This document shows positions 1-64,000 of a stretch of 64,000 bases of DNA, piece after piece. The stretch is from IMG/VR virus record IMGVR_UViG_3300027749_000082, positions 1 through 64,000 of that record; one strand, 5' to 3'. A program made the position numbers and the translations under genes. The notes under the pieces are model-generated. The model was not told the origin of the DNA. It did not search any database and saw only the letters and a program-made list of their open reading frames with translations. Position 1 is the stretch's first letter. Each line of letters opens with the position of its first letter. Source of the stretch: a virus.

Positions 1-2
1 TT

Positions 3-215
3 TTTAAAGATCCTGAATTTCAACAAGCTGTAAGTGATAGGCAGTCAAAACCATATAAATTAGAATATAATGGTGAAATATATGTCTTTAAAAATACACG
101 AGAAGCAGTTAAGGTATTTGGTAATGCTGGTCAATCAGTTAAAGCAATAGGTATAAAGAAGCATAATCCATTTAAAGGCTTAAAATTTCTCGGTTATGTA
201 AGTACACTCCCTTAG
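3..215 (+). CDS. C-terminal end of a truncated protein, possibly homing-endonuclease-like
   Basis: Open from the left window edge in frame 3 to a TAG at 213-215, giving the last 70 residues; the start is outside the window. The visible part is basic and has a strand-rich stretch (EYNGEIYVFKN) followed by a helical piece with EAVKVFGN and a GLKFLGY ending. This resembles the small DNA-binding modules (NUMOD type) found at the C-termini of phage GIY-YIG or HNH homing endonucleases. No catalytic domain is visible here, so the family call rests on weak pattern similarity only. It could equally be an unrelated phage protein. Confidence 0.45.
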   Translation, partial: FKDPEFQQAVSDRQSKPYKLEYNGEIYVFKNTREAVKVFGNAGQSVKAIGIKKHNPFKGLKFLGYVSTLP

Positions 216-374
216 GAGATAGTTAGTATATTAATGAGAGCCTTAACGCTCTCGTTGTTGAATAGTTATTTTAATACCTTTTATACAATGTTTAAATATT
301 ACTAGATACAAAGATTCCATCAAGTACCTTCAACAGGAAAAAATTGATAAAATTTATGAATCTAAAAACTGCAC

Positions 375-1472
375 TTACATTCCGTAACTTCTAATTTCAG
401 CTAATTGCTTATCAGTTTTTGGTTTAAATTTATCTTTAAAGCTTACTGATTCAACAATAGGCTTTGGAGATGAATAAACCTTTTGTTCTGACATGTAAGA
501 AATTATGCTAAAGTTATCAACAGATTCGCCAAGAGTTTCTTTATCGGCGGGTTGATTTCTTTTATATATAATTCTAGGTTTTTTACCTGTTGCATCTGCT
601 ATAGAATTAGCAAGTATATCAGCAAGAGATTCAATACTTTCTTCTTCATCTTCTCTATAATCTTCTGCTTCTTCCTCACTTTGTAATGATGTACTTTTTG
701 CAGATGAATTTTGCTGTGTAGTAATTGCTTTTAAAGCAGCTGATAAATGTAGAGCTATTTCCCCATACTCTTCTATTTTAAATATTCTTGCAATAAACGC
801 CTTAAGTTGATCTACCGTAGTAATATGCTTTTCAACATATTGTCTTACATTATTAATAGCTTTTAGTATTTTAGAATTATCATATTTATCTCTATCAGAT
901 TCTAATACTTCATCTGTAAATAAATCTAATACATGTTCTACAGCAACTTGTATTTGACCTGATCCTGCTAATTCTAAACCTTCTGCTAACCCAGAATCAA
1001 TAACATCAAGAGCACTAGCTACATCATGACTACCAGCTTTCATTGCAGCTTTTTTAGCCCCTTTTAATTCTGCTTCTAATTTGTTAGCTTCATAACGTTG
1101 ACGTGCGTCATCCGTTCTATTACCTGTCGTAAAGCTAATTTTATTTTCTAAATGATCTTTAATATAGCTCTGAATATCTTCTTTACGATTCTTAATTTGT
1201 CTAGCTATTCCGTTTACTTCAAAGTATTCAACCATTCTACTTACAGAAGGATCATTTTTAAATAAACGAATAACACTATCATCAATAATATCCAAATCAT
1301 AAAGAATAGTTAACATTGCTAAACGACCTTCACGGGTACCCGAAGAAGCTCCTGTCGATGCTGCTAAACTTCTTGCCTGCTTTTGAAACCCAGGTAATAT
1401 TCTTTCCATCGGTGAAGGCGCTGCTTCATTTAAGTATGTTAATCTTGAAAGTAGATTTGCAAAGGAACTCAT
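375..1472 (-). CDS. Uncharacterised late protein, helical with acidic segment
   Basis: 365 residues starting ATG at 1472. I do not recognise a family. The protein is mostly helical and charged. It has an acidic Glu-rich stretch at about residues 265-285 and a basic C-terminal tail rich in Lys. There is no signal peptide or membrane segment. A perfect TATAAATA box lies 6 nt upstream of the start, so it should be expressed late, unlike the plus-strand replication genes that surround it. Late timing suggests a virion or assembly role, but that is inference. It is transcribed away from the neighbouring plus-strand gene at 1491 and shares an 18-nt intergenic space with it. Confidence 0.8.
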   Translation of the reverse strand: MSSFANLLSRLTYLNEAAPSPMERILPGFQKQARSLAASTGASSGTREGRLAMLTILYDLDIIDDSVIRLFKNDPSVSRMVEYFEVNGIARQIKNRKEDIQSYIKDHLENKISFTTGNRTDDARQRYEANKLEAELKGAKKAAMKAGSHDVASALDVIDSGLAEGLELAGSGQIQVAVEHVLDLFTDEVLESDRDKYDNSKILKAINNVRQYVEKHITTVDQLKAFIARIFKIEEYGEIALHLSAALKAITTQQNSSAKSTSLQSEEEAEDYREDEEESIESLADILANSIADATGKKPRIIYKRNQPADKETLGESVDNFSIISYMSEQKVYSSPKPIVESVSFKDKFKPKTDKQLAEIRSYGM

Positions 1473-1478
1473 ATAATA

Positions 1479-1486
1479 TATTTATA
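1479..1486 (-). promoter_or_regulatory. Late-type promoter box TATAAATA
   Basis: Perfect match to the T4 late promoter box on the minus strand, 6 nt before the ATG at 1472. If the start site lies about 6-7 nt past the box as in T4, the message begins at or next to the start codon. Confidence 0.75.
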
Positions 1487-1490
1487 TAAG

Positions 1491-1808
1491 ATGCAATTAA
1501 ATTGGGAAAATTTTAACGAAATGTCTTTTACGGGTATATGTAAGCTACCCGGTATAGGTAAAAAGGTAGCAGAACGTATTGTAGCGATGCAACCTTTCCG
1601 ATCAAATAATGATCTTTTTAAAATAAAAGGTCTCGGCTCTAATACATTAAAAAATTTAGGTATCGAAAAGGAAAAAAAAGAACGTAAATCATGGTATCTA
1701 ATGCCTGATGGTATTGAATATCCTAATTACGCCTTAGCTCGCAATAATTTAACAGGACAAATTGATTTCTTCTGGAGAATGCCAAGAGAGAGACGAGAAT
1801 ATCTATAA
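1491..1808 (+). CDS. Helix-hairpin-helix DNA-binding protein
   Basis: 105 residues, ATG at 1491. Residues about 15-58 carry two consecutive helix-hairpin-helix motifs: LPGIGKKVAERIV and a second one around IKGLGSNTLKNLGI. This is the ComEA-like (HhH)2 arrangement that binds DNA backbone without sequence specificity. The C-terminal part (residues 60-105) is basic and aromatic and not recognised. It stands first in the plus-strand block leading to the replication genes and ends 4 nt before the next start. A role in DNA repair or replication is inferred from the fold. No catalytic domain is present. Confidence 0.75.
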   Translation: MQLNWENFNEMSFTGICKLPGIGKKVAERIVAMQPFRSNNDLFKIKGLGSNTLKNLGIEKEKKERKSWYLMPDGIEYPNYALARNNLTGQIDFFWRMPRERREYL

Positions 1809-1812
1809 CAAT

Positions 1813-2481
1813 ATGTGCGCAATCATAGGATCTAATAATGTATCAAAATTTGAAGTATTATATGAAGGTAATTTACCTCGCGGTAATTTTGCTTCTGGAG
1901 TTATCTGTCTGTATAATGATAGCGAGCAGCAAGTTATTAAAAAACAAGGCACGCTTGATTTTAATCAAGTAGAGCTAGATAGTCGCTGCGATTACTATAT
2001 TGGTCATGTACAGGCTCCTACTTCTGCAGCTCGTAAATGGGAATATGATACATCACATCCCTTTGAATCCCTCTCGTGGTCCGTTGTACATAATGGTGTA
2101 TTAACAAATCATAAACAATTAAAAGAAAAATATACACCTTGGGATGTAAACGAAGTTGATACTTCCGTCATTCCTAATTTATTCCAGCACTTTATGGAGG
2201 AGTGTAACGAGGAGTGCCCTGCTCCTAAAATTATTAAGCAAGCCCTTAAAGAGCTTGAAGGTACTTTTGCTTTATGTATAGTAGATACAGACTCTAATGA
2301 TGTATATATAGCAAGACAAGGCTCTGTACTACACTATAATAATAGCGGCGATGTATCGACACTCGGTGGTGATGGTTTTAAGATGTTACCTGAAGGTGTT
2401 ATTATGATGCTACAGTCTAATCATAGTAAGTGGGAAATTGCTGATACATTCGAAACTAACTCTCCATTTTTATTTTTATGA
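1813..2481 (+). CDS. Class II glutamine amidotransferase domain protein
   Basis: 222 residues when started at the ATG at 1813. That start is chosen because it places a Cys directly after Met, the N-terminal nucleophile of class II (Ntn) glutamine amidotransferases; a longer in-frame reading from 1762 would bury it. Further family marks are a GHVQAPT stretch (residues 64-70, like the GHTR region), HNGVLTN (93-99) and a Ser/Thr-rich pocket. The protein is only the glutaminase half, which releases ammonia from glutamine, with no fused synthetase or sugar isomerase domain. It overlaps the following glycosyltransferase gene by 4 nt, so the two are probably co-translated and may act on the same sugar or base modification. 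The acceptor is unknown. Confidence 0.8.
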   Translation: MCAIIGSNNVSKFEVLYEGNLPRGNFASGVICLYNDSEQQVIKKQGTLDFNQVELDSRCDYYIGHVQAPTSAARKWEYDTSHPFESLSWSVVHNGVLTNHKQLKEKYTPWDVNEVDTSVIPNLFQHFMEECNEECPAPKIIKQALKELEGTFALCIVDTDSNDVYIARQGSVLHYNNSGDVSTLGGDGFKMLPEGVIMMLQSNHSKWEIADTFETNSPFLFL

Positions 2482-3137
2482 AAAACACATTTTACTTTAC
2501 AGCAACAAAAGGCAAAAAGCAAGATACACTTTTATATAGTGATCGCTCTATGCGTAAGAAATTTTTCTTTAAAGAAAATAATACACAACCTTTACCAGTT
2601 GTTTATAACAAAGCTATTGACTTTGCAATACAAGAAGAAGTAGATTATTTAATACTTTGTCATGATGATATTATTATTGAATCTGACCTAGCTTATAAAT
2701 TACCTACACTATTTAAACAGTTTGACTTAATTGGTGTAGCAGGTACAACAGAGTGTAAGTTAGAAGAGCCAGCATTGTGGCATTTAATGGGTGGTGGTTT
2801 CGGTGGAGGAAAGCTTCATGGTGCTGTAGCACATGGTAACGAAAAACAAAAATCAATGACTGCTTTTGGTCCTTACCCTCAACGAGTTGTTTTAATTGAT
2901 GGTGTGTTTATGGCAATGAGTCGTAAAGTATTTGAAAAAGTTAGATTTGATGAATCAAATCCAGCAGGGTTTCATCATTACGATTTAGATTTTTCGTTAT
3001 CCTGTCATAAGGAAAAATTAAAGGTAGGTGTATCAGATGTTATGATTACTCATAATTCACCTGGACTTAGAGAATTTACACCAGAATTCAATGAAGGCCA
3101 AAAATGGTTCTTAAACAAGTGGCAAGGCAAACTGTGA
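2478..3137 (+). CDS. GT-A fold glycosyltransferase, StrF-like family
   Basis: 219 residues, ATG at 2478 overlapping the upstream amidotransferase stop by 4 nt. Pattern of a GT-A glycosyltransferase: an N-terminal nucleotide-sugar half, the metal-binding-like HDDI at about residue 55, a Gly-rich loop (GGGFGGGK), and the C-terminal FHHYDLDFSLSCH block followed by a THNSPG motif. The latter is typical of the StrF/Glyco_transf_2_5 type of GT2 relatives. The substrate cannot be read from sequence. Placement next to a glutamine amidotransferase suggests a small sugar-handling unit acting on DNA or virion protein. No membrane anchor is visible, so it should act in the cytoplasm. Confidence 0.72.
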   Translation: MKNTFYFTATKGKKQDTLLYSDRSMRKKFFFKENNTQPLPVVYNKAIDFAIQEEVDYLILCHDDIIIESDLAYKLPTLFKQFDLIGVAGTTECKLEEPALWHLMGGGFGGGKLHGAVAHGNEKQKSMTAFGPYPQRVVLIDGVFMAMSRKVFEKVRFDESNPAGFHHYDLDFSLSCHKEKLKVGVSDVMITHNSPGLREFTPEFNEGQKWFLNKWQGKL

Positions 3138-3171
3138 TTGAACTTAAAAGGAACTATCTTAGTATAATATT

Positions 3172-4488
3172 GTGAGTAACCTTGACCTTGATTATTTTGA
3201 GAAAATTTTATGTTATCGATCTCTTTGCGACTCTACTTATTTAGCGTCTATTGTTGATTATATTAAACCTAATTACTTTAAGTCTAAAAATATTGCAAAA
3301 ATATTTGAGATTATTAATGAGTTTTATACTAAACGTGAAAAGTTACCAACTCTCACTGAGGTTAAATCATACCTAACTACTGATGAACATAAAGAATCAT
3401 TTAAACAGCTTGTAGAGTCATTTAAAGATATTGATAAAAATATCGATAAAGATGAATTGTATGATAATACGGAGAGATTTATTAAAGAAAAGTCCGTTTA
3501 TCATACAATGCTTGAAGTAGCTAGTGATATTTCAAAGGGGACTGTTGATACCTCAGAGATCCTTAATAAATTTGAAACATCGTGCAATATTAATCTCGTA
3601 ACTGATAAGGGTTTTGATTTATATAAGGATATTGATGTTCTTGTTGAGGATTTGCTAAGTGTACAAAAATCTATACCTAGTCAATGGGAATGGTTAGATG
3701 ATGCTCTTAATGGTGGGTTTCTTGAAAATGGTAGAGCATTATATGTCTTTGCTGGTGAGACTAATATCGGTAAGTCTATCTTTTTAGGTAATATTGCTAC
3801 TAATATCGCTAATCAAGGTAAGAATATATTACTTATTACTCTTGAAATGTCGGAGTTATTGTACGCGAGACGTATATGTACAAATGTAACTAAGATTCCT
3901 CTTAAAGAGCTTAATATTAATACCCCTTCATTACGACAAGCATTAAAAGAAGAAGAAGCTGCAGGTAAGGGACGTATCTTTATTAAGGAGTTTCCTCCTA
4001 GTACTATTACTCCTAACCAGCTTAAAGCATTTGTTAAGAAGATTGTCGATCAAGGTATTAAGATTGATGCTATTGTACTAGACTATCTTAACTTACTACA
4101 TTCTACTGTTGGTACTAACTCATACGAGCGTATTAAAAACGTAACAGAGCAGGTTCGCGCTATGACATATGTGTTTAACTGTCCTGTTATATCCGCAACA
4201 CAGTTAAATCGATCTGGCTTTAGTGCTGCTAATCCTGACTTAGCTACTATTTCTGAATCTGTAGGTCTAGCTGCTACAGCTGATGTTATTGTATCGATCT
4301 ATCAGAATGAGGAAGATAGAGAGTTAGGTATTATTAGACTAGGTATGATGAAGAATCGTTACGGTCCGAGAGGTCATACCCAAGCTATGAGAATTGATTA
4401 TTCTACTCTAACTATTACACAAGCAGAAGAAAGCGCAAATGAAACGTCAGATAGTTCATATAGCATGCTACAATCGTTCGGAAGTTGA
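3172..4488 (+). CDS. gp41: Replicative DNA helicase, DnaB family (T4 gp41-like)
   Basis: 438 residues with a GTG start at 3172. The N-terminal half (to about 160) is helical, as in the DnaB/gp41 hairpin domain. The C-terminal RecA-fold ATPase has a Walker A GETNIGKS with Lys201 and a Walker B IDAIVLDY with Asp304. It continues with the ATQLNRSG sensor-like region and a late GMMKNRYGP segment typical of DnaB helicases. It unwinds the fork 5'-3' and works with the primase encoded at 9382. A purine-rich AAAAGGAAC sits about 17 nt upstream, too far for an ordinary ribosome site. The last residues are Ser-rich and not conserved in pattern. Confidence 0.93.
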   Translation: MSNLDLDYFEKILCYRSLCDSTYLASIVDYIKPNYFKSKNIAKIFEIINEFYTKREKLPTLTEVKSYLTTDEHKESFKQLVESFKDIDKNIDKDELYDNTERFIKEKSVYHTMLEVASDISKGTVDTSEILNKFETSCNINLVTDKGFDLYKDIDVLVEDLLSVQKSIPSQWEWLDDALNGGFLENGRALYVFAGETNIGKSIFLGNIATNIANQGKNILLITLEMSELLYARRICTNVTKIPLKELNINTPSLRQALKEEEAAGKGRIFIKEFPPSTITPNQLKAFVKKIVDQGIKIDAIVLDYLNLLHSTVGTNSYERIKNVTEQVRAMTYVFNCPVISATQLNRSGFSAANPDLATISESVGLAATADVIVSIYQNEEDRELGIIRLGMMKNRYGPRGHTQAMRIDYSTLTITQAEESANETSDSSYSMLQSFGS

Positions 4489-4517
4489 TTAAATAGAATA
4501 ATTTATAAATACAAATA

Positions 4518-4934
4518 GTGAAACCAGCTATTTGTATTAACGAAAACGTTAAAGCTTACCGACAGGGTAAGAGAGATTTTAGCGTAAATGAGTTAAATGA
4601 TATTAAATTATATCTTTTAAAGTATAAAGATCAATTAGCTAATACACAATTTTTTGAAGGTACAATAAAAGACTTTAAAGTTGTAAGTTGTTTTGCTGAA
4701 GAATATCATGATGAATTATTTTCCTATATTTTAAATAGTAGTGCTATTGCTATTATTATAAATATACAAACAAAAAGCGTGCTGTTTAAGAAAAATGAAA
4801 AAGTATGTGATATTGATTTACCTAAGTTAGCTAGTTTACTATGTGATAGTGTTGGGCAAGACAAAAATATAGCTGTTGGTAAATTTACTGCCAAATTTTT
4901 AAACTTTACCAAAACATTAAAGCCATGCATTTAA
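4518..4934 (+). CDS. Unknown protein between helicase and gp32
   Basis: 138 residues, GTG start at 4518. Not recognised with confidence. The second half (AIIINIQTKSVLFKK, then a DLPKLASLLCDSVGQ segment and NIAVGKFTAK) loosely resembles the DHHA1 substrate-binding module of DHH phosphoesterases, but the diagnostic Gly-Gly-Gly-His signature is missing and there is no DHH domain. It overlaps the next gene by 10 nt. In T4 the interval before gp32 holds helicase-loader and late-transcription factors, so those roles are possible by position only. Confidence 0.7.
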   Translation: MKPAICINENVKAYRQGKRDFSVNELNDIKLYLLKYKDQLANTQFFEGTIKDFKVVSCFAEEYHDELFSYILNSSAIAIIINIQTKSVLFKKNEKVCDIDLPKLASLLCDSVGQDKNIAVGKFTAKFLNFTKTLKPCI

Positions 4935-5218
4935 CTCCTATTGTAAATCCTTCTCAGAGTATTATAGATAGAGAAAGTGAGCATATTCTTTTATCTTTTT
5001 GTTCATTTTGCACTTTATTAAAGGGTAAAAAACTAAGCTTTCAAAACGTGTTTATACTAGCACTACAAGATGAAAAATTAAGAGTTATATTAAAAGACCT
5101 TTTAGGAGTTGATTCTAATTATGAAATCGTTAAACTGTTTTTGGAGTATGATCCTACGATCACCAAAAGTAAGTATATAACGAAGTATTTGAATAATAAA
5201 AATAGACTATGTCTCTAA
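4925..5218 (+). CDS. Small unknown protein upstream of gp32
   Basis: 97 residues, ATG at 4925, overlapping the upstream gene by 10 nt and the downstream gene by 10 nt. The predicted product is helical, with a hydrophobic centre (FCSFCTLLKG) and a basic C-terminus, and no catalytic motif. Its size and place near gp32 are like T4 gp33, the late transcription co-activator (112 residues), but I see no sequence match and make no functional claim. Tight overlaps on both sides argue that it is a real translated gene. Confidence 0.65.
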   Translation: MHLTPIVNPSQSIIDRESEHILLSFCSFCTLLKGKKLSFQNVFILALQDEKLRVILKDLLGVDSNYEIVKLFLEYDPTITKSKYITKYLNNKNRLCL

Positions 5219-5871
5219 CAGAATTAGAAAAATCGATTTATAACTCATACCTGATTGCGAGCAGGGCTGCAAAAAATAAACCTTTTAAAATTAGGCAAGA
5301 TTTTAAAAAAATAGATGATAAGACATATATTATTCTTAAAAAGCTTGCGCTTCTATTTGAGCATAATAGATCTGTAAATATACAGGACTTTTTTAAAGCG
5401 CCATTTGCGTATTACGATGTTGATTATGTGGATTTGCAATTTTATGCAATGCCTAAAGCAATTAAGTGTTATACAAATTTTAAGAAAAAGCAGAGGTATA
5501 TTTCACCTGATAGTGAGGAAAATATCACAATATGTAAGCAATGTTGTACATTTATTATGCGGTACTGCATTGAAAATAACCTTACACTAAACGAATACAA
5601 AAGTATAAATAGTGGTACAACACCTTTGGTGTTACAGCATCTCCGTGACCATAGCATAAATTTTTATGTTATACACGGACTTGAATGTGATAGAATTATA
5701 AGACAAGTTGAACCAGATCTCTTAGAATTTTTTATTACCGACTTTAACCAAATACTAAACGATACACGGATTAATTTCCAACGTTCAGTAAAATTAAAGG
5801 TAATAGTAAGAGAATCTTTTCGACGAATTGAAGAATATCTGTTGAAAAATAAAAAAAGTGAGATACAATAA
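5209..5871 (+). CDS. Unknown protein directly upstream of gp32; position of a helicase loader
   Basis: 220 residues, ATG at 5209. Basic, helix-rich, with aromatic patches such as DFFKAPFAYYD at about 62-72 and an AIKCYTNFKKK stretch near residue 86. A CKQCC cluster lies at about 109. T4 gp59, which loads the gp41 helicase and binds gp32, is 217 residues, basic and all-helical, and sits in the same neighbourhood. This protein matches in size, charge and position, but I cannot see gp59 motifs, so the assignment is only a hypothesis. It ends 37 nt before the gp32 start. Confidence 0.7.
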   Translation: MSLTELEKSIYNSYLIASRAAKNKPFKIRQDFKKIDDKTYIILKKLALLFEHNRSVNIQDFFKAPFAYYDVDYVDLQFYAMPKAIKCYTNFKKKQRYISPDSEENITICKQCCTFIMRYCIENNLTLNEYKSINSGTTPLVLQHLRDHSINFYVIHGLECDRIIRQVEPDLLEFFITDFNQILNDTRINFQRSVKLKVIVRESFRRIEEYLLKNKKSEIQ

Positions 5872-5908
5872 AATATAACCAAAAATAAACTAAACTAAAA
5901 ATAAAATT

Positions 5909-6766
5909 ATGAGTTCATTCAATACATCAATGTTTCAGTCCATTAAGGACGCCCTAGTCAAAAATGAAGGTGAAGGTAGCAACGCTACTTACAACGAAAT
6001 TATGAAGACGTCGCCAGGTAATACCTATACTATTAGGTTGTTGCCTTTCGCTAAAGATCCGAAGAATACATTTTTCCATTATTACAATCATGGTTGGCCG
6101 TCATTTGCGACTGGTCAATATGTACAAACGCTCTCACCTATGACGTTTGGTGAGCGTGATCCTATCGCTGAAGAACGCTTTAAGATTCTCCGTACAGGTA
6201 CTGAAGATGATAAGGAAAAGGTTAAAGCAATTAAACGTATCGAGAAGTATCTTGTTAACGTTTATGTTGTTGACGATTCGCAAAATCCAGATAATAACGG
6301 TAAGGTTAAAATCCTTCGTTACGGTAAACAGCTTCATAAGATTATTATGGAAGCTATTGAAGGTGAAGATTCAGAAGAGTTTGGTCCACGTATTTTCGAT
6401 CTTGGATCTACAGGAGTTAACTTCAAGGTTAAGTGTGAGAATCAAGGAGAGTTTCCAACTTACGTCTCGTCGAGATTTACTTCTGCAGGTAAGCTAGCTC
6501 TTAGTGAAGATGAGCAAAAGAAGATTTACGATAGTACGTTTGATCTTACCAAGGTCTTTACTCTTAAATCTTATGATGAACTTAAGCAAATGCTTGATGA
6601 GCATTACTACTGTAAATCAGCAGATGAAGTAGCTGCACCTGAAGTTCAGTCTTATGCTAAGACTACACCTATTAAAGAAGAAGCTTCACTGTTTAAAGCA
6701 TCACCATCTCAATATCAAGATAATTCTATTGACGATGAAATCGATGAACTCCTTAAGGACCTGTAA
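5909..6766 (+). CDS. gp32: Single-stranded DNA-binding protein (T4 gp32-like)
   Basis: 285 residues, ATG at 5909. Similar to gp32 in order and length: an OB-fold core with TYTIRLLPF near residue 36, HYYNHGWPS near 55, VNVYVVDD and NNGKVKILRYGKQL around 115-140. The acidic tail ends in DDEIDELLKDL, closely like the T4 C-terminus that recruits polymerase and gp59. It coats single-stranded DNA at the fork and in recombination. The T4 zinc site (His64, Cys77, Cys87, Cys90) is not present: no CxxC pair occurs in the corresponding region, so this is a zinc-less version. The upstream spacer is A-rich with no Shine-Dalgarno site. Confidence 0.9.
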   Translation: MSSFNTSMFQSIKDALVKNEGEGSNATYNEIMKTSPGNTYTIRLLPFAKDPKNTFFHYYNHGWPSFATGQYVQTLSPMTFGERDPIAEERFKILRTGTEDDKEKVKAIKRIEKYLVNVYVVDDSQNPDNNGKVKILRYGKQLHKIIMEAIEGEDSEEFGPRIFDLGSTGVNFKVKCENQGEFPTYVSSRFTSAGKLALSEDEQKKIYDSTFDLTKVFTLKSYDELKQMLDEHYYCKSADEVAAPEVQSYAKTTPIKEEASLFKASPSQYQDNSIDDEIDELLKDL

Positions 6767-6769
6767 TAT

Positions 6770-7231
6770 ATGACAGAATCAGAACGACAAGCATTTCTTA
6801 TGTTTGCAGGTACAATGCATGGTCACGCAAAAGCGACCGATCAAATGATTGTTGGTCAGTCAGTTAACTTAAGACCAATGAGTACTGATATTCAGAATAC
6901 ATTTGCGCAAGTATTGCAAACACCTCCACAGCAAAATCCATATATTCAACAGGAACAATCTGATGATTATAATCCGTACGCACAACGAGAACAAGCAGAA
7001 CCTATTGTATATCAACAACCACCACCAGATAACTTTGTTGGAGTTGAACAAGCAATTCAGGAGTTAGCTGAGATTCAACCAGTACAAACACTTAAAGCTC
7101 AACCTACAGTAGCAGTTAATACTGATATTGTTGATGTTCTTAAGGAAATTAACTTGAATTTAGCTAAGATAGCGACTACACTTGAAAAATATGGCAGAGA
7201 AAAGAGAGCTAAAGTTACAAAATCGGCCTGA
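6770..7231 (+). CDS. Unknown Gln/Pro-rich protein
   Basis: 153 residues, ATG at 6770, 3 nt after the gp32 stop. The middle (about 45-90) is a low-complexity Gln/Pro/Tyr linker; the C-terminal 40 residues (from DIVDVLKEIN) form a likely coiled coil or helix with a basic end. The N-terminal 35 residues are helical. No family recognised. Its place between gp32 and the sliding clamp suggests a replisome-associated adaptor with a flexible linker, which is inference. The 3' end overlaps the clamp gene by 41 nt. Confidence 0.7.
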   Translation: MTESERQAFLMFAGTMHGHAKATDQMIVGQSVNLRPMSTDIQNTFAQVLQTPPQQNPYIQQEQSDDYNPYAQREQAEPIVYQQPPPDNFVGVEQAIQELAEIQPVQTLKAQPTVAVNTDIVDVLKEINLNLAKIATTLEKYGREKRAKVTKSA

Positions 7232-7925
7232 ATTTGTAAAGTTTCTAGATGCGATATCGAAAATCAACGAGTCAGCGATAGTAAACGTACAGGAAACACC
7301 TGGCTTACTATCCTGTCTCGTCTCTTCCGCAGATAATACTCTTATTTTATCTGCGGAGTTAAATTCGGTTGATACTAATTTTAGTGGTACTAATAATATC
7401 CCTGATATTAAAAAACTTATACGAGTTGTTGATAGTTTAAACATAAAAGATATGACTCTAACTGTTAACTCTAATAACTACGAGTATAAAGGTAATAGTG
7501 TAAAGTTTAAATACCATCTATATGAAGATGGTCTTTTAGCTAAACCAACTATTAATATTGAAAAGATTAAAAGCTTTAAATATGATATTAGTTTTAGCCT
7601 AACAAAAGATATCTTACAATCTATTATTAAAGGTAGTACATTTGCTACTGAGACTAATAAGGTTTATTTGTTTACTGAAGATGGTTATTTAAAAGCTGAA
7701 CTTACAGATAGAGCTCGACATAATACAGATGCATTATGCTTAGATCTTGGTAAAGTTGACTTTGAAATTAAGCCAATTCCATTAAATCTTGATAATATTA
7801 AACTACTATCAACAATTGATAATGTAATTAATGTTGGTATTAATACAGATTATGGTGTGTGTGTATTTGATATTCAAACTAGTAGCATTAAATTAAAGTA
7901 TATCGTAACTTCCTTAACACAATGA
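7191..7925 (+). CDS. gp45: Sliding clamp, DNA polymerase processivity factor (T4 gp45-like)
   Basis: 244 residues from the ATG at 7191. A TTG 9 nt further upstream is also in frame but less likely. Length (T4: 228) and pattern fit the trimeric gp45 clamp: two copies of an alternating strand/helix fold, with an N-terminal RPEFVKFLDAISKIN helix, VSSADNTLILSAEL, and a second half from about residue 125 (ISFSLTKDILQSI). The C-terminus ends in a strand, KLKYIVTS. In T4 the clamp tethers the polymerase and also activates late transcription with gp33 and gp55. Its loader large subunit gp44 is encoded far away at 38326; no gp62 was recognised. Confidence 0.85.
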   Translation: MAEKRELKLQNRPEFVKFLDAISKINESAIVNVQETPGLLSCLVSSADNTLILSAELNSVDTNFSGTNNIPDIKKLIRVVDSLNIKDMTLTVNSNNYEYKGNSVKFKYHLYEDGLLAKPTINIEKIKSFKYDISFSLTKDILQSIIKGSTFATETNKVYLFTEDGYLKAELTDRARHNTDALCLDLGKVDFEIKPIPLNLDNIKLLSTIDNVINVGINTDYGVCVFDIQTSSIKLKYIVTSLTQ

Positions 7926-8266
7926 ATCCAGTAAAAAATAAAATCACTACATTATCATACTTTATTAAACGTTTAAAAGATTGTAAGTTTAATACATGGA
8001 AACTTGTATCTAATTACTCTCTAGCTGATCCAAGAAAGTGGACTATTATGGTCGATCCTGGAAATGTTTCTCTCTTCATAACTTGTTATGAAAATAAAGA
8101 CTTTAAGGGTGAGATGATGTTTGAATTTAACGATGGTGGGAGGGCTTTTCCGAGAAATTACTCCATTAAAACATCATCAATGGAAGTGATTGTAACAGTA
8201 TTACTTGAAAGAGGTGTACCGCAAGTTACTGAAGAAGAGCTCGCCGAAATTTACGCAGTTCAATAA
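7922..8266 (+). CDS. Conserved hypothetical protein of T4-like phages
   Basis: 114 residues, ATG at 7922 overlapping the clamp stop by 4 nt. The pattern SYFIKRLKD, then SDPRKWTI-like (here ADPRKWTIMVDPGN), FITCYENKDF and MFEFNDGG is familiar to me from small hypothetical proteins encoded near the clamp in marine T4-like phages. No function is known to me. It is too short and unlike T4 gp62 (187 residues) to be called the clamp-loader small subunit, although the location invites that thought. No membrane or signal segments. Confidence 0.75.
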   Translation: MNPVKNKITTLSYFIKRLKDCKFNTWKLVSNYSLADPRKWTIMVDPGNVSLFITCYENKDFKGEMMFEFNDGGRAFPRNYSIKTSSMEVIVTVLLERGVPQVTEEELAEIYAVQ

Positions 8267-8571
8267 TGAGTAAGCAGCATATTCCTACTCCTGGTAATAC
8301 ATATGCTGTACATAATGGGGCATATGCAGGTGAAATGTTAATTTATACAGGTAAAGGTAAGTATAATTATAATTTTCTTGCAGTGCCCACTATGTTAAAT
8401 CGTTCTGTACCGGTAAATTCCTTCGAATTAGCATGGAACACTGATATAATTAAGTATGTGGAGAAGGTTCCTGATCACGTTGTAGATATTACACGAGAAC
8501 AATATAAGAAAAATGAAGAGCTTAATTATAGATTCAAACAATCTGATTCATCGAACTTTCTGGACAGCTAA
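8266..8571 (+). CDS. Small unknown protein
   Basis: 101 residues, ATG at 8266 overlapping the previous stop by one base. The N-terminal 60 residues look like a small beta-barrel (GNTYAVHNGAYAGEMLIYTG, then FLAVPTMLNRSVP), followed by a charged C-terminal helix. Not recognised. Its last 59 nt overlap the start of the RNase H gene in another frame, an unusually long overlap for this genome. The start of that nuclease is fixed by its motif, so the overlap seems genuine and suggests translational coupling. Confidence 0.65.
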   Translation: MSKQHIPTPGNTYAVHNGAYAGEMLIYTGKGKYNYNFLAVPTMLNRSVPVNSFELAWNTDIIKYVEKVPDHVVDITREQYKKNEELNYRFKQSDSSNFLDS

Positions 8572-9385
8572 GACTATTGTAGGTTTGGAAGACCCTGTAA
8601 AGTTAAGTAACTTTCATATTTACTTTACACTTAACGCAATTAAGAGTTATGTCAACACTTATAAACCTGATAAGATCATCGCCTGTTGGGATGAGAAACC
8701 TGATTATCAACGTAATGAACGGAAAGATTTTTTCTCAGATTATAAAGGTAATAGGTCTAGTGATACCACGCCGCATCAAAATAACGAAAAGATCAAAGAA
8801 TTTCTTTATACCTTAGGTATACCATCAATCTTTCCAAGAAAACTGGAAGCTGATGATGTTATTGCGTATTTAACGGAATCCCTTGAAGGGTCTAAGGTGA
8901 TTATATCTGTAGATAAGGATTTTCTACAATTAATCAATAAAAATGTAATTGTTTATGACCCGATTCGTAAGAAAGAAACAAATACAGATAACTTTGTTGT
9001 AAATGTAGATTGTGAGCAGATTAACTTCATGACTATTAAGTGTTTAGTTGGAGATAAGTCAGATAATGTTCCGGGTATACCTAAATTTGGTAAAGTTAAG
9101 GTTAAGAAGTATCTTGAAGGTAATATTATCTTAACTGAAGAAGAACAATCGATTTATTCACGTAATCTAGAACTTTTTCGTTTAGATAAATATAGATCTA
9201 TTGAAAATCGTGATGAGTTGATGTATTATCAAGAGCAAATACCAGCAGCTATGAATTGTGAACCAGATTTTCAGCAATTTATTGATTTATGTAAAGAACA
9301 CGATATTAACTCTATTCTTAATAAGAAAGAAGACTGGTATAACTTGTTTTTTGTTAAGCATCGTCTACTATCAATGTTTGCATGA
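8513..9385 (+). CDS. rnh: 5'-3' exonuclease / RNase H, FEN family (T4 Rnh-like)
   Basis: 290 residues, ATG at 8513, placed so the family N-terminus LIIDSNNLIHR begins at residue 4. Metal-binding acids of the FEN/T4 RNase H fold are in place: Asp7, Asp60 in CWDEKPDYQRNERK, Glu112-x-Asp114-Asp115 (LEADDV), Asp134-x-Asp136 (SVDKDF) and Asp181/Asp184 (GDKSDNVPGIP). A helix-hairpin-helix-like segment follows (KFGKVKVKKYL). T4 RNase H is 305 residues. It removes RNA primers and adjacent DNA from Okazaki fragments. It overlaps the primase gene by 4 nt. Confidence 0.92.
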   Translation: MKSLIIDSNNLIHRTFWTAKTIVGLEDPVKLSNFHIYFTLNAIKSYVNTYKPDKIIACWDEKPDYQRNERKDFFSDYKGNRSSDTTPHQNNEKIKEFLYTLGIPSIFPRKLEADDVIAYLTESLEGSKVIISVDKDFLQLINKNVIVYDPIRKKETNTDNFVVNVDCEQINFMTIKCLVGDKSDNVPGIPKFGKVKVKKYLEGNIILTEEEQSIYSRNLELFRLDKYRSIENRDELMYYQEQIPAAMNCEPDFQQFIDLCKEHDINSILNKKEDWYNLFFVKHRLLSMFA

Positions 9386-10443
9386 TTAGTTTACCTGAAG
9401 ATTATATTGTTCAAAAGTTTTACGAGTTAGGATACTACCCTAAAACCAACAAATATAATAATACTTACCAATGTAGTTGTCCAATTTGTAGAGAGGGGAG
9501 CGGATCATCGTTTGGTAAAAAGAAGAGATGTTATTACATTCCTAAGAATGATAATATTTTCTGTCATAATTGTGGGTGGTCAGGTAAGCCTTATACATGG
9601 ATTAAAGAGGTATCTGGTAAGACAGACACAGAGCTTATTAGTGAAATTGAAGAATATACAGGTGAACGTGAAATATTGCCTAGCTTTGATGAACCTATTG
9701 TTAGACCAAAGACAGAAACACTACCTAAAGACTCTATTAACTTGAGCGATCCGCATCAGCTTAAGTTTTACGGTGCGAATCCCATCGTCTCCGCTTGTCT
9801 AACACTAATTCACAGTAGACGTTTAGATACAGCTGTAAACCGTCCTGACAACCTTTATTTATCACTTACAGATCCTGTTCACAAGAATCGATTAGTACTA
9901 CCCTTCAAAAACGAGAATGGTAGCATTGAATTTTACCAGTCAAGAACAATACTACCTAACGATAATAAGACGCGACCAAAGTATGTCTCGAGAATTAACG
10001 CAGAAAAGACACTATTTAATATAGATAAGATTACTAGTGATAATAAAAACGTTTTTATATTTGAAGGTCCTATTAATGCTTTTTTTACTAAGAATAGTGT
10101 AGCTGTAGCAGGTATTACTGAACGAGGTAATGCTACATTTACTGAAAGGCAGCAAAAACAAGTAGATACTACACTAAGGTGGATGGATCGTATTTGGGTA
10201 CTTGATAGCCAGTGGATTGATAATGCGTCTCTTAAGAAATCTGAGACACTATTATTAAATGGTGAAAAGGTGTTTATATGGCCGGAGAAGTTTGGTACAC
10301 GCTTTAAAGATTTTAATGATATTGCTATGCATTGTAAAATCGATGAGATATCTGCAGAATTTATAGAAAAAAATACCTACGAGAGTCTCGCAGGTATTAT
10401 TAAGCTCTCAGAGATTAAAAAGTTTAGACTCCTCTATAGCTAG
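9382..10443 (+). CDS. gp61: DNA primase (T4 gp61-like)
   Basis: 353 residues, ATG at 9382 (ATGA overlap with the nuclease stop). An N-terminal zinc ribbon has Cys33-x-x-Cys36 and Cys61-x-x-Cys64. A TOPRIM catalytic core has Glu228 in FIFEGPINAFF and acids in WVLDSQWID (Asp275, Asp280), an arrangement close to gp61. It makes RNA primers for lagging-strand synthesis together with the gp41 helicase. T4 gp61 is 342 residues. The 3' end overlaps the convergent minus-strand gene at 10424 by 20 nt, so antisense transcription late in infection would cover the primase end. Confidence 0.9.
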   Translation: MISLPEDYIVQKFYELGYYPKTNKYNNTYQCSCPICREGSGSSFGKKKRCYYIPKNDNIFCHNCGWSGKPYTWIKEVSGKTDTELISEIEEYTGEREILPSFDEPIVRPKTETLPKDSINLSDPHQLKFYGANPIVSACLTLIHSRRLDTAVNRPDNLYLSLTDPVHKNRLVLPFKNENGSIEFYQSRTILPNDNKTRPKYVSRINAEKTLFNIDKITSDNKNVFIFEGPINAFFTKNSVAVAGITERGNATFTERQQKQVDTTLRWMDRIWVLDSQWIDNASLKKSETLLLNGEKVFIWPEKFGTRFKDFNDIAMHCKIDEISAEFIEKNTYESLAGIIKLSEIKKFRLLYS

Positions 10444-10861
10444 GATCTTTTTCTGTAGAAAGAGCTGACTTAAATTTTTGTATAAGTGCTGCGATTTCAG
10501 TTGCCGCTCTTGTAATTCTGCTTTGCTCTGAAGATAACTCAGCAAGAATTGTCTTATCATCTGTACTTGCTGCTTGAGCAATAGTTGATTGAATAGAATT
10601 ATTTGTACCATTAAGAAACTCATTAAAATCTTGTAATTTAGCTGCCCAATTTCTGATCTGATTAACATACTCAATATGCCTACGTGCTGTAGCTTCAACA
10701 GCAGCTGCTGTATGTTGAGAAACCTCACTATCTGGGTTAGCGTTAGGATCTGTATCAAAAGCATTTGGATCAGTGCCTTTATCGAGTGATTGCTCCATTG
10801 CCTGTCTATCTTCATCTTGCTCATTAAGAGCTTTAAAAAATCTGCTTTCAAACTTAGTCAT
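10424..10861 (-). CDS. Unknown late protein, helical
   Basis: 145 residues, ATG at 10861. Acidic N-terminal 50 residues (Asp/Asn-rich) followed by a long helical region (AAAVEATARRHIEY onward) that could form a coiled coil. Not recognised. A CATAAATA late-type box lies 5 nt before the start, so it should be a late gene. The helical, Ala/Gln-rich character would suit a head-core or tail-assembly protein, but this is only an idea. It converges with the primase gene. Confidence 0.7.
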   Translation of the reverse strand: MTKFESRFFKALNEQDEDRQAMEQSLDKGTDPNAFDTDPNANPDSEVSQHTAAAVEATARRHIEYVNQIRNWAAKLQDFNEFLNGTNNSIQSTIAQAASTDDKTILAELSSEQSRITRAATEIAALIQKFKSALSTEKDPSYRGV

Positions 10862-10866
10862 GTAAT

Positions 10867-10874
10867 TATTTATG
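10867..10874 (-). promoter_or_regulatory. Late-type promoter box CATAAATA
   Basis: Minus-strand box 5 nt before the ATG at 10861. With the plus-strand box at 10881 it forms a perfect 9-bp inverted repeat (10867-10875 and 10880-10888, 4-nt centre). Confidence 0.6.
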
Positions 10875-10880
10875 CTAAGG

Positions 10881-10888
10881 CATAAATA
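10881..10888 (+). promoter_or_regulatory. Late-type promoter box CATAAATA
   Basis: Plus-strand box 6 nt before the ATG at 10895, back to back with the minus-strand box at 10867. Confidence 0.6.
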
Positions 10889-10894
10889 TTTATA

Positions 10895-11242
10895 ATGCCA
10901 ATCGCAACAAATCCCTATAGTGTCGGTATAGCAGCTAACCCGATTAATGACTTAGATGTATCAAATCAGATACAAAAGTACAAAGATGAGGAAGCAACTT
11001 ATCAAGCGCCACAGGTACTACCTTTTAATTTTAATGGTGCGCAGGAATTAATTAGCGTACTTTATAAAGATTTGTTAGACATTAGAAATATGGTATTAGC
11101 AGCAGAGAGAAACCCCCTTGTTAAGACAAAGTATACTGCACCTATTTTAAAGGTGATTGATAATATTGGTAATGAAATTTTACAAGATATACCAGAATTG
11201 CTTGATAAATTGCAGTTATCTGGTACAATAGAGCATGATTAA
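10895..11242 (+). CDS. Small unknown late protein
   Basis: 115 residues, ATG at 10895. N-terminal 40 residues Asn/Pro-rich and probably extended; residues 50-110 helical (ELISVLYKDLLDIRNMV, then an acidic amphipathic helix). No recognised domain. A late-type box stands 6 nt upstream, and the gene overlaps the next one by 8 nt, so 10895-11897 may be a short late plus-strand operon. Function unknown. Confidence 0.7.
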   Translation: MPIATNPYSVGIAANPINDLDVSNQIQKYKDEEATYQAPQVLPFNFNGAQELISVLYKDLLDIRNMVLAAERNPLVKTKYTAPILKVIDNIGNEILQDIPELLDKLQLSGTIEHD

Positions 11243-11645
11243 AAAGATCCTCGTATCGCTTACCTTAACGTTACTAATTAGTATTGGTATTGGCTTTATA
11301 TTAAATAGTCTTATTGGTTTTTGGCAGGGGTTTACAGCAGCCATTATTATTCACTTCTTAGCGTTTTACTTTTTTAACCCTGAAAAAAAGAGTCGTGTTG
11401 TAGTCGAGAGTGAGCAAACTGCATTTAACGATCTACTCGAAACCCAAACAGTAACAGTTAACTGCCCCTGCGGCCAAAATCCTATCTCTGCACCTGTTTT
11501 ACTTAACTCTGATAATATTTTTACTTGTGAGAAATGTTTTAGTAAATATAGAGTTAATGTATCCTTTGAATCTGTATTGTTAACAGAACCTTTTAACATA
11601 GCTAATGCATTTGATGCTCTTAAAGGTAAGGGAACTACCGTATAA
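11235..11645 (+). CDS. Membrane protein with C-terminal zinc ribbon
   Basis: 136 residues, ATG at 11235. Two adjacent hydrophobic helices at about residues 4-25 and 28-47 make a membrane hairpin. A soluble domain follows, with Cys-Pro-Cys at about 76-78 and Cys-x-x-Cys at about 95-98 (FTCEKCFSKYRV), a zinc-ribbon pattern. The protein is probably anchored in the host inner membrane with the ribbon in the cytoplasm, since the segment after the hairpin starts with a basic stretch. Not recognised as a holin: the large soluble domain is against that. Function unknown. Confidence 0.7.
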   Translation: MIKKILVSLTLTLLISIGIGFILNSLIGFWQGFTAAIIIHFLAFYFFNPEKKSRVVVESEQTAFNDLLETQTVTVNCPCGQNPISAPVLLNSDNIFTCEKCFSKYRVNVSFESVLLTEPFNIANAFDALKGKGTTV

Positions 11646-11654
11646 TAGGTTATA

Positions 11655-11897
11655 ATGAGAACGTTTAATTTTAAACTTAAAACAGGTAAAGAAATCAATA
11701 TGGACATCGACGAACTAACTCGATGGGCGTGTTTAATTGAAGGTGTTGAGCAGGTATCTAATAAGTGTGACGAACTTGGATACGGTAAAGATAATGAAGA
11801 GTGGGTAAAGCCTCTTGCATTTCAGAAATATATTGATGAGCGGTTCCATTCAATGAAACACGATCTTACTGTTGAAGCTCTGATGGGTAATATCTAA
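11655..11897 (+). CDS. Small unknown protein
   Basis: 80 residues, ATG at 11655, 9 nt after the previous stop. Starts with a strand-rich segment (RTFNFKLKTGKEINMDI) followed by helices with two Cys and several Trp. No known family. It ends 7 nt before the convergent fibre gene at 11905. Confidence 0.65.
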   Translation: MRTFNFKLKTGKEINMDIDELTRWACLIEGVEQVSNKCDELGYGKDNEEWVKPLAFQKYIDERFHSMKHDLTVEALMGNI

Positions 11898-11904
11898 TTA
11901 CCGA

Positions 11905-13722
11905 TTATATAGTTGATAGCAAACATAAGATACTGTTGTGTGTAGTATCTACTAATGCTACGTTAGCTTTTGTTGTAGGCTTATATTGTATTATACCGCT
12001 TTTTATATTGTTATTAACAGTACCTACAACAGTAGTATTAAGTAATACTAGCCCAGTACTCCATAAGGTATAATTGCGTAAAGCTACGTTTAATAATCCT
12101 GTTACACTAAAATAATATGTACCGTTAAGTGATAAATTAATACCTGTAACACTACTAAAGGTAGTACTTGTATTTACAGCTGAATAACCTGCATTAGTTG
12201 TACTTAAACTTGTAAAATTAGTAAGCACAAACTTAGTTTTATTCGAACTTAAATTATAAGTAACACCCTTTGTAATATCTACAGCTATAGTTGATGTTCC
12301 TGTTATACTACCGAGAGAATTAGTAGCAACAACAGTATATTTTCCTGATTCTGAAGGTAATACGTTACTATCAACATAGTAACTCGAAAGTATATTAGTA
12401 ATAAGTCTGTTATCCTTATACCACTTATAACTTATAGGTGCAGCGCCACTAACACTTACCGTCAGATTTAATATATTATTAGCAGCAATAGATCCATTTA
12501 CCTGTAAAGGTATTAAAAATATTGGTGGACCGACGCTCGGTAAATTAAGTGTATTTGTAACTATATTTTGTAGTGTGGGTGCTGGTATACTAACTGCTGG
12601 TGCAGCTGATCTTGTATTTGCAGGTAAAGAAGATACAGCTGGTATAAATGTATAAGGAGTTTGTACTAAAAATTGGGAGTTATTAGTGATAGCTGCAGGT
12701 TGAATATCACTACACTCACTCCATGTATAATTATACCCGAGACTAATAAGATTATACACAGGATTACTTGGTGTTGTTGATAAGCATACAACATTATTAT
12801 TAAAAGAAATTAACGGATAAGCAAACTTAGTAATATTGAACTTATTTGTTGGAATTGTAAGATTACCATCCTTTACTAGTAATACATAATTAGAATAAAA
12901 AAGATTATCTTGATCAAAAGCACACTGTATATTATCGTAACGTGTTGATACAGTGAATAGACGATTCTTATTATCAATACCTGTAATTGCCTGTGTTGGA
13001 GCATATACAGAATTATCCACACTTCCAATCCCCCAGCTATAATTTATAGGGTAATTACTACCTGGTGCTGGTATAATATCTTCTTCTGTTACACCATCAT
13101 CAGCATAAATTTTATTTACTAAAGCTAAATAATTATTATTATAATATACACCTTCATAAGGTATATTATATGTTGTTGATGTTACAGGTATGCTATATGT
13201 ATAGCTAGTACTATTACCTTTTAATTTCATACTACCTGTATAAGTAGATCCCCACAATATAGATAATCTATACTCAAAATTTACATGTTGACCTGATAAA
13301 ATACTAACTGGTGATGTAAACACATTTCGCGCAAAAGCATAGTTTATATCTCGCTTAACGGCAAACTCGTTTATATTAAAAGAAGATATAGCTTTTTTTG
13401 TAGTAAAAGATACTACATATAATCTACTAGATACCGAATCATTATATGATTCAATAATATCACGTTTAACATTACTAAACTCAGATCCCGTAATAACGCC
13501 AGATAATCCGTAACCACTTATACCGGGTAAGCTATTACTAGTACCTATATCTAAATAACTAAGAATAGTAGGTATATCATAACTATATAGATCTACTAAA
13601 CCACCTGATAATATTGTATTATTACACCACGGTGTAGAATATACTACTTTATCACTATCTAATACAGAAAATCTATATTGACCTTTAAGTTTGTGATCTA
13701 CATTTATATTTTCGTGTGTCAT
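11905..13722 (-). CDS. Fibre/adhesin protein with an Ig-like domain
   Basis: 605 residues, ATG at 13722. Ser/Thr/Asn-rich and beta-rich as in phage fibre proteins. An immunoglobulin-like domain is visible at about residues 397-480, with the hallmarks YKWYKDN and SGKYTVVATNSLGS; Ig-like domains on virion proteins are thought to help weak attachment to surface carbohydrates. The N-terminal 150 residues may be the attachment part. The gene overlaps the upstream gene at 13719 by 4 nt, as in a single late operon. Exact location on the virion is unknown. Confidence 0.72.
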   Translation of the reverse strand: MTHENINVDHKLKGQYRFSVLDSDKVVYSTPWCNNTILSGGLVDLYSYDIPTILSYLDIGTSNSLPGISGYGLSGVITGSEFSNVKRDIIESYNDSVSSRLYVVSFTTKKAISSFNINEFAVKRDINYAFARNVFTSPVSILSGQHVNFEYRLSILWGSTYTGSMKLKGNSTSYTYSIPVTSTTYNIPYEGVYYNNNYLALVNKIYADDGVTEEDIIPAPGSNYPINYSWGIGSVDNSVYAPTQAITGIDNKNRLFTVSTRYDNIQCAFDQDNLFYSNYVLLVKDGNLTIPTNKFNITKFAYPLISFNNNVVCLSTTPSNPVYNLISLGYNYTWSECSDIQPAAITNNSQFLVQTPYTFIPAVSSLPANTRSAAPAVSIPAPTLQNIVTNTLNLPSVGPPIFLIPLQVNGSIAANNILNLTVSVSGAAPISYKWYKDNRLITNILSSYYVDSNVLPSESGKYTVVATNSLGSITGTSTIAVDITKGVTYNLSSNKTKFVLTNFTSLSTTNAGYSAVNTSTTFSSVTGINLSLNGTYYFSVTGLLNVALRNYTLWSTGLVLLNTTVVGTVNNNIKSGIIQYKPTTKANVALVDTTHNSILCLLSTI

Positions 13723-14897
13723 AAATAGCTTACTGCAATATCTGTATCATAAAATCCAATAGGATTTGTACTTGTGTTAGTTAAAAAGAGTGTACTAGAA
13801 GACAAATGCCAACTACTACATAAATTGTCTTTATATATAATGTATTTACTGTCTGCTGATATATATTTAAATAACTGTATACGGTTTAAATATATATCAG
13901 ATACACCTGTTAAACTCCAAAAAGCAAGATCAAGTGTATAACCAAAATTATATCTATCCTCAGAAAAAATAAATGGGTCACTAGATAATGTAGAATTATC
14001 TGTTGTAGCTATATGACCGTAAACCATATAAGGTGTAGGACATATAACATCACTATTATCACTTAAAGGTCTTGAAATATCCGGTAAAGGCTCAATTGGC
14101 TTAATTGATGGTGTTGTTGCGAGTGGAATATCACTACTTAAATATACACTAGTAGCCACTGCTATAAACGATGAAGAATCACCTGATACAGCACTACCCT
14201 CCGTATGAAAGTTTTTAAAGTAAATTGTACCAACACTATTGTTATTATTACTACTAATAGGTGTAGCAAATGATGCACCAACCTTATAAAGAGTATTTGC
14301 AGCTATATTTAAATTTACATTCTGCTCAAAAAGAGGCTTAAAGTCTTCGTCGGGATAATTTCTATAATCTACATAAAGAGTACGTCCTACATTACCAAGT
14401 CTCGCACGTATTGTTTTATATTTTACACTCGTTTCAACAATTTTAAAGGATGTATCAATATTAGATATTGCAGCGTTATATGAGTAAGTATTATAACTAT
14501 ACGATGGCCACCCATTTCGCATGATTATACTATTTGGAATTCTCTGTGTTTCACTGATGCCGTCACGTAATACACGTGCACCTGACATAGCTGACACAGC
14601 AAATAATCCGGTTGTATCAAAACCAACTGCCAACTTAGCACCAGATATACCAGGCTTAATAGAACTTGATTGATTATTATTAGATGATAGACCAGAATAA
14701 CCTAAATCTATATTAAAGTTACCACCAGATAATACATAATTATTATCCATTAAAAATATAGTAAACCCTGCTTCCGTGCTACTATTACCACTTATAGCAT
14801 ATTCAAACGACCATACAATATCATAATACGGCGAATAACCTGAAAGAGATGCTATATTAAATGCTTTTGTATTAACCGTAAATGTTGGATACACCAT
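13719..14897 (-). CDS. Fibre protein with lectin-like (concanavalin A fold) domain
   Basis: 392 residues, ATG at 14897. The N-terminal 170 residues look like an L-type lectin jelly-roll: IVWSFEYAISG, AGFTIFLMDNN, a GYSGLSS loop, then GAKLAVGFDTTGLF, matching the order of the lectin strands. The C-terminal 120 residues form a separate unknown domain. Probably binds surface sugars as part of a tail or baseplate appendage; that is inference from the fold. A perfect TATAAATA box lies 6 nt before the start. Confidence 0.7.
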   Translation of the reverse strand: MVYPTFTVNTKAFNIASLSGYSPYYDIVWSFEYAISGNSSTEAGFTIFLMDNNYVLSGGNFNIDLGYSGLSSNNNQSSSIKPGISGAKLAVGFDTTGLFAVSAMSGARVLRDGISETQRIPNSIIMRNGWPSYSYNTYSYNAAISNIDTSFKIVETSVKYKTIRARLGNVGRTLYVDYRNYPDEDFKPLFEQNVNLNIAANTLYKVGASFATPISSNNNNSVGTIYFKNFHTEGSAVSGDSSSFIAVATSVYLSSDIPLATTPSIKPIEPLPDISRPLSDNSDVICPTPYMVYGHIATTDNSTLSSDPFIFSEDRYNFGYTLDLAFWSLTGVSDIYLNRIQLFKYISADSKYIIYKDNLCSSWHLSSSTLFLTNTSTNPIGFYDTDIAVSYL

Positions 14898-14903
14898 ATA
14901 TTA

Positions 14904-14911
14904 TATTTATA
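14904..14911 (-). promoter_or_regulatory. Late-type promoter box TATAAATA
   Basis: Perfect minus-strand box 6 nt upstream of the ATG at 14897; would drive the 14897-11905 fibre operon. Confidence 0.75.
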
Positions 14912-15124
14912 TCAAGGGTCTTTTGCAAAGACGCAAGTCATAGAATCTTTTGATTTAAATCTTGTTACGTGTTTAACAGAAAATCCTAAACGTTTATATT
15001 CTCGGTATAGTATATCAAAGTACTCCATATCTATGTTGATAATAATACTATTTCTCGATTCATCTAGTATCATGTAATCTGAGAATTCTTCACCAAGCGC
15101 TAGAGCTCGTTCGTAAACAGCCAC
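14912..15124 (-). CDS. Small unknown protein
   Basis: 70 residues, GTG start at 15124. The GTG is preferred because it stands 5 nt after an AATAAATA late-type box, the same geometry as the other late genes. Sequence is alpha/beta with SIIINIDMEYFDILY and a basic patch before the end. No recognised family. A short, acidic protein placed just upstream of the lectin-like fibre gene. Confidence 0.6.
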   Translation of the reverse strand: MAVYERALALGEEFSDYMILDESRNSIIINIDMEYFDILYREYKRLGFSVKHVTRFKSKDSMTCVFAKDP

Positions 15125-15129
15125 ATATA

Positions 15130-15137
15130 TATTTATT
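15130..15137 (-). promoter_or_regulatory. Late-type promoter box AATAAATA
   Basis: Minus-strand box 5 nt before the GTG start at 15124. It overlaps the last codons of the 53-residue gene at 15133. Confidence 0.5.
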
Positions 15138-15294
15138 CACTAAAATACTTTAAGATGTATGTTAGTTTATCATCTAACTCTTTTACTCGTATAACTTTAT
15201 CATAGTCACATACAGTTAAAGGGTATGAACTTACTATATCTTTAAGCAACTGTAAGTCCTCCTCTACGAATCCTTCAATAATTATTTCATTCAT
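15133..15294 (-). CDS. Very small unknown protein (53 residues)
   Basis: An ATG at 15294 (the cat at 15292-15294) opens 53 codons to a TAA at 15133-15135. The product starts MNEIIIEGFVEEDLQLL and is rich in acidic and hydrophobic residues, ending YILKYFSE; it reads like a compact helical/strand protein and not like random sequence. It begins 1 nt after the stop of the collar-domain fibre gene and fills what would otherwise be a 171-nt gap in a tightly packed operon. Function unknown. Confidence 0.6.
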   Translation of the reverse strand: MNEIIIEGFVEEDLQLLKDIVSSYPLTVCDYDKVIRVKELDDKLTYILKYFSE

Positions 15295-15295
15295 A

Positions 15296-17029
15296 TTATA
15301 GTGTATATCCAACGATTCTCAAATTAATTTGATCGTAACTAGAAGGTGTAACTCTAAGAGCAAATGTTAGAGGGCCGTTTTTATAACTAGCAGATAAAGG
15401 AATAATTGCTTGATTAGCACTTCTTAAATTATCACCGCTACCTGAAGCTCTACTAGAGGCAATAAGATACTCGTATGTACCAACAGATGTCTGATTTGCT
15501 GGAGATAAAAAGCCACTATTAACTGCTGCAACAACCCACCGATCTACATTACCAGAATCAGGACTATTCTTTAATATATCACAATCAACAATTAAGTTTT
15601 TAGCTATAGAAGGTATATAACTAGATGATACTATTGAGGAAGTACCGTTAGTATAAGAGGTTATACCTGGGTAAGCTGATATGGTAGCAGTAAGGGATGT
15701 TGTGCTAGATCCATAATCTGCATAATAAATTGATATTGGTGTTTGTAAAAATGCAATAGGAGATGTATAATTTACAATATTTGTATTATTATAGGGAGCG
15801 TTACCTGGCTGTGTTATAGTTCCTGCAAATGTACTTGATAGGCCTGTAATACGACCATATTGATCGAGTCCAAATGTTGAACCACCTGGTACCGTCTGCG
15901 AATTAACAATAGAGGGTAATTGTATTACTACTGTACCTGTAAGAGGATTAAAAGGTATACTTGTAACATCAATCCCATTTTTAAAAGCAGTTAAACCGTT
16001 ACCAACTGTAAACGTTGAGTTAGCAATAAGATCTGGCTTTGCTTTAATTATATAGAGCATACCTGTAGCACTCAACGGTGAATTATTACTAGATGAAACA
16101 TGATATAATGTTGATGTAGCAGGGTTATTAACACCACCAGATCCCTGACCGTTAACACCATAAATAACTTTATTAACTAAATTAGGTAAATTAAAGCTAG
16201 TTGAATTTCCACCAAAAGTAGAACCAATTACAGCGGATAATTCAGGGTAAGTAGCACCAAGAGCTGATGAACCATCGCAAAGTAACCAATTTTGAGGTGC
16301 ACCTGATGCAGATACATAAGGCATTATTGAACCGACAGGTATTTGACTGGTAGGACCTGCAACATAAATATTGTTTTGCGCTACCGAAGGAGCCCAAGAT
16401 AGATTACCAGCAACATCTGTAGTTAGGTAATAATTAGTTTGTGGTATATTACTCGGCCAACTATAGTTTCTATTATTAATACTTAAATTTTGAGGCAACT
16501 TTAAAAAGGAAGTACCATCAAGAGTTTGTATACTATTTGTAGCTATAGCACTACATAAGCCGATTGTATTTGTAGTACTATTATATACTATAGAGTTACT
16601 AAAAGAATTAGGTGAAATATTATTAGCGGATATTGAATTTACACTAATTTGATTAGAACTTGTAAATGTAACAGTAGTATCACCAGGTGTATAAACCCCA
16701 CCTACTTGTTGCCAGTTAGCAATATTAGTGGCACTACCACCGTATAAATTACCTTGGTAGATATAAAGAATTTGATTATCTGTATCAAACGCATAATCTC
16801 CTTGCGAAGCTGTTACAAGAGTTGTTACAAGCGTTGAATTACCTAAAAATGTATTGCTAACTGCAATACCTCCAACGGTTTGACCGTCACCCATGTAGAG
16901 GCGTTTAGTATCAGTTGTATAACCTAACTCACCTTCTGTTAAAACAATGTTCTGTCTATCTGCATCAGCACCTCTTCTAATAAGAAGTTTAAGCAGTGTA
17001 TTTTCGGAAATTTCAATTGTTGCTGACAT
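15296..17029 (-). CDS. Tail fibre protein with Mtd-type N-terminus and tail-collar domain
   Basis: 577 residues, ATG at 17029. Residues about 12-60 (LLIRRGADADRQNIVL, GELGYTTDTKRLYMGDG) match the N-terminal domain of the major tropism determinant type, used to fix fibres to the baseplate. A phage tail-collar domain is at about 228-290: VGSIMPYV, NWLLCDGS, YPELSAVIG, FNLPNLVNKVIYG. The remainder is beta-rich and Ser/Thr/Asn-rich. Together these indicate a receptor-binding or fibre-linking protein. The following gene upstream (17063) shares the same N-terminal module. Confidence 0.82.
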   Translation of the reverse strand: MSATIEISENTLLKLLIRRGADADRQNIVLTEGELGYTTDTKRLYMGDGQTVGGIAVSNTFLGNSTLVTTLVTASQGDYAFDTDNQILYIYQGNLYGGSATNIANWQQVGGVYTPGDTTVTFTSSNQISVNSISANNISPNSFSNSIVYNSTTNTIGLCSAIATNSIQTLDGTSFLKLPQNLSINNRNYSWPSNIPQTNYYLTTDVAGNLSWAPSVAQNNIYVAGPTSQIPVGSIMPYVSASGAPQNWLLCDGSSALGATYPELSAVIGSTFGGNSTSFNLPNLVNKVIYGVNGQGSGGVNNPATSTLYHVSSSNNSPLSATGMLYIIKAKPDLIANSTFTVGNGLTAFKNGIDVTSIPFNPLTGTVVIQLPSIVNSQTVPGGSTFGLDQYGRITGLSSTFAGTITQPGNAPYNNTNIVNYTSPIAFLQTPISIYYADYGSSTTSLTATISAYPGITSYTNGTSSIVSSSYIPSIAKNLIVDCDILKNSPDSGNVDRWVVAAVNSGFLSPANQTSVGTYEYLIASSRASGSGDNLRSANQAIIPLSASYKNGPLTFALRVTPSSYDQINLRIVGYTL

Positions 17030-17062
17030 GATATTTTATGTAATTAAAGATAGTAATACTTA

Positions 17063-18169
17063 TTACTGTGGTAAAGAAAACACTGGTATTGCAAATTTAT
17101 CAACAGTAAATGCACTACCGTTTTGCGTGCTTGTACTTGCAAAGACAATAAATCCTGCTGAAGATAAATTCATAGTATGTAATGTTCCGTTAACATCAGC
17201 TGAAAGTACAGGTACTAAAGTTTGATGTAATCCGTAATTACCATATCCCTTTGATATTTGATTAGGTGCACCATTAAAACCTGAAATAGCAGCGACGTTA
17301 TTATTTGCTGTTAATGTAGTAATTATAGTATTAACTGTTGTTTGTGTACGTCCGTAAGTATCAAAAATAGTACTTTGCCAATATGTAGGGGTTCCTGCAC
17401 CAGTAGCATAACCAGGCTTTAGACCTATATTTGGAGCATTAAAAGCTAAAGTACTATCTACTCCTTGTATAGTGGTGTTTAATAAATTATTATTAGTATT
17501 TAACCCTATTCCAACAAAACCAGTTGAACTAAGTGAAGATACTGTGACTGTATTAGCTGGCACAGCTGTAATAGATAATACACTTGAACCGCCAAGGTAA
17601 CCAAAAGTGGTGGGATCAACGTTTAAACTAACGGATGAACCACTACCACCAATTAACCCGTTACCGAGAGAGTTAGTAGTAATTTGGTTAGAATTAATTG
17701 CGCTAACATACAATTGATTAGTGCCGTTAATTTTAATAGTAGTGTTATCAATATTTGCCTGTATTCCGTTAGTTGTAGTAGCTACTAAGCCATTAGAAGC
17801 AGCAGATGAATTAAATTTATTTCCTGTAATACCGTTATCCTGTATTTTAAGAAATTTAGTTGTCGCATCAATGGTTAAGGATGTACCATCAGTAGCCGGG
17901 CCAATATATACCCACCCCGTATTTGTAAATTGATACAATAGGTTATTGTCGTAAACGGTATCACCGATAGCTGGCCTAAGTATATTTGATTGTGAATTTA
18001 TACTATTTACATTACCTACAATACTACCACCGAGAGTTACACCATCACCAACAAAAACTCTTTTTGAATCTGTTGTAAACCCAAGTTCACCTTGCTCAAG
18101 CACAACAGACTGTCTTTGCGAATCTGTACCTCTTCTAATTTTGAGCTTAACAATTGTAATATCAGGCAT
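17063..18169 (-). CDS. Tail fibre protein with Mtd-type N-terminus
   Basis: 368 residues, ATG at 18169. N-terminal module at residues 6-55 (KLKIRRGTDSQRQSVVL, GELGFTTDSKRVFVGDG) is homologous to that of the neighbouring 15296 gene. The rest is low-complexity, Asn/Thr/Ser-rich beta repeats ending in a compact C-terminal part (DVNGTLHTMNLSSAGFIVFAS). No C-type lectin variable domain is seen at the end, and no reverse transcriptase lies in the window. Probable virion fibre, attached by its N-terminus. A CATAAATA box stands 7 nt upstream. Confidence 0.78.
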   Translation of the reverse strand: MPDITIVKLKIRRGTDSQRQSVVLEQGELGFTTDSKRVFVGDGVTLGGSIVGNVNSINSQSNILRPAIGDTVYDNNLLYQFTNTGWVYIGPATDGTSLTIDATTKFLKIQDNGITGNKFNSSAASNGLVATTTNGIQANIDNTTIKINGTNQLYVSAINSNQITTNSLGNGLIGGSGSSVSLNVDPTTFGYLGGSSVLSITAVPANTVTVSSLSSTGFVGIGLNTNNNLLNTTIQGVDSTLAFNAPNIGLKPGYATGAGTPTYWQSTIFDTYGRTQTTVNTIITTLTANNNVAAISGFNGAPNQISKGYGNYGLHQTLVPVLSADVNGTLHTMNLSSAGFIVFASTSTQNGSAFTVDKFAIPVFSLPQ

Positions 18170-18176
18170 ATAATTT

Positions 18177-18184
18177 TATTTATG
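18177..18184 (-). promoter_or_regulatory. Late-type promoter box CATAAATA
   Basis: Minus-strand box 7 nt before the ATG at 18169, start of the fibre operon running to 11905. Confidence 0.55.
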
Positions 18185-18207
18185 TAAAAAAACGAGTATA
18201 AAGAGTG

Positions 18208-18235
18208 TTGATATTTTTCTCTGACACTGTATACT
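18208..18235 (+). promoter_or_regulatory. Sigma70-like promoter
   Basis: TTGATA at 18208-18213 and TATACT at 18230-18235 with a 16-nt spacer. It would start transcription about 45 nt before the ATG at 18286 and drive the plus-strand sugar cassette 18286-20458. It lies in one of the longest gene-free stretches of the window. Confidence 0.45.
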
Positions 18236-18285
18236 ATATATGGTGTCGCTATCTTCATTATTTATAGTAGTCAAATAAGAAAACA

Positions 18286-18963
18286 ATGAAAAAAGTAGTA
18301 GTAATTGGTGGTGGTGTAGATGTAACCTCTAAACAACGAGGTGAATTTCTTAATAATACATTTGATGAAATTATTATTATGAAAAGATCTATATATCATC
18401 TTGAATCACATAAAGATTATATCGGTATACCTACAATATGGGTTAATGGTGGTAGAGAGTGGCGTAAATATGATTGGATTACATCAGAAGTAGAAGAAAG
18501 ACTTTTATGGCGTGAAAAATATGATAAGAATATTAATATTACTCTACAACATAAAGCATACGACATATTAGCTGAGTCAAAAATAAGAGAAGTGTGGTTA
18601 AATTACTTAGATAGAGCAGATCATTACCCCTTTACACCACCTAATAATATTAATATAAAGTGTATATCAGGATTAAAAGATATACACAAAGAAGCAACAT
18701 ATTTTTGTTCAGTAGGACTTCAAACAATTGCATACGCAATAAATCAAGGCTATGAAGTATATTATTTTGGTATTGATTCTTTTCTTAAAGGGCATCATTA
18801 CTACCCTGAATCAACGTATACATTTATATCACCTGAAAGTTTAGATCCTCAGGATGTTATGGATTACACCCATAAGTGCTCTAATTATTTACGTGAGTAT
18901 AAAGAGATAAAAAAATTAATTAAAGAAGGTAAACTTAAACATATTGATACTATATGTACTTAA
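18286..18963 (+). CDS. GT29-like (sialyltransferase-type) glycosyltransferase
   Basis: 225 residues, ATG at 18286. Starts with a Rossmann-like VVVIGGGVDVT. The central block SVGLQTIAYAINQGYEVYYFG followed by DSFLKGHHYYPES resembles the S/VS sialyl motifs of GT29-type enzymes: a Ser/Thr-Gly donor loop, a strand ending YYFG-D, then His-Tyr-Tyr. Shorter than cellular sialyltransferases, with no membrane anchor. The donor may or may not be a CMP-sugar. It is the first gene of a four-base-overlap style cassette with another glycosyltransferase and a radical SAM enzyme. Alternative: another GT-B-like enzyme of unknown family. Confidence 0.6.
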   Translation: MKKVVVIGGGVDVTSKQRGEFLNNTFDEIIIMKRSIYHLESHKDYIGIPTIWVNGGREWRKYDWITSEVEERLLWREKYDKNINITLQHKAYDILAESKIREVWLNYLDRADHYPFTPPNNINIKCISGLKDIHKEATYFCSVGLQTIAYAINQGYEVYYFGIDSFLKGHHYYPESTYTFISPESLDPQDVMDYTHKCSNYLREYKEIKKLIKEGKLKHIDTICT

Positions 18964-19625
18964 ATAATAAAGTAATGATTGGTTATGATGCTCGTGAAGA
19001 TGCAGCATATAAAGCGTGTGTAAACTCTTTACACAAAAATTCATCTTGTACTATAGATATTACACCACTCAAACAGGATAAACTTACACAGCAACAAATT
19101 TATAAACGCTTACCTGACCCATTATCTAGTACAGAGTTTACATTTACACGATTTTTAACACCTTTTTTATGTGAGTATAAAGGTTGGGCAGTTTTTTGTG
19201 ATTGTGATTTTATCTTTATTGACGATATACAATCTCTATTCGAATTAAAAGATGAAAAGTATGCTATTATGTGCTGCAAGCATGAATATAAACCTACCGC
19301 AACACATAAAATGGATAACTGCAAACAGCATCTATACCCTAGAAAGAATTGGAGCTCACTTATACTGTGGAATTGTAATCACCCTAAAAATAAACTAGTA
19401 ACTCCAGAGTTAGTTAACACTCAAACAGGTCAGTATCTACATAGATTTATGTGGTTAGATGATTCAGAGATTGGTTCTCTCCCATTAGAATGGAATTGGT
19501 TAGTAGGTTGGTATAAAGAACCTCAAGACGGTAAACCTAAAGCATTACACTTTACAGAAGGTGGTCCGTGGTTTGATAATTATAAAGATTGTGAGTATAG
19601 TGATGTATATAACTTATATAAATGA
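18954..19625 (+). CDS. GT-A glycosyltransferase, GT8-like
   Basis: 223 residues, ATG at 18954 (10-nt overlap with the upstream gene; an ATG at 18975 is a possible shorter start). The metal-binding DxD is in VFCDCDFIFIDD at about residues 80-91. The pattern IGYDAREDAAYKACVNSL at the start and LHFTEGGPWFDNYKDCEY near the end is characteristic of GT8-like phage and bacterial glycosyltransferases. Catalyses transfer from a nucleotide sugar; acceptor unknown. Forms a translationally coupled unit with its neighbours. Confidence 0.75.
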   Translation: MYLNNKVMIGYDAREDAAYKACVNSLHKNSSCTIDITPLKQDKLTQQQIYKRLPDPLSSTEFTFTRFLTPFLCEYKGWAVFCDCDFIFIDDIQSLFELKDEKYAIMCCKHEYKPTATHKMDNCKQHLYPRKNWSSLILWNCNHPKNKLVTPELVNTQTGQYLHRFMWLDDSEIGSLPLEWNWLVGWYKEPQDGKPKALHFTEGGPWFDNYKDCEYSDVYNLYK

Positions 19626-20458
19626 AAAAAACAATTACACAGGTTAGAGATATACAGTATAACTTAGAGGAATCTATTAATTTATTAACTTCTTTAAAGA
19701 GTATTGAAATTAATCCTGTAGAAGCGTGTACACGTAAGTGTAGTTTTTGCCCGAGAAGTAATCCAGAGCTATACCCAACAACCAATAAACGTATTACTCT
19801 CGAAACGTGTGAGAAAATTGCTAAAGATCTTCATAAAATAAACTATATAGGTAGAGTTGGGTTTGTAGGTTTTGGAGAACCACTATTACACAGACAACTT
19901 GAGCAGTGTATTGCTATTATACGTCAGTATAATCCAAAAATAACCTATATAGAGGTTATAACGAATGGTGACTTACTTACAACAACGAGAATTCAATCAT
20001 TATACGAGGCAGGATGTAATTTAATAGCTGTTAGTATGTACGAATATGATATTACAGAGCGTGTTGAAACACTACGTGGTAATATACCTATAGAAATAGT
20101 ATATAGACATCATTACGATGTAACTAAAAGCTATAACTTAGAATTAGTTAATAGAAATGAAATAACATTCGGTAAAACATATCTTAATATAGAATCACCG
20201 TGCTATATTCCGTTTTATAAAATGTTTATTGACTGGAATGGTGATATCTTAACATGTCAAAACGATTGGTCACGTACATTAACATTCGGTAACATTAATA
20301 TCGAGTCTATTAGTAATATATGGTTAGGTCAGCAATATAATGCGTTTAAAAATACTCTTAAGACAGGAAAACGTACTATTGAGCCTTGTAACAAATGTAA
20401 TGTATGCGGTATTAAACGTGGTGAAGCGGAATTTAACTTATTTACCGAGAGTAGGTAA
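19622..20458 (+). CDS. Radical SAM protein with SPASM-like C-terminus
   Basis: 278 residues, ATG at 19622 overlapping the previous stop by 4 nt. The [4Fe-4S] site is CTRKCSFC (Cys36, Cys40, Cys43), preceded by a SIEINPVEA strand; GFGEPLLH at about 88-95 is the GGEP-like SAM-binding motif. The C-terminus has further Cys residues in PCYIPFYKMFIDWNGDILTC and CNKCNVCG, matching a SPASM/twitch auxiliary cluster. Such enzymes modify peptides or sugars by radical chemistry. Here, between glycosyltransferases and an aminotransferase, a role in making an unusual sugar or modifying a protein is plausible. The substrate is not deducible. Confidence 0.85.
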   Translation: MKKTITQVRDIQYNLEESINLLTSLKSIEINPVEACTRKCSFCPRSNPELYPTTNKRITLETCEKIAKDLHKINYIGRVGFVGFGEPLLHRQLEQCIAIIRQYNPKITYIEVITNGDLLTTTRIQSLYEAGCNLIAVSMYEYDITERVETLRGNIPIEIVYRHHYDVTKSYNLELVNRNEITFGKTYLNIESPCYIPFYKMFIDWNGDILTCQNDWSRTLTFGNINIESISNIWLGQQYNAFKNTLKTGKRTIEPCNKCNVCGIKRGEAEFNLFTESR

Positions 20459-20462
20459 ATAA
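20438..20462. terminator. Inverted repeat at convergent gene ends, possible bidirectional terminator
   Basis: Nine-base perfect stem (20438-20446 with 20454-20462) around a 7-nt loop, containing the stop codons of both convergent genes. The stem is AT-rich and there is no long T-run right after it, so it may be a weak terminator or simply mRNA-end protection. Confidence 0.35.
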
Positions 20463-21178
20463 TTATGTCTTAATTGTTTTTTCTTCTCAATTAATTTAAG
20501 CATCTGCATACTATCTGTATCTAACACGCATCCTGGTATATTAACCTCAACACAGTCGTGTATAGTATCAGGTATTGGAGATATACCACATAAAACATCG
20601 CGTAATAATAGTGAATGTTTATACCAAGGTATTAAAAAATTACTACTACCTTTATATGTATTATTATAAAACACCTCTATATGATTAACAACAGTTGTAT
20701 TGGTAAGTATAGATGTCATGTTAGCTAACATCTCTTGTGTTTTTTTAGTTTTACGTAATATAGCAACACCTGCATCACAAATATTCGTAGGTGATACTAT
20801 TTTTGTAAGAGCATGATCTTTAATCATACTAGCTGCTCTTTGTAATCGACTACTTACCATAAATGCATCCGGATCCAAATATATACCTACATCATCATCC
20901 GTAAGAGTATGTAGAAAGTGAACCCATGCACCTACTTGACTACCTGTAACATTAAGATACTCGTAATTATACCCGCAAAATGCGTCCTTAAGAGTAATAG
21001 TTTGTATGTGTAAGTTACTATTATTAAAATATTGTGGAATATTAGTAACAACTGTAATACTATTAAAGAATTTAGTGTGTATTTTAGCCCATAAAGGTAT
21101 TAACTCCTTAGAATAAAATTCTTTTACATACTCAGGGCAGCTATCTACTACAATAAACGAGGTAAATAGATGATTCAT
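20438..21178 (-). CDS. Putative GT-A-like glycosyltransferase
   Basis: 246 residues, ATG at 21178. N-terminal FTSFIVVDSCPEYVKEF followed by a sheet/helix pattern; DDDVGIYLDPDAFMV at about 94-108 could be the DxD metal site, and NICDAGVAILRKTKKTQEML recalls the NAGVFLIRN-like segment of GT34/GT-A enzymes. No membrane anchor. The assignment is from pattern only, with the neighbouring sugar genes in support. It overlaps the aminotransferase gene by 4 nt and the radical SAM gene, convergently, by 21 nt. Confidence 0.55.
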   Translation of the reverse strand: MNHLFTSFIVVDSCPEYVKEFYSKELIPLWAKIHTKFFNSITVVTNIPQYFNNSNLHIQTITLKDAFCGYNYEYLNVTGSQVGAWVHFLHTLTDDDVGIYLDPDAFMVSSRLQRAASMIKDHALTKIVSPTNICDAGVAILRKTKKTQEMLANMTSILTNTTVVNHIEVFYNNTYKGSSNFLIPWYKHSLLLRDVLCGISPIPDTIHDCVEVNIPGCVLDTDSMQMLKLIEKKKQLRHNYLPTLGK

Positions 21179-22086
21179 AATGTATTATATAGTTCTAAAT
21201 CAAACAATGTCAATCTATGAAACACTTTACCGTTAAATGTATACTCTTTTAGCTTATACCCCCTATATTCTGGTGTATTATTTAATAATATAAAATTTCC
21301 TGCAGCAGCAACTACATCTAAACATAATAACTCTTTCACCTTATTAAATTGATTACACACATCAGTAAGGATATTTTGATTATGTAAAATATAATCAGCA
21401 AACTTTAAAGTTACACCGTTCAAGTACATAGGTCTAAATTGGTTTAGCCTCGCTATTAAAGTAGTATTGCTACTAATACAAAAACCAAGACGCATACCAG
21501 TTAATAACCCCATTTTACTAAATGTTCGAACTATAATAAGATTGTATGGTAGATTGTTTAAGTTAATTACTTTAATAGGGTTAATATATGCTTCATCAAC
21601 AATTACATATTTATATTGCTTACACAATTCTAATATTTCATTAGTATTAAACGTGTAACCCGTGGGATTATGAGGAGATACAATATACAACCCCGTATGT
21701 GATATATCCTTATTTAAAGTAAGATCTAAAGAGAATTCTGTTTCAAAATTAAAGGGTATTTGTATTAAATCTTTATTATATAGTTTACAATAAAATGTAA
21801 ATAATTCAAATGTTGGTAATGTAGTTACCCATTTATTGCAATCTAATGTTTCAATTAGAGTCTTTAAAACAAATTCAGATCCATTATTAACGTGTATATT
21901 ATCACTAGTACAAGTTATAGCTTGTGCTAAACGTTTAATTACAGTAAACGGTGATGCATAACTATAGATATCTAAAGCAGTTACCTTAACATTTTTTAGT
22001 ACTATATTTATAAGTGATGGGCACAAGCACTCATTTTTATCTAATCTAAGATTAGAATGTGCATATAAAATTGGGTTTCGATTCAT
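21175..22086 (-). CDS. PLP-dependent aminotransferase, class I/II (HisC-like)
   Basis: 303 residues from the ATG at 22086; an in-frame ATG 9 nt further up is possible. Fold type I marks are clear: SPHNPTG (137-143) with the ring-binding Asn140, VDEAY with Asp164 and Tyr167, the Schiff-base Lys191 in RTFSKMG, and the phosphate/arginine segment GMRLGF. Closest in style to histidinol-phosphate aminotransferase. At 303 residues it lacks about 50 C-terminal residues of the usual form, so the small domain is short. It may aminate a keto sugar or amino-acid precursor for the neighbouring enzymes. Overlaps the next gene upstream by about 35 nt. Confidence 0.82.
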   Translation of the reverse strand: MNRNPILYAHSNLRLDKNECLCPSLINIVLKNVKVTALDIYSYASPFTVIKRLAQAITCTSDNIHVNNGSEFVLKTLIETLDCNKWVTTLPTFELFTFYCKLYNKDLIQIPFNFETEFSLDLTLNKDISHTGLYIVSPHNPTGYTFNTNEILELCKQYKYVIVDEAYINPIKVINLNNLPYNLIIVRTFSKMGLLTGMRLGFCISSNTTLIARLNQFRPMYLNGVTLKFADYILHNQNILTDVCNQFNKVKELLCLDVVAAAGNFILLNNTPEYRGYKLKEYTFNGKVFHRLTLFDLELYNTL

Positions 22087-22672
22087 TTTGATCAATATAT
22101 CTAATTATTTCAGAAAGATAAGATAATGTTTCATTAAACATAGGAGGATAAGCTTTAAGTACCTCTATAATACTATCTGTTGTTTGTAATAATGTTTGAT
22201 ATCTATCCTTTGCACGATTAATTGCTAAAATTAAATTTTTACTTTCATACATATCTAAATCATCATCATTCTTAATAAAATCTAAATTAACGCTATATTC
22301 CCTTTCAACATTTAACCATATATTTTCTTTAAGTTGTAATAGTGTGAGTTGATCGAGAGTATTAAATTTAAAACCTAAAGATCGTAAAGTATGTAATATA
22401 TGATATATTTTAACAACATCATAAGCATTTGCAATTAAAATAACATCATCTTCATTAAATAAACTTTCCTCTGATAGTCTTTTTATGTGCTCAACCTTAT
22501 AATTAAAATACGATAAAAATAAATCATTATATTCATAAAGTGTATAATGTAAAGGTAGTTCTATATTACAAATACTATTAGTAAATATATCTCTAAATAT
22601 AATAGTGTTATTAGAGTTACTTATTAATTCCCCACGATATGTTATATTTTTAAGTATTAACTCAATATACAT
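22052..22672 (-). CDS. Unknown protein
   Basis: 206 residues, ATG at 22672. N-terminal half beta-rich (IELILKNITYRGELISN, then CNIELPLHYTLYEYNDL), C-terminal half helical and charged with a DDDLDMYESKNLI segment. Not recognised. Starts 2 nt before the end of the structural gene at 22675 and overlaps the aminotransferase start, so it could belong to the sugar cassette or to the late structural operon. No signal or membrane segment. Confidence 0.65.
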   Translation of the reverse strand: MYIELILKNITYRGELISNSNNTIIFRDIFTNSICNIELPLHYTLYEYNDLFLSYFNYKVEHIKRLSEESLFNEDDVILIANAYDVVKIYHILHTLRSLGFKFNTLDQLTLLQLKENIWLNVEREYSVNLDFIKNDDDLDMYESKNLILAINRAKDRYQTLLQTTDSIIEVLKAYPPMFNETLSYLSEIIRYIDQNESKPNFICTF

Positions 22673-22674
22673 GT

Positions 22675-23307
22675 TTAAAACGCGGAAGGGTAAGTTAACG
22701 ACCCACTATTATAATTAATAATAACAGGTATAGCAGCAGATGTCCAGTTAGAGTTAAGATCCTGTATAATAATATTATCAATTCGATCTGAATTAGCGAC
22801 CTGATATGTGTTAGGTCCATTATAAGGTATAGTAGTATTATCACTATTTCCAAACAACCCACCTACAGTCATCGTAACGTTAATAGCTGTATCAGAAACC
22901 ACGGTTGTTGTACTTCTAATAAAAACATTACTGCTACTATATACTGATAACCTTAATTTAAACACTCCTCCTACTGACTTAGCATAATTTGTATTTATTG
23001 TAGCGATAACTGTACCATCACCTGATCTAGAATACTTTTTCCATGATTCGGAAGTTGTTTTTATATCACCTGATAATATAAAATAATTTTTTGCTTGAAA
23101 TAAGTTACAAATATCTCCGTATCCAATAATGTTATAGTTTGTAACACTAGCTCTATCCGTTACAGATTTAGACGGTTCATAATAAAAATTAAGATCAGTT
23201 AAACTTAACCCAACTGTAAAATTTGTAGATGATGCTGTAGTTGGTGAGTATCGTGGTTTAAAAATATTATCTAAATCTGTTTTATTATACTGGAAGTTAG
23301 ACGACAT
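22675..23307 (-). CDS. Probable virion structural protein
   Basis: 210 residues, ATG at 23307, 3 nt after the S74 fibre gene stop. The product is beta-rich, Ser/Thr/Asn-rich and of the kind seen in small fibre tips (KLRLSVYSSSNVFIRSTTT, NVTMTVGGLFG). No known domain. Its position directly downstream of an S74-chaperone fibre gene suggests a fibre partner or head domain. Function inferred from context only. Confidence 0.6.
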   Translation of the reverse strand: MSSNFQYNKTDLDNIFKPRYSPTTASSTNFTVGLSLTDLNFYYEPSKSVTDRASVTNYNIIGYGDICNLFQAKNYFILSGDIKTTSESWKKYSRSGDGTVIATINTNYAKSVGGVFKLRLSVYSSSNVFIRSTTTVVSDTAINVTMTVGGLFGNSDNTTIPYNGPNTYQVANSDRIDNIIIQDLNSNWTSAAIPVIINYNSGSLTYPSAF

Positions 23308-23310
23308 ATA

Positions 23311-24081
23311 TTACTTAGTTTGTACTAATATAGTTAATTCTTTAATAGCTTCAATTAATAGTGATGTAATTCGACCATAATCAATAGCAAGTGGTTCACC
23401 CTGTTCATCCTTTAGAACGAAATCAGGTGCAACTTTATTAACTTCTTCAGCAATAAGTCCAGTATCACTCTTACCAGTTTCCTTCCAATCAAACGTTACA
23501 CCTTCAAGCTTTTGAACAATCTCAAGTGCATTTATAATAGGCTTAACGTTTTCTTTAAATCTAATAGAAGATGTAGAATTAAATGTAGGTGCTGTAACAG
23601 CATAATTACACTGAGTTGGTCCATTAATTGTAACACCAGCACCTTGAGCTCCTGTTACTGTACCACCTAAATAAACCATTCCTGTTCCAAGGCTAAAAGA
23701 AAAAGGTTTAAAATTATTAGGACTACCTAACTGACTATTATAGTTTGTTAGTAATATATTAAAATTAGAATTATCGTTTTGCATTATTACACCATAATTA
23801 CTACTAACATAACGATCTTGACCATGACCAGTACTGTAACCTGTTGTTATATTTTCACTATTAGATATAAATCCTCCTGTACTTGTAATAGAGCCTACAG
23901 ATGAAAGTCCTCCGGTAATCGATAGTCCATTACCTTTACGTCCGATAGAAATAGCAGATGTATTACCGAGTCCATCATAAACAATTGATTGACCTACTGC
24001 AGGTAGAGAGCTACCATTTGCGTGTAATACACCAGCGTATGTATCACTAATCTTTGTCTGTGTTAATTTAATACTAGCCAT
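23311..24081 (-). CDS. Fibre protein with S74 intramolecular chaperone
   Basis: 256 residues, ATG at 24081. The N-terminal part is a fibre stem with Gly/Ser/Thr repeats. The C-terminal 85 residues are a peptidase S74 chaperone: it begins SSIRFKENVKPI, where the Ser is the usual self-cleavage point, and continues with LEGVTFDWKETG, TGLIAEEV, the conserved IDYGRITSLLIEAIKEL helix. S74 domains trimerise the fibre and then cut themselves off. The stem is short (about 170 residues). A perfect TATAAATA box lies 10 nt upstream. Confidence 0.85.
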   Translation of the reverse strand: MASIKLTQTKISDTYAGVLHANGSSLPAVGQSIVYDGLGNTSAISIGRKGNGLSITGGLSSVGSITSTGGFISNSENITTGYSTGHGQDRYVSSNYGVIMQNDNSNFNILLTNYNSQLGSPNNFKPFSFSLGTGMVYLGGTVTGAQGAGVTINGPTQCNYAVTAPTFNSTSSIRFKENVKPIINALEIVQKLEGVTFDWKETGKSDTGLIAEEVNKVAPDFVLKDEQGEPLAIDYGRITSLLIEAIKELTILVQTK

Positions 24082-24091
24082 CTTATTATTA

Positions 24092-24099
24092 TATTTATA
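24092..24099 (-). promoter_or_regulatory. Late-type promoter box TATAAATA
   Basis: Perfect minus-strand box, 10 nt before the ATG at 24081, slightly farther than the usual 5-7 nt here. Confidence 0.65.
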
Positions 24100-24103
24100 C
24101 TGA

Positions 24104-26068
24104 TTATTCTATTATTAATGTATTGCTTGGATCACCACTACCTGCATTATAAACAGGTGCAATTTCATCACCCTTATCAGGTTGTGTTAAAGTAATTAAC
24201 TGTAACTGTAGATCGTATATCTTACGTATTGTTCTATTGATTACCCCTGTAATATTTTTTTCATTATCATGAATAAAATATTCATAGTTAGTGTTATTAT
24301 ATAATTGTGTTAAATCTATATTATAATTATAATCATTGTATATAAAAACTTTTAAAGCGTCATATGAACCTGTAAATCTACCTATAATATTATTTTTTAA
24401 ATTAATTATATCATACATTAACTTATAGATCTCCTTATTAAGAGAGCTACCCTGTATATATTCATTTGGATTTAGTGTAAACACGCTACCAAAATTATCA
24501 AAATTAGGTAGTTTGAGAACTGTTTTTACTAAATTTGGTTCTTTAAAGTAATAAATCTTAGTTTGCGATATAAAAAATAGTTTATCATAGTTTGAAGTTT
24601 GTGATGTTATCTTATAACCTGCTAATACATCACTAAATACTCCGTTTTTAGTTGGAGCTTTATTTTGTATAGTATCTATTACCACAGATGTATCCCAGTT
24701 AAATAACGCGTTACCCCACTGCATTGTAGCGTAATTCCAGTAGTTATTAACCTCATAGTGTGAGACAGTAGGGGCTTTAACATTTGCGAGTAGTTGCTCC
24801 GTCTGATAGCCTCCCTGCACAGAAGTAAGTTTATTTGTAAAATATTTATATACAGTATAATTAGTACAAATATAAAAGTGATTACTATCATTATAGGAAA
24901 AAGTAATATCATTTACATACTCATCACTACGTAGAGTAACTGTTAATATTTGTGTATTAAGTATATCAAAGCATTGATCAAGTATGTATAATTTAAAACC
25001 TGTACCGTAATATGTTAATATATATAAAAGATCGTAAAGCTTATTAAATTCTATTGCTGCAAGAGGCTCACTTTTAAAATTTATTTTTGTAATCCTTGCT
25101 TTAAAATTAAAATCTAAATCATATATCTTAACAACTCTATTATATGAATCATTTACTGCTATGTAATCATTACCCGCAGCTATTTCCTTAGGTTGATTAA
25201 ATAAAAGATTATCCTGCGCTCGACCTCTACCACCAATTATTTCGAGTAGATTGCGTTTGTTAGCTAAAACTGTATCTCCGTTTATATATCCGCTTATATC
25301 ATACTTTAAAACTGTATCATTACCTGTATCTGTTACATATAAATTATTATTAACAACTGCCATACCACCAATACTCGAAAATGTTAATATATTTTCTTGG
25401 GTTTGTGTCTGGTAATATGGTGAAGTTTCAATAATACCAATAGATTGATCATTACATGAAAGAGTTATTATAGATGTATCTGTATAGGCAAATATTGCTG
25501 CGTGTGTCTCATCATACGTATAATTTACCGGTACAAATCCTTTTATATCTGATATAAACTTAAAATTATCTGTATTTATAAATTCAATAGTATTGTAAAA
25601 CGATCCAGAAAGTACGCTTAAAGAAGTATCTGTAACATTTAATATACCAGCATACTTAAGAATAGGGCTCGAAGGTAAATTAGAGTCTGTAACAAAAAAT
25701 CTTGAGTATGTATAAGTTGTATTATCCTTTATTTTTGATAACTTATCTTTTAGTAAATCATAATTTAAGAAATCATTTGCTTCTATTAATATATCATTTA
25801 AAGCATAAGGTAAAGTTATATTATCATTAATTGCTCTATCAAAAAAGAACTTAGAGCAAAGTAAATCTGTCTTGTAGGTGTTAAGACGTTCAAGAGGTTG
25901 ATTTAAAGTCGGATCTGATGTTATGCATTTTAAAGATAAATCTCCTATAGTACTTGCGACATACGGTACACCGCTTAAAACCTCTACATAACCCTCATAA
26001 TTTGAACCGGTTAAAGTAAAAAGTCCCGTTTCAGCGTAAAATCGTTTGTAGTCACTATATTTTATCAT
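24104..26068 (-). CDS. Large virion protein with NHL-like beta-propeller
   Basis: 654 residues, ATG at 26068. From about residue 230 there are NHL-type repeats: NNLYVTDTGNDTVLKYDISG, a FNQPKEIAAGND piece, and DSYNRVVKIYDLDF, typical blades of a propeller. The rest is Tyr/Asn-rich, mostly beta. NHL propellers bind proteins or carbohydrates. The gene is the second of a chain of large late genes overlapping by 4 nt (26065-26068), so it is likely a baseplate or tail-fibre component. No enzyme motif seen. Confidence 0.65.
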   Translation of the reverse strand: MIKYSDYKRFYAETGLFTLTGSNYEGYVEVLSGVPYVASTIGDLSLKCITSDPTLNQPLERLNTYKTDLLCSKFFFDRAINDNITLPYALNDILIEANDFLNYDLLKDKLSKIKDNTTYTYSRFFVTDSNLPSSPILKYAGILNVTDTSLSVLSGSFYNTIEFINTDNFKFISDIKGFVPVNYTYDETHAAIFAYTDTSIITLSCNDQSIGIIETSPYYQTQTQENILTFSSIGGMAVVNNNLYVTDTGNDTVLKYDISGYINGDTVLANKRNLLEIIGGRGRAQDNLLFNQPKEIAAGNDYIAVNDSYNRVVKIYDLDFNFKARITKINFKSEPLAAIEFNKLYDLLYILTYYGTGFKLYILDQCFDILNTQILTVTLRSDEYVNDITFSYNDSNHFYICTNYTVYKYFTNKLTSVQGGYQTEQLLANVKAPTVSHYEVNNYWNYATMQWGNALFNWDTSVVIDTIQNKAPTKNGVFSDVLAGYKITSQTSNYDKLFFISQTKIYYFKEPNLVKTVLKLPNFDNFGSVFTLNPNEYIQGSSLNKEIYKLMYDIINLKNNIIGRFTGSYDALKVFIYNDYNYNIDLTQLYNNTNYEYFIHDNEKNITGVINRTIRKIYDLQLQLITLTQPDKGDEIAPVYNAGSGDPSNTLIIE

Positions 26069-29000
26069 TTGAAATCAATAAATTGTATATCGTTAATTTT
26101 AATACCCACTGGTAAAGCTGATGCTGTCTGATCGAGTATTATATTTTTGATGTTATTTTTAAAATCGGTATTAGTTATACCAGCATTCTTAACGTAAATA
26201 TTTATACTTTTAGAACTCGATACGGGCGAATACTTAAAGTATCTCTCTATCTCTTCTATATTACTTCTTTGACCGGAAGGTATTGATATAACTAAATTAT
26301 CAATAGGGTCTTTATTAATATTTAAAGCAAATATTTCATCTGTTTTAAGCGCTCTATCATATATATGACAATTACGTATACTAGTATTATTTAAATAGTA
26401 ATACCCAGGTTGTTTTAAGTATGTTGCAAGATCTAATCCATTAACAATACCTACAGCACCGAGATATAAGTCTTCAGATAATATTTGTTGTATATTATAT
26501 TTATTAGGAGGTATTGTTAAGTTTTTATATATAATACCGTCAATAAATAAGGTAATATTACCTTGCCTACTATCAAAGCGATATGTAAATGTATGATAAC
26601 CTATATCAAGATCTTGTAATGATAATTCTATATTTTGTTGAAGTGTATCTTCGGAGGATAGATAATTGGTGAGTGTCATATTAAATGACAAATCTGTACC
26701 GAGAGCCTGAATTTTATTAAAGTTTGTTAAATTATATCTTTTTCTAATAGCAGATGTATCAGAAACATACTGACCTGTTATACCTAAGTCTACTTTATTA
26801 GGTGCAGTTTCAACATTAGTTATATTACTTGTAAGAATATTCTGAACAACTAAATTACCTACAGGATGTATATCAAGATTACTACCAGATAACATTAAAA
26901 TAGTAGCGCTCTCATTTAAGCCTGTATCTGTATATTCACGAATAATATCAACGTGTATATTTTTATAAGGTCCAGCTCCAACAGGATCTACTGTTGTTCC
27001 TGATAATACATAAACCCGATTTGAAGTATATTGATACCAGTTAGTATCCGTTAATATAATAATATTATTATCTGTTGTTAAAGCAAAGTCATTAATAGTG
27101 CTTGATGTATCAAATAGTGACCGCGCGGTATTTGTAATTAAATTATAGTACCATAGTTGCTTATTATGAAGTAAAAAATAGATTTCATCTGCATTTTTAT
27201 ATTTAAATCTTTCACCGGGGATACTATATAATATATTATTATAGATAATTAAGCTTCTATGCTTACCCTGAATAGGTTCATTAACATATAATGGTAATAG
27301 TGTTGCATATACCGTGGTATAATTAAAGGTAAACTTATTTACTCGTACAACTACCCCAGTTATATCTAATAAAAAATATATATAATTATCATCTTGTGTA
27401 TAATTTTTATAACTAGTAATAGGTATAACTTCTTTTTTTAACTTATTACCTAATTCATTAACTTTGTACAATAATCCGTTATTACATATTACAAAAAAAT
27501 CATCAAGAGGCTTATAAACTATAATATCTCTTACATCTGTATCAAAGGTAATAGTCTTAATCAGTGTATAATTAGTATTATATATATAAACAATATTATC
27601 TTGATAAAGCGTTATAAAGGGAGTTACTTTAGTATCATTGAGAATTGTAAATTCTCTACTAGAGTTAGCTAAGGAGTATCCAATAGGTGTGCCAGGGTTA
27701 ACAAAAAGATCAAACGAGATAGTAAATTGTGAAGAGCAATTAACTGGATCTTTAATATTAAATTTATTATATTTTGTACCATCGTAAACTATACTATCAC
27801 TAATATAAGGTATAGCTACATTATTAGTTGTATAATAGTTAGAGAAGCCACTAACTAAAGGCATTGTATTTATTAAAGCATTTTGAATATCGTTACTATC
27901 TATCCTCGAGTAATAATACCTTGTGTTAGGCTCAATCGTTAGATCACTCTTTTTATCAAATATAAAATTTGATGTTCTACTAGGTGTATAGTAAATGGAG
28001 TCTATAGGATCTAAAAAAGAAGCAGAATAAGCAGGTGTAATACTAGAAGATAATGCTGCTTGTTTAGATATCCTATCAGGATAATAATATCTATCTACCC
28101 ACATTCCCATATTACTTGCACCACCAGATAACCATGTGCATAAGTATCTACCGTTTTCGAATGTAGTACTTTTAGCACGTGAACGATATATCTTATCTGC
28201 TAGTAATGGAGATGTAGAAGGTAAACTACCGTTATATATAAATTTTGTATCGTTAATATTAAGCTTTTCGTATGGATATAAAGAAGACGGAGTTACAAAG
28301 TATGTATCTCTACCGCTATATACTTCTATATCTTTATCATACCAAGTATAAATTAAAGAGATATGGTCATCTCCCCTTTCTTGATCATTACCTGTTCGTA
28401 ATGTTGTATATTCTCTAAATAATGTGCTTGGTATATTTCCTTCATTAATCGTAGTACTTGCTCCACGCTTAATAAAACCTTTTTCTGATCTACTATTATC
28501 TAAAGCAATATGATTTAATTCAATTGTATCACTAACCTCGTTATAATTTGTGTGTAGTATGTATTGATTAGTTTTATCAAAATCACTTTTTTCATTGTTA
28601 ATACTTAGTGTATTAACTTTATTAGTATTATAACTTATCCAGCTTGTATTTAATTTAGGGTTAATCGTCTCGTAATTATAATATACTCTAAATAATTTAT
28701 TAACTCGACCAAATGATGCACATAATACATTAACAAGTGTTAGGGATGTACCAGATAAGTTAACAGCAAATAGTGTATTATTATACTCTTTATATAATTG
28801 TAGGTAACCTGTACTATCTAATTGATATTGGAAAATATCATCTCCTTCATTACCTGCTGGTATGTATGTTGATATACTAGGTATAAATTGTAAATTATTT
28901 TGATTAATTACATTTAACACATAATAACCGTTCCCTGCATTATGTAAAACTCTTAAAACCTTATTATTAATAAAACTTAATTCAAAAAAGCTACCTGAAT

Positions 29001-29367
29001 TATTATAATCAACAGTACTTAAAATACTTAGAGTTGTTGTGTTATCTCCGGTTGCACGAACATTCAATACCTTTGGAACAGATAAAGAAGTGAGGTCATT
29101 TAGTATTAATGGTGTTGTAATAGTTCTTAAGTAATTATCCTTTTGACCAGGTAAAGAAATAAAATCTTCAAGTTTTTTAAGCCCTGTTAAATACTGTGAT
29201 GTATAATTATTAATTGATGAATCATATGCACCAGATAACGCATCTATAAGGTTAAACGAAAAGCCTTGTTCGCAAGTAATTGCAGATTGCTTATATTCAT
29301 AATTACCGTCAAGATATGTTGCTTTAGGTGTACGTATAGCAGCTAGGCTATATGTTTGTAAATTCAT
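26065..29367 (-). CDS. Giant virion protein with LamG/lectin-like domain
   Basis: About 1100 residues from the ATG at 29367; a TTG 6 nt upstream is in frame but less likely because an ATTAAATA box sits exactly 6 nt before the ATG. Near residues 900-1040 there is a LamG/concanavalin-type jelly roll: YHTFTYRFDSRQGNITLFIDG, LYLGAVG, and YYLNNTSIRNCHIYDRALKTDEI, the last being the usual closing strand. The middle (residues 560-760) has Tyr/Asn repeats like propeller blades. Probably a long appendage or baseplate protein for surface attachment; the exact role is unknown. Confidence 0.68.
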   Translation of the reverse strand: MNLQTYSLAAIRTPKATYLDGNYEYKQSAITCEQGFSFNLIDALSGAYDSSINNYTSQYLTGLKKLEDFISLPGQKDNYLRTITTPLILNDLTSLSVPKVLNVRATGDNTTTLSILSTVDYNNSGSFFELSFINNKVLRVLHNAGNGYYVLNVINQNNLQFIPSISTYIPAGNEGDDIFQYQLDSTGYLQLYKEYNNTLFAVNLSGTSLTLVNVLCASFGRVNKLFRVYYNYETINPKLNTSWISYNTNKVNTLSINNEKSDFDKTNQYILHTNYNEVSDTIELNHIALDNSRSEKGFIKRGASTTINEGNIPSTLFREYTTLRTGNDQERGDDHISLIYTWYDKDIEVYSGRDTYFVTPSSLYPYEKLNINDTKFIYNGSLPSTSPLLADKIYRSRAKSTTFENGRYLCTWLSGGASNMGMWVDRYYYPDRISKQAALSSSITPAYSASFLDPIDSIYYTPSRTSNFIFDKKSDLTIEPNTRYYYSRIDSNDIQNALINTMPLVSGFSNYYTTNNVAIPYISDSIVYDGTKYNKFNIKDPVNCSSQFTISFDLFVNPGTPIGYSLANSSREFTILNDTKVTPFITLYQDNIVYIYNTNYTLIKTITFDTDVRDIIVYKPLDDFFVICNNGLLYKVNELGNKLKKEVIPITSYKNYTQDDNYIYFLLDITGVVVRVNKFTFNYTTVYATLLPLYVNEPIQGKHRSLIIYNNILYSIPGERFKYKNADEIYFLLHNKQLWYYNLITNTARSLFDTSSTINDFALTTDNNIIILTDTNWYQYTSNRVYVLSGTTVDPVGAGPYKNIHVDIIREYTDTGLNESATILMLSGSNLDIHPVGNLVVQNILTSNITNVETAPNKVDLGITGQYVSDTSAIRKRYNLTNFNKIQALGTDLSFNMTLTNYLSSEDTLQQNIELSLQDLDIGYHTFTYRFDSRQGNITLFIDGIIYKNLTIPPNKYNIQQILSEDLYLGAVGIVNGLDLATYLKQPGYYYLNNTSIRNCHIYDRALKTDEIFALNINKDPIDNLVISIPSGQRSNIEEIERYFKYSPVSSSKSINIYVKNAGITNTDFKNNIKNIILDQTASALPVGIKINDIQFIDFK

Positions 29368-29373
29368 ATACAA

Positions 29374-29381
29374 TATTTAAT
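29374..29381 (-). promoter_or_regulatory. Late-type promoter box variant ATTAAATA
   Basis: Minus-strand variant 6 nt before the ATG at 29367, same geometry as the perfect boxes. Confidence 0.4.
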
Positions 29382-29437
29382 TATAATAATCAAGTTAGAA
29401 AGCTTTTATGTGTAAAGACTAATTACAAATTATATTT

Positions 29438-30079
29438 TTATACTATATAAGAAAAATAACCATCAGGCTGTAAATATCTATAGATACCGTCCGGTCTAAA
29501 TAAGTTACCCTGAGGTATACTAGTTAAGCTAGTATATTGTGTACTACTACTTAGCGATGTTAGTAAGCTAGGTACAATTTGGATATTATTTTTACTTTCA
29601 AAGTTAACAAAAGTTGTATTGTAAGAAATAGGCAATATTTGTGAGTTAATTGCTACATATTCTTTAATATCATCATAAAACGATCCGTGATATATATTAA
29701 AAGGTTGATAAAAGCTTACGGTTTCCCCGCTATCGTAAGTTAGTATAAATTTAGCTACTACATTAAGTGAATGTGTCACACTATTATTAATATAATCATG
29801 AGAATAACTCGTACACACTGAACCACCTATTTTTCCGTAAAGTATTTCATTAAAAATAGATTGGTTACGGTAGTCATAAACAGCATCCTTTTTAATTGAA
29901 ACAATATCATTACTATCACCCCATATTATATCTAAAAATAAAACCGTGTTGTATGGCTCAGTAATACCTGTAAGAATAAAATTAACTGTATTTTTACCCT
30001 TAAGTATTACAGGTTCATTGTATATACTAGCAGATGTTACTGTTGATAAATTAAAAAATATAGTAGTAGATCTGTTCAT
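29438..30079 (-). CDS. Unknown structural protein
   Basis: 213 residues, ATG at 30079, overlapping the gene at 30076 by 4 nt. Beta-rich, with NTVNFILTGITEPYNTVLFLDIIWGD recalling a PKD-like strand arrangement (a WGD turn in the position of the usual WDFGDG) and aromatic C-terminal end. No clear family. Operon position between giant baseplate proteins suggests a virion role. Confidence 0.6.
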   Translation of the reverse strand: MNRSTTIFFNLSTVTSASIYNEPVILKGKNTVNFILTGITEPYNTVLFLDIIWGDSNDIVSIKKDAVYDYRNQSIFNEILYGKIGGSVCTSYSHDYINNSVTHSLNVVAKFILTYDSGETVSFYQPFNIYHGSFYDDIKEYVAINSQILPISYNTTFVNFESKNNIQIVPSLLTSLSSSTQYTSLTSIPQGNLFRPDGIYRYLQPDGYFSYIV

Positions 30080-33000
30080 AATATAAGTGCTCCATCTTGT
30101 GCTGTTAATGATCCCTGTATAGAGCCTGTTACAGCATATGATATTGAAGAGCTATAAAATCCTGTTGTGTTTACTATTTTGTCTGTTTTATAAAACTTTG
30201 CATCATAAAACGTTACAGCGTTATCGTTAATATTAAAGCTATAATCAAATACATAGAACATATTATTACTATCTGTACTGGTATAAGATAACTTATACAT
30301 ATTATTAAACGAATTAAATGTAATAATAGGTTTATCTACCTTAACAATGTTAATATTAAATGTACTAGTTATATAACCTCTTAAACTAAACAATGCTGTA
30401 GCTGTATTCTGGATATCACTTAATAGAGGGAAGACCTGTAATACAGAGTTATCAACTATATCATACCGGTAAATTGTTGGTAGTAAAATTTTAAAGTTAG
30501 ATCCCGATAAACAATTAAATTCAGATTGTAAAATTTGAGCTGGTATTTCTTCTGTCGTTATATAATCATCACCTTCAGTAGCTATGTTATCACCACCATT
30601 TTGTGTTATCTGATTAATAACACAAAAAGTAATTGTTCTATCTTTTTCATTAAAGAATCTATTAGAGAATTTATTAAATGCTGTTGAGGATGTTCTTGTA
30701 AAGTATGTATTTTTCGTAGCAGGTGTAACAAAGGCACCATCTTGATATTTAATTTTATCAAAAATTAAATAACTACTTGTTTCGCATATAATTGTATCAT
30801 ATATAATATCAAAATCTTTAATCTTATTAAACACTTCTGATTGAACAATACTTGTATATTTGTTAAAGGTTGTATTTAAGGAAGATGATAGAGGTAAAGA
30901 TGTAGAATATCTTTGATTTTTAACATATAACTTACCATTTAATTTTCGTTTATAAGCTTGGGTTTTAAGTATATTATCACCCGTTATTGTACTTATAATA
31001 GTTAAACTATTATTTGCTACAGTATTATAATATGTATAATTATCACCGTAGTTGTTATCATTAGTAAGAACACCTTGATCGTCTGTAAAGTACCCACAAT
31101 CATAATCTTTAAATAATATTTGTGGAGCAGATTGCACAGCACTTAAAATATATTTTGCATTTAAAGTAAAATCAGAGTAACTAGTTGTAGGTGAACGATA
31201 ACCTCTTTGTATATATGGTGAAAATTGACTTATTCCTCCGTCAATTAAGGACTCGTAGTAATAAGGACTAGGGGATGGGTAGTAAATTATATCATCTGCA
31301 GCAACCGGATCTGGTAGAGGTGTATTATTTTGAAAAGTAAACCCACCCGCATCTTTAAAGGTATATATTACATTACGTGAAGTTGTAGCAACTTCTTGAT
31401 ATGGTGCAAACTCTCTGAAAAAGAGTGTATATGGACTACCAGAAAGAGTAAATCTTGATGCAGAAAGAGTAGGTGTTGGTTTGTTTACTGTAAGAGCAGT
31501 TAATCCAGAACGTATAGAACCATTACTCTGTATACCTGTAATAGCATAATTAAATGTATAACCTTCGTAGCTATCAAAAAAGCTATAACCATCAAGCGTT
31601 AAATCGAGTATAGTTGATGTAGTACCTAAATCTTCAATTGACTTAAAGGTATGACCTAACTCGTCTTTAAATAAAGCATACTCATTACCATAGACATCGT
31701 ATTGAACTTTAGTTATATATCCTTTATTATATAAGTCACTAAAATTTAAATTTAAACTATCTTCACTTACTATATTTTTTTCTGTATTTTGTTGTTTAGT
31801 GTAATACGGTGTAAAGGTTTGTTCGTAATTACTAATTTTAGGATCACCACTAGCAAATCCAGACGTATTATTTTTTACATCTTTAGAATAGTCATGAATA
31901 AAGACGAGAGGGTAATTCGGTTGCTTGTTAATTGATACATTACCATATACATTAGGGTCTGGAAAAATATAGACTTTGTTTGGTTCAAGCTTTGTTTTAT
32001 CAATAGTATATGTATAATTACTTGTATTAAGTTTAAATATACCTTGCGTATCTGGCTTAAAGAATAACCCTAAATCACGCAATAGTTTTAACTCTGTAGA
32101 TGCTTCAACTGTTGCTGTATCAGCGGTTTGCAGATTTAAAATATTAGATGTTGGATTTTGTGCAACAATAAATCTATCATATATATTAGCCCCGTTAACT
32201 GTTGAGTAATAATAAAAGTCAACACCAATATACTTACTAATTAATTGTTTCTTGAGATAATCTATATCTGCTGTTGTAAGTCCACAAACTGTATTAGCAT
32301 TTATAAGTGTTAGTGGATCAGAAGGATTACATATAGGATCTGTTGTTACAGCAAAATTAACTGCTAGTGGCAACTCAGCTAAGAATGTTGTTGATTTAAA
32401 GACTTGTTGGGGTAATACTTCCTTAAAGAATAAATTAATATCTATATCATTAGTATTTGCTGTATACTCTTTTTTTCTAAGAGGAGAAACTTCACTATTT
32501 GTTCTAGGTAAATCAAAATAATTACCATATACATCAACAAATTCTTCTAAATCTATTTTCATTTCATTAACTACAGTAGATAATGAAAGGTTTAAAGTAC
32601 TAAATTGTGGTTGCTCATCTGCAGAAACTATATAATTATAGATCTTTTCAAAGATTGCTTTTTCAATAGACAGAGAACTACCTTTAATTTTAGATTTATC
32701 TACAACATATTTTGTCTCTTCTCTTTTTTCCTTATAAAATATTATAATCTGCCTTATTTTTTCAACATAAAGCGGTATAGCTATATCTAAATCAACAGGA
32801 TCAGTAAGATCAAGTGTAGACATAAATCTTAATTCCTGCTGTGTTGAATAATTTAAAATTAAAGTCTTAAGAAACTCCACATAAAGATCAACAAAATTTA
32901 CACTTACTCCTATAGTATTGATACTATTTTTTATATCAGCCCACTGCTTTAAATAAAATAAGTAAAAGTTATTATACTCTTCAGGAGTGTAGTCGACATT

Positions 33001-33120
33001 AGTATTTTTTATAAAATCTAAAAACGAGAGAGGTTGAGTGTTATCAATTGTTGTAGTAGAATTACTATTTGTAATAGAATTCGATACAATACTAACACTA
33101 AACGAATTTTTACTGATCAT
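30076..33120 (-). CDS. Giant baseplate-associated protein, size and place of gp7
   Basis: 1014 residues, ATG at 33120. The first 220 residues are helical and charged (PEEYNNFYLFYLKQWADIKNSIN, EKIRQIIIFYKEKREETKYV), the rest beta-rich with many Tyr and Asn. T4 gp7, the baseplate wedge protein that follows gp6 in T4, has 1032 residues, and here this gene is two genes downstream of gp6. I see no diagnostic gp7 motif, so this is a positional guess. No enzymatic motif. An AATAAATA box lies 7 nt upstream. Confidence 0.65.
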   Translation of the reverse strand: MISKNSFSVSIVSNSITNSNSTTTIDNTQPLSFLDFIKNTNVDYTPEEYNNFYLFYLKQWADIKNSINTIGVSVNFVDLYVEFLKTLILNYSTQQELRFMSTLDLTDPVDLDIAIPLYVEKIRQIIIFYKEKREETKYVVDKSKIKGSSLSIEKAIFEKIYNYIVSADEQPQFSTLNLSLSTVVNEMKIDLEEFVDVYGNYFDLPRTNSEVSPLRKKEYTANTNDIDINLFFKEVLPQQVFKSTTFLAELPLAVNFAVTTDPICNPSDPLTLINANTVCGLTTADIDYLKKQLISKYIGVDFYYYSTVNGANIYDRFIVAQNPTSNILNLQTADTATVEASTELKLLRDLGLFFKPDTQGIFKLNTSNYTYTIDKTKLEPNKVYIFPDPNVYGNVSINKQPNYPLVFIHDYSKDVKNNTSGFASGDPKISNYEQTFTPYYTKQQNTEKNIVSEDSLNLNFSDLYNKGYITKVQYDVYGNEYALFKDELGHTFKSIEDLGTTSTILDLTLDGYSFFDSYEGYTFNYAITGIQSNGSIRSGLTALTVNKPTPTLSASRFTLSGSPYTLFFREFAPYQEVATTSRNVIYTFKDAGGFTFQNNTPLPDPVAADDIIYYPSPSPYYYESLIDGGISQFSPYIQRGYRSPTTSYSDFTLNAKYILSAVQSAPQILFKDYDCGYFTDDQGVLTNDNNYGDNYTYYNTVANNSLTIISTITGDNILKTQAYKRKLNGKLYVKNQRYSTSLPLSSSLNTTFNKYTSIVQSEVFNKIKDFDIIYDTIICETSSYLIFDKIKYQDGAFVTPATKNTYFTRTSSTAFNKFSNRFFNEKDRTITFCVINQITQNGGDNIATEGDDYITTEEIPAQILQSEFNCLSGSNFKILLPTIYRYDIVDNSVLQVFPLLSDIQNTATALFSLRGYITSTFNINIVKVDKPIITFNSFNNMYKLSYTSTDSNNMFYVFDYSFNINDNAVTFYDAKFYKTDKIVNTTGFYSSSISYAVTGSIQGSLTAQDGALIL

Positions 33121-33127
33121 TCAATTA

Positions 33128-33135
33128 TATTTATT
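33128..33135 (-). promoter_or_regulatory. Late-type promoter box AATAAATA
   Basis: Minus-strand box 7 nt before the ATG at 33120; overlaps the stop codon of the upstream gene. Confidence 0.45.
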
Positions 33136-35243
33136 TAATTAAAGAGATTCAGTCCAGTGTATAATTGATTAGAAAGAATATTAGAAATAATCCCACCTGG
33201 TTGAGACCAATCTTCGTAAGAACTAATATTATTACTAAGGGTATTTGTAATATCGTTATAGTTTATAGTATTATTAGTTATTGTACCGTTAATAGTAGGG
33301 TTATGCTCATAAAAAAGATAATACTTACTAAGATCAACAACTGTTGCTCCTTCAGGTGTTACTAATCCCCAACCCCAAGTACTATTATAACTGCTTAGTT
33401 TATAAGTTCTAAGCGTATTATTAATTACAGTTGCACTTAAAGATGCTACGAAAGGCAAATATGTATTTAACCGTTTAAATACACCACTATACTTTTCAAA
33501 TGCTACAATATCAACCCCTGCTGTTATAGTATAATTAAGTGTTGATATTTCATTACCTAAATTAGAACCGTATATCTCACTATCTTGATAACCGTATGTT
33601 TTAAAATCATAATTATATAAGTCAGCAAAACCTTTTAGTCTATTAAAGTTTATTGAAAGTAAATCAACAAGTCTTCCTATATCTGCTGGGTAGAGATAAT
33701 TAGAACTATCATATTGAATATTATCATTACTACCTACCATCTTAATTAAAGATACTAAGCTTTGTATACCAGCATAATCTAATGTAGAGTTATTATCAAC
33801 GAAGTTTTGAATTTTTTCGTATGTTCGTTTACCTAATGTATCACCAATCGGTGAGGATAGATTACCAACAATACTACCCATAAAATCATCAAAGAGTATA
33901 GGATTGTCTAAAAATAATGGCTGCATAGCAATATCTTTGAATTGCTGTGTCATATCAATATCTTCCCCTTTCTTAGCTACATTATAATAGTTTTTTGAGT
34001 ATAGATTGAAGGTATTAGAGACACTAGTATTAGATCCACCTATTAATATATAAACATTTTTAAAAGCGTATGGTGCATAATATACATTACTACCAATTGT
34101 TATGGATGGTTGGCTAAGATCTACATAAATTGAACCTTTATAAAAATTACCGCTAATTAATGAAGATAGCGGTCCAAAGTTATTAATAATAGTTGTATAT
34201 TCGCCTAGATTATCTCCATTACTTAGAACTATAGTAGCATCTAAATCATCATTAATTAAAAGTGGTCCTGTTTTGTTTGTAAAATTGTTTGTATCTTTTA
34301 CTTTAACCACAAAACCTATTTTTGTATTGCCGAATTTATTATTACCTATTGGAAAAAGATTTGAAGTTTGACCTTCACTAGTTATACCGTTAGCATTTAT
34401 AGAGTAGTGGTCGTAACTTGTATTGGCTACTATAATAGCACTCATACCTACAGTTGATGTGTTAGCAAATTCTAACAATTCACCAGGTTGATAACCAAAA
34501 AATAGATTTACTTGTGATTTAGGTACATCGCTCTTAAAATATACATCTTGATAACCTGTTATACCGCAGAAAAATGCGTGGGTATCAGAAACATCTGTAT
34601 ATACTATATTAGTACCTGATAACTTACAGTAAAGCGGTGTAGTTGTTGTTTGAAAAGAAGATATTTCAAAAAAATCTGTTATACCGTTTAGACCAACTTC
34701 TTTAAGGTAAAAGGAAGAATATGGTTGTAAGTGACCATAAGCTTGTTTATCTAAACCTAATTCAAAATAATTATCATCACACCCGGAGCAAAAAGCTACA
34801 ATTGTCTTATTATCTGTAGCATCAACTAAGTGTTGATAAGAAACAGAATTAGTAATGTGTATAGGTGATAATAATTGCCCGGAAATTAAAGTATAATTTA
34901 TAGGGGTACTAACTTGTAAATTAATACTATTAGGTACAAAATCATACACATCCACCATTTGGAAGTAACTATTTACATAACACTGACCATCACCTGTATA
35001 TAAAGAACACGTAACTTTATAATTACCAGCAGTTGTATATGCATGGTTAGCAGTAACTGCCTCCATAATTGAACCATCCCCAAAATCCCAAACAACCCGG
35101 TGCGTAGAAAATATATGATCTGTTGTTTCTAATCTAGGTATAAAAGTAAAGGTGGCAAATGGCAGCGTATAACTCAGTGTATTTAGTACTCCTGTATAGT
35201 TATAAGTGTCAAAATAAGCGTAAACAGTATTAATATTACTCAT
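33135..35243 (-). CDS. Large baseplate-associated protein with PKD domain
   Basis: 702 residues from the ATG at 35243; a TTG two codons earlier is in frame but ATG is preferred. A PKD domain at about residues 45-105 has the signature VVWDFGDGS, HAYTTAGNYKVTCSLY. The following part is beta-rich; a helical segment near 440-560 (DIGRLVDLLSINFNRLKGFADLY) could be a wedge-binding region. Located immediately after gp6 with an 8-nt overlap, so likely built into the baseplate periphery. Function beyond a structural role is unknown. Confidence 0.7.
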   Translation of the reverse strand: MSNINTVYAYFDTYNYTGVLNTLSYTLPFATFTFIPRLETTDHIFSTHRVVWDFGDGSIMEAVTANHAYTTAGNYKVTCSLYTGDGQCYVNSYFQMVDVYDFVPNSINLQVSTPINYTLISGQLLSPIHITNSVSYQHLVDATDNKTIVAFCSGCDDNYFELGLDKQAYGHLQPYSSFYLKEVGLNGITDFFEISSFQTTTTPLYCKLSGTNIVYTDVSDTHAFFCGITGYQDVYFKSDVPKSQVNLFFGYQPGELLEFANTSTVGMSAIIVANTSYDHYSINANGITSEGQTSNLFPIGNNKFGNTKIGFVVKVKDTNNFTNKTGPLLINDDLDATIVLSNGDNLGEYTTIINNFGPLSSLISGNFYKGSIYVDLSQPSITIGSNVYYAPYAFKNVYILIGGSNTSVSNTFNLYSKNYYNVAKKGEDIDMTQQFKDIAMQPLFLDNPILFDDFMGSIVGNLSSPIGDTLGKRTYEKIQNFVDNNSTLDYAGIQSLVSLIKMVGSNDNIQYDSSNYLYPADIGRLVDLLSINFNRLKGFADLYNYDFKTYGYQDSEIYGSNLGNEISTLNYTITAGVDIVAFEKYSGVFKRLNTYLPFVASLSATVINNTLRTYKLSSYNSTWGWGLVTPEGATVVDLSKYYLFYEHNPTINGTITNNTINYNDITNTLSNNISSYEDWSQPGGIISNILSNQLYTGLNLFN

Positions 35244-37041
35244 CTTCAATAATTATTTTATTAGTAAGGTTAGATATTTCGTAAAAATACGCGTACATAA
35301 AGCTTTCTAACGTATAATTTTGCGATACAAAAGTTACATCATCTGTTTCATATAATGGATTCCATACTACATAATTAATTTGTGAAGATTCATACCCTGT
35401 ATCAACACGTCTAGTAAGGATTCGCTTAACACCAATAATATTGAGTATATCGTTTGTTATTTGATTAAGATTAATAGTATCACCTAACTGTATATTAGAA
35501 AAATATGTATTAAATATACTTAAGATCTGACCTTTTAAAGAGGCACTATTAACCCGGGTATTAATATCACGCTTTATTACAAGATATGTATGATCTTTTA
35601 ACGCTACCGATTCTAACTCTCCTGCAACTTGTAATCCAAAGCTAAAAGCTTTATAAACAGGATCCATACACACTATTGATTGTGTAATATCTTTCTTTAA
35701 ATTACACTCATTAGTTAATAACTGCTTTTGAGAAGCATTTAAGTAGTTTGGTGTACGTTCATTTAATATAGTTGATATTTTAGGTACAGTAAACACATAT
35801 ACACTATTAAAGTTTGTTGATGGTGCAAAGAACACCTGATTAAACAATACTCTACAATCTTCATTAGGTCTATTAAGTCCTATTTTATAAAAATATGCAA
35901 GATAGTTTGTTGTAAATTCTTCATTAGACAGAATATTTACAGACTTAATAATATTATTATAGTTTTTAGCAATAAAAGCTTTGTAATCACCTTGAGTTAC
36001 TAATCTATCTTGTGTAGTAAACATTTTAGGTGCATTTTGCTTTATCTGATCTACAGTTTCAGCATCAGCAATAGGAGATGACTTACTGCTATTATTAGGA
36101 AATAAGTGTGGTAGATCGGTACCTACTACTAATCTAGTACCACTATCATAAAGGTACTGTGATATATCAATAAATGATGCTGAACTATATAAATTAATTT
36201 TTTGCTTGTTAAGAACACCAGCACTTATCTCACCAGTAGCACCATCTGATAAAACGTAAAATATTTTTACTTGCTCACCTATTTGAGGCGCTTTACCTGT
36301 AACACCATTACCAAATTTAAATTCGTAATTACCGTTTTCGTTTAATCGTTTTTCATACCTTCTTGCATCAGATGATTCAAGATATAGTGATGATGTTTCT
36401 TTCCATTCGTACCACTTGCTATCATTATTGCTAAGTATAAAGACAGAAAAACTATTATCTGCTATAAAGCTCGTGCCATTAACACCTACTGTATTAACAA
36501 GTATATATGTCTCAAAAGTTTCACCTGTACTAATATATGTTGGAGCTTCAATAATAGATCCCTGCATTAGTGTACTATTATTAATATATAAAGTTTCTGT
36601 ATTAGTTGTTGTTTTTTCAAACGAAATATCAGATATTAGTGTATAAGGTATACCGTTTGCATTAATAAAAGAAAAGCGAGGTAATAAATAACTACTTTGC
36701 GCAAGACCGCTATCTGCAGATAAGCTCAAAGTAACAAGAGATGTTTGTTGTCCTAGTGGCTTATAACCAAGTAGAGAGACAAGCTTATTAACATTTTCAT
36801 AGAGTGATGCTGTGGTAAAATTACTTTCAGTTGATGTACTATTTAAATAAAATAGTAATACATGATACATATAAGCCACAACATCAATAAAAGCATTAAT
36901 ATTAGAACCTTCAAAGTTTTGATCTCTAAAAACTTGGCTTTCATTTAATCTAGCTATGATTAAGTTCTTAAGAGTTTCAGCCTCAAACGCTGTGTAAGCG
37001 TCTTTAGGTAAGTTAAATTCTGTAAAGTTATTAATATTCAT
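35236..37041 (-). CDS. gp6: Baseplate wedge protein (T4 gp6-like)
   Basis: 601 residues, ATG at 37041, overlapping gp25 by 4 nt. Gp6/J family features: an N-terminal LIIARLNESQVFRDQNFEGSNINAFIDVVAYMYHVLLFYLN helix region, YENVNKLVSLLGYKPLGQQTS, then the beta domain with RRYEKRLNENGNYEFKFGNGVTGKAPQIGEQVKIFY, and a C-terminal part with IVCMDPVYKAF. T4 gp6 has 660 residues and forms the ring that holds the wedges. The gp25-gp6 pairing, here in tandem, is the usual order in contractile tails. Confidence 0.88.
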   Translation of the reverse strand: MNINNFTEFNLPKDAYTAFEAETLKNLIIARLNESQVFRDQNFEGSNINAFIDVVAYMYHVLLFYLNSTSTESNFTTASLYENVNKLVSLLGYKPLGQQTSLVTLSLSADSGLAQSSYLLPRFSFINANGIPYTLISDISFEKTTTNTETLYINNSTLMQGSIIEAPTYISTGETFETYILVNTVGVNGTSFIADNSFSVFILSNNDSKWYEWKETSSLYLESSDARRYEKRLNENGNYEFKFGNGVTGKAPQIGEQVKIFYVLSDGATGEISAGVLNKQKINLYSSASFIDISQYLYDSGTRLVVGTDLPHLFPNNSSKSSPIADAETVDQIKQNAPKMFTTQDRLVTQGDYKAFIAKNYNNIIKSVNILSNEEFTTNYLAYFYKIGLNRPNEDCRVLFNQVFFAPSTNFNSVYVFTVPKISTILNERTPNYLNASQKQLLTNECNLKKDITQSIVCMDPVYKAFSFGLQVAGELESVALKDHTYLVIKRDINTRVNSASLKGQILSIFNTYFSNIQLGDTINLNQITNDILNIIGVKRILTRRVDTGYESSQINYVVWNPLYETDDVTFVSQNYTLESFMYAYFYEISNLTNKIIIEDE

Positions 37042-37523
37042 ACGAAAGTGTAGCCATCAGTATTTAAGACACCCTTTAAGCTTAGCCCCTGTATATTGAG
37101 CGACGGTATAGATAAACTTATAGTTATATTATATTGCTGTTCATCAATATTAGCGAGTACTTCTAACATATCAATTTGAACACGTGGCTCAAAGCTTGTC
37201 AACCCCTCATGTAGGTCGGTACCCAGAAAAAAGGCACGACTTTCTGATATTGTCTCAAATAAATACCCTCGTAAATCTAATCCAAACTTAGGATTAAGTA
37301 GCTTCTCACCGGGTGATGTTGTAAGAATATTTTTAATAGCATTAATTACAGACCCACTATCATAAATTGGCTTTAAATCATTTTTTTCACTAGTTTTATG
37401 CAACTGTGGATTATCTGTAAATTGAGGTATTAAGTCAAAACCAATATCCTTATATAGATATCCATCGTTAACAGATGTATCTAAAGGAGTTACGGGTCTC
37501 TGAACGTTTAACTTAATTGCCAT
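37038..37523 (-). CDS. gp25: Baseplate wedge protein (T4 gp25-like)
   Basis: 161 residues, ATG at 37523. Gp25 family pattern: NAIKNILTTSPGEKLLNPKFGLDLRGYLFE, and the signature FEPRVQIDMLEV (Glu-Pro-Arg), ending in strands. It attaches the baseplate wedge to the tail sheath, and has lysozyme-like ancestry in other phages without activity. T4 gp25 is 132 residues; here the N-terminus is longer. Overlaps gp6 and the upstream small gene. Confidence 0.9.
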   Translation of the reverse strand: MAIKLNVQRPVTPLDTSVNDGYLYKDIGFDLIPQFTDNPQLHKTSEKNDLKPIYDSGSVINAIKNILTTSPGEKLLNPKFGLDLRGYLFETISESRAFFLGTDLHEGLTSFEPRVQIDMLEVLANIDEQQYNITISLSIPSLNIQGLSLKGVLNTDGYTFV

Positions 37524-37698
37524 ATTGTTGTATTAACTGTTCGTAAGTTTCAGTAAAAGTTTCTTTTTTTTCTTCATCTTCTGCATTTATACGAAGAGCT
37601 ACTAAGTACTTTTTTGCTTTTTCGATAGAGTCAGAACAGCCTACCTTTTTACCTGTTTTTTTCAAATAAACACACTTACCAACTCTTTTATAAGGCAT
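37513..37698 (-). CDS. Small basic protein
   Basis: 61 residues from the internal ATG at 37698, starting MPYKRVGKCVYLKKTGKKVG. A longer reading from 37734 exists, but the MPYKRVG start matches a small basic protein pattern I know from other environmental phages. Lys-rich N-terminus, Glu-rich C-terminus. Overlaps gp25 by 11 nt. Function unknown. Confidence 0.55.
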   Translation of the reverse strand: MPYKRVGKCVYLKKTGKKVGCSDSIEKAKKYLVALRINAEDEEKKETFTETYEQLIQQYGN

Positions 37699-37731
37699 AT
37701 CATTATTTAATGTCGAAATATTTAATCCGAG

Positions 37732-37739
37732 CATAAATA
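37732..37739 (+). promoter_or_regulatory. Late-type promoter box CATAAATA
   Basis: Plus-strand box 5 nt before the ATG at 37745. Confidence 0.55.
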
Positions 37740-37744
37740 GATAT

Positions 37745-38329
37745 ATGGCAAAAAAGTATTTAATGCTCGTCGAAGACTATATGAAGCGATTTGAACGTGG
37801 TGGATTCCTCGTAGGTGACATCTTTGAATTTAATAAGAATTTTAAAACAGAAGATGAGTATAAGAGTCTCGGTCAAAACGTAAAAGACATGATCGACGAA
37901 ATGCTTGATTCAGGATTAAACATCCGTGTTGTTGGTATTAAAGACAATACAGGTGCAAGATTTCCTGGTAGTAATCAATCTTCATCTAATGATGTTGAAT
38001 TATCATTAGCATTAGATAACACAGGTGGTAGATTTACGCATTATGTATCTGTTTCACCTAGCTTAGGTCAACCTGGCGACTCTGGTTATCCAGGACTTAC
38101 ACCAATACCTGATGAAGTTAAGCGAAAGGATAAAGTTAACATTAAACCAAAAGAAATGGAAAAGAGTAACAATAACTCTAACAAGTCTGATAGAGGTGAT
38201 GGTAAATTATCCGATACAGAAAGAACTTTAACATGTAAAAATACAGTTCTACCACATAAATCTACCTCACCTTCTCCAGCTGTAGCTTCACAGACACACC
38301 ATTACTTGAAGGATTTAGCTAAAGCTTAA
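37745..38329 (+). CDS. Unknown late protein
   Basis: 194 residues, ATG at 37745. The first 110 residues look like a compact alpha/beta domain (FERGGFLVGDIFEFNKNF, NVKDMIDEMLDSGLNIRVVGI), followed by a hydrophilic Ser/Asn/Lys tail (residues 125-170) and a short ending helix. Not recognised. It has a late-type box 5 nt upstream and converges with the clamp-loader gene, overlapping it by 4 nt. A plus-strand singleton between minus-strand genes. Confidence 0.7.
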   Translation: MAKKYLMLVEDYMKRFERGGFLVGDIFEFNKNFKTEDEYKSLGQNVKDMIDEMLDSGLNIRVVGIKDNTGARFPGSNQSSSNDVELSLALDNTGGRFTHYVSVSPSLGQPGDSGYPGLTPIPDEVKRKDKVNIKPKEMEKSNNNSNKSDRGDGKLSDTERTLTCKNTVLPHKSTSPSPAVASQTHHYLKDLAKA

Positions 38330-39258
38330 GCGATACGCTCAAGCATAATCCAACAAGCAAAAGAACAAATTTCTTTGTCTAAGACAAAGACAATTTTATA
38401 GAGATGATCAGCAATAACCGCTATCATCTCTTTCTTTTTGTTATCAGCTACAGGCGCTGTATAGATATAGTTAAGAAAACTACGAAGTAAGCTATCATAG
38501 TCGTTATAAAACCTATCTTCATTCTCAATAAGGTACTTTCTCAACGAAATCGTGTCTTTTTCTTTGATCTTCGTGAAGATAGTATCAAGAAGCTCGGTAT
38601 CAACGCTAATATTAGTAATACAGAGGACGTTGTGAATACAGTTCTTTTGAATTTCATTAATTGTTTTTCTTAAATCGGGGAAATTAGCTCTTACAAGTTC
38701 TACAAACTTTTTCTTTTGAATATCATCTACTTCTATACTCTCTAACTTGAGAATATTGTAACATCTCTTAACAGCATCCTCAATAGTAGGTTTAATATCA
38801 AGAGACTGACATCTAGACTGCAAAGCAGGTATAATCTTATGTTTATGGTTAGCAGTAAGTATAAATCGTGTATACTTAGCAAATGACTCCATAGTATTAC
38901 GTAGAGCTGCTTGTGCGTTAGCTGTTAGGAAATCCGACTCATCTAAGACAACAACCTTAACCTTACCATCAAACGATTTAGTTTGTGAGAAATTAGTTAC
39001 TTTATGACGAATAGTATCAATACCAGTTTCATCAGAGGCGTTAATATATAAAAAATCGCAACCGAGAATTTCATTTACAATAATACGAGCTGCTGTAGTT
39101 TTACCAGTACCGGGAGTACCCACAAATAGTAAATTAGGAATCTCATCTTTAAAACTACCTATAATATCTCGATTTCTATCAGAAAGAATTAAATCATCGA
39201 GCTTAGTTGGTCTATACTTTTCACACCATAGTGCGTTTAAATTTAGCGTTGTACTCAT
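38326..39258 (-). CDS. gp44: Clamp loader large subunit (T4 gp44-like, RFC family)
   Basis: 310 residues, ATG at 39258. AAA+ ATPase: WCEKYRPTKLDDL box, Walker A TPGTGKTT with Lys53, Walker B VVVLDESD with Asp106, arginine-finger SRC with Arg149, and the C-terminal collar helices. T4 gp44 is 319 residues; four copies with gp62 load the gp45 clamp. In T4, genes 45-44-62 are adjacent; here gp44 is about 30 kb from gp45 on the opposite strand, next to dUTPase. It lies 6 nt after dUTPase, presumably in the same transcript. No gp62 was recognised. Confidence 0.93.
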   Translation of the reverse strand: MSTTLNLNALWCEKYRPTKLDDLILSDRNRDIIGSFKDEIPNLLFVGTPGTGKTTAARIIVNEILGCDFLYINASDETGIDTIRHKVTNFSQTKSFDGKVKVVVLDESDFLTANAQAALRNTMESFAKYTRFILTANHKHKIIPALQSRCQSLDIKPTIEDAVKRCYNILKLESIEVDDIQKKKFVELVRANFPDLRKTINEIQKNCIHNVLCITNISVDTELLDTIFTKIKEKDTISLRKYLIENEDRFYNDYDSLLRSFLNYIYTAPVADNKKKEMIAVIADHLYKIVFVLDKEICSFACWIMLERIA

Positions 39259-39264
39259 ATTATA

Positions 39265-39696
39265 TTAGTTACCAGAAGAGCCAAAGCCCTTATCACCTCT
39301 AATACTATCCTCAATCTCACCCTCTTCAATCAAAGTATTGTAATTTTTATATACTACAAACTGTGCAATTCGATCTCCTGCTTTAACCTCATAGTCTATA
39401 TCTGTGTTATTAATAAGCTTAATACCACAATTTCCACGATATTGCTCATCAACTACACCTTGAAACGCTGTGATTCCTTTTGCAAATCCCATACCGCTTC
39501 TGCTTTGGATCTGAAACCAAAACCCCGGTGTAATATAAGCAAGAGTAAGACCTACATCAACAACAGCACTACCACGTGCTGGAATTACCTTGTTTTCCAC
39601 TGCTGACACATCGTATCCCGTATCGGAAGCATTATTCTTAGTAGGTAGCTTAGCATCTTGGTGAACACGCTTAAAACGTAATATAACATCATTCAT
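39265..39696 (-). CDS. dut: dUTP diphosphatase (trimeric dUTPase)
   Basis: 143 residues, ATG at 39696. All five motifs are present: ASDTGYDVSA, VVDVGLTLAY, QSRSGMGFAKGIT, GVVDEQYRGNCGIKL, GDRIAQFVV and the C-terminal RGDKGFGSSG glycine-rich loop. It hydrolyses dUTP to dUMP, keeping uracil out of DNA and feeding dTMP synthesis. Normal length for the homotrimeric family. Preceded by a sigma70-like promoter whose start point would fall on the ATG. Confidence 0.95.
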   Translation of the reverse strand: MNDVILRFKRVHQDAKLPTKNNASDTGYDVSAVENKVIPARGSAVVDVGLTLAYITPGFWFQIQSRSGMGFAKGITAFQGVVDEQYRGNCGIKLINNTDIDYEVKAGDRIAQFVVYKNYNTLIEEGEIEDSIRGDKGFGSSGN

Positions 39697-39702
39697 ACTA
39701 TG

Positions 39703-39730
39703 ATTATAACCATTGATAAACCTAAATCAA
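39703..39730 (-). promoter_or_regulatory. Sigma70-like promoter for dut-gp44
   Basis: On the minus strand, TTGATT (39730-39725), 16-nt spacer, TATAAT (39708-39703). A start 7 nt past the -10 falls at 39696, the A of the dUTPase ATG, predicting a leaderless early message. Confidence 0.55.
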
Positions 39731-39746
39731 GATTAAATACATAATA

Positions 39747-40190
39747 ATGGAAGAAAATCTAGACAATATTGTAGGTGATATAATTACACAATTAAAAGGT
39801 ACTACAGCATTGGCTAGAAAAGAGCCGGAGGATGAGCTAACAAAAGAAAAATTAGAGGAATTTATTATTAAAAACTCTGGCAGACTTATTAATAAGTCAC
39901 TTAATATAATTGATGAGGTTCAAGCTTATATTTCTTCAGCACCTGATGCTAAAGATGTAGCTGCTTTTGCTGAATTACTTAAAGCATCTTCTGCTAGTAT
40001 GGAATCACTTAATAAGATCTATATTTCACTTGAGAAGAACAAGACTACAAAGGATATTAAGCAGATGGACCTTGATTCGAGGGAAAAGATTAATACTCAG
40101 GATAATATAACACACCTTTTATCTCGTAAAGAGATCATGAAAGAGTTAATGAATAAAGCTGATAAGGCTGATACTACTATTACGGTGTAA
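39747..40190 (+). CDS. gp16: Probable terminase small subunit (gp16-like)
   Basis: 147 residues, ATG at 39747. Helical throughout. The order SGRLINKSLNIIDEVQAYISSAPDAKDVAAFAELLKASSASMESLNKIYISLEK followed by KQMDLDSREK follows the pattern of T4-type gp16 (a helix, DxxxFAxL, then a helical hairpin and charged linker). T4 gp16 has 164 residues. Small terminase recognises DNA and stimulates gp17. In T4 it is next to gp17; here it lies 13 kb away and on the other strand. The assignment is moderate because gp16 proteins diverge quickly. Preceded by a weak TTAAATA box. Confidence 0.5.
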   Translation: MEENLDNIVGDIITQLKGTTALARKEPEDELTKEKLEEFIIKNSGRLINKSLNIIDEVQAYISSAPDAKDVAAFAELLKASSASMESLNKIYISLEKNKTTKDIKQMDLDSREKINTQDNITHLLSRKEIMKELMNKADKADTTITV

Positions 40191-42351
40191 GTCTTATATG
40201 ACCATCATTATGTTCAATTGACCCGAAATATGCAGCTGCACCACCCCAACCTGAAGTTATAGGCCACCTATTAAGATCGTATACTTTAATATACTTATCT
40301 CGTCTTACTAAGTAGTTTATAATTTTAAGAGCAGCATCTGTATTAAAATAAGGATCAAGTAGCTGTGCATCGGTAAGCGGTTGACCATTGTTTAAATTAT
40401 AAGCGAGACTTTTACCATCTAAATATGATAATTGGAATAACCCTTTCGAATTACCATGATCACCTGTTGCTGTATTTTTAAAACCTGACTCTTGTTCGCA
40501 TAATCTCATAAAGAAAGCTGACCACTCAGTCACAGTACCGTTAGATATACCATAAGCATCACCATCTAGCGGTTTTGATGTAAACGCAGGGAATGATGGT
40601 ATTCTTTGCTCAATATATGATTTAAGTTGCTGTTTATTAACTTCACCTGTATTACTTTTATTTAAATCAGCAATTGTACCAATAACAAACTCAATTGTAC
40701 AAGTTGTTTTACTTGGACATGCATACTGTTCATATACACTTACTTTACCATTATCTGGATCATCGAGAATATAAGGACTACCAGTTGTTACAGGTTCTTT
40801 CCCAAATATCGCTTTAAAAGTAGGTATAGTAAAATAAACACCAGGTCCTGTGCTTTCATCTGGAGGGAGATCAAATACCTTTACAACAATAGCATTACCA
40901 CCGTTATCAGGTTTAACTCTAGCATACACACGCTTATCAGAATCACCTGTATTACTTATATACTGCTCTAATTCTCCTTCACCATACGAAAATCCACCAC
41001 TTGAAGTAAAGTAAGCTTTAAGTATAGCAGGATCTATAGCAATTCCAAGATTAAATTTATTATTTTCAAACTTAATTAAATCAACACTAGTAGTATAACC
41101 TTGCGCTTTTAATTGTTTATAAAATTCCCAACTTGAAGGTCCTGTCTTATATTGATCATTATCCCCCTTTTTATCCTTACGTTGCGCTTTTATTAACCCA
41201 TGCTGTGTATCACTACTATTTGATTTATTACTGTAGAATGTTGTACCGGCTAAATGACCTCCATAAATCATTATATTATTTTTTGTAGATGATGGAGAAC
41301 CATCTGTAACAAACGGTATAGGGTTAGTAATAGCTACATAATTATCTAAAGGTTGAATAAGTGTTGGATTTCTGTTACCGATACCTCCATAATCTAAATT
41401 ATCTGCATTACTACCACCAGAATTTGATGGTGATTGCCCAAATAGTGTTCTTTGAAACATACCTGATGTAGGGTTAGAGCTATTAACAGTATCCGGTATC
41501 CCAGATCTAGATACATTTTCAAGATTCTGTTTAGGGTCGTAAGGATTATATCTATAATCGTGTTGATAATCTCTAAAGCAATCACCTAATTCCGCCGCTG
41601 TTTCAGCTAAAATGTCAGCAGCTATCTTATTTAAAGTTATATGTGAAGCGTAATCTGGCGTATATCTATAACCTGCTGTATTAAGCCTCATAGAAGACCC
41701 ATCATGTGCAAGATTCTCGAGAGTTGTTTTATTAGCAGTATCTACCATTGATGTCTGCGTCTCAGACCACGCTTGTAGTGCTAGTGTTTTTAAATTAACT
41801 ATACTCTTTTGAAATAGTTCAGGTATCTTATTAAAGAGTGTAGCATCAATACCACCTGTAAACATAGCAGTATTATCTTTCATGCTACCTACAGCAAAAA
41901 CAGAGTTCTCGTTTGAAAAAATAGATCCTTGTGATAACTTACTAATAGAGCTTGAAGTTCTTCCAAACGGATTGCAGGGAGATGTTAAACAATCATTAGC
42001 ATTTCTAATTGAGCGTGCTAGTGATGTATTTAAACCATTTAAATTTGCAAATGTATAATTAATGTATGATATTTGTTCTGCAAAAATAGGATATGTTTCC
42101 ATTTTTTGCCTATAAAATTTCTTTGTAGGTATATCTATACTTGCACCACTTAATACAAAAGTAGTCACGAATGCATTAAGTGCATCTTTATTACCATTGA
42201 TAGCCTGATTAAAATTTATAGCTAAATCAAAATCTAATGCGAGAGCAGGATCGTCTAAGTGCTCGCAATAGGGTGATTGATACTTAATAAACTCTCGAGA
42301 AATCGCATAACCAAAAAGTTTAGCGTGTAAATTATGTGAGTATATTACCAT
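40180..42351 (-). CDS. Tail-associated protein with lytic transglycosylase (SLT) domain
   Basis: 723 residues, ATG at 42351. The C-terminal 120 residues form a goose-type/SLT lytic transglycosylase: FFMRLCEQESGFKN with the catalytic Glu621, then GDHGNSKGLFQLSYL, and helices with ALKIINYLVRRDKYI. The N-terminal 600 residues are of unknown fold, with a Thr/Asn-rich middle and an LGIAIDPAILKAYF segment. It corresponds in position to the T4 gp5 hub lysozyme, encoded next to the hub gene at 42398. It probably cuts peptidoglycan when the tail tip enters the host. Box GATAAATA 6 nt upstream. Confidence 0.78.
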   Translation of the reverse strand: MVIYSHNLHAKLFGYAISREFIKYQSPYCEHLDDPALALDFDLAINFNQAINGNKDALNAFVTTFVLSGASIDIPTKKFYRQKMETYPIFAEQISYINYTFANLNGLNTSLARSIRNANDCLTSPCNPFGRTSSSISKLSQGSIFSNENSVFAVGSMKDNTAMFTGGIDATLFNKIPELFQKSIVNLKTLALQAWSETQTSMVDTANKTTLENLAHDGSSMRLNTAGYRYTPDYASHITLNKIAADILAETAAELGDCFRDYQHDYRYNPYDPKQNLENVSRSGIPDTVNSSNPTSGMFQRTLFGQSPSNSGGSNADNLDYGGIGNRNPTLIQPLDNYVAITNPIPFVTDGSPSSTKNNIMIYGGHLAGTTFYSNKSNSSDTQHGLIKAQRKDKKGDNDQYKTGPSSWEFYKQLKAQGYTTSVDLIKFENNKFNLGIAIDPAILKAYFTSSGGFSYGEGELEQYISNTGDSDKRVYARVKPDNGGNAIVVKVFDLPPDESTGPGVYFTIPTFKAIFGKEPVTTGSPYILDDPDNGKVSVYEQYACPSKTTCTIEFVIGTIADLNKSNTGEVNKQQLKSYIEQRIPSFPAFTSKPLDGDAYGISNGTVTEWSAFFMRLCEQESGFKNTATGDHGNSKGLFQLSYLDGKSLAYNLNNGQPLTDAQLLDPYFNTDAALKIINYLVRRDKYIKVYDLNRWPITSGWGGAAAYFGSIEHNDGHIRLTP

Positions 42352-42357
42352 TGTAAT

Positions 42358-42365
42358 TATTTATC
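42358..42365 (-). promoter_or_regulatory. Late-type promoter box GATAAATA
   Basis: Minus-strand box 6 nt before the ATG at 42351. Confidence 0.45.
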
Positions 42366-42397
42366 GTGTAATCCTAAGAACTAATTAATTAATACAA

Positions 42398-42590
42398 TTA
42401 AAATTGTGGATTTATACTAGGATTAAATTGATTAGTAAACGATTGATTTGCTGTTTCTAATACCGCTGGAGTAGGTGGTGGTATTGTAGGAGCACTAGTA
42501 GTTACACTAACACCCGGATTTACATTAGGATTAAATTGATTGTTAAATGAATTAAGTGCTGATTGTAATGCAGGTGTCGGTGTTGTTTCG
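42398..42590 (-). repeat. Internal duplication at the end of the hub gene
   Basis: Two related segments encode SFNNQFNPNVNP and SFTNQFNPSINP, separated by a Pro/Thr-rich linker of about 25 residues. Both copies share the GGATTAAATTGATT string on the plus strand. Confidence 0.7.
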
Positions 42591-44023
42591 GGTGTAGTTT
42601 TATATATACCAGCTGGTATATTAGATATATTAGCTCCAGGTCGAACAGCCGTACCCTTAGTATGAAGTTTAGCACATACTATTTCATTTGTATAAAAATC
42701 ACCTTTAAATACATGTTTTACAGAAATAATAAACCAGTATCCATCCATACTATCATCTGTTGTTGCTTTATTAATGATACCCTCACCCTTATAATTTATT
42801 TTAATAAATTTACCTGACTGTCTATATGCCTTACCAGGAACACTAAATGTAAGATGCTTATTATCATATATGAAACTTTTCATCATAATATTAACAACAG
42901 CACTTTTTGTTAGTGTATCATTCGCATCATCTATATTTTTATGTACAATCCTTCTATTTGACTTACCAGCTTCATTATTTCTTGTTACCGTAGGTAAGTT
43001 CGCTGCGTTGCCAGCTAACATCTGTGTAGCAAAATCATACTTTACACCTTCATAAGTAACGGTTGGTGCAGCTGTACTTGTTATATCCTCACTACCAGAG
43101 CCGCTAACTATTGTATCAATCCACTTATTTTCTAAAACATCACCTTGATCAACGTGTATAAAGCTATAATTATCTATAAAGTTCGTATTTAGAGCAGCAC
43201 TATTATTAGCAGAGCCTATTACAAACTCCTCCGTAACATATTCATGAAGATCCTCTGCTTTTTGATTATACTTTATATAAAACCCTTTAATATACTCTGC
43301 TAACGGTCTTAATACAAGTTTTCTCTGTAAAACCCCATTCTTTAATACTGTTACACCTGTTAGTAAACCAGGCCCTGCAATATCACCTGTATAAGTAACA
43401 TATTGATATAATTTACAAATAATATCATATAGTGTTGTTTTTCCCTTCTTATACACCCCCGCTAAACTAATATTATTAGGAGCATCAGCTACAAATGCAT
43501 CCTTTATCGTGATATTTGTAGTTATATCGTCTACAGATTCTTTATTAGAATGCTTAAGTAGTGTGTGAATTAATTTACCTGGGGTATCGTTTAACTTAGA
43601 GTCATTCGGTAACTGATATATACTTTCTGTTTTTAATTTTGCGACGAAGTATTCTTCAAAGGAAAAAGAAAGACCCTTATCGATAATATTAATTGAGTCT
43701 TCTACACCTTTTGTAAGAAAAGCTAAAAACGCTATTGAAGCATCAGCATTTGTTTTTGACTTAGAAAGGTTAGAATCCTTAATACTAATATACAAACAAT
43801 TAATACCCGTTACATCTAACACATTTAATTGTTGTAAAATACCATAAAAATTATTAATGGTACAGCTACCACCATAACCAAAAAATGCTAAGCTATCTTC
43901 AATTATAAGATTATCTATTGAACCCTTTGTTAATGGTAAGTAAATTTCAGCTCCTGGTTTAGTATTTACTAGACCGAACTCAAATTCATAAATATCGCTA
44001 TTAATGTTACTCTGCTTACTCAT
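42398..44023 (-). CDS. Baseplate hub protein, gp27/gpD-like
   Basis: 541 residues, ATG at 44023 (4-nt overlap with gp53 gene). N-terminal beta domain with LPLTKGSIDNLIIEDSLA, a middle with IIDKGLSFSFEEYF, and a C-terminal part SVPGKAYRQSGKFIKINYKGEG followed by WFIISVKHVF, which resembles the gp27/late control D hub family in its third domain. In T4 the trimeric hub sits on the tube end and carries the lysozyme. The last 60 residues carry a repeated NQFNP motif separated by a Pro-rich linker. Confidence is moderate because no signature residue is decisive. Confidence 0.7.
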   Translation of the reverse strand: MSKQSNINSDIYEFEFGLVNTKPGAEIYLPLTKGSIDNLIIEDSLAFFGYGGSCTINNFYGILQQLNVLDVTGINCLYISIKDSNLSKSKTNADASIAFLAFLTKGVEDSINIIDKGLSFSFEEYFVAKLKTESIYQLPNDSKLNDTPGKLIHTLLKHSNKESVDDITTNITIKDAFVADAPNNISLAGVYKKGKTTLYDIICKLYQYVTYTGDIAGPGLLTGVTVLKNGVLQRKLVLRPLAEYIKGFYIKYNQKAEDLHEYVTEEFVIGSANNSAALNTNFIDNYSFIHVDQGDVLENKWIDTIVSGSGSEDITSTAAPTVTYEGVKYDFATQMLAGNAANLPTVTRNNEAGKSNRRIVHKNIDDANDTLTKSAVVNIMMKSFIYDNKHLTFSVPGKAYRQSGKFIKINYKGEGIINKATTDDSMDGYWFIISVKHVFKGDFYTNEIVCAKLHTKGTAVRPGANISNIPAGIYKTTPETTPTPALQSALNSFNNQFNPNVNPGVSVTTSAPTIPPPTPAVLETANQSFTNQFNPSINPQF

Positions 44024-44394
44024 ACATTAACTTGACTTAATACGCTATTAATAATACTATCTATATTATCAGGATAAAAATACTTATATGCTATACCAGG
44101 CTCTGCATAGAATATATTTTTTGGTTTATTTATTAAAAATAATAACCACCATAAGTTAGTAGTACCGTATAATTTATATGAAAATGTTGTCCAAGGTAAT
44201 TTCCGATTCAAAGTAAAAGCACCTATTAGTGTTGGATCGATATCTGTTGGTATATTAACCTTGTTTAATATATTATAAAAATAATATACATCTGTAGCAG
44301 TTTTATTAGTAGTATAGACATTAAAAATATTTTCATATCTCGTATTATCTAATTTTTCTAATGTAGGTATATCGTTTTGTGGAAGTCCGTTCAT
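44020..44394 (-). CDS. gp53: Baseplate wedge protein (T4 gp53-like)
   Basis: 124 residues, ATG at 44394. The central WTTFSYKLYGTTNLWWLLFLINKPKNIFYAEPG is the gp53 pattern: Tyr-x-x-Tyr-Gly-x-Thr, a Trp-Trp pair, then a Asn/Pro, and a C-terminal IIN helix. T4 gp53 has 196 residues; this is a shortened form. It joins wedges around the hub. Neighbours are the hub and tube-cap genes, as expected. Confidence 0.78.
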   Translation of the reverse strand: MNGLPQNDIPTLEKLDNTRYENIFNVYTTNKTATDVYYFYNILNKVNIPTDIDPTLIGAFTLNRKLPWTTFSYKLYGTTNLWWLLFLINKPKNIFYAEPGIAYKYFYPDNIDSIINSVLSQVNV

Positions 44395-44419
44395 TTTTAA
44401 AATCTTACAATTATATTAT

Positions 44420-45616
44420 TTAAAATAAAGATAATACACCCGTATTTATCTTATTACCGAAATCCGGAGACGCCATCATATTACCTATATCCGCTAGTAA
44501 GCCTGTAAAGGTAATTGATACTACATACGCTTCAGGTATTGGTGCTGTAATAGTTGTACCTGCACGATCATTACTTGGAATAGCAACCGGTAAAATACGC
44601 TTTGTGCCTTGAAACTCTACAGACATATTACTTATATAACAGTAAGGCATAGATTTAATGCCTGGTATAGAGAGTGTATATATCTTTGGTGGTAATATTC
44701 TTGAAAATGAAGTTCTATATGGTTTATTCTGATACGCTAGCATCCATAACAGTTCATAATTTTGTTGATATGGTAATACTGAACTATCACCAGGGTTATA
44801 CGTGTTAAGTAGTGGAAACTTAATAGTGATAGATTCACCTTCAGAAGGATATTGAAAATATCTAGGCTTTTCAATAAAGGTACCAGGTTGTAGTACATTA
44901 AGTGTTGCAGCTGCTTGATCTACAGATGTTTCAACCAATTCCATATATTTTTTCGAGATCAAGGGTCGTTCTTGACTTTGACTACCCCATGAATTAGTTA
45001 CAGTCATTGTATCACTGCCGAAGTAAGGCAATATATATCTAAACCCTGTTTTCTTAGTCAGATATATACCTATATATGACTTTAAAGTACTCTTCGAATA
45101 ACTTAGTAAGCTTTGATCATCAAAAGATGATACAAGTTTTTGAAGCTTTGATTGTAGAGCTTTCATTGTAGATTCAAAACTTGAACCAGTAGCTGTACTA
45201 CCTAAACTTGAGCTTATTAGTGTAGTAATATACGTAATTATTTTATTACTACTTTCTTTATCTAAATTATTTGTTGATCCTCCTATACCATTTATAAACG
45301 ATGTAACATAATATAAAGCGGAGGAAATAAGTGAATTCGTTTCCTGTGATCTCTCTGTAAGAAATACACAAGGAATTGATGGTAATACACCTTTTTTAGG
45401 AGATACTGTCCAAACAAAATCACCTCTAACATCTATTATACCTGTAGGACTCTTCGGATGTAATATAACATTACCGTTTGTATTATTTACAGTGCCAATA
45501 TTAGCTAATGATGGTGCAGAAATTAACCCACCTATAACATCTATACCACCTATACTAAGAAGATTGGTTGTAAGAGTGTTAGATGTATAAGAGTATAAAG
45601 ATGTAGGTGTAGACAT
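44420..45616 (-). CDS. Baseplate tail-tube cap protein, gp48/gp54-like
   Basis: 398 residues, ATG at 45616. A Ser/Asn-rich N-terminal part (to about 90), a helical middle, and a beta domain (GESITIKFPLLNTYN, NYELLWMLAYQNKPYRTSF, PPKIYTLSIPGIKSMPYCYISN, IPEAYVVSITFTGLLAD) similar to T4 gp48/gp54 tube-cap proteins, which have an end strand IPEA(Y/W)xVxIxF. These proteins cap the baseplate and start tail-tube polymerisation. T4 gp48 is 364 residues. Encoded between gp53 and the tape measure. Confidence 0.6.
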   Translation of the reverse strand: MSTPTSLYSYTSNTLTTNLLSIGGIDVIGGLISAPSLANIGTVNNTNGNVILHPKSPTGIIDVRGDFVWTVSPKKGVLPSIPCVFLTERSQETNSLISSALYYVTSFINGIGGSTNNLDKESSNKIITYITTLISSSLGSTATGSSFESTMKALQSKLQKLVSSFDDQSLLSYSKSTLKSYIGIYLTKKTGFRYILPYFGSDTMTVTNSWGSQSQERPLISKKYMELVETSVDQAAATLNVLQPGTFIEKPRYFQYPSEGESITIKFPLLNTYNPGDSSVLPYQQNYELLWMLAYQNKPYRTSFSRILPPKIYTLSIPGIKSMPYCYISNMSVEFQGTKRILPVAIPSNDRAGTTITAPIPEAYVVSITFTGLLADIGNMMASPDFGNKINTGVLSLF

Positions 45617-45632
45617 ATAGTTCTGTTAGGTG

Positions 45633-47261
45633 TTATGCTAATAAAGTCTGATTATTATAATCAGTTCTGTAGTTTTCAGGTGATGGGGTATTATATGAGT
45701 TAAAAGAGGCTCCAGAGCCACCACCTACTGGTTTTCTTACAAGTTGAACAAGTAATTCAATCATTGTATCTTGACGTTTAATCTGTTCAGATAATGCAGC
45801 TTTAGCAAACTTATTATATTCAGCAGTATTAGATACAAGTGTCTGCATATTATTATCACCGGTTGTGGTTAACGTGCCAGAGATTTCACTATTAACCTTC
45901 TTTTGTGTGCCTAATAGGTTCCACAATGCTTCGTTAATGTTATTAATATTTTTAATGGTCTTATCTACATCAAGATTGCCTAATATATTAAAATCTTTAA
46001 CAGCTGCTAATTCTTTAAGAGCATTTGTTAGTTTTTCTATACCAGGTGCAGCTTTACCGAGTTCTATTATCTTATCAAACGGACTTTTTGCACCAAATAG
46101 TGAACCAATACCATCTATTATACTACTAAAAAGACTACCACTACTAAACACTGCTAATCCCGCTCCTATAGCAGCTAAAGCTGGTCCTACAGCTAGCAAG
46201 ACACTTACTGGCATATCTTTAAGCTTTACTAAAGAATCTGCAATTTTATCAAGAGCTGGCGCTGCAAGATTAGCTGCATATGCGAATGGTATAAGGGCAA
46301 TACCAAGTAATCCAAGTGCAATAGCACCCATACCTATTAATTCAGGAATTGGTCCAGCACCTGCGACACCACCAATAACACCTAACCCAACTATAGCAGC
46401 ACCAGCTATCTTCAAAACTTTCCAATCCATTTTAGCAAACGGTTCTACAGCTTTTGATATACCCCATAATGCAGCATCCATAAGACCAAGCCCTAATGCG
46501 CCTAATGCAATATCTTTAAAGTTACTACCTATAAGTTTTCCTGCTACTCCTAATGCTGTTATAGCAACTCCTGCTTTTCCTAATGTCTCCCACCCTATAC
46601 CTTCAAAAGGTTTAAGCCCCTTATCTACAAGAAATTCTAAAGCAACGGTAGTTGCACCTATACCAGCTGCTAGCTTAATCAAATTCCAACCTAATCCTTT
46701 AACCCCTTTATTAAGCATATAAATGGTTAATATTGTACCACCTACTACAACACCAATTTTAAGTATAGTCTTCCAGTCTAAATTTTTGAAGGTAGTCATA
46801 ACACTATCTATTAGACCACCTACTACACCTTTTATTTTTTCTTTTAATTCTTTCGGTAGTAATGACCACCCAAAAACACCAAGAGCTGCAGCTCCGAGAG
46901 CGCCCAACATTGTTTTAACAAAGTCACCCTTGTTGTCTTTTATATTACTAACCGCACTAACAACTCTATCTTTCATAGAACCTAAGGCTCTTATTGGTGT
47001 AATTGTCGACACTCTTTTAGCTACCGTGTCTTGCGCATACTTTCCTATCTCAACAATTTTACCAAATTCTTCTCCAAAGATTTTAGCTATTTTTCTAAGT
47101 CTGGATTGTTCATCAGAAGTTAAATTTGATTTAACTCTATTTTCTTCGTTATTAATAACACTAGAAGAATTAGCAGATTTTGAGTCTACACCTTTTGGCT
47201 CTGTTCTCCCTCTTAGGAGTGCAGACATAGTTTCTAAAACACCTAATTTATCATTAGCCAC
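45633..47261 (-). CDS. Tape measure protein (gp29-like)
   Basis: 542 residues, GTG start at 47261, chosen because an AATAAATA box ends 5 nt upstream. Between about residue 118 and 375 there are several hydrophobic Gly/Ala-rich helices (LGALGAAALGVFGW, GVVVGGTILTIYML, AAIVGLGVIGGVAGAG), the rest being amphipathic and coiled-coil-like. That combination and the place between tube-cap and chaperone genes fit a tape measure protein, which sets tail length and may form a pore in the inner membrane. T4 gp29 is 590 residues. The N-terminal 80 residues are charged. Confidence 0.75.
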   Translation of the reverse strand: MANDKLGVLETMSALLRGRTEPKGVDSKSANSSSVINNEENRVKSNLTSDEQSRLRKIAKIFGEEFGKIVEIGKYAQDTVAKRVSTITPIRALGSMKDRVVSAVSNIKDNKGDFVKTMLGALGAAALGVFGWSLLPKELKEKIKGVVGGLIDSVMTTFKNLDWKTILKIGVVVGGTILTIYMLNKGVKGLGWNLIKLAAGIGATTVALEFLVDKGLKPFEGIGWETLGKAGVAITALGVAGKLIGSNFKDIALGALGLGLMDAALWGISKAVEPFAKMDWKVLKIAGAAIVGLGVIGGVAGAGPIPELIGMGAIALGLLGIALIPFAYAANLAAPALDKIADSLVKLKDMPVSVLLAVGPALAAIGAGLAVFSSGSLFSSIIDGIGSLFGAKSPFDKIIELGKAAPGIEKLTNALKELAAVKDFNILGNLDVDKTIKNINNINEALWNLLGTQKKVNSEISGTLTTTGDNNMQTLVSNTAEYNKFAKAALSEQIKRQDTMIELLVQLVRKPVGGGSGASFNSYNTPSPENYRTDYNNQTLLA

Positions 47262-47266
47262 ATAGT

Positions 47267-47274
47267 TATTTATT
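47267..47274 (-). promoter_or_regulatory. Late-type promoter box AATAAATA
   Basis: Minus-strand box 5 nt before the GTG start at 47261; supports that start. Confidence 0.5.
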
Positions 47275-48004
47275 CACCGGCTAAAAAGCCAGCGTCTATA
47301 TTTAACTTAGTACCGTCGCTGAATGTAAAGAACTCTTGTTCATACTCCTTATATTTTGCAATAAAGTCAAGTAACATATTATTAAGTTTGAGAGGTAGGT
47401 TTTCAACAATATTTTTTCTATCGTAAATACCATGCTCACCAAAATTAATGATAGAATCCTCTATTTGTATTGTTTGTATAAATTTTATTAGTTCATATAC
47501 TAATAAAATACTAATAGAACCACCAATTTTTTTATCGTCTGCAGCAAGCTTGGATATCTCAGAAATACTCTTTTCTGTAATTTTTGAATCTTCTATAAGT
47601 GTTGGTATCTTTACTTTAACCCTAATACCTTTATATTCAAACTCTTGCTCCTCTACATACTTAAACTTAAAAGGTGGTAGACTATCGAGAGAATAATCAA
47701 TACTGTTAATAGTTACTTTATCACCGTTAATTTGACGTCTAATATCTAAAAGAATCTTACTTCTATCGTAATGTTTAAAAGCAATATCTTCAGTAGAATT
47801 TTCCTTAACGATATCATTAAAAATCTTAGTTGAGAGTATAGTACCTTCAACACCTTCGAGAATAGTCTTAATTACATCTCTTTGTTGTTTAACAGAAAAT
47901 GATTTAAAGGGAATTTTCTTATTAATAGACGGTACATATACATCTACAAACTCGTTATCATTAAATTGTTTAAGTTCATCCAAAAAAGACTTAACATCAC
48001 TCAT
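47270..48004 (-). CDS. Baseplate hub assembly protein, T4 gp26/gp51-like
   Basis: 244 residues, ATG at 48004. T4 baseplate-chaperone pattern: an N-terminal VDVYVPSINKKIPFKSFSVKQQRDVIKTILEG, LLDIRRQINGDKVT, and a C-terminal helical part ending with a YKEYEQEFFTF segment. T4 gp26 (208) and gp51 (249) belong to this family and are needed for hub formation. Together with the neighbouring 48013 gene it takes the position of tail assembly chaperones next to the tape measure. Family call is from pattern, not from a search. Confidence 0.6.
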   Translation of the reverse strand: MSDVKSFLDELKQFNDNEFVDVYVPSINKKIPFKSFSVKQQRDVIKTILEGVEGTILSTKIFNDIVKENSTEDIAFKHYDRSKILLDIRRQINGDKVTINSIDYSLDSLPPFKFKYVEEQEFEYKGIRVKVKIPTLIEDSKITEKSISEISKLAADDKKIGGSISILLVYELIKFIQTIQIEDSIINFGEHGIYDRKNIVENLPLKLNNMLLDFIAKYKEYEQEFFTFSDGTKLNIDAGFLAGE

Positions 48005-48009
48005 AAATG

Positions 48010-48017
48010 TATTTACT
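48010..48017 (-). promoter_or_regulatory. Late-type promoter box variant AGTAAATA
   Basis: Minus-strand variant 5 nt before the ATG at 48004. Confidence 0.35.
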
Positions 48018-48840
48018 CACGCTTCTTGCTTTGCAACTCCTTATTTTGATCATCAATATCCTTATTATATATGTTAATTAATACTCGTGTATCAAGAGGT
48101 GTAAGATCAAAAAACGTATCACCTGATATAGAAAGTCTATTTGAAAAAACATATAATAATTCGAAAAAGTTTTTTAACCCTGTTGAGAAAATCATCATAA
48201 TAAAATTCATAAACTCATTTGAAATTATATTTGTATTAATACCTTCTATATTAAAAGCTTCATTATGCTCTATAATTACAAAATCCTGTAATTGTTTAGA
48301 AATCTGAGTTATATACTTATTAATATGTGGAAATAGTAAGTTTGGGATAGTAGCTAAAACTTTTTCTTTTTCTTGTTCTGTTAATTCAGCAAAATTGAGT
48401 ACATTATCTTTAAATTTAATAGTTCTTATTATACTTGAATATATATCATCAATACTCTTAAAATACAGAGTATTCGGTAACCCTAAATCAACTGTAAAAT
48501 CTTGTACGTTTATTGTTTGCTCAAAATCATTTTGAAAACAATCAATTTTTTCAAGTATTGTAGATATACCGTAATTTACCGTACCGTTGGTATTTGAAAA
48601 TAATAAATCAGGATCTATAAAAAGCATTCGTATAGTTAATAGAATATAGAACTTATCTATAATATCTAAAAACTTAAGGTCACCCTTAAAAATAATGAAA
48701 TTAAATAAATCATTTAATCCCTCAATATCTGCATTCTCGCAATACTTTAGTATAGTTAAATAATCCTTATTCTTTAACTCCTCTAACCGTATACGTTTAC
48801 CGCTTGGTAATTGAATTTTAATTTTAAAGCCGTGGCTCAT
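48013..48840 (-). CDS. Baseplate hub assembly protein, gp26/gp51-like (second)
   Basis: 275 residues, ATG at 48840. Begins with a beta hairpin (FKIKIQLPSGKRIRLEEL, KDYLTILKY) similar to the preceding family, then helical segments with TIRMLFIDPDLLF. The C-terminus is Lys/Gln-rich. It overlaps the next upstream gene by 4 nt. Two proteins of this class together correspond to T4 gp26 and gp51. No enzyme motif. Confidence 0.55.
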   Translation of the reverse strand: MSHGFKIKIQLPSGKRIRLEELKNKDYLTILKYCENADIEGLNDLFNFIIFKGDLKFLDIIDKFYILLTIRMLFIDPDLLFSNTNGTVNYGISTILEKIDCFQNDFEQTINVQDFTVDLGLPNTLYFKSIDDIYSSIIRTIKFKDNVLNFAELTEQEKEKVLATIPNLLFPHINKYITQISKQLQDFVIIEHNEAFNIEGINTNIISNEFMNFIMMIFSTGLKNFFELLYVFSNRLSISGDTFFDLTPLDTRVLINIYNKDIDDQNKELQSKKRE

Positions 48841-49541
48841 ACTACAGGTATAGTATAGTAACGACTAAAAGCAAATCCAACTGTCTTACTAACTTCCGCA
48901 AAACTAATATCAGAATAATTTAATTCATCACCGCTAACTTGGTGAGGTATAGCATCCTCAAAAATAAGTGCTTTTCTATGCTGAAAGACTGGTAACCCAC
49001 CTTGACCCGGTTTAGCGCGGGTATAGTAGTTAACCATTATATTACATTTTATATCTTCTTTACCATCTTCTATAAGACCCTTATATGATGCAGCTATAAT
49101 CCAAGGTCTTATAAAATTGTCAATAATATCTAAATTAGTTTCGATAAATGTAATAGATAATCCGTTACTTGCACCGTAACCATTTCTGTCTCCACTAATA
49201 TAACCTGGTAAAAATCCTCCAACATTATCAAGTGAAGAGTTACTTACATTATATGCATCATTAGGTAAAGCAACATTTTGTGCAAACATATAACCATAAT
49301 AACTGTTTGGATCTGATTGATAATCAAACAACCCACTTACAACCGGCCATTTATTAGGTCCTTCATAACGTGCGAGTATGGAGGAGATATTAGCTCCTAT
49401 ATCGCTCATAGTATTAGCAGCAAACAAGCTAGCCGCTGCTGCACCCCGTGGAAAGAAAGATATCGTCCAAAGAAACTTAAGTGGAACATCATTAGCCCAC
49501 TCGTTCTGTAGACTGATCCGTAATGGAATTGATCCAGTCAC
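48837..49541 (-). CDS. Tail-tube-fold virion protein (gp54/gp48-like)
   Basis: 234 residues, GTG start at 49541. Tube-fold signs: a GLSITFIETNLDIIDNFIRPWIIAASYKGLIE strand-helix, then CNIMVNYYTRAKPGQGG, FQHRKALIFEDAIPHQVSGDELNYSD and a final strand AFSRYY. These resemble gp19-type tube proteins and T4 gp54, the tube initiator. It is placed between the chaperone genes and gp19. It could be a baseplate tube layer or a minor tube protein. Confidence 0.6.
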   Translation of the reverse strand: MTGSIPLRISLQNEWANDVPLKFLWTISFFPRGAAAASLFAANTMSDIGANISSILARYEGPNKWPVVSGLFDYQSDPNSYYGYMFAQNVALPNDAYNVSNSSLDNVGGFLPGYISGDRNGYGASNGLSITFIETNLDIIDNFIRPWIIAASYKGLIEDGKEDIKCNIMVNYYTRAKPGQGGLPVFQHRKALIFEDAIPHQVSGDELNYSDISFAEVSKTVGFAFSRYYTIPVV

Positions 49542-49554
49542 TTATGTTTAGTTT

Positions 49555-50106
49555 TTATTGAGCAACAGGAGGATTAGTATAGTAGTGGTAAGCAATTGTA
49601 GCTGTAACGTCTACAGTTTGACCAGTACCTGCAGCTATTGAATATGAGATATTCTCAATATTTCTTATAGAAGCTCCAACAAGCTTATACGAACTAATTG
49701 GCTTAAGATCCTTATCTAATTGCGCTAATGTAATATAGTGTGTTTGATCTGGTGTACCATATTGACCTGTAGAAGTACTATCGTCAAATAATGCTCTTGA
49801 AGCAGTTTCAAAGTAATTTCTAAGGCTACTAGCTGCATCAAGATAGAATACAATTTGATAACCTTCAGAACCTGGATATGTAACACCACCTGGAACATTA
49901 ATGTTTAATCCCATATAAGGTACAGCAACATTACTAATATTTCTACCTGGAAGAGCAGCTGTCTTAGCATAGATTAATTGACCTTCTGTCATCGCAGGAA
50001 CACCAGCAAGATTTAACTCAGTTACTCTAAAAAGGAAATCTCTAGAGAAATCTCTATCTGCTGCTGTTTTATAGAAGTTTTGGATATTTTGGTTTACGCC
50101 GGCCAT
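49555..50106 (-). CDS. gp19: Tail tube protein (T4 gp19-like)
   Basis: 183 residues, ATG at 50106. Gp19 pattern: RDFLFRVTELNLAG, IYAKTAALPGRNISNVAVPYMGLNINVPGGVTYPGSEGYQIVFYLDA, and ISYKLVGASIRNIENISYSIAAG with end strands. T4 gp19 has 163 residues and forms the inner tube around the tape measure. It is downstream of the sheath gene, the classical 18-19 order. The terminator at 50139 and a CATAAATA box 5 nt before the start separate it from the sheath transcript. Confidence 0.88.
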   Translation of the reverse strand: MAGVNQNIQNFYKTAADRDFSRDFLFRVTELNLAGVPAMTEGQLIYAKTAALPGRNISNVAVPYMGLNINVPGGVTYPGSEGYQIVFYLDAASSLRNYFETASRALFDDSTSTGQYGTPDQTHYITLAQLDKDLKPISSYKLVGASIRNIENISYSIAAGTGQTVDVTATIAYHYYTNPPVAQ

Positions 50107-50111
50107 ATTAA

Positions 50112-50119
50112 TATTTATG
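50112..50119 (-). promoter_or_regulatory. Late-type promoter box CATAAATA
   Basis: Minus-strand box 5 nt before the gp19 ATG at 50106, just after the sheath terminator. Confidence 0.6.
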
Positions 50120-50138
50120 TAACCTGATATAGAAATAC

Positions 50139-50168
50139 AAAAAAAAGCCGGTTGTTTCCAACCGGCTT
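50139..50168 (-). terminator. Intrinsic terminator after the tail sheath gene
   Basis: Perfect 10-bp GC-rich stem (50145-50154 with 50159-50168), 4-nt loop (GAAA when read on minus), followed on the minus strand by eight T. It lies 21 nt after the sheath stop. Confidence 0.9.
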
Positions 50169-50189
50169 AATTATTTTAACTACTTTTTA

Positions 50190-52622
50190 TTAACCACCAA
50201 TTAACTCTTGGAAGTTGGTATCGGTGCGAGTTGCGTAAAAATTTATTAAGATAAATTCAGCAGACTTAACAGGCTTTAAGTAAATATCTACTACTAATTC
50301 ATTGTTATCGATAACATCACCAGTGTTGTTACGGCTATCACATACAATAAGGTAATCATAAAGACCATCTGATTGTTTAACTCTCTCAAAGAAAGGTGTA
50401 AGTGTATTAACGACACGAGTTCTTGTGAATAGTGTATTATTCTCAAATAAGAAGTATCTCATTACGTCTCTCGTAGCTTTTTCTAAGTATAAGAAGCTTC
50501 TACGAACGTTAATTCTATCGAAAGCACTTGGCTTTTTAAGAAGTGTCTTTTGACCGTATACAACAATACCTTGATCAGGTACACGTGTTACAGGATTAAA
50601 GTTAAACTTATAGAACTCATCACGCTGTCTTTGGTTAGGTGAAAGAGCAACATCAAGCGCATCATTAATTACACCGCGTGAATAACCAGCAGGCGCTGCC
50701 CATGGTCCTTGATCTGTATCTGTTGATGCCATTCTCGCTGCTGCAAATCCTGAAGAAGGTACATAAATGTATAAGCCACTATATGCATCATATACTTTCA
50801 TATAATTTGCAAATACACCTGCATACGACGTATTAGTATTTTCAAATTGATGTCTAAGAGGCCAGTAAATGTGTTGTGAGAAGTTAAGACCAGGTATATT
50901 AATAACCTTTGTATCTTTACCTGTTACAAATATTTGACGAATAGGGTCAGCGATAAAGAATATATCACCTCTACCACCATCTTTTACTGGTCCGCAGAAT
51001 GTATTAAATTGATTAAAGATTGTAGTGTAACTATCTCTTGCATTTGTAATAGTTAGATCATTTGATGTTCTAAGAGCTTCAATATCAGGAGCAGTCTTTG
51101 TATCATCAAAGTAAGTGAGACCAGTAGCACAAACTGTTGTCCATATAGTACCAAGACCACCTTCTGCTATAATATCGATATTAAAAAGCTGATCATTTCT
51201 AACACGCTCTAAAGCACGACTAATCTTATCTGGTATATTACCAACACTCTTTGAGCTAATCTTAACAGCACCGTAAGCACCAAGCGGGAATAACGCATCA
51301 CCGTAGCCAATTCCTGTAGCTGCTTGGAACTGCGCATATGTAACGCCGAAAGGAGCGTATGCTGCTTGTGCAGTTGAGAGTGCTGATGCAGAAAGACCAG
51401 ATACAAGTAAGGTAGCAGTATATGTATTATTAATTGCTGATAATGAATTAACTAATTGTGTTGAAATAACACGTACCTTCTTTGACGGTGTACCATCTGG
51501 ATTGAGTTGTATACCATTGAAGTAATCGGAAATATATGGATTAACTAATAATTCAAGATTTCTCGAACCATTCTCAACATTTTCAAGGAAAAAGTTAACC
51601 GGCTTGCCACCGTTTTCACTATTAATTTGTCTAGCATAGCCAATTGAACCATTATAACCTTCTTCGATAATATAATCTAAAGTTGTTGAATCATTAGCAA
51701 ATACTGATTGTCTTAATTTAAAGATACCAACATTAAGTGTATCGTCAAAGAATCTTGTACCAATATCATAATTAGTAATTTTTTCTTCCATCACTTGCGA
51801 TACTGTATTAGTAGCAGGATTATTTCCATAAGCAGGTGTTGCTGTTAAGGAGAAAGCTAATCGGGATTTCGGAATACTATTATAAGCTGTAAGACCAGAA
51901 GTACCAGCAGACTGTGTAACAGTATAAGCAGTTTGAATACTATCATAATTAGAAGCAGGGTTAATATTTGTATTATCTGCTAAACCAACATAATAACCTT
52001 GATACTTACCGTCAATTGTTGTTTGTCCAGAATTGATTGCTATTACAGCAGCACCTGAAAGACTCTGTAGAGAGTTGAATGTTGTTAGTGCACTATTACT
52101 CCATTGCGAGAATAACGTACCGTTAACAAGGTTTGTGTAATCTGTTTGTGAGATATTAAACTGCGTTGGTTGTCCAAGCAAATATGTAGCACCTGATGCT
52201 CCTAAATAAGTAGTAGAAATATTAGTTGCAGATAATGTACCTGTACCGGAGAGTGGTGTGTTAGCACCAATACCTGATATAGCATTTGCAGCTACGATAG
52301 CTGGGTAAGCGAGAACAGATATAGAAGAACCAAATCCTTCACCTGTACCGTCACCATAAGGTAATCTGTTAATAAGTACATTAGCAGATGAATTAAGTGT
52401 TGCTTTTACAGTATGATAGCAATATCTTTCTGCTGGTGTCTTTGGATTTCCGTAAATAGATTCAAATTCTGAAATGCTTCCTACGCTTAAAACCTCATCT
52501 GTTGGACCTTGATCTGTATAACCTGTAATATAAACGGTTGTGCCGGCAGGTGTTGGTACTCTTAGAGATAAATCATTTTCCCTAATTTCAACACCTGGTG
52601 ATTGGATTGTTCTTTTCGCCAT
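50190..52622 (-). CDS. gp18: Tail sheath protein (T4 gp18-like)
   Basis: 810 residues, ATG at 52622. N-terminus SPGVEIRENDLS, then TTVYITGYTDQGPTDEVLSVGSISEFESIYGNPK: the sheath family entry pattern. The C-terminal part has AYSGLYIYVPSSGFAAARMASTD, GVINDALDVALSPNQRDEFY-like spacing, FNFNPVTRVPDQGIVVYGQKTL, INVRRSFLYLEKA. Longer than T4 gp18 (659), with extra sequence in the middle (about 120-260), likely the surface-exposed domains. It forms the contractile outer sheath. Perfect TATAAATA box 5 nt upstream and terminator downstream make it a monocistronic late unit. Confidence 0.95.
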   Translation of the reverse strand: MAKRTIQSPGVEIRENDLSLRVPTPAGTTVYITGYTDQGPTDEVLSVGSISEFESIYGNPKTPAERYCYHTVKATLNSSANVLINRLPYGDGTGEGFGSSISVLAYPAIVAANAISGIGANTPLSGTGTLSATNISTTYLGASGATYLLGQPTQFNISQTDYTNLVNGTLFSQWSNSALTTFNSLQSLSGAAVIAINSGQTTIDGKYQGYYVGLADNTNINPASNYDSIQTAYTVTQSAGTSGLTAYNSIPKSRLAFSLTATPAYGNNPATNTVSQVMEEKITNYDIGTRFFDDTLNVGIFKLRQSVFANDSTTLDYIIEEGYNGSIGYARQINSENGGKPVNFFLENVENGSRNLELLVNPYISDYFNGIQLNPDGTPSKKVRVISTQLVNSLSAINNTYTATLLVSGLSASALSTAQAAYAPFGVTYAQFQAATGIGYGDALFPLGAYGAVKISSKSVGNIPDKISRALERVRNDQLFNIDIIAEGGLGTIWTTVCATGLTYFDDTKTAPDIEALRTSNDLTITNARDSYTTIFNQFNTFCGPVKDGGRGDIFFIADPIRQIFVTGKDTKVINIPGLNFSQHIYWPLRHQFENTNTSYAGVFANYMKVYDAYSGLYIYVPSSGFAAARMASTDTDQGPWAAPAGYSRGVINDALDVALSPNQRQRDEFYKFNFNPVTRVPDQGIVVYGQKTLLKKPSAFDRINVRRSFLYLEKATRDVMRYFLFENNTLFTRTRVVNTLTPFFERVKQSDGLYDYLIVCDSRNNTGDVIDNNELVVDIYLKPVKSAEFILINFYATRTDTNFQELIGG

Positions 52623-52627
52623 ATAAG

Positions 52628-52635
52628 TATTTATA
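52628..52635 (-). promoter_or_regulatory. Late-type promoter box TATAAATA
   Basis: Perfect minus-strand box 5 nt before the sheath ATG at 52622. Confidence 0.8.
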
Positions 52636-52653
52636 CTTTTTAAGTATAAATTT

Positions 52654-53229
52654 TCAGCTTAAAAGCGATGTATGCAGCTGAGAGTAAACAAAGGTAAAGG
52701 ATGATTCGATTTCTCCATCTTCTCTATAGTTATAATTAATACCTCCTAAATCAGTAGGAAAAGCTTTAGTGTAAATAAATTTAATTTTTTCGTTATTATA
52801 CTCATCAAGCCCGTATATTGTTAGGTCTGTTTGATAATCCTTAAATCTGTCATCTTGAACAAGACCTGAACTATCATATACACCTGTATATTCGTCGTGA
52901 AGTAAATTAATCCATTTATAAATCGTCCAATAATTATTATATTGGTTATCTATTGTAAAATTAACCGTTACCGGGGGGTAAGGATTTTTACTGTGTGTAG
53001 AATTATAAAGAGTACTACCAGAATATCTTATTTCTAACGCTGGTACAGTAATTGCAGGTACAACAGTTCCATATATAGAAAGCTGCATTGAATCTTGTAT
53101 AACAGTAGCGTTATTACGTTCATCGTGCTTATTAATTTTCTTTAGTGCATTAGGCAACTGAAAGACAAGTCTAAACTTATCAACATGTGACTTATTAAGA
53201 ACTGATTGTGTATATTGATTAGTGGCCAT
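52654..53229 (-). CDS. Tail-tube-fold virion protein between terminase and sheath
   Basis: 191 residues from the ATG at 53229 (11-nt overlap with the terminase gene); a longer reading from 53301 lies inside the terminase gene and is not credible. Pattern of a gp19-type tube fold: DKFRLVFQLPNALKK, QLSIYGTVVPAITVPALEIRYSGSTL, VTVNFTIDNQYNNYWTIYKWIN, and a C-terminal ESSFTFVYSQL strand. It is a second tube-like protein, perhaps a terminator or minor tube component. Between the terminase and sheath genes, as several T4-like phages have. Confidence 0.68.
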   Translation of the reverse strand: MATNQYTQSVLNKSHVDKFRLVFQLPNALKKINKHDERNNATVIQDSMQLSIYGTVVPAITVPALEIRYSGSTLYNSTHSKNPYPPVTVNFTIDNQYNNYWTIYKWINLLHDEYTGVYDSSGLVQDDRFKDYQTDLTIYGLDEYNNEKIKFIYTKAFPTDLGGINYNYREDGEIESSFTFVYSQLHTSLLS

Positions 53230-54925
53230 ATGGTTTCCATCCTTCCGCTGCCATTGATTCCATTTCTGAGAGTTGTTCTGTATATCCCATACCGAAAACA
53301 ATAGGCGTCATGTATGGATTATTTAATCCTACTACTTCAAAATCATTGTATATAGATGTAGCATTCTCAAATGTAGCTACACCGAAATCCATTGCTTCTA
53401 TAACCATAGGTTTTCCATGATCATCTAGTTCAAGTATATCGAAGTATCTCTCTGTTATTTCTTTCTCTAATATAAAAAGCGCATATAAAAGAGACATAAC
53501 TCTATCATCATTAAATCCTCCTTTAGCTTTCCATGTGCCATTAGGATATCTAACGAAATCTCGCATCTCTTTAAGTGTCTGAATATCTTGTAAAGTAACA
53601 GAGCGTGTTTCGTTAATAAAGTATCGCATATTCATAACACCTTTATATTTGGTGTTAGTATGAGCAATCATACCCATCTGTGGTCTACCACGAAGTGCTG
53701 CTTTAGCACCATACGATACAACCTTCTCGTAACCTACATCAAATGCAAGTCTATCAACAACTTGTGCACCGCAGTTATTACGTTCAATAAGAGCTAGAGG
53801 AGATCCCCAGTTTAAAAGTATTGTGTGTAGTTTATTTGAAAATTCTAGTGGTGGTATATTTCTATTATGATATACAGCAACCTGCTTAATATCTCTTGTA
53901 TCTGTTATATCTAATATCTGTATAACAGAAGCATCTGCTCCTACTCCTTCAGATATATCAACACCAGCAACATATATTTTTGAAGGGTCCGGTTCTTCCC
54001 AGATCTTATAGTTACCATCATCTAATATAATCTTCGCTTCTGTACACTTTCTTGACATTTCTTCAAAAAGCTCTTCATCAATAGAAGATTCACCAGAGTT
54101 AATAAATTCACAGCAAAATTCTTGAAGCCAAGCCTCTGTAGAGCCAAGAGCTTGTCTAGTAATAGAAGCCCACTTTTCATCTCTACCTGGAACCTCGTCC
54201 CACATGATTCTATCATGACCCCACCCGTTTTCACCTTTTTCAGCACCATCATATATTTTATGAAACAGATTACCTGTACCATTAGCGGTAGAACATATAA
54301 ACACTTTAGATTTTTTAGATGATGTAATAATAGGGAATACTGATTTCCAAAACTCCTCTACTAAATGAGACTCAATGAAGGCACACTCATCAATGATCAA
54401 CAAATTTACCGATTGACCCCGAGCAGCTGTACCAGTTGTAGTTGTAATACCAATACGGCTACCATTATCTAGTGTCATCGATGTCTTACCATACTCCTTA
54501 ACACCTGGCTTTAACCATATAGGTAATTCCTCAAATGCCATTCTAACACGTTGAAAGATTTCAATAGCAGTTGCTTCTTTGTTAGCTACTAGAAGAATAC
54601 GCTGATCATCCATAAAGCATGCATACCATAACATATAAATTGTCATTAGTGTAGACTTACCGATTTGTCGAGATGCTAATAAAATAAAGAATCTATTATC
54701 TCTCATTTTTCGCATTACACGTTTTTGACATGGGTGTAATCCAATCTTTTCGCGACCCCTATCTAGATTAATAATATGGAAGTAATTTTCAGCAAAGTGT
54801 AATATGTTTTCTTTACACTTTTTTATCTCTTTTACCATCCATGGTTCATACGCTATTTGCGCATCTGCAGCTGGTAAGTTAGGGTTTCCAAGATAAAACT
54901 CTGTTTTATTAGCTTTTTTAGACAT
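53219..54925 (-). CDS. gp17: Terminase large subunit (T4 gp17-like)
   Basis: 568 residues, ATG at 54925. ATPase: Walker A SRQIGKST with Lys90, Walker B LLIIDECAFI with Asp179-Glu180, coupling STANG around 212. RNase H-fold nuclease: GVDISEGVGADASVIQI with Asp323, IERNN with Glu381, and DDR with Asp473-Asp474. T4 gp17 is 610 residues. It cuts concatemers and pumps DNA into the prohead. Only 18 nt separate it from the divergent acidic gene at 54944. Confidence 0.96.
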   Translation of the reverse strand: MSKKANKTEFYLGNPNLPAADAQIAYEPWMVKEIKKCKENILHFAENYFHIINLDRGREKIGLHPCQKRVMRKMRDNRFFILLASRQIGKSTLMTIYMLWYACFMDDQRILLVANKEATAIEIFQRVRMAFEELPIWLKPGVKEYGKTSMTLDNGSRIGITTTTGTAARGQSVNLLIIDECAFIESHLVEEFWKSVFPIITSSKKSKVFICSTANGTGNLFHKIYDGAEKGENGWGHDRIMWDEVPGRDEKWASITRQALGSTEAWLQEFCCEFINSGESSIDEELFEEMSRKCTEAKIILDDGNYKIWEEPDPSKIYVAGVDISEGVGADASVIQILDITDTRDIKQVAVYHNRNIPPLEFSNKLHTILLNWGSPLALIERNNCGAQVVDRLAFDVGYEKVVSYGAKAALRGRPQMGMIAHTNTKYKGVMNMRYFINETRSVTLQDIQTLKEMRDFVRYPNGTWKAKGGFNDDRVMSLLYALFILEKEITERYFDILELDDHGKPMVIEAMDFGVATFENATSIYNDFEVVGLNNPYMTPIVFGMGYTEQLSEMESMAAEGWKPYGH

Positions 54926-54930
54926 ACTAC

Positions 54931-54938
54931 TATAAATA
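54931..54938 (+). promoter_or_regulatory. Late-type promoter box TATAAATA
   Basis: Perfect plus-strand box 5 nt before the ATG at 54944. It lies in the 18-nt gap to the divergent terminase gene. Confidence 0.8.
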
Positions 54939-54943
54939 TATAT

Positions 54944-55927
54944 ATGTCAAGATCAAAAAACGACTTCGCATCCATCGGAAATTTATATGGTGGTATGTTA
55001 AATGGTATCAAGAGTCAGCTCGTAGCTGAAGGAAAAATTGGACCTGCTGTTAAAACAGCTAAAACTAACCCAACTATTAAACCTGGTGAAATCGGCGATG
55101 TCGCACTTGCTCCAGATAGAGGGCCTCGTACCACTGCTGGTTATTTACCAGCTAAGGTTGATAAAAAGACAATGTCTAAAAAAGACATTGATGATAACCT
55201 CTATAAAATCGATGATCTTTCATATGATGAGGATGAAGAGACAAAGAAAAAAACTAAAAAAACTGCTTTAAAGAAAGCTAATGTAGTTAAGGCTAAAAAA
55301 ATGTCCGAAGAAGATGAAGAAGAACTTGTAAAAGAAAGTGGAAAAATCGCTAAGGAGAGACTAAATAACTTTATGAGAAGAAAATCGATTTTTGATAAAC
55401 TTTACGAAAACGTTATGCAACCGGACGGCCGCCCTGAAGGCGGAGAGATGGATGATTCACAGGAACTTGATGCTCTCGGCATTGACGGTGAAGGTGACGA
55501 AATGGGTGGTGAGGATGAAGTAACCTTTACACTTGACCGTGCTACTGCTGAAAAGCTTCTTGATGTTATCGGTGCTGCTATGGGCCAAGGACACGAAGAA
55601 GGTGAAGCAGAAAATGAATACGGTGGTGAAGAAGATTCTGGCGAATTCGGCGGTGAAGAAGACGAAGAAGGCTTCTGGGACGAAGACGAAGAAGAACTTG
55701 CAGGTGCCAAGGAATTCACAAAGGAAGTTAACTTCGGTAAAAACAACAAGGTCAGTAATCTTAAGGTTCAAAACCAATATGTAACAGGTAGTTATACAGA
55801 CAAGACGGGTGTAAGTGATGAATATGGTCACTCACTCATTAACGCTAAGCAAGTTGGTATGGGCAAAGATCCTAAAGTCAAATCAGTACTTAAAAGCGCT
55901 GGTGGTAAGAAAGTGTTTGAAGTCTAA
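54944..55927 (+). CDS. Acidic late protein, possible prohead core or virion protein
   Basis: 327 residues, ATG at 54944. Lys-rich region at about 75-145 and a very acidic Glu/Asp/Gly region at about 170-260 (such as EEDSGEFGGEEDEEG), then a basic-polar C-terminal piece. No known domain. T4 prohead core proteins are likewise charged and helical, so a scaffold-like role is a possible reading. GC and codon use differ from neighbours because of the many GAA/GGT codons. Late box 5 nt upstream and an intrinsic terminator downstream make it its own transcript, suggesting a high-yield late protein. Confidence 0.75.
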   Translation: MSRSKNDFASIGNLYGGMLNGIKSQLVAEGKIGPAVKTAKTNPTIKPGEIGDVALAPDRGPRTTAGYLPAKVDKKTMSKKDIDDNLYKIDDLSYDEDEETKKKTKKTALKKANVVKAKKMSEEDEEELVKESGKIAKERLNNFMRRKSIFDKLYENVMQPDGRPEGGEMDDSQELDALGIDGEGDEMGGEDEVTFTLDRATAEKLLDVIGAAMGQGHEEGEAENEYGGEEDSGEFGGEEDEEGFWDEDEEELAGAKEFTKEVNFGKNNKVSNLKVQNQYVTGSYTDKTGVSDEYGHSLINAKQVGMGKDPKVKSVLKSAGGKKVFEV

Positions 55928-55948
55928 TTTTTAACTAAAAATTTAATA

Positions 55949-55982
55949 AAGCCCTGTAGTTTCTCACTACAGGGCTTTTTTT
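55949..55982 (+). terminator. Intrinsic terminator
   Basis: Perfect 12-bp stem (55949-55960 with 55966-55977) and 5-nt loop, followed by seven T. It is 21 nt after the acidic late gene stop, and the next late promoter box starts right after it. Confidence 0.92.
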
Positions 55983-55983
55983 G

Positions 55984-55991
55984 TATAAATA
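55984..55991 (+). promoter_or_regulatory. Late-type promoter box TATAAATA
   Basis: Perfect plus-strand box 5 nt before the ATG at 55997, immediately after the terminator T-run. Confidence 0.8.
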
Positions 55992-55996
55992 ATAAT

Positions 55997-56380
55997 ATGG
56001 TAACGTTTAGTGACTACTTACTCGAATACACCAAGAATAAAGAAAAATCTTTATTCTTCGGTATAGCAAAAATGAAACATGGCAACAACGGTAAGGACTG
56101 GAATAGAGCTCATGAGAGAAAACACATTAATACTGTTACTAAAGAGTACAACCATAAGCACCCTATTATAAACAGTATATGCCAAGGTAAAGCAGATAAT
56201 GTACCTATTACAGGTGTAAATCTTAATAATATATTAAAGCTTTATAGTATGATATTTGAACCAGGTCTTAAGACTATAGGTAACTCAGATGTTGAAATAG
56301 AGATGTTTGAGGATGAAGAAGGCAGACAACACGGTAGATTGAGAAATAAGAAAAAGAAAACTTTACCGTATGGCTTGTAA
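55997..56380 (+). CDS. Small basic unknown protein
   Basis: 127 residues, ATG at 55997. Basic, with the first 20 residues helical (TFSDYLLEYTKNKE) and the C-terminal tail RLRNKKKKTLPYGL rich in Lys. The segment HERKHINTVTKEYNHKHPI has several His. Not recognised. It overlaps the gp14-like gene by 11 nt and shares its late transcript, so it may be a virion or neck-assembly partner. Confidence 0.7.
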   Translation: MVTFSDYLLEYTKNKEKSLFFGIAKMKHGNNGKDWNRAHERKHINTVTKEYNHKHPIINSICQGKADNVPITGVNLNNILKLYSMIFEPGLKTIGNSDVEIEMFEDEEGRQHGRLRNKKKKTLPYGL

Positions 56381-57257
56381 CCCTAATCAAATTAACTGTA
56401 ATAGTAATAGTCCTGGAATGGATTGGTATAACGCTGCTGCAGAATCACCAGAGTGTAGTCAATTCTTTGATCCATCTAACTTTCAAGCTGAACAGGTAAT
56501 ATATGATGCTGCTTATCAGGATATGATCAATAGCTTTGGTATACCTATAGATTACTATATTAATACATTTAATTTATCAGCTGCAGATACACTTTATGGT
56601 GAGCAACCTACAGCTATATTTTACGGTCCCGTTTCTTTACAAATGTATGTAGAGCTTACTGAACCTGCAGTTAATCTTTCTAAATTTGGTTTTGCTTCTG
56701 ATGATGAGATGACCGGATTTCTACATATACAAACGTTTATGGATGCAGTATCTGGAAAACGGTTCTATATACGTACATCAACAGGTAATATACTATCAAT
56801 TAACGAATATTTCTCACAAAATAAAAGAGCGGTAGGTATAAATGATACACTAATGAGTCAGTTCACAACTAATGGTCAAGTACTTGAACCAAAGTCAGGT
56901 GATCTTATACAGTTATCACCTTTGGGTTGTGATAGACCAAATGGTCGTGGTGCTAAGATATTTGAAGTGACAGAAAGAGTAGATCAAGATGTTGCTTCTT
57001 TAAATCCTCTTATGGGACACTATGTTTATAGATTAAGAGCTAAACGTTACGAATATTCATTCGAACCTGGCGCTCCACAAGAACAACAGAATCAACAGGT
57101 ATTTGAGAATGCGTTCTCTGGTAAAAAATCTTCTACTATAACAGGTCAAGTATCATCAGCTCCTAAATCGTATCCAGGCGATGTAGATACGGAGTCACAG
57201 ACAAAAGTGTTTGATATGACTGCTAATGAGACAGATATATACGGTACGTATTATTAA
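56370..57257 (+). CDS. gp14: Neck protein, T4 gp14-like (copy 1)
   Basis: 295 residues, ATG at 56370. Gp14-like order: FQAEQVIYDAAYQDMI, IDYYINTF, LYGEQPTAIFY, VELTEPAVNLSKFGFASDDEMTGFLHIQTF, and PKSGDLIQLSPLG followed by AKIFEVTER and a Tyr-rich C-terminal region. In T4, PKEGDLIYFP occurs at the same place in gp14, which with gp13 forms the neck that joins head and tail. A close paralogue lies at 60061. Gene ends in a TATTATTAA shared with the convergent fibre gene (4-nt overlap). Confidence 0.72.
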   Translation: MACNPNQINCNSNSPGMDWYNAAAESPECSQFFDPSNFQAEQVIYDAAYQDMINSFGIPIDYYINTFNLSAADTLYGEQPTAIFYGPVSLQMYVELTEPAVNLSKFGFASDDEMTGFLHIQTFMDAVSGKRFYIRTSTGNILSINEYFSQNKRAVGINDTLMSQFTTNGQVLEPKSGDLIQLSPLGCDRPNGRGAKIFEVTERVDQDVASLNPLMGHYVYRLRAKRYEYSFEPGAPQEQQNQQVFENAFSGKKSSTITGQVSSAPKSYPGDVDTESQTKVFDMTANETDIYGTYY

Positions 57258-59221
57258 TTGTATAAATTACCATATACATCTAAATCTGCTTGTGTAATTA
57301 GATTTAATGGTATATATGTACCAGCTATTGTGTTTATAGCGGTTTGTATAGCATCTGAGTAATATGATATTGATGGACCACCATATGTATACCAAAATGT
57401 CATTAATAATACAGGCTTTTTATTTATAAAGCATATATTAGGATGTCCACTATCCCCAGCTCGTGCATTCTTAAATGATAATACAGCACCTTCATTTGAG
57501 GAAAATACAGTATTGTTATAAGTCCAAGTAGGATCTGCTGTCCAAAAAGATGTACTATACGAACCTGGGGTAATATCTTGATCTTGCGAGATCCTATAAC
57601 CATGAATCCACGGCGGTATTTTTGTAGCTGAATTAGCACAAATTAATGAGTTAGGTAGTATATAAAACCCCGGGAAAGCTGAAACAGGAAGTGCAGGACT
57701 AAGTTCGTATAATGCTATATCACCACTATTAGCTATAAGTGTTTTACTTATAATATTTGTATTATATATTTTAGAGGGATTATTAAAATCTCTAAAATAT
57801 ACAGCCCGTGGTAGTGGTGTGCCGGGAGAACCTGGATCTAAGTGATTTGCTGTAATAGCAAATCTCGGATGTATTATATTTGTAGCGTAATCATTTCCTG
57901 CAAATCCGTTATAATTATTTAGCACCGATAAAGGCCACGTGTACATACTATTTGTATTCATACCAAAAGCAGTATTTAATGCTCCATAATAAGAGTTTTG
58001 AAATGTACCATCACTAAGTGGTATATAAAAAGAATAGGGTTGTCTTTTACCTGAAAGAGGATCTGTAACAGTTTTATATTGTTCCATTAAAAGCGTGTTA
58101 GACTTTGTGGGTATAATATCATATAGAGGAATTGAGGTAATATTATATGCAGATAAGAGTTTAAACACTATTTCTGCAGGAAAAGGATTATTAGTAAACT
58201 TCCAAGTTGTAGGGTGACATACTCCACTTGAATTTATATTCGAGGTTAAAACATTTACCTGTGTTGTACTTAATGCATTAATAAAATTAAAATTACTGAC
58301 AGTAGAACCACTTAGATTTGTTAATATTGTTGATTTATTAAGATTAGTAAAATCTATATAAGAGGTGCTTAATGGTATATTTGATGAATTAAAATAATAA
58401 TAGTCGCCAACTGTTTGGTTAGCAGAAATTGTAGGATATATATTAGTTGAGGAAAGAGATAAAGTTGTTATTTTAAGACCTGTTAGTGTATTAGATGTTA
58501 GAGTTAAATTAAATGTTGTTAATACTGATACATTCTGATTAAATGTAAAATTTAAACTAAGATAAGGGCATCTATTATAAGGATATCGCGCATTACTACT
58601 ACTCGTGGGTATATTAAAAGTTGTATTAAATTGCTTGATAGGGTCACTTATGTTAAAATATATAACATTAGCTTGTGTTGAGTAATTTGTCCAGCTAGTA
58701 TCTAGATTATATGTAATATAGCAATTTACGGATGTTAATAGAGGATTATTAGCAAATGTAATGCTTGGCCGAAAATAAGTAGTATCACGGGGAAAACCTT
58801 TAAGATAATACCCAACACCCCAAAACATGTAACTACTTAAAGATATATCTGTTAAAACATTATTACCTGTAACAGCAATATTATTTGTCCCTAAAAAAGG
58901 CATCAAAATAGTATAATTACTATTTTGTATAGAATCATAGTATGTACTAACTACAGGTACAATTGTGGTATCTGGAAAACTAAAATTAATAGTTTTAAAT
59001 TGACTATCTCTAATTTTAATTATTTTAAGTGCATCCTTATAGTTGTAGAATCTTTCTACTACATTCCAATTACCAGATAACCCTCCACCCATATTAATAT
59101 ATGTGGAACAAGATTGACCTAGATCGATCGCCCAAAAATCCGATCGTAGATAGTTAAGTGTATACGTATTTGGTATAATAACGTTAGATAAATAAAAGGA
59201 AGTAGTTAAAAAATTATACAT
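57254..59221 (-). CDS. Fibre-cluster protein with a chymotrypsin-fold serine protease domain
   Basis: 655 residues from the ATG at 59221, which begins MYNFLTTSF and starts 5 nt after the upstream stop; a reading from 59263 would overlap the upstream gene. Residues 1-380 are Ser/Thr/Asn/Tyr-rich beta, fibre-like. The C-terminal 220 residues show the trypsin/chymotrypsin triad: His460 in FAITANHL (as TAAHC), Asp501 in GDIALYELS (as DIALL), Ser591 in AGDSGHP (as GDSGGP). Spacings 41 and 90 are close to the 45 and 93 of chymotrypsin. Probably a virion-borne protease. No signal peptide. Activity is not proven. Confidence 0.72.
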   Translation of the reverse strand: MYNFLTTSFYLSNVIIPNTYTLNYLRSDFWAIDLGQSCSTYINMGGGLSGNWNVVERFYNYKDALKIIKIRDSQFKTINFSFPDTTIVPVVSTYYDSIQNSNYTILMPFLGTNNIAVTGNNVLTDISLSSYMFWGVGYYLKGFPRDTTYFRPSITFANNPLLTSVNCYITYNLDTSWTNYSTQANVIYFNISDPIKQFNTTFNIPTSSSNARYPYNRCPYLSLNFTFNQNVSVLTTFNLTLTSNTLTGLKITTLSLSSTNIYPTISANQTVGDYYYFNSSNIPLSTSYIDFTNLNKSTILTNLSGSTVSNFNFINALSTTQVNVLTSNINSSGVCHPTTWKFTNNPFPAEIVFKLLSAYNITSIPLYDIIPTKSNTLLMEQYKTVTDPLSGKRQPYSFYIPLSDGTFQNSYYGALNTAFGMNTNSMYTWPLSVLNNYNGFAGNDYATNIIHPRFAITANHLDPGSPGTPLPRAVYFRDFNNPSKIYNTNIISKTLIANSGDIALYELSPALPVSAFPGFYILPNSLICANSATKIPPWIHGYRISQDQDITPGSYSTSFWTADPTWTYNNTVFSSNEGAVLSFKNARAGDSGHPNICFINKKPVLLMTFWYTYGGPSISYYSDAIQTAINTIAGTYIPLNLITQADLDVYGNLYN

Positions 59222-59226
59222 AATTA

Positions 59227-59541
59227 TTAAAAGGGTGTACCGTACGTTCTGCCGTAATACCATGTATTAAAGGCTGTATCTACCGGTACGAATTCAAAAG
59301 CGCTTAATAGAGGTACTACAGATTCATTTACACCTATAATAGTACCAGTTCCACCAGCAAAGGTTATTTCCTGTAAAATTTGTTCTGCGTAGACTATCGA
59401 TACTACAGGTCTATTAGGAGTATTACCTAGGTAGTTATCTTTACCAGAAGCTGCTATATAGACTGCAGTTCTACTAGCAAATGTCCTAGCGTCAGGACCA
59501 TCCGCATCAATCGTAGCATTTCGTACACCGTATGATATCAT
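59227..59541 (-). CDS. Small fibre-cluster protein
   Basis: 104 residues, ATG at 59541, with a 4-nt overlap upstream. Sequence is Ala/Thr/Gly-rich with SYGVRNATIDADGPDARTF at the start and YYGRTYGTPF at the end, beta-like. No family recognised. It sits between the protease-fibre and the 59538 protein in the minus cluster that faces the first gp14-like gene; a virion role is inferred. Confidence 0.6.
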   Translation of the reverse strand: MISYGVRNATIDADGPDARTFASRTAVYIAASGKDNYLGNTPNRPVVSIVYAEQILQEITFAGGTGTIIGVNESVVPLLSAFEFVPVDTAFNTWYYGRTYGTPF

Positions 59542-59984
59542 TGAAGTAATCCTGTTAAGAGAAACACACTATCACCTACTCTACCAATAGATGCTACTGC
59601 ACCAACACCTGCTGTTGTATATAAGGAGTTATACGAAACTAGTCTAGCATTATAACCTGAAGATAGATTAATTGTTATTGTACCTGTGCTTAGTTGTGCT
59701 ACTGTTGTATTTGCACCAACTGTATTTAAAGCGCTATCAATCCATGCAGTTATATTCTGTGTACCACTATATATTAACATCTTTGCGTTATAGTCTACAT
59801 GAGATATTATAAAACTATTGGAAGCGCTTATTGTGTTTAGATATGTACCATTTAAATTAACAAGAAAGCTAGAAAGCGTATTGACTGTTGCACGCTTTGT
59901 TTCTACTTCGTTATCCACTATAAGATAATCAGTTCCAAGTACTGTAGTAGCAGTATTAAGTTGTGATATTAATTGGTCATCCAT
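59538..59984 (-). CDS. Small fibre-cluster protein, first gene of the cluster
   Basis: 149 residues from the ATG at 59984; an in-frame ATG at 60008 is rejected because the perfect TATAAATA box lies between the two, 5 nt before 59984. Begins MDDQLISQLNTATTVLGTDYLIVDN, then beta-repeat sequence (STGTITINLSSGYNARLVSYN). No family recognised. N-terminal segment DYLIVDNEVETKRATVNTL recalls the attachment segments of tail-fibre proteins. Confidence 0.65.
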   Translation of the reverse strand: MDDQLISQLNTATTVLGTDYLIVDNEVETKRATVNTLSSFLVNLNGTYLNTISASNSFIISHVDYNAKMLIYSGTQNITAWIDSALNTVGANTTVAQLSTGTITINLSSGYNARLVSYNSLYTTAGVGAVASIGRVGDSVFLLTGLLQ

Positions 59985-59989
59985 ACATA

Positions 59990-59997
59990 TATTTATA
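59990..59997 (-). promoter_or_regulatory. Late-type promoter box TATAAATA
   Basis: Perfect minus-strand box 5 nt before the ATG at 59984; fixes the start of the 59984-57254 cluster. Confidence 0.8.
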
Positions 59998-60060
59998 ATA
60001 ACACACACGTAGTGGTGTAGCTTTAAGCTAATATCATTGATACTATTAAATAATATAGTA

Positions 60061-60930
60061 ATGGCTTGTAATACTACTAGACAAAACTGCCCACCGAGTA
60101 GCGTATTTTCTGCTATGGCATCTCCCGGTTGTAGTCAGTTCGCAAACCCTGCTAATTTCCAAGCAGAGCAATTTGTTTATAGTGCGGCGTTTAGAGATTC
60201 TATAAACAATTTTGGTATACCTGTAGACTACTATATTAATACATATAATATTAATACAGCTGATAACTTATACGGTGAACAACCTACAGCTATATTTTAT
60301 GGTCCTATATCATTAATGATGTATGTTGAATTATCTGAAAACTCTATTAATCTATCTAAATTTGGTTTTGCTTCAGATGATGAAATGACAGGCTTTTTAC
60401 ATATACAAACATTTACTAATGCAATATGCGGTAAAGAGTATTTTGTTCAAACATCAACTGGCGAACTACTTACTGTAGAAGAATATTCAGATACATTTAA
60501 CTTAGTAGTATCAGATAAAACACTACTTCAACCTTATTTAAATAGTAATCAAGCAGTTGAACCTAAATCAGGTGATCTTATACAGTTATCACCTTTAGGC
60601 TGCGATAGACCAAATGGAAGAGGTGCTAAAATATTTGAAGTAACAGAGAGAATGGATCAAGATGTATCATCTATTAACCCCATGCTTGGTCATTATGTAT
60701 ATAGACTAAGAGCTAAACGATATGAATCTTCATTCGAACCAGGAGCTCCTAAAGAACCACAAAATCAACAAGTATTTGAAAATGCTTTTTCTGGTAAGGT
60801 ATCTTCTACTATACCTGGAGAAGTGCCATCTAATCCTAAATCGTATCCAGGAGATATTAATACCGAGTCACAGACAAAAGTGTTTGATATGACTGCTAAT
60901 GAAACAGATATATACGGAACGTATTATTAA
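60061..60930 (+). CDS. gp14: Neck protein, T4 gp14-like (copy 2)
   Basis: 289 residues from the ATG at 60061 (an ATG at 60037 is in frame but adds an unmatched hydrophobic stretch; copy 1 also starts MACN). It is clearly paralogous to the 56370 gene along its whole length, with long runs of identity, for instance SKFGFASDDEMTGFLHIQTF, PKSGDLIQLSPLGCDRPNGRG and the last 20 residues. The N-terminal 35 and the middle (about 125-160) are the main divergent parts. Its end overlaps the convergent fibre gene at 60927 by 4 nt, just as in copy 1. Confidence 0.72.
   Translation: MACNTTRQNCPPSSVFSAMASPGCSQFANPANFQAEQFVYSAAFRDSINNFGIPVDYYINTYNINTADNLYGEQPTAIFYGPISLMMYVELSENSINLSKFGFASDDEMTGFLHIQTFTNAICGKEYFVQTSTGELLTVEEYSDTFNLVVSDKTLLQPYLNSNQAVEPKSGDLIQLSPLGCDRPNGRGAKIFEVTERMDQDVSSINPMLGHYVYRLRAKRYESSFEPGAPKEPQNQQVFENAFSGKVSSTIPGEVPSNPKSYPGDINTESQTKVFDMTANETDIYGTYY
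60865..60902 (+). repeat. 38-nt exact repeat of gp14 copy 1 (57192-57229)
   Basis: The 3' parts of the two gp14-like genes share a 38-nt identical run (57192-57229 and 60865-60902) and are nearly identical around it. This is higher than the identity in the rest of the genes. Confidence 0.85.
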
Positions 60931-61613
60931 AATAAAGGAGCTGGTGCTACCTGTTTAGCCGTTATATATGATCCACTGGTTATTGTAACAGGAATAATTC
61001 CGGGGGATACTGTACTATGAAATAATGTTATAACTGTAGGACTATAAACTGTTAATAACAATTTATAAGAAGTTGGACGATTAAACATATTATATAGCCC
61101 TTGACTAGGATTACCTACTATAAATGTAGATAGTGTATTATTTATATTTGACATATATACCCCTGTACCCGGAGTATTAACGGGTATACCCGAACTGTAT
61201 GGTAAATACCCCATACCTAATGAAGTAACAGGGTTAGAAGCAGATAAAGTAAAATCTATAGTCCATATACCGGTGCTGGATAAGGTAGAAGTATTATTAC
61301 CAGTTGTATAAGGATAAATTAATGCAGTTACAAAATAAACACCAGAAGATAATGTTAATGTTATACCTGATGGAACATAGGCAGAGGTAGCAAAAACAGT
61401 AGTAGAATCCGATGTTAATATACTGGTATATGTGTTACCATATCTCATATCCCCATAACCTCTATTAATTATATCACTACTTAAAGTAGTGATTTGGCTT
61501 GCAGCAATAAACTGATTATTAATAGTTAAATTACCTGTTAAGTTTATATTACTTAAAGTAGGAGATGCTGTAGAATCTGTATTGGATAAATCTGATAAAG
61601 CATGAAGAGGCAT
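60927..61613 (-). CDS. Short fibre protein, MPLHALSDLSN family (member 1)
   Basis: 228 residues, ATG at 61613. N-terminal MPLHALSDLSNTDSTASPT is shared with the two genes upstream; the N-terminal 75 residues end in a helical or coiled segment before a variable beta domain from about 75 (TSAYVPSGITLTLSSGVYFVTALIY). A short fibre with common attachment end and variable tip is a sensible reading. A TATAAAAT sequence (61620-61627) lies 6 nt upstream. Converges with gp14 copy 2. Confidence 0.7.
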   Translation of the reverse strand: MPLHALSDLSNTDSTASPTLSNINLTGNLTINNQFIAASQITTLSSDIINRGYGDMRYGNTYTSILTSDSTTVFATSAYVPSGITLTLSSGVYFVTALIYPYTTGNNTSTLSSTGIWTIDFTLSASNPVTSLGMGYLPYSSGIPVNTPGTGVYMSNINNTLSTFIVGNPSQGLYNMFNRPTSYKLLLTVYSPTVITLFHSTVSPGIIPVTITSGSYITAKQVAPAPLF

Positions 61614-61619
61614 ATATTT

Positions 61620-61627
61620 ATTTTATA
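61620..61627 (-). promoter_or_regulatory. Late-type promoter box variant TATAAAAT
   Basis: Minus-strand variant 6 nt before the ATG at 61613. An AATAAATA also overlaps here but stands only 1 nt from the ATG, which is out of line with the other genes. Confidence 0.3.
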
Positions 61628-61628
61628 T

Positions 61629-62300
61629 TTAAAGTGTTGGTCTTGCTATTATAAATGAACCTCTATGACAAATTAGTAAAGCAGGTGGTGATGTGGTAGA
61701 AGTAGGGGTAGCAGTAATAAAAATTCTTGTATTATTATTATAAATTTTTAAAGAATAATTAGCTATATAATATTTAGCACCAGTATCACCAGCAGAATAA
61801 GCAAATGTACCTTGCGATACGGCACTAAGAGATATTCGCATACTTTTTTGACTAGATTGTACAGTAGAATAAGCTTGTATTGTACCGAGTGTACTGGGTA
61901 AGGGTGATATAAAACTTCCCATAATATCTATAGTATCCGTAGCAGATAAACCATGTCCATAAGAAGGTGCTCCTCCAGATAAATTCTGAAAAAATATTTT
62001 TGATTCGACAGTATATGTACCTGCATTTAGAATCAAAGAAATACCCATCTCGGTATATGTAAGGGGTGTAGTATATAAATTACCCACAATACTATCAGCA
62101 GATAATATACTCATATATATATTACCATATCTTTTATCAGCAGTAGCTTTAGTAACTACACTACTACTTAAAGTTAATACTTGATTAGGAGCATATATTT
62201 GGTTATATACTGATAAATTATTAGTTATAGTCAACCCACTAATAGTAGGAGATGATGTAGAATCCACATTAGATAAATCTGATAAAGCATGAAGAGGCAT
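61629..62300 (-). CDS. Short fibre protein, MPLHALSDLSN family (member 2)
   Basis: 223 residues, ATG at 62300. The first 40 residues are identical to member 3 (MPLHALSDLSNVDSTSSPTI and on), coming from a 121-nt DNA repeat. The variable domain after residue 60 is beta-rich (GISLILNAGTYTVESKIFF, IMGSFISPLPS). Late-type AATAAAAT lies 6 nt upstream. Confidence 0.72.
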   Translation of the reverse strand: MPLHALSDLSNVDSTSSPTISGLTITNNLSVYNQIYAPNQVLTLSSSVVTKATADKRYGNIYMSILSADSIVGNLYTTPLTYTEMGISLILNAGTYTVESKIFFQNLSGGAPSYGHGLSATDTIDIMGSFISPLPSTLGTIQAYSTVQSSQKSMRISLSAVSQGTFAYSAGDTGAKYYIANYSLKIYNNNTRIFITATPTSTTSPPALLICHRGSFIIARPTL

Positions 62301-62305
62301 ATATT
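62185..62305 (-). repeat. 121-nt direct repeat, copy A
   Basis: Covers the start codon, the first 40 codons and 5 nt of leader of member 2. Nearly identical to 62918-63038. A shorter diverged copy covers 61558-61619 at the start of member 1. Confidence 0.85.
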
Positions 62306-62319
62306 TATTTTATTTATTA

Positions 62320-63033
62320 TTAACCAACTTGTGTGGCTATCATCCATGATCCCTTGTACATTGTTACAGGATTACCTACAGTTAATGTATTTTGAAAATA
62401 CAAAATATAAAACCTACAAGGTGTATTTACAAATATAGTTGTTTGATGTAAGAACATTCTACCCCCATTTAATGCTGCTGTATCAGAAAATGTGTTACCA
62501 TTAACTCCTGATATTGGAGTTAAAGAAGTTGTATTTATATTTATAATAGTTCCACCTAAAGCTGCCGTAGCCCATGTACTTCCTATAGGTGCTGTAGTAG
62601 GCTGTTTAATACCTGTTACAATAATATTAGCATCAGTAACACTAGTTGTACAATTAACATTAGTTGTAATAATACTCATTTTTAATCCAGTAGCTGTAGT
62701 AGAATTTAAATTATTACCGTAACATAGTGAATCTATTATGTATACTCCGGTAGAAAGGGCTAAGTATAAGGGACAAGCAGATAATATGTCAGCATACCCC
62801 ATAGCATTATTATCAATAGGAGGTCCGTCAGCAGATAATATATTTACAAACATATTACCATACCTTTTATCTGCTGCATACTGAGTCATTACACTACTAC
62901 TAAGTGTAGCTGTCTGGTTAGGAGCATATATTTGATTATATACAGATAAATTATTAGTTATAGTCAACCCACTAATAGTAGGAGATGATGTAGAATCCAC
63001 ATTAGATAAATCTGATAAAGCATGAAGAGGCAT
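62320..63033 (-). CDS. Short fibre protein, MPLHALSDLSN family (member 3)
   Basis: 237 residues, ATG at 63033, 3 nt after the stop of the large fibre gene. Same N-terminal module as members 1 and 2, then a different beta domain (CPLYLALSTGVYIIDSLCYG, TKMSIITTNVNC-like, FLHQTTIFVNTPCRFYILYF). Three tandem paralogues with fixed N-terminus and variable C-terminus suggest alternative receptor-binding tips. Confidence 0.72.
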   Translation of the reverse strand: MPLHALSDLSNVDSTSSPTISGLTITNNLSVYNQIYAPNQTATLSSSVMTQYAADKRYGNMFVNILSADGPPIDNNAMGYADILSACPLYLALSTGVYIIDSLCYGNNLNSTTATGLKMSIITTNVNCTTSVTDANIIVTGIKQPTTAPIGSTWATAALGGTIININTTSLTPISGVNGNTFSDTAALNGGRMFLHQTTIFVNTPCRFYILYFQNTLTVGNPVTMYKGSWMIATQVG

Positions 63034-63038
63034 ATATT
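62918..63038 (-). repeat. 121-nt direct repeat, copy B
   Basis: Starts of members 3; nearly identical to 62185-62305 (two or three substitutions near 62935-62945). Confidence 0.85.
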
Positions 63039-64000
63039 ATATTGAAGTTGTTGTTAAGGCTCCACTATTATTAACTGTTATTCTCCATCTTGAACCATTA
63101 GGAGATTTAATAATTAACCCACTAGCTATATTTATTGCTTCAAAATCTGTATTGGTATATATAGAACTTGTAGCACTTATATTACCAACTACAGTTTGAT
63201 TGGTGGAAAAATTATTATTAACATTTTTATATACACCGTTAGTTACAGTATCAGCATTACCTGTAACACTACCTGTTAAGTTACCTGTAACACTACCTAA
63301 AATATTTGCTTGTAGTGTATCAATTTTAAATGTAGGTCCTGTAACATCAATTAAGTTAGTATCAGCTGGTTCCGCTGTAACGCCGCTAAATAAAACCCAG
63401 TTATTTGTTAAGGCTCTTCTAGCTAATCCTGTGTGTTGATATAATCCATTATTAAAATGACCTACAAATCCTAAGTCTAATGAATTACCAGTTGAACCTG
63501 TACCAAGATATATTAAAGGATCACTCACCGACATACTAGATGCAGCAACTTGTAAAGAAGAACCAGAGATATATAAACTTCCTAATACATTTAAATCACC
63601 CGGTGTAGTTATTGAACTAGGTAAACTTATCGTATAGTTATTACCTGTAGCAGATACACTTATCTGATTTGTTGTGCCGTTTATTTGTTTTACAAAGGTG
63701 CTTGAAGCAGTTTGATATGCAGTAGCTATATTATATGATGTATTCCAGTTAGCACTATTAGCTTGAACAGTTGTGTAAACATTAGAACTATTAGCACTAT
63801 TAGCTTGAACAGTTGTGTAAGTATTTTGCCAATTATTTGATGTACCACCTACAGTTGATATAAGACCAACTACAGTAGCATTGTTCATATATGTAGTATT
63901 ATCAGCAGTACTAGATAAACTAGAACCAATAGCAAAGGAATTATTATGGGTTACTAGATTATTTTGACCACCTAATATACCAGAATAATTACCACTTACT
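63037..64000 (-). CDS. Large fibre protein, partial at the window edge, YadA-head-like repeats
   Basis: The frame is open through the right edge, so the ATG at 63888 is not the true start: the codons beyond it read SGNYSGILGGQNNLVTHNNS then FAIGS, the left-handed beta-roll head motif of trimeric autotransporter adhesins (YadA type). After the head come two 14-residue TVQANSAN repeats, a DPLIYLG stretch and a LTGSVTGNADTV tail-fibre repeat, ending in a short C-terminal domain. At least 321 residues in the window. A trimeric fibre is expected; the attachment end is outside the window. Confidence 0.72.
   Translation of the reverse strand, partial: VSGNYSGILGGQNNLVTHNNSFAIGSSLSSTADNTTYMNNATVVGLISTVGGTSNNWQNTYTTVQANSANSSNVYTTVQANSANWNTSYNIATAYQTASSTFVKQINGTTNQISVSATGNNYTISLPSSITTPGDLNVLGSLYISGSSLQVAASSMSVSDPLIYLGTGSTGNSLDLGFVGHFNNGLYQHTGLARRALTNNWVLFSGVTAEPADTNLIDVTGPTFKIDTLQANILGSVTGNLTGSVTGNADTVTNGVYKNVNNNFSTNQTVVGNISATSSIYTNTDFEAINIASGLIIKSPNGSRWRITVNNSGALTTTSI
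63749..63820 (-). repeat. Tandem 42-nt repeat in the fibre gene
   Basis: Two 30-nt identical blocks at 63749-63778 and 63791-63820, period 42 nt, coding a repeated TVQANSAN segment. In-frame, so likely part of a fibre shaft. Confidence 0.8.

Follow-up and report, generated by a model that had tools for sequence, protein, structure and literature searches.

Introduction

To our knowledge, the enzymes that give phages access to the host cell act almost exclusively on sugars and peptidoglycan. Tailspike depolymerases are virion-borne glycan-degrading enzymes (PMC6966330, PMC5380687). The logic proposed for them, that a fibre- or tail-borne enzyme removes a host barrier, is shared by the 655-residue phage protein described here, but they are glycanases or lyases whereas this protein is a predicted peptidase. 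A trypsin-like protease is reported in a T4-like phage, Sinorhizobium phage phiM9 (NC_028676 gp099; PMC10783043 and GenBank record), but it is a stand-alone, HtrA-like Trypsin_2 protein whose gene neighbours the major head gene and is not in a fibre cluster, and when considered as a relative of the family below it gave no match (E 0.17). Peptidase S74, the endosialidase chaperone, resembles our protein in being a C-terminal peptidase-like domain on fibre proteins. The fold and catalytic residues of S74 differ from those of the trypsin fold; the 655-residue protein has no S74 match in Pfam, and its relatives carry the domain N-terminally or alone, unlike the always C-terminal S74. Nor does it match the T4 gp21 prohead protease (S77) in Pfam or PHROGs.

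Among the closest described proteins are chymotrypsin and trypsin (MEROPS clan PA, family S1; PF00089), with which the protein shares the order His-Asp-Ser, the DIAL and GDSGxP motifs and a predicted barrel. The trypsin fold is long known, but a peptidase that would replace a glycan depolymerase as virion enzyme appears undescribed in the libraries and open-licence papers searched, and we saw no trypsin-fold domain on phage fibre-cluster proteins reported in those papers.

Results

The window, the whole stretch of 64,000 nucleotides analysed here, comprises bases 1-64000 of an 82,117-base IMG/VR virus record. The source phage is contractile-tailed and T4-like, with a large terminase, tail sheath, tail tube, baseplate wedge and Hc2/gp14-type neck all recognised. 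The gene for the 655-residue protein belongs to a fibre cluster on the minus strand, and its end abuts a neck gene on the plus strand. The features are:

57254..59221, minus strand, whole protein of 655 residues, ATG at 59221 (open reading frame and translation; syntenic orthologues L234, L235, L236 and L238)
58202..59221, minus strand, N-terminal region, residues 1-340, presumed fibre or attachment part (Thr/Asn/Ser 38%)
57257..58099, minus strand, C-terminal peptidase region, residues 375-655, predicted trypsin-fold domain (AlphaFold, Foldseek, profile match to trypsins)
57842..57844, minus strand, codon of predicted catalytic His460 (HPRFAITANHL), His in 87 of 87 alignment rows and invariant in the orthologues
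57719..57721, minus strand, codon of predicted catalytic Asp501 (GDIALYELSPALP), Asp in 86 of 87 rows and invariant in the orthologues
57449..57451, minus strand, codon of predicted nucleophile Ser591 within GDSGHP, with Gly589 and Asp590 of the oxyanion hole, Ser in 87 of 87 rows
59227..59541, minus strand, small 104-residue open reading frame directly upstream of the protease gene, function unassigned
59538..60008, minus strand, fibre- or adaptor-like protein of 156 residues with the N-terminus ISQL...YLIVDN...TLSS, heading the cluster, with a weak match to a tail-fibre PHROG (0.007)
56370..57257, plus strand, neck or head-closure Hc2 (T4 gp14-like) gene bordering the cassette (phrog_679 1.1e-11; PF11649 2.9e-4, below cut-off)

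The open reading frame extends over 57254-59263 on the minus strand (669 codons), and a start at the alternative ATG, at 59263, would lengthen the protein by 14 residues to 669. The start at 59221 giving 655 residues is plausible but not proven, and no clear ribosome-binding site was seen for it. Counted from this ATG, the triad positions given in a first-pass annotation of the DNA are exact, His460, Asp501 and Ser591 following in order with spacings of 41 and 90 residues, against 45 and 93 in chymotrypsin. Residues 1-340 have neither a family match nor a recognised fibre domain in Pfam or PHROGs.

The surroundings of the gene show further traits of their own. Two paralogous gp14-like neck or head-closure genes, 56370-57257 and 60037-60930 (both plus strand), lie either side of the minus-strand protease operon; their proteins have clear full-length similarity, strongest at the C-terminal end, and the relatives L004, L005, L234 and L235 have one copy. 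At 60927-63033 (minus strand) three adjacent fibre-like genes have the N-terminus MPLHALSDLSNxDSTxSPT in common but differ beyond it, as though tips had been swapped on one attachment module.

Queried alone, the protein matches nothing in Pfam, PHROGs or among PDB sequences and nothing meaningful in INPHARED; it does not reach the Pfam PF00089 gathering cut-off, and PF00089 has no match anywhere in the 82-kb record. The first relatives were found with a degenerate DNA pattern, GDSGxP and the following strand, chosen partly after the general look of such phage proteins; masking, HMM, PDB profile and fold then served as independent checks on these relatives. They form a consistent group of phage proteins that share the motifs PRHxxxAxH, D[IL]xxxxLdsdlP and GDSGNPxFxxxNxxLVLL. 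Against an HMM of 24 relatives from which the window protein was left out, the 655-residue protein scores E=3.6e-14, and the same HMM matches ordinary S1 trypsins at E 1e-4 to 1e-3. Because the relatives had been recruited by the Ser motif, this motif was masked, leaving 16.4 bits (E=2.4e-4, Z=1000); masking both motifs lowers the score to 4.3 bits and abolishes the signal. Of 200 shuffled sequences with the Ser motif left intact, the best scored 39.4 bits, compared with 50.7 for the real sequence. That a low-complexity fibre protein resembles a protease motif by chance is exceedingly improbable: its Thr/Asn/Ser-rich composition and the single-sequence database searches without a match would suit such a resemblance, but masking, shuffling, orthologues, family profile and fold search all speak contrary to it and refute it in practice. 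Another DNA pattern, DIAL...GDSG, returned ordinary trypsins in phage or prophage contigs, which are not close relatives of the protein and were used as outgroups. Ordinary stand-alone S1 trypsins were seen on the viral contigs of L060, L063, L074, L095 and L096, several of them near-identical across contigs.

Four true orthologues (L234, L235, L236 and L238) were obtained with the pattern GDSGHP. They have the same neck gene on one side and the fibre side of the cluster on the other, on contigs that share the terminase and neighbouring genes; the Hc2 neck gene adjoins the protease at all four orthologous loci, and an adaptor-type gene is present at L234 and L235, upstream of the protease. Homologues of the adaptor-like protein also adjoin the neck gene in L004-L007. 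Identity to the 655-residue protein is 32-41% over the aligned length, 25-29% in the N-terminal part and 40-42% in the protease, and the triad, Gly589, Asp590 and Pro594 are invariant. The window clade sits on a long branch of the family tree (3.38 changes per site) and has lost residues conserved elsewhere in the family (R424N, E584K, D545S, R488T); because the clade is so divergent and these other residues are lost, retention of the catalytic set is meaningful. For the C-terminal part dN/dS between L234 and L235 is 0.23, and the protease part is under purifying selection. A dead protease whose fold survives as a surface for receptor binding would be in keeping with the divergent, long-branch clade and its several lost residues, but His, Asp, Ser, Gly589, Asp590 and Pro594 are kept despite this divergence, and with dN/dS at about 0.2 we regard such a relic as very unlikely.

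The flanking DNA of L234 and L004 is 92-93% identical in its outer parts and 88% identical towards the adaptor, and the protease is absent from L004; near-identical flanks around a locus without the protease indicate that the variable fibre cassette includes this gene as an optional module. A back-translated search for close relatives returned only the identical copy L001, and of 57 loci in which the neck gene is related, only this window-identical copy has a protease next to it. The relatives' fibre cluster (L234 6709-8414, L004 4555-6263, L235 2640-4042) also holds a glycosyltransferase-like gene and a gene of phrog_27463 that we take, from its N-terminus, to be sulfotransferase-like. At the same cluster position L005 (4396-6609, minus strand) has a fibre protein of FPALATVGTSFxPTTMxALSSM repeats, a different tip type.

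Pattern scans place the protein in a family, as yet without a name, that comprises about 100 distinct proteins, mostly from environmental phages. Most of the 87 rows of the family alignment were recruited by motifs without a catalytic residue (DQEEKALV and YVRNxxCW), and the collection was scanned with a 7-row subset, a first 25-row alignment being too diverse. His and Ser are present in 87 of 87 rows and Asp in all but one (L108); Asp590 and Pro594 are likewise found in every row, Gly589 in 85 and Gly592 in 84. The triad read in the first-pass annotation is kept in the four syntenic orthologues and in 86 family members, with the one exception at Asp. That annotation had also proposed a profile search against the S1/PA peptidases, which succeeds for the family and fails for the window protein alone in Pfam: the family profile matches trypsin 5dk1 best in the PDB (E 8e-6), as well as factor IX, elastase and chymotrypsin, with 306 PDB sequences matched up to E 10. 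PF00089 is weakly matched by 17 of 88 family members (best E 8e-5). The family is absent from Pfam, and no model of it was found in PHROGs or NCBIfam.

Structure prediction depends on this alignment. The single-sequence AlphaFold model of the window protein has no confident fold (mean pLDDT 31), whereas with the 87-row alignment the peptidase domain is predicted as a trypsin-fold barrel with pTM 0.78, mean pLDDT 74.9 and a core above 90. The well-predicted core begins at about residue 445; residues 393-424 are uncertain, and the first 50 residues of the model and some loops are poor. In Foldseek the model matches plasmin, elastase and chymotrypsin in the PDB at E 8e-9 (about 1e-8) with TM-scores of 0.5-0.6, only about 0.5 because of these poorly predicted first 50 residues and loops, and its best match among viral models is an uncharacterised protein of an uncultured phage (2.7e-13). 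The chymotrypsin fold foreseen in the first-pass annotation is in agreement with both results. The model places His460 after a strand, Asp501 before one and Ser591 in the loop that leads into another, an arrangement shared by the triad residues of chymotrypsin. The local sequences are AITANHLDPGS at His460, IANSGDIALYE at Asp501, comparable with the chymotrypsin Asp motif DITLLKLSTPA, and ARAGDSGHPNI at Ser591. The differences from S1 are equally clear: identity is about 15%, below curated cut-offs; the residue after GDSG is His in our protein (Asn or Ser in relatives) and Gly in S1; and the protein has no recognised IVGG-type zymogen N-terminus and is fused to a phage fibre-cluster protein. 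We consider the predicted chymotrypsin fold and catalytic residues well supported.

Among sequenced phages the family is scarce. INPHARED (50,697 phage records) contains one member only, UOF78081.1, a hypothetical protein of Podoviridae sp. isolate ct3Et533 (MW202510.1), a podovirus; it was matched via the family member L105, not by the 655-residue protein, and its gene sits between a structural protein/rhamnogalacturonan lyase gene and an FN3 gene. Elsewhere the neighbours of family members are mixed, including Mtd_N/collagen fibres, minor tail proteins and virion structural proteins, but also portal, lysins and helicases. Fifteen family loci come from bacterial genome assemblies, mostly Verrucomicrobia, Kiritimatiellae, Lentisphaerae and Planctomycetes MAGs. 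One, L227, from a cultured cyanobacterial assembly (Anabaena lutea FACHB-196 contig20), has phage major head, tail-fibre and tape-measure genes with the family protease and is a possible experimental entry point. Other assembly loci appear cellular or secreted, some carrying secretion-sorting, cadherin or TSP3 surface domains: L226 has a weak type IX sorting tail and neighbours with such a tail, and L230 has cadherin and peptidoglycan-binding domains. Two phages (L151 6584-10404 and L192 3790-7607) each have two family protease genes with one 434-residue gene between them.

The position of the domain varies. In complete family members it is C-terminal in 55, N-terminal in 16, internal in four and stand-alone in at least five (a 90-residue fragment not counted), a spread that speaks against a fibre chaperone acting purely by self-cleavage. 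Self-processing was among the roles suggested in the first-pass annotation. On this reading the domain would cut itself or a neighbouring fibre protein during assembly, for maturation or chaperone release in the manner of the S74 endosialidase chaperone, with no role towards the host. The C-terminal place of the domain in the window clade and in those 55 members, where cleaved fibre chaperones sit, is compatible with it, as is the conserved Lys/Arg-containing junction that joins the domain to the N-terminal part (LSGKRQP or LSGKVQP). The stand-alone and N-terminal versions are not accounted for by a C-terminal chaperone that cleaves in cis, however, and the lack of an S74 or S77 match and the secreted relatives in cellular assemblies also count against it, so that self-processing is disfavoured as the sole role and we judge this explanation unlikely. 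The stand-alone members, and the endolysins among the neighbours, could instead point to a non-structural protease freed at lysis that degrades outside protein such as debris, inhibitors or matrix. The gene belongs to a fibre operon, however, the 340-residue N-terminal part is common to the orthologues, and a recognised secretion domain was not found in the 655-residue protein; we think a released enzyme decidedly unlikely.

Discussion

We regard it as fairly probable that the 655-residue protein is a fibre-cluster protein with an active, virion- or fibre-borne serine protease domain that cuts host-surface or surrounding protein. Its place in the fibre cluster, the optional swapping reminiscent of host-range genes and the surface or secreted relatives all argue for the virion-borne reading; catalytic activity, virion location and an extracellular, host-side substrate are what we infer from them and from the preserved catalytic set. 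In such a mechanism the last roughly 260 residues would act as a chymotrypsin-fold serine protease through His460, Asp501 and Ser591, and the N-terminal half would most likely tie the protein to the virion, either directly or via the upstream adaptor. The protease would then be displayed on the particle surface and may cut a host-surface or extracellular-matrix protein during adsorption, serving as the protein counterpart of a glycan-cutting tailspike.

The domain is conserved, modular and catalytically intact-looking, and it occurs in fibre clusters and late regions while being nearly absent from sequenced isolates. The existence of a large unnamed family across uncultured phages suggests that some phages attack the protein barriers of their hosts, as others attack sugar coats. 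Tentatively, since we put the chances slightly short of even, the family may consist of widespread virion-displayed serine proteases of uncultured, mainly aquatic phages, opening protein barriers (protein coats, surface adhesins or matrix, as glycan depolymerases open capsules) and spreading as swappable modules of fibre cassettes, with hosts perhaps of the Planctomycetes-Verrucomicrobia type. If this is true, protein barriers would be a general target in phage adsorption, the family would be a new source of proteases, and many phage proteins now annotated as 'hypothetical' would gain a function.
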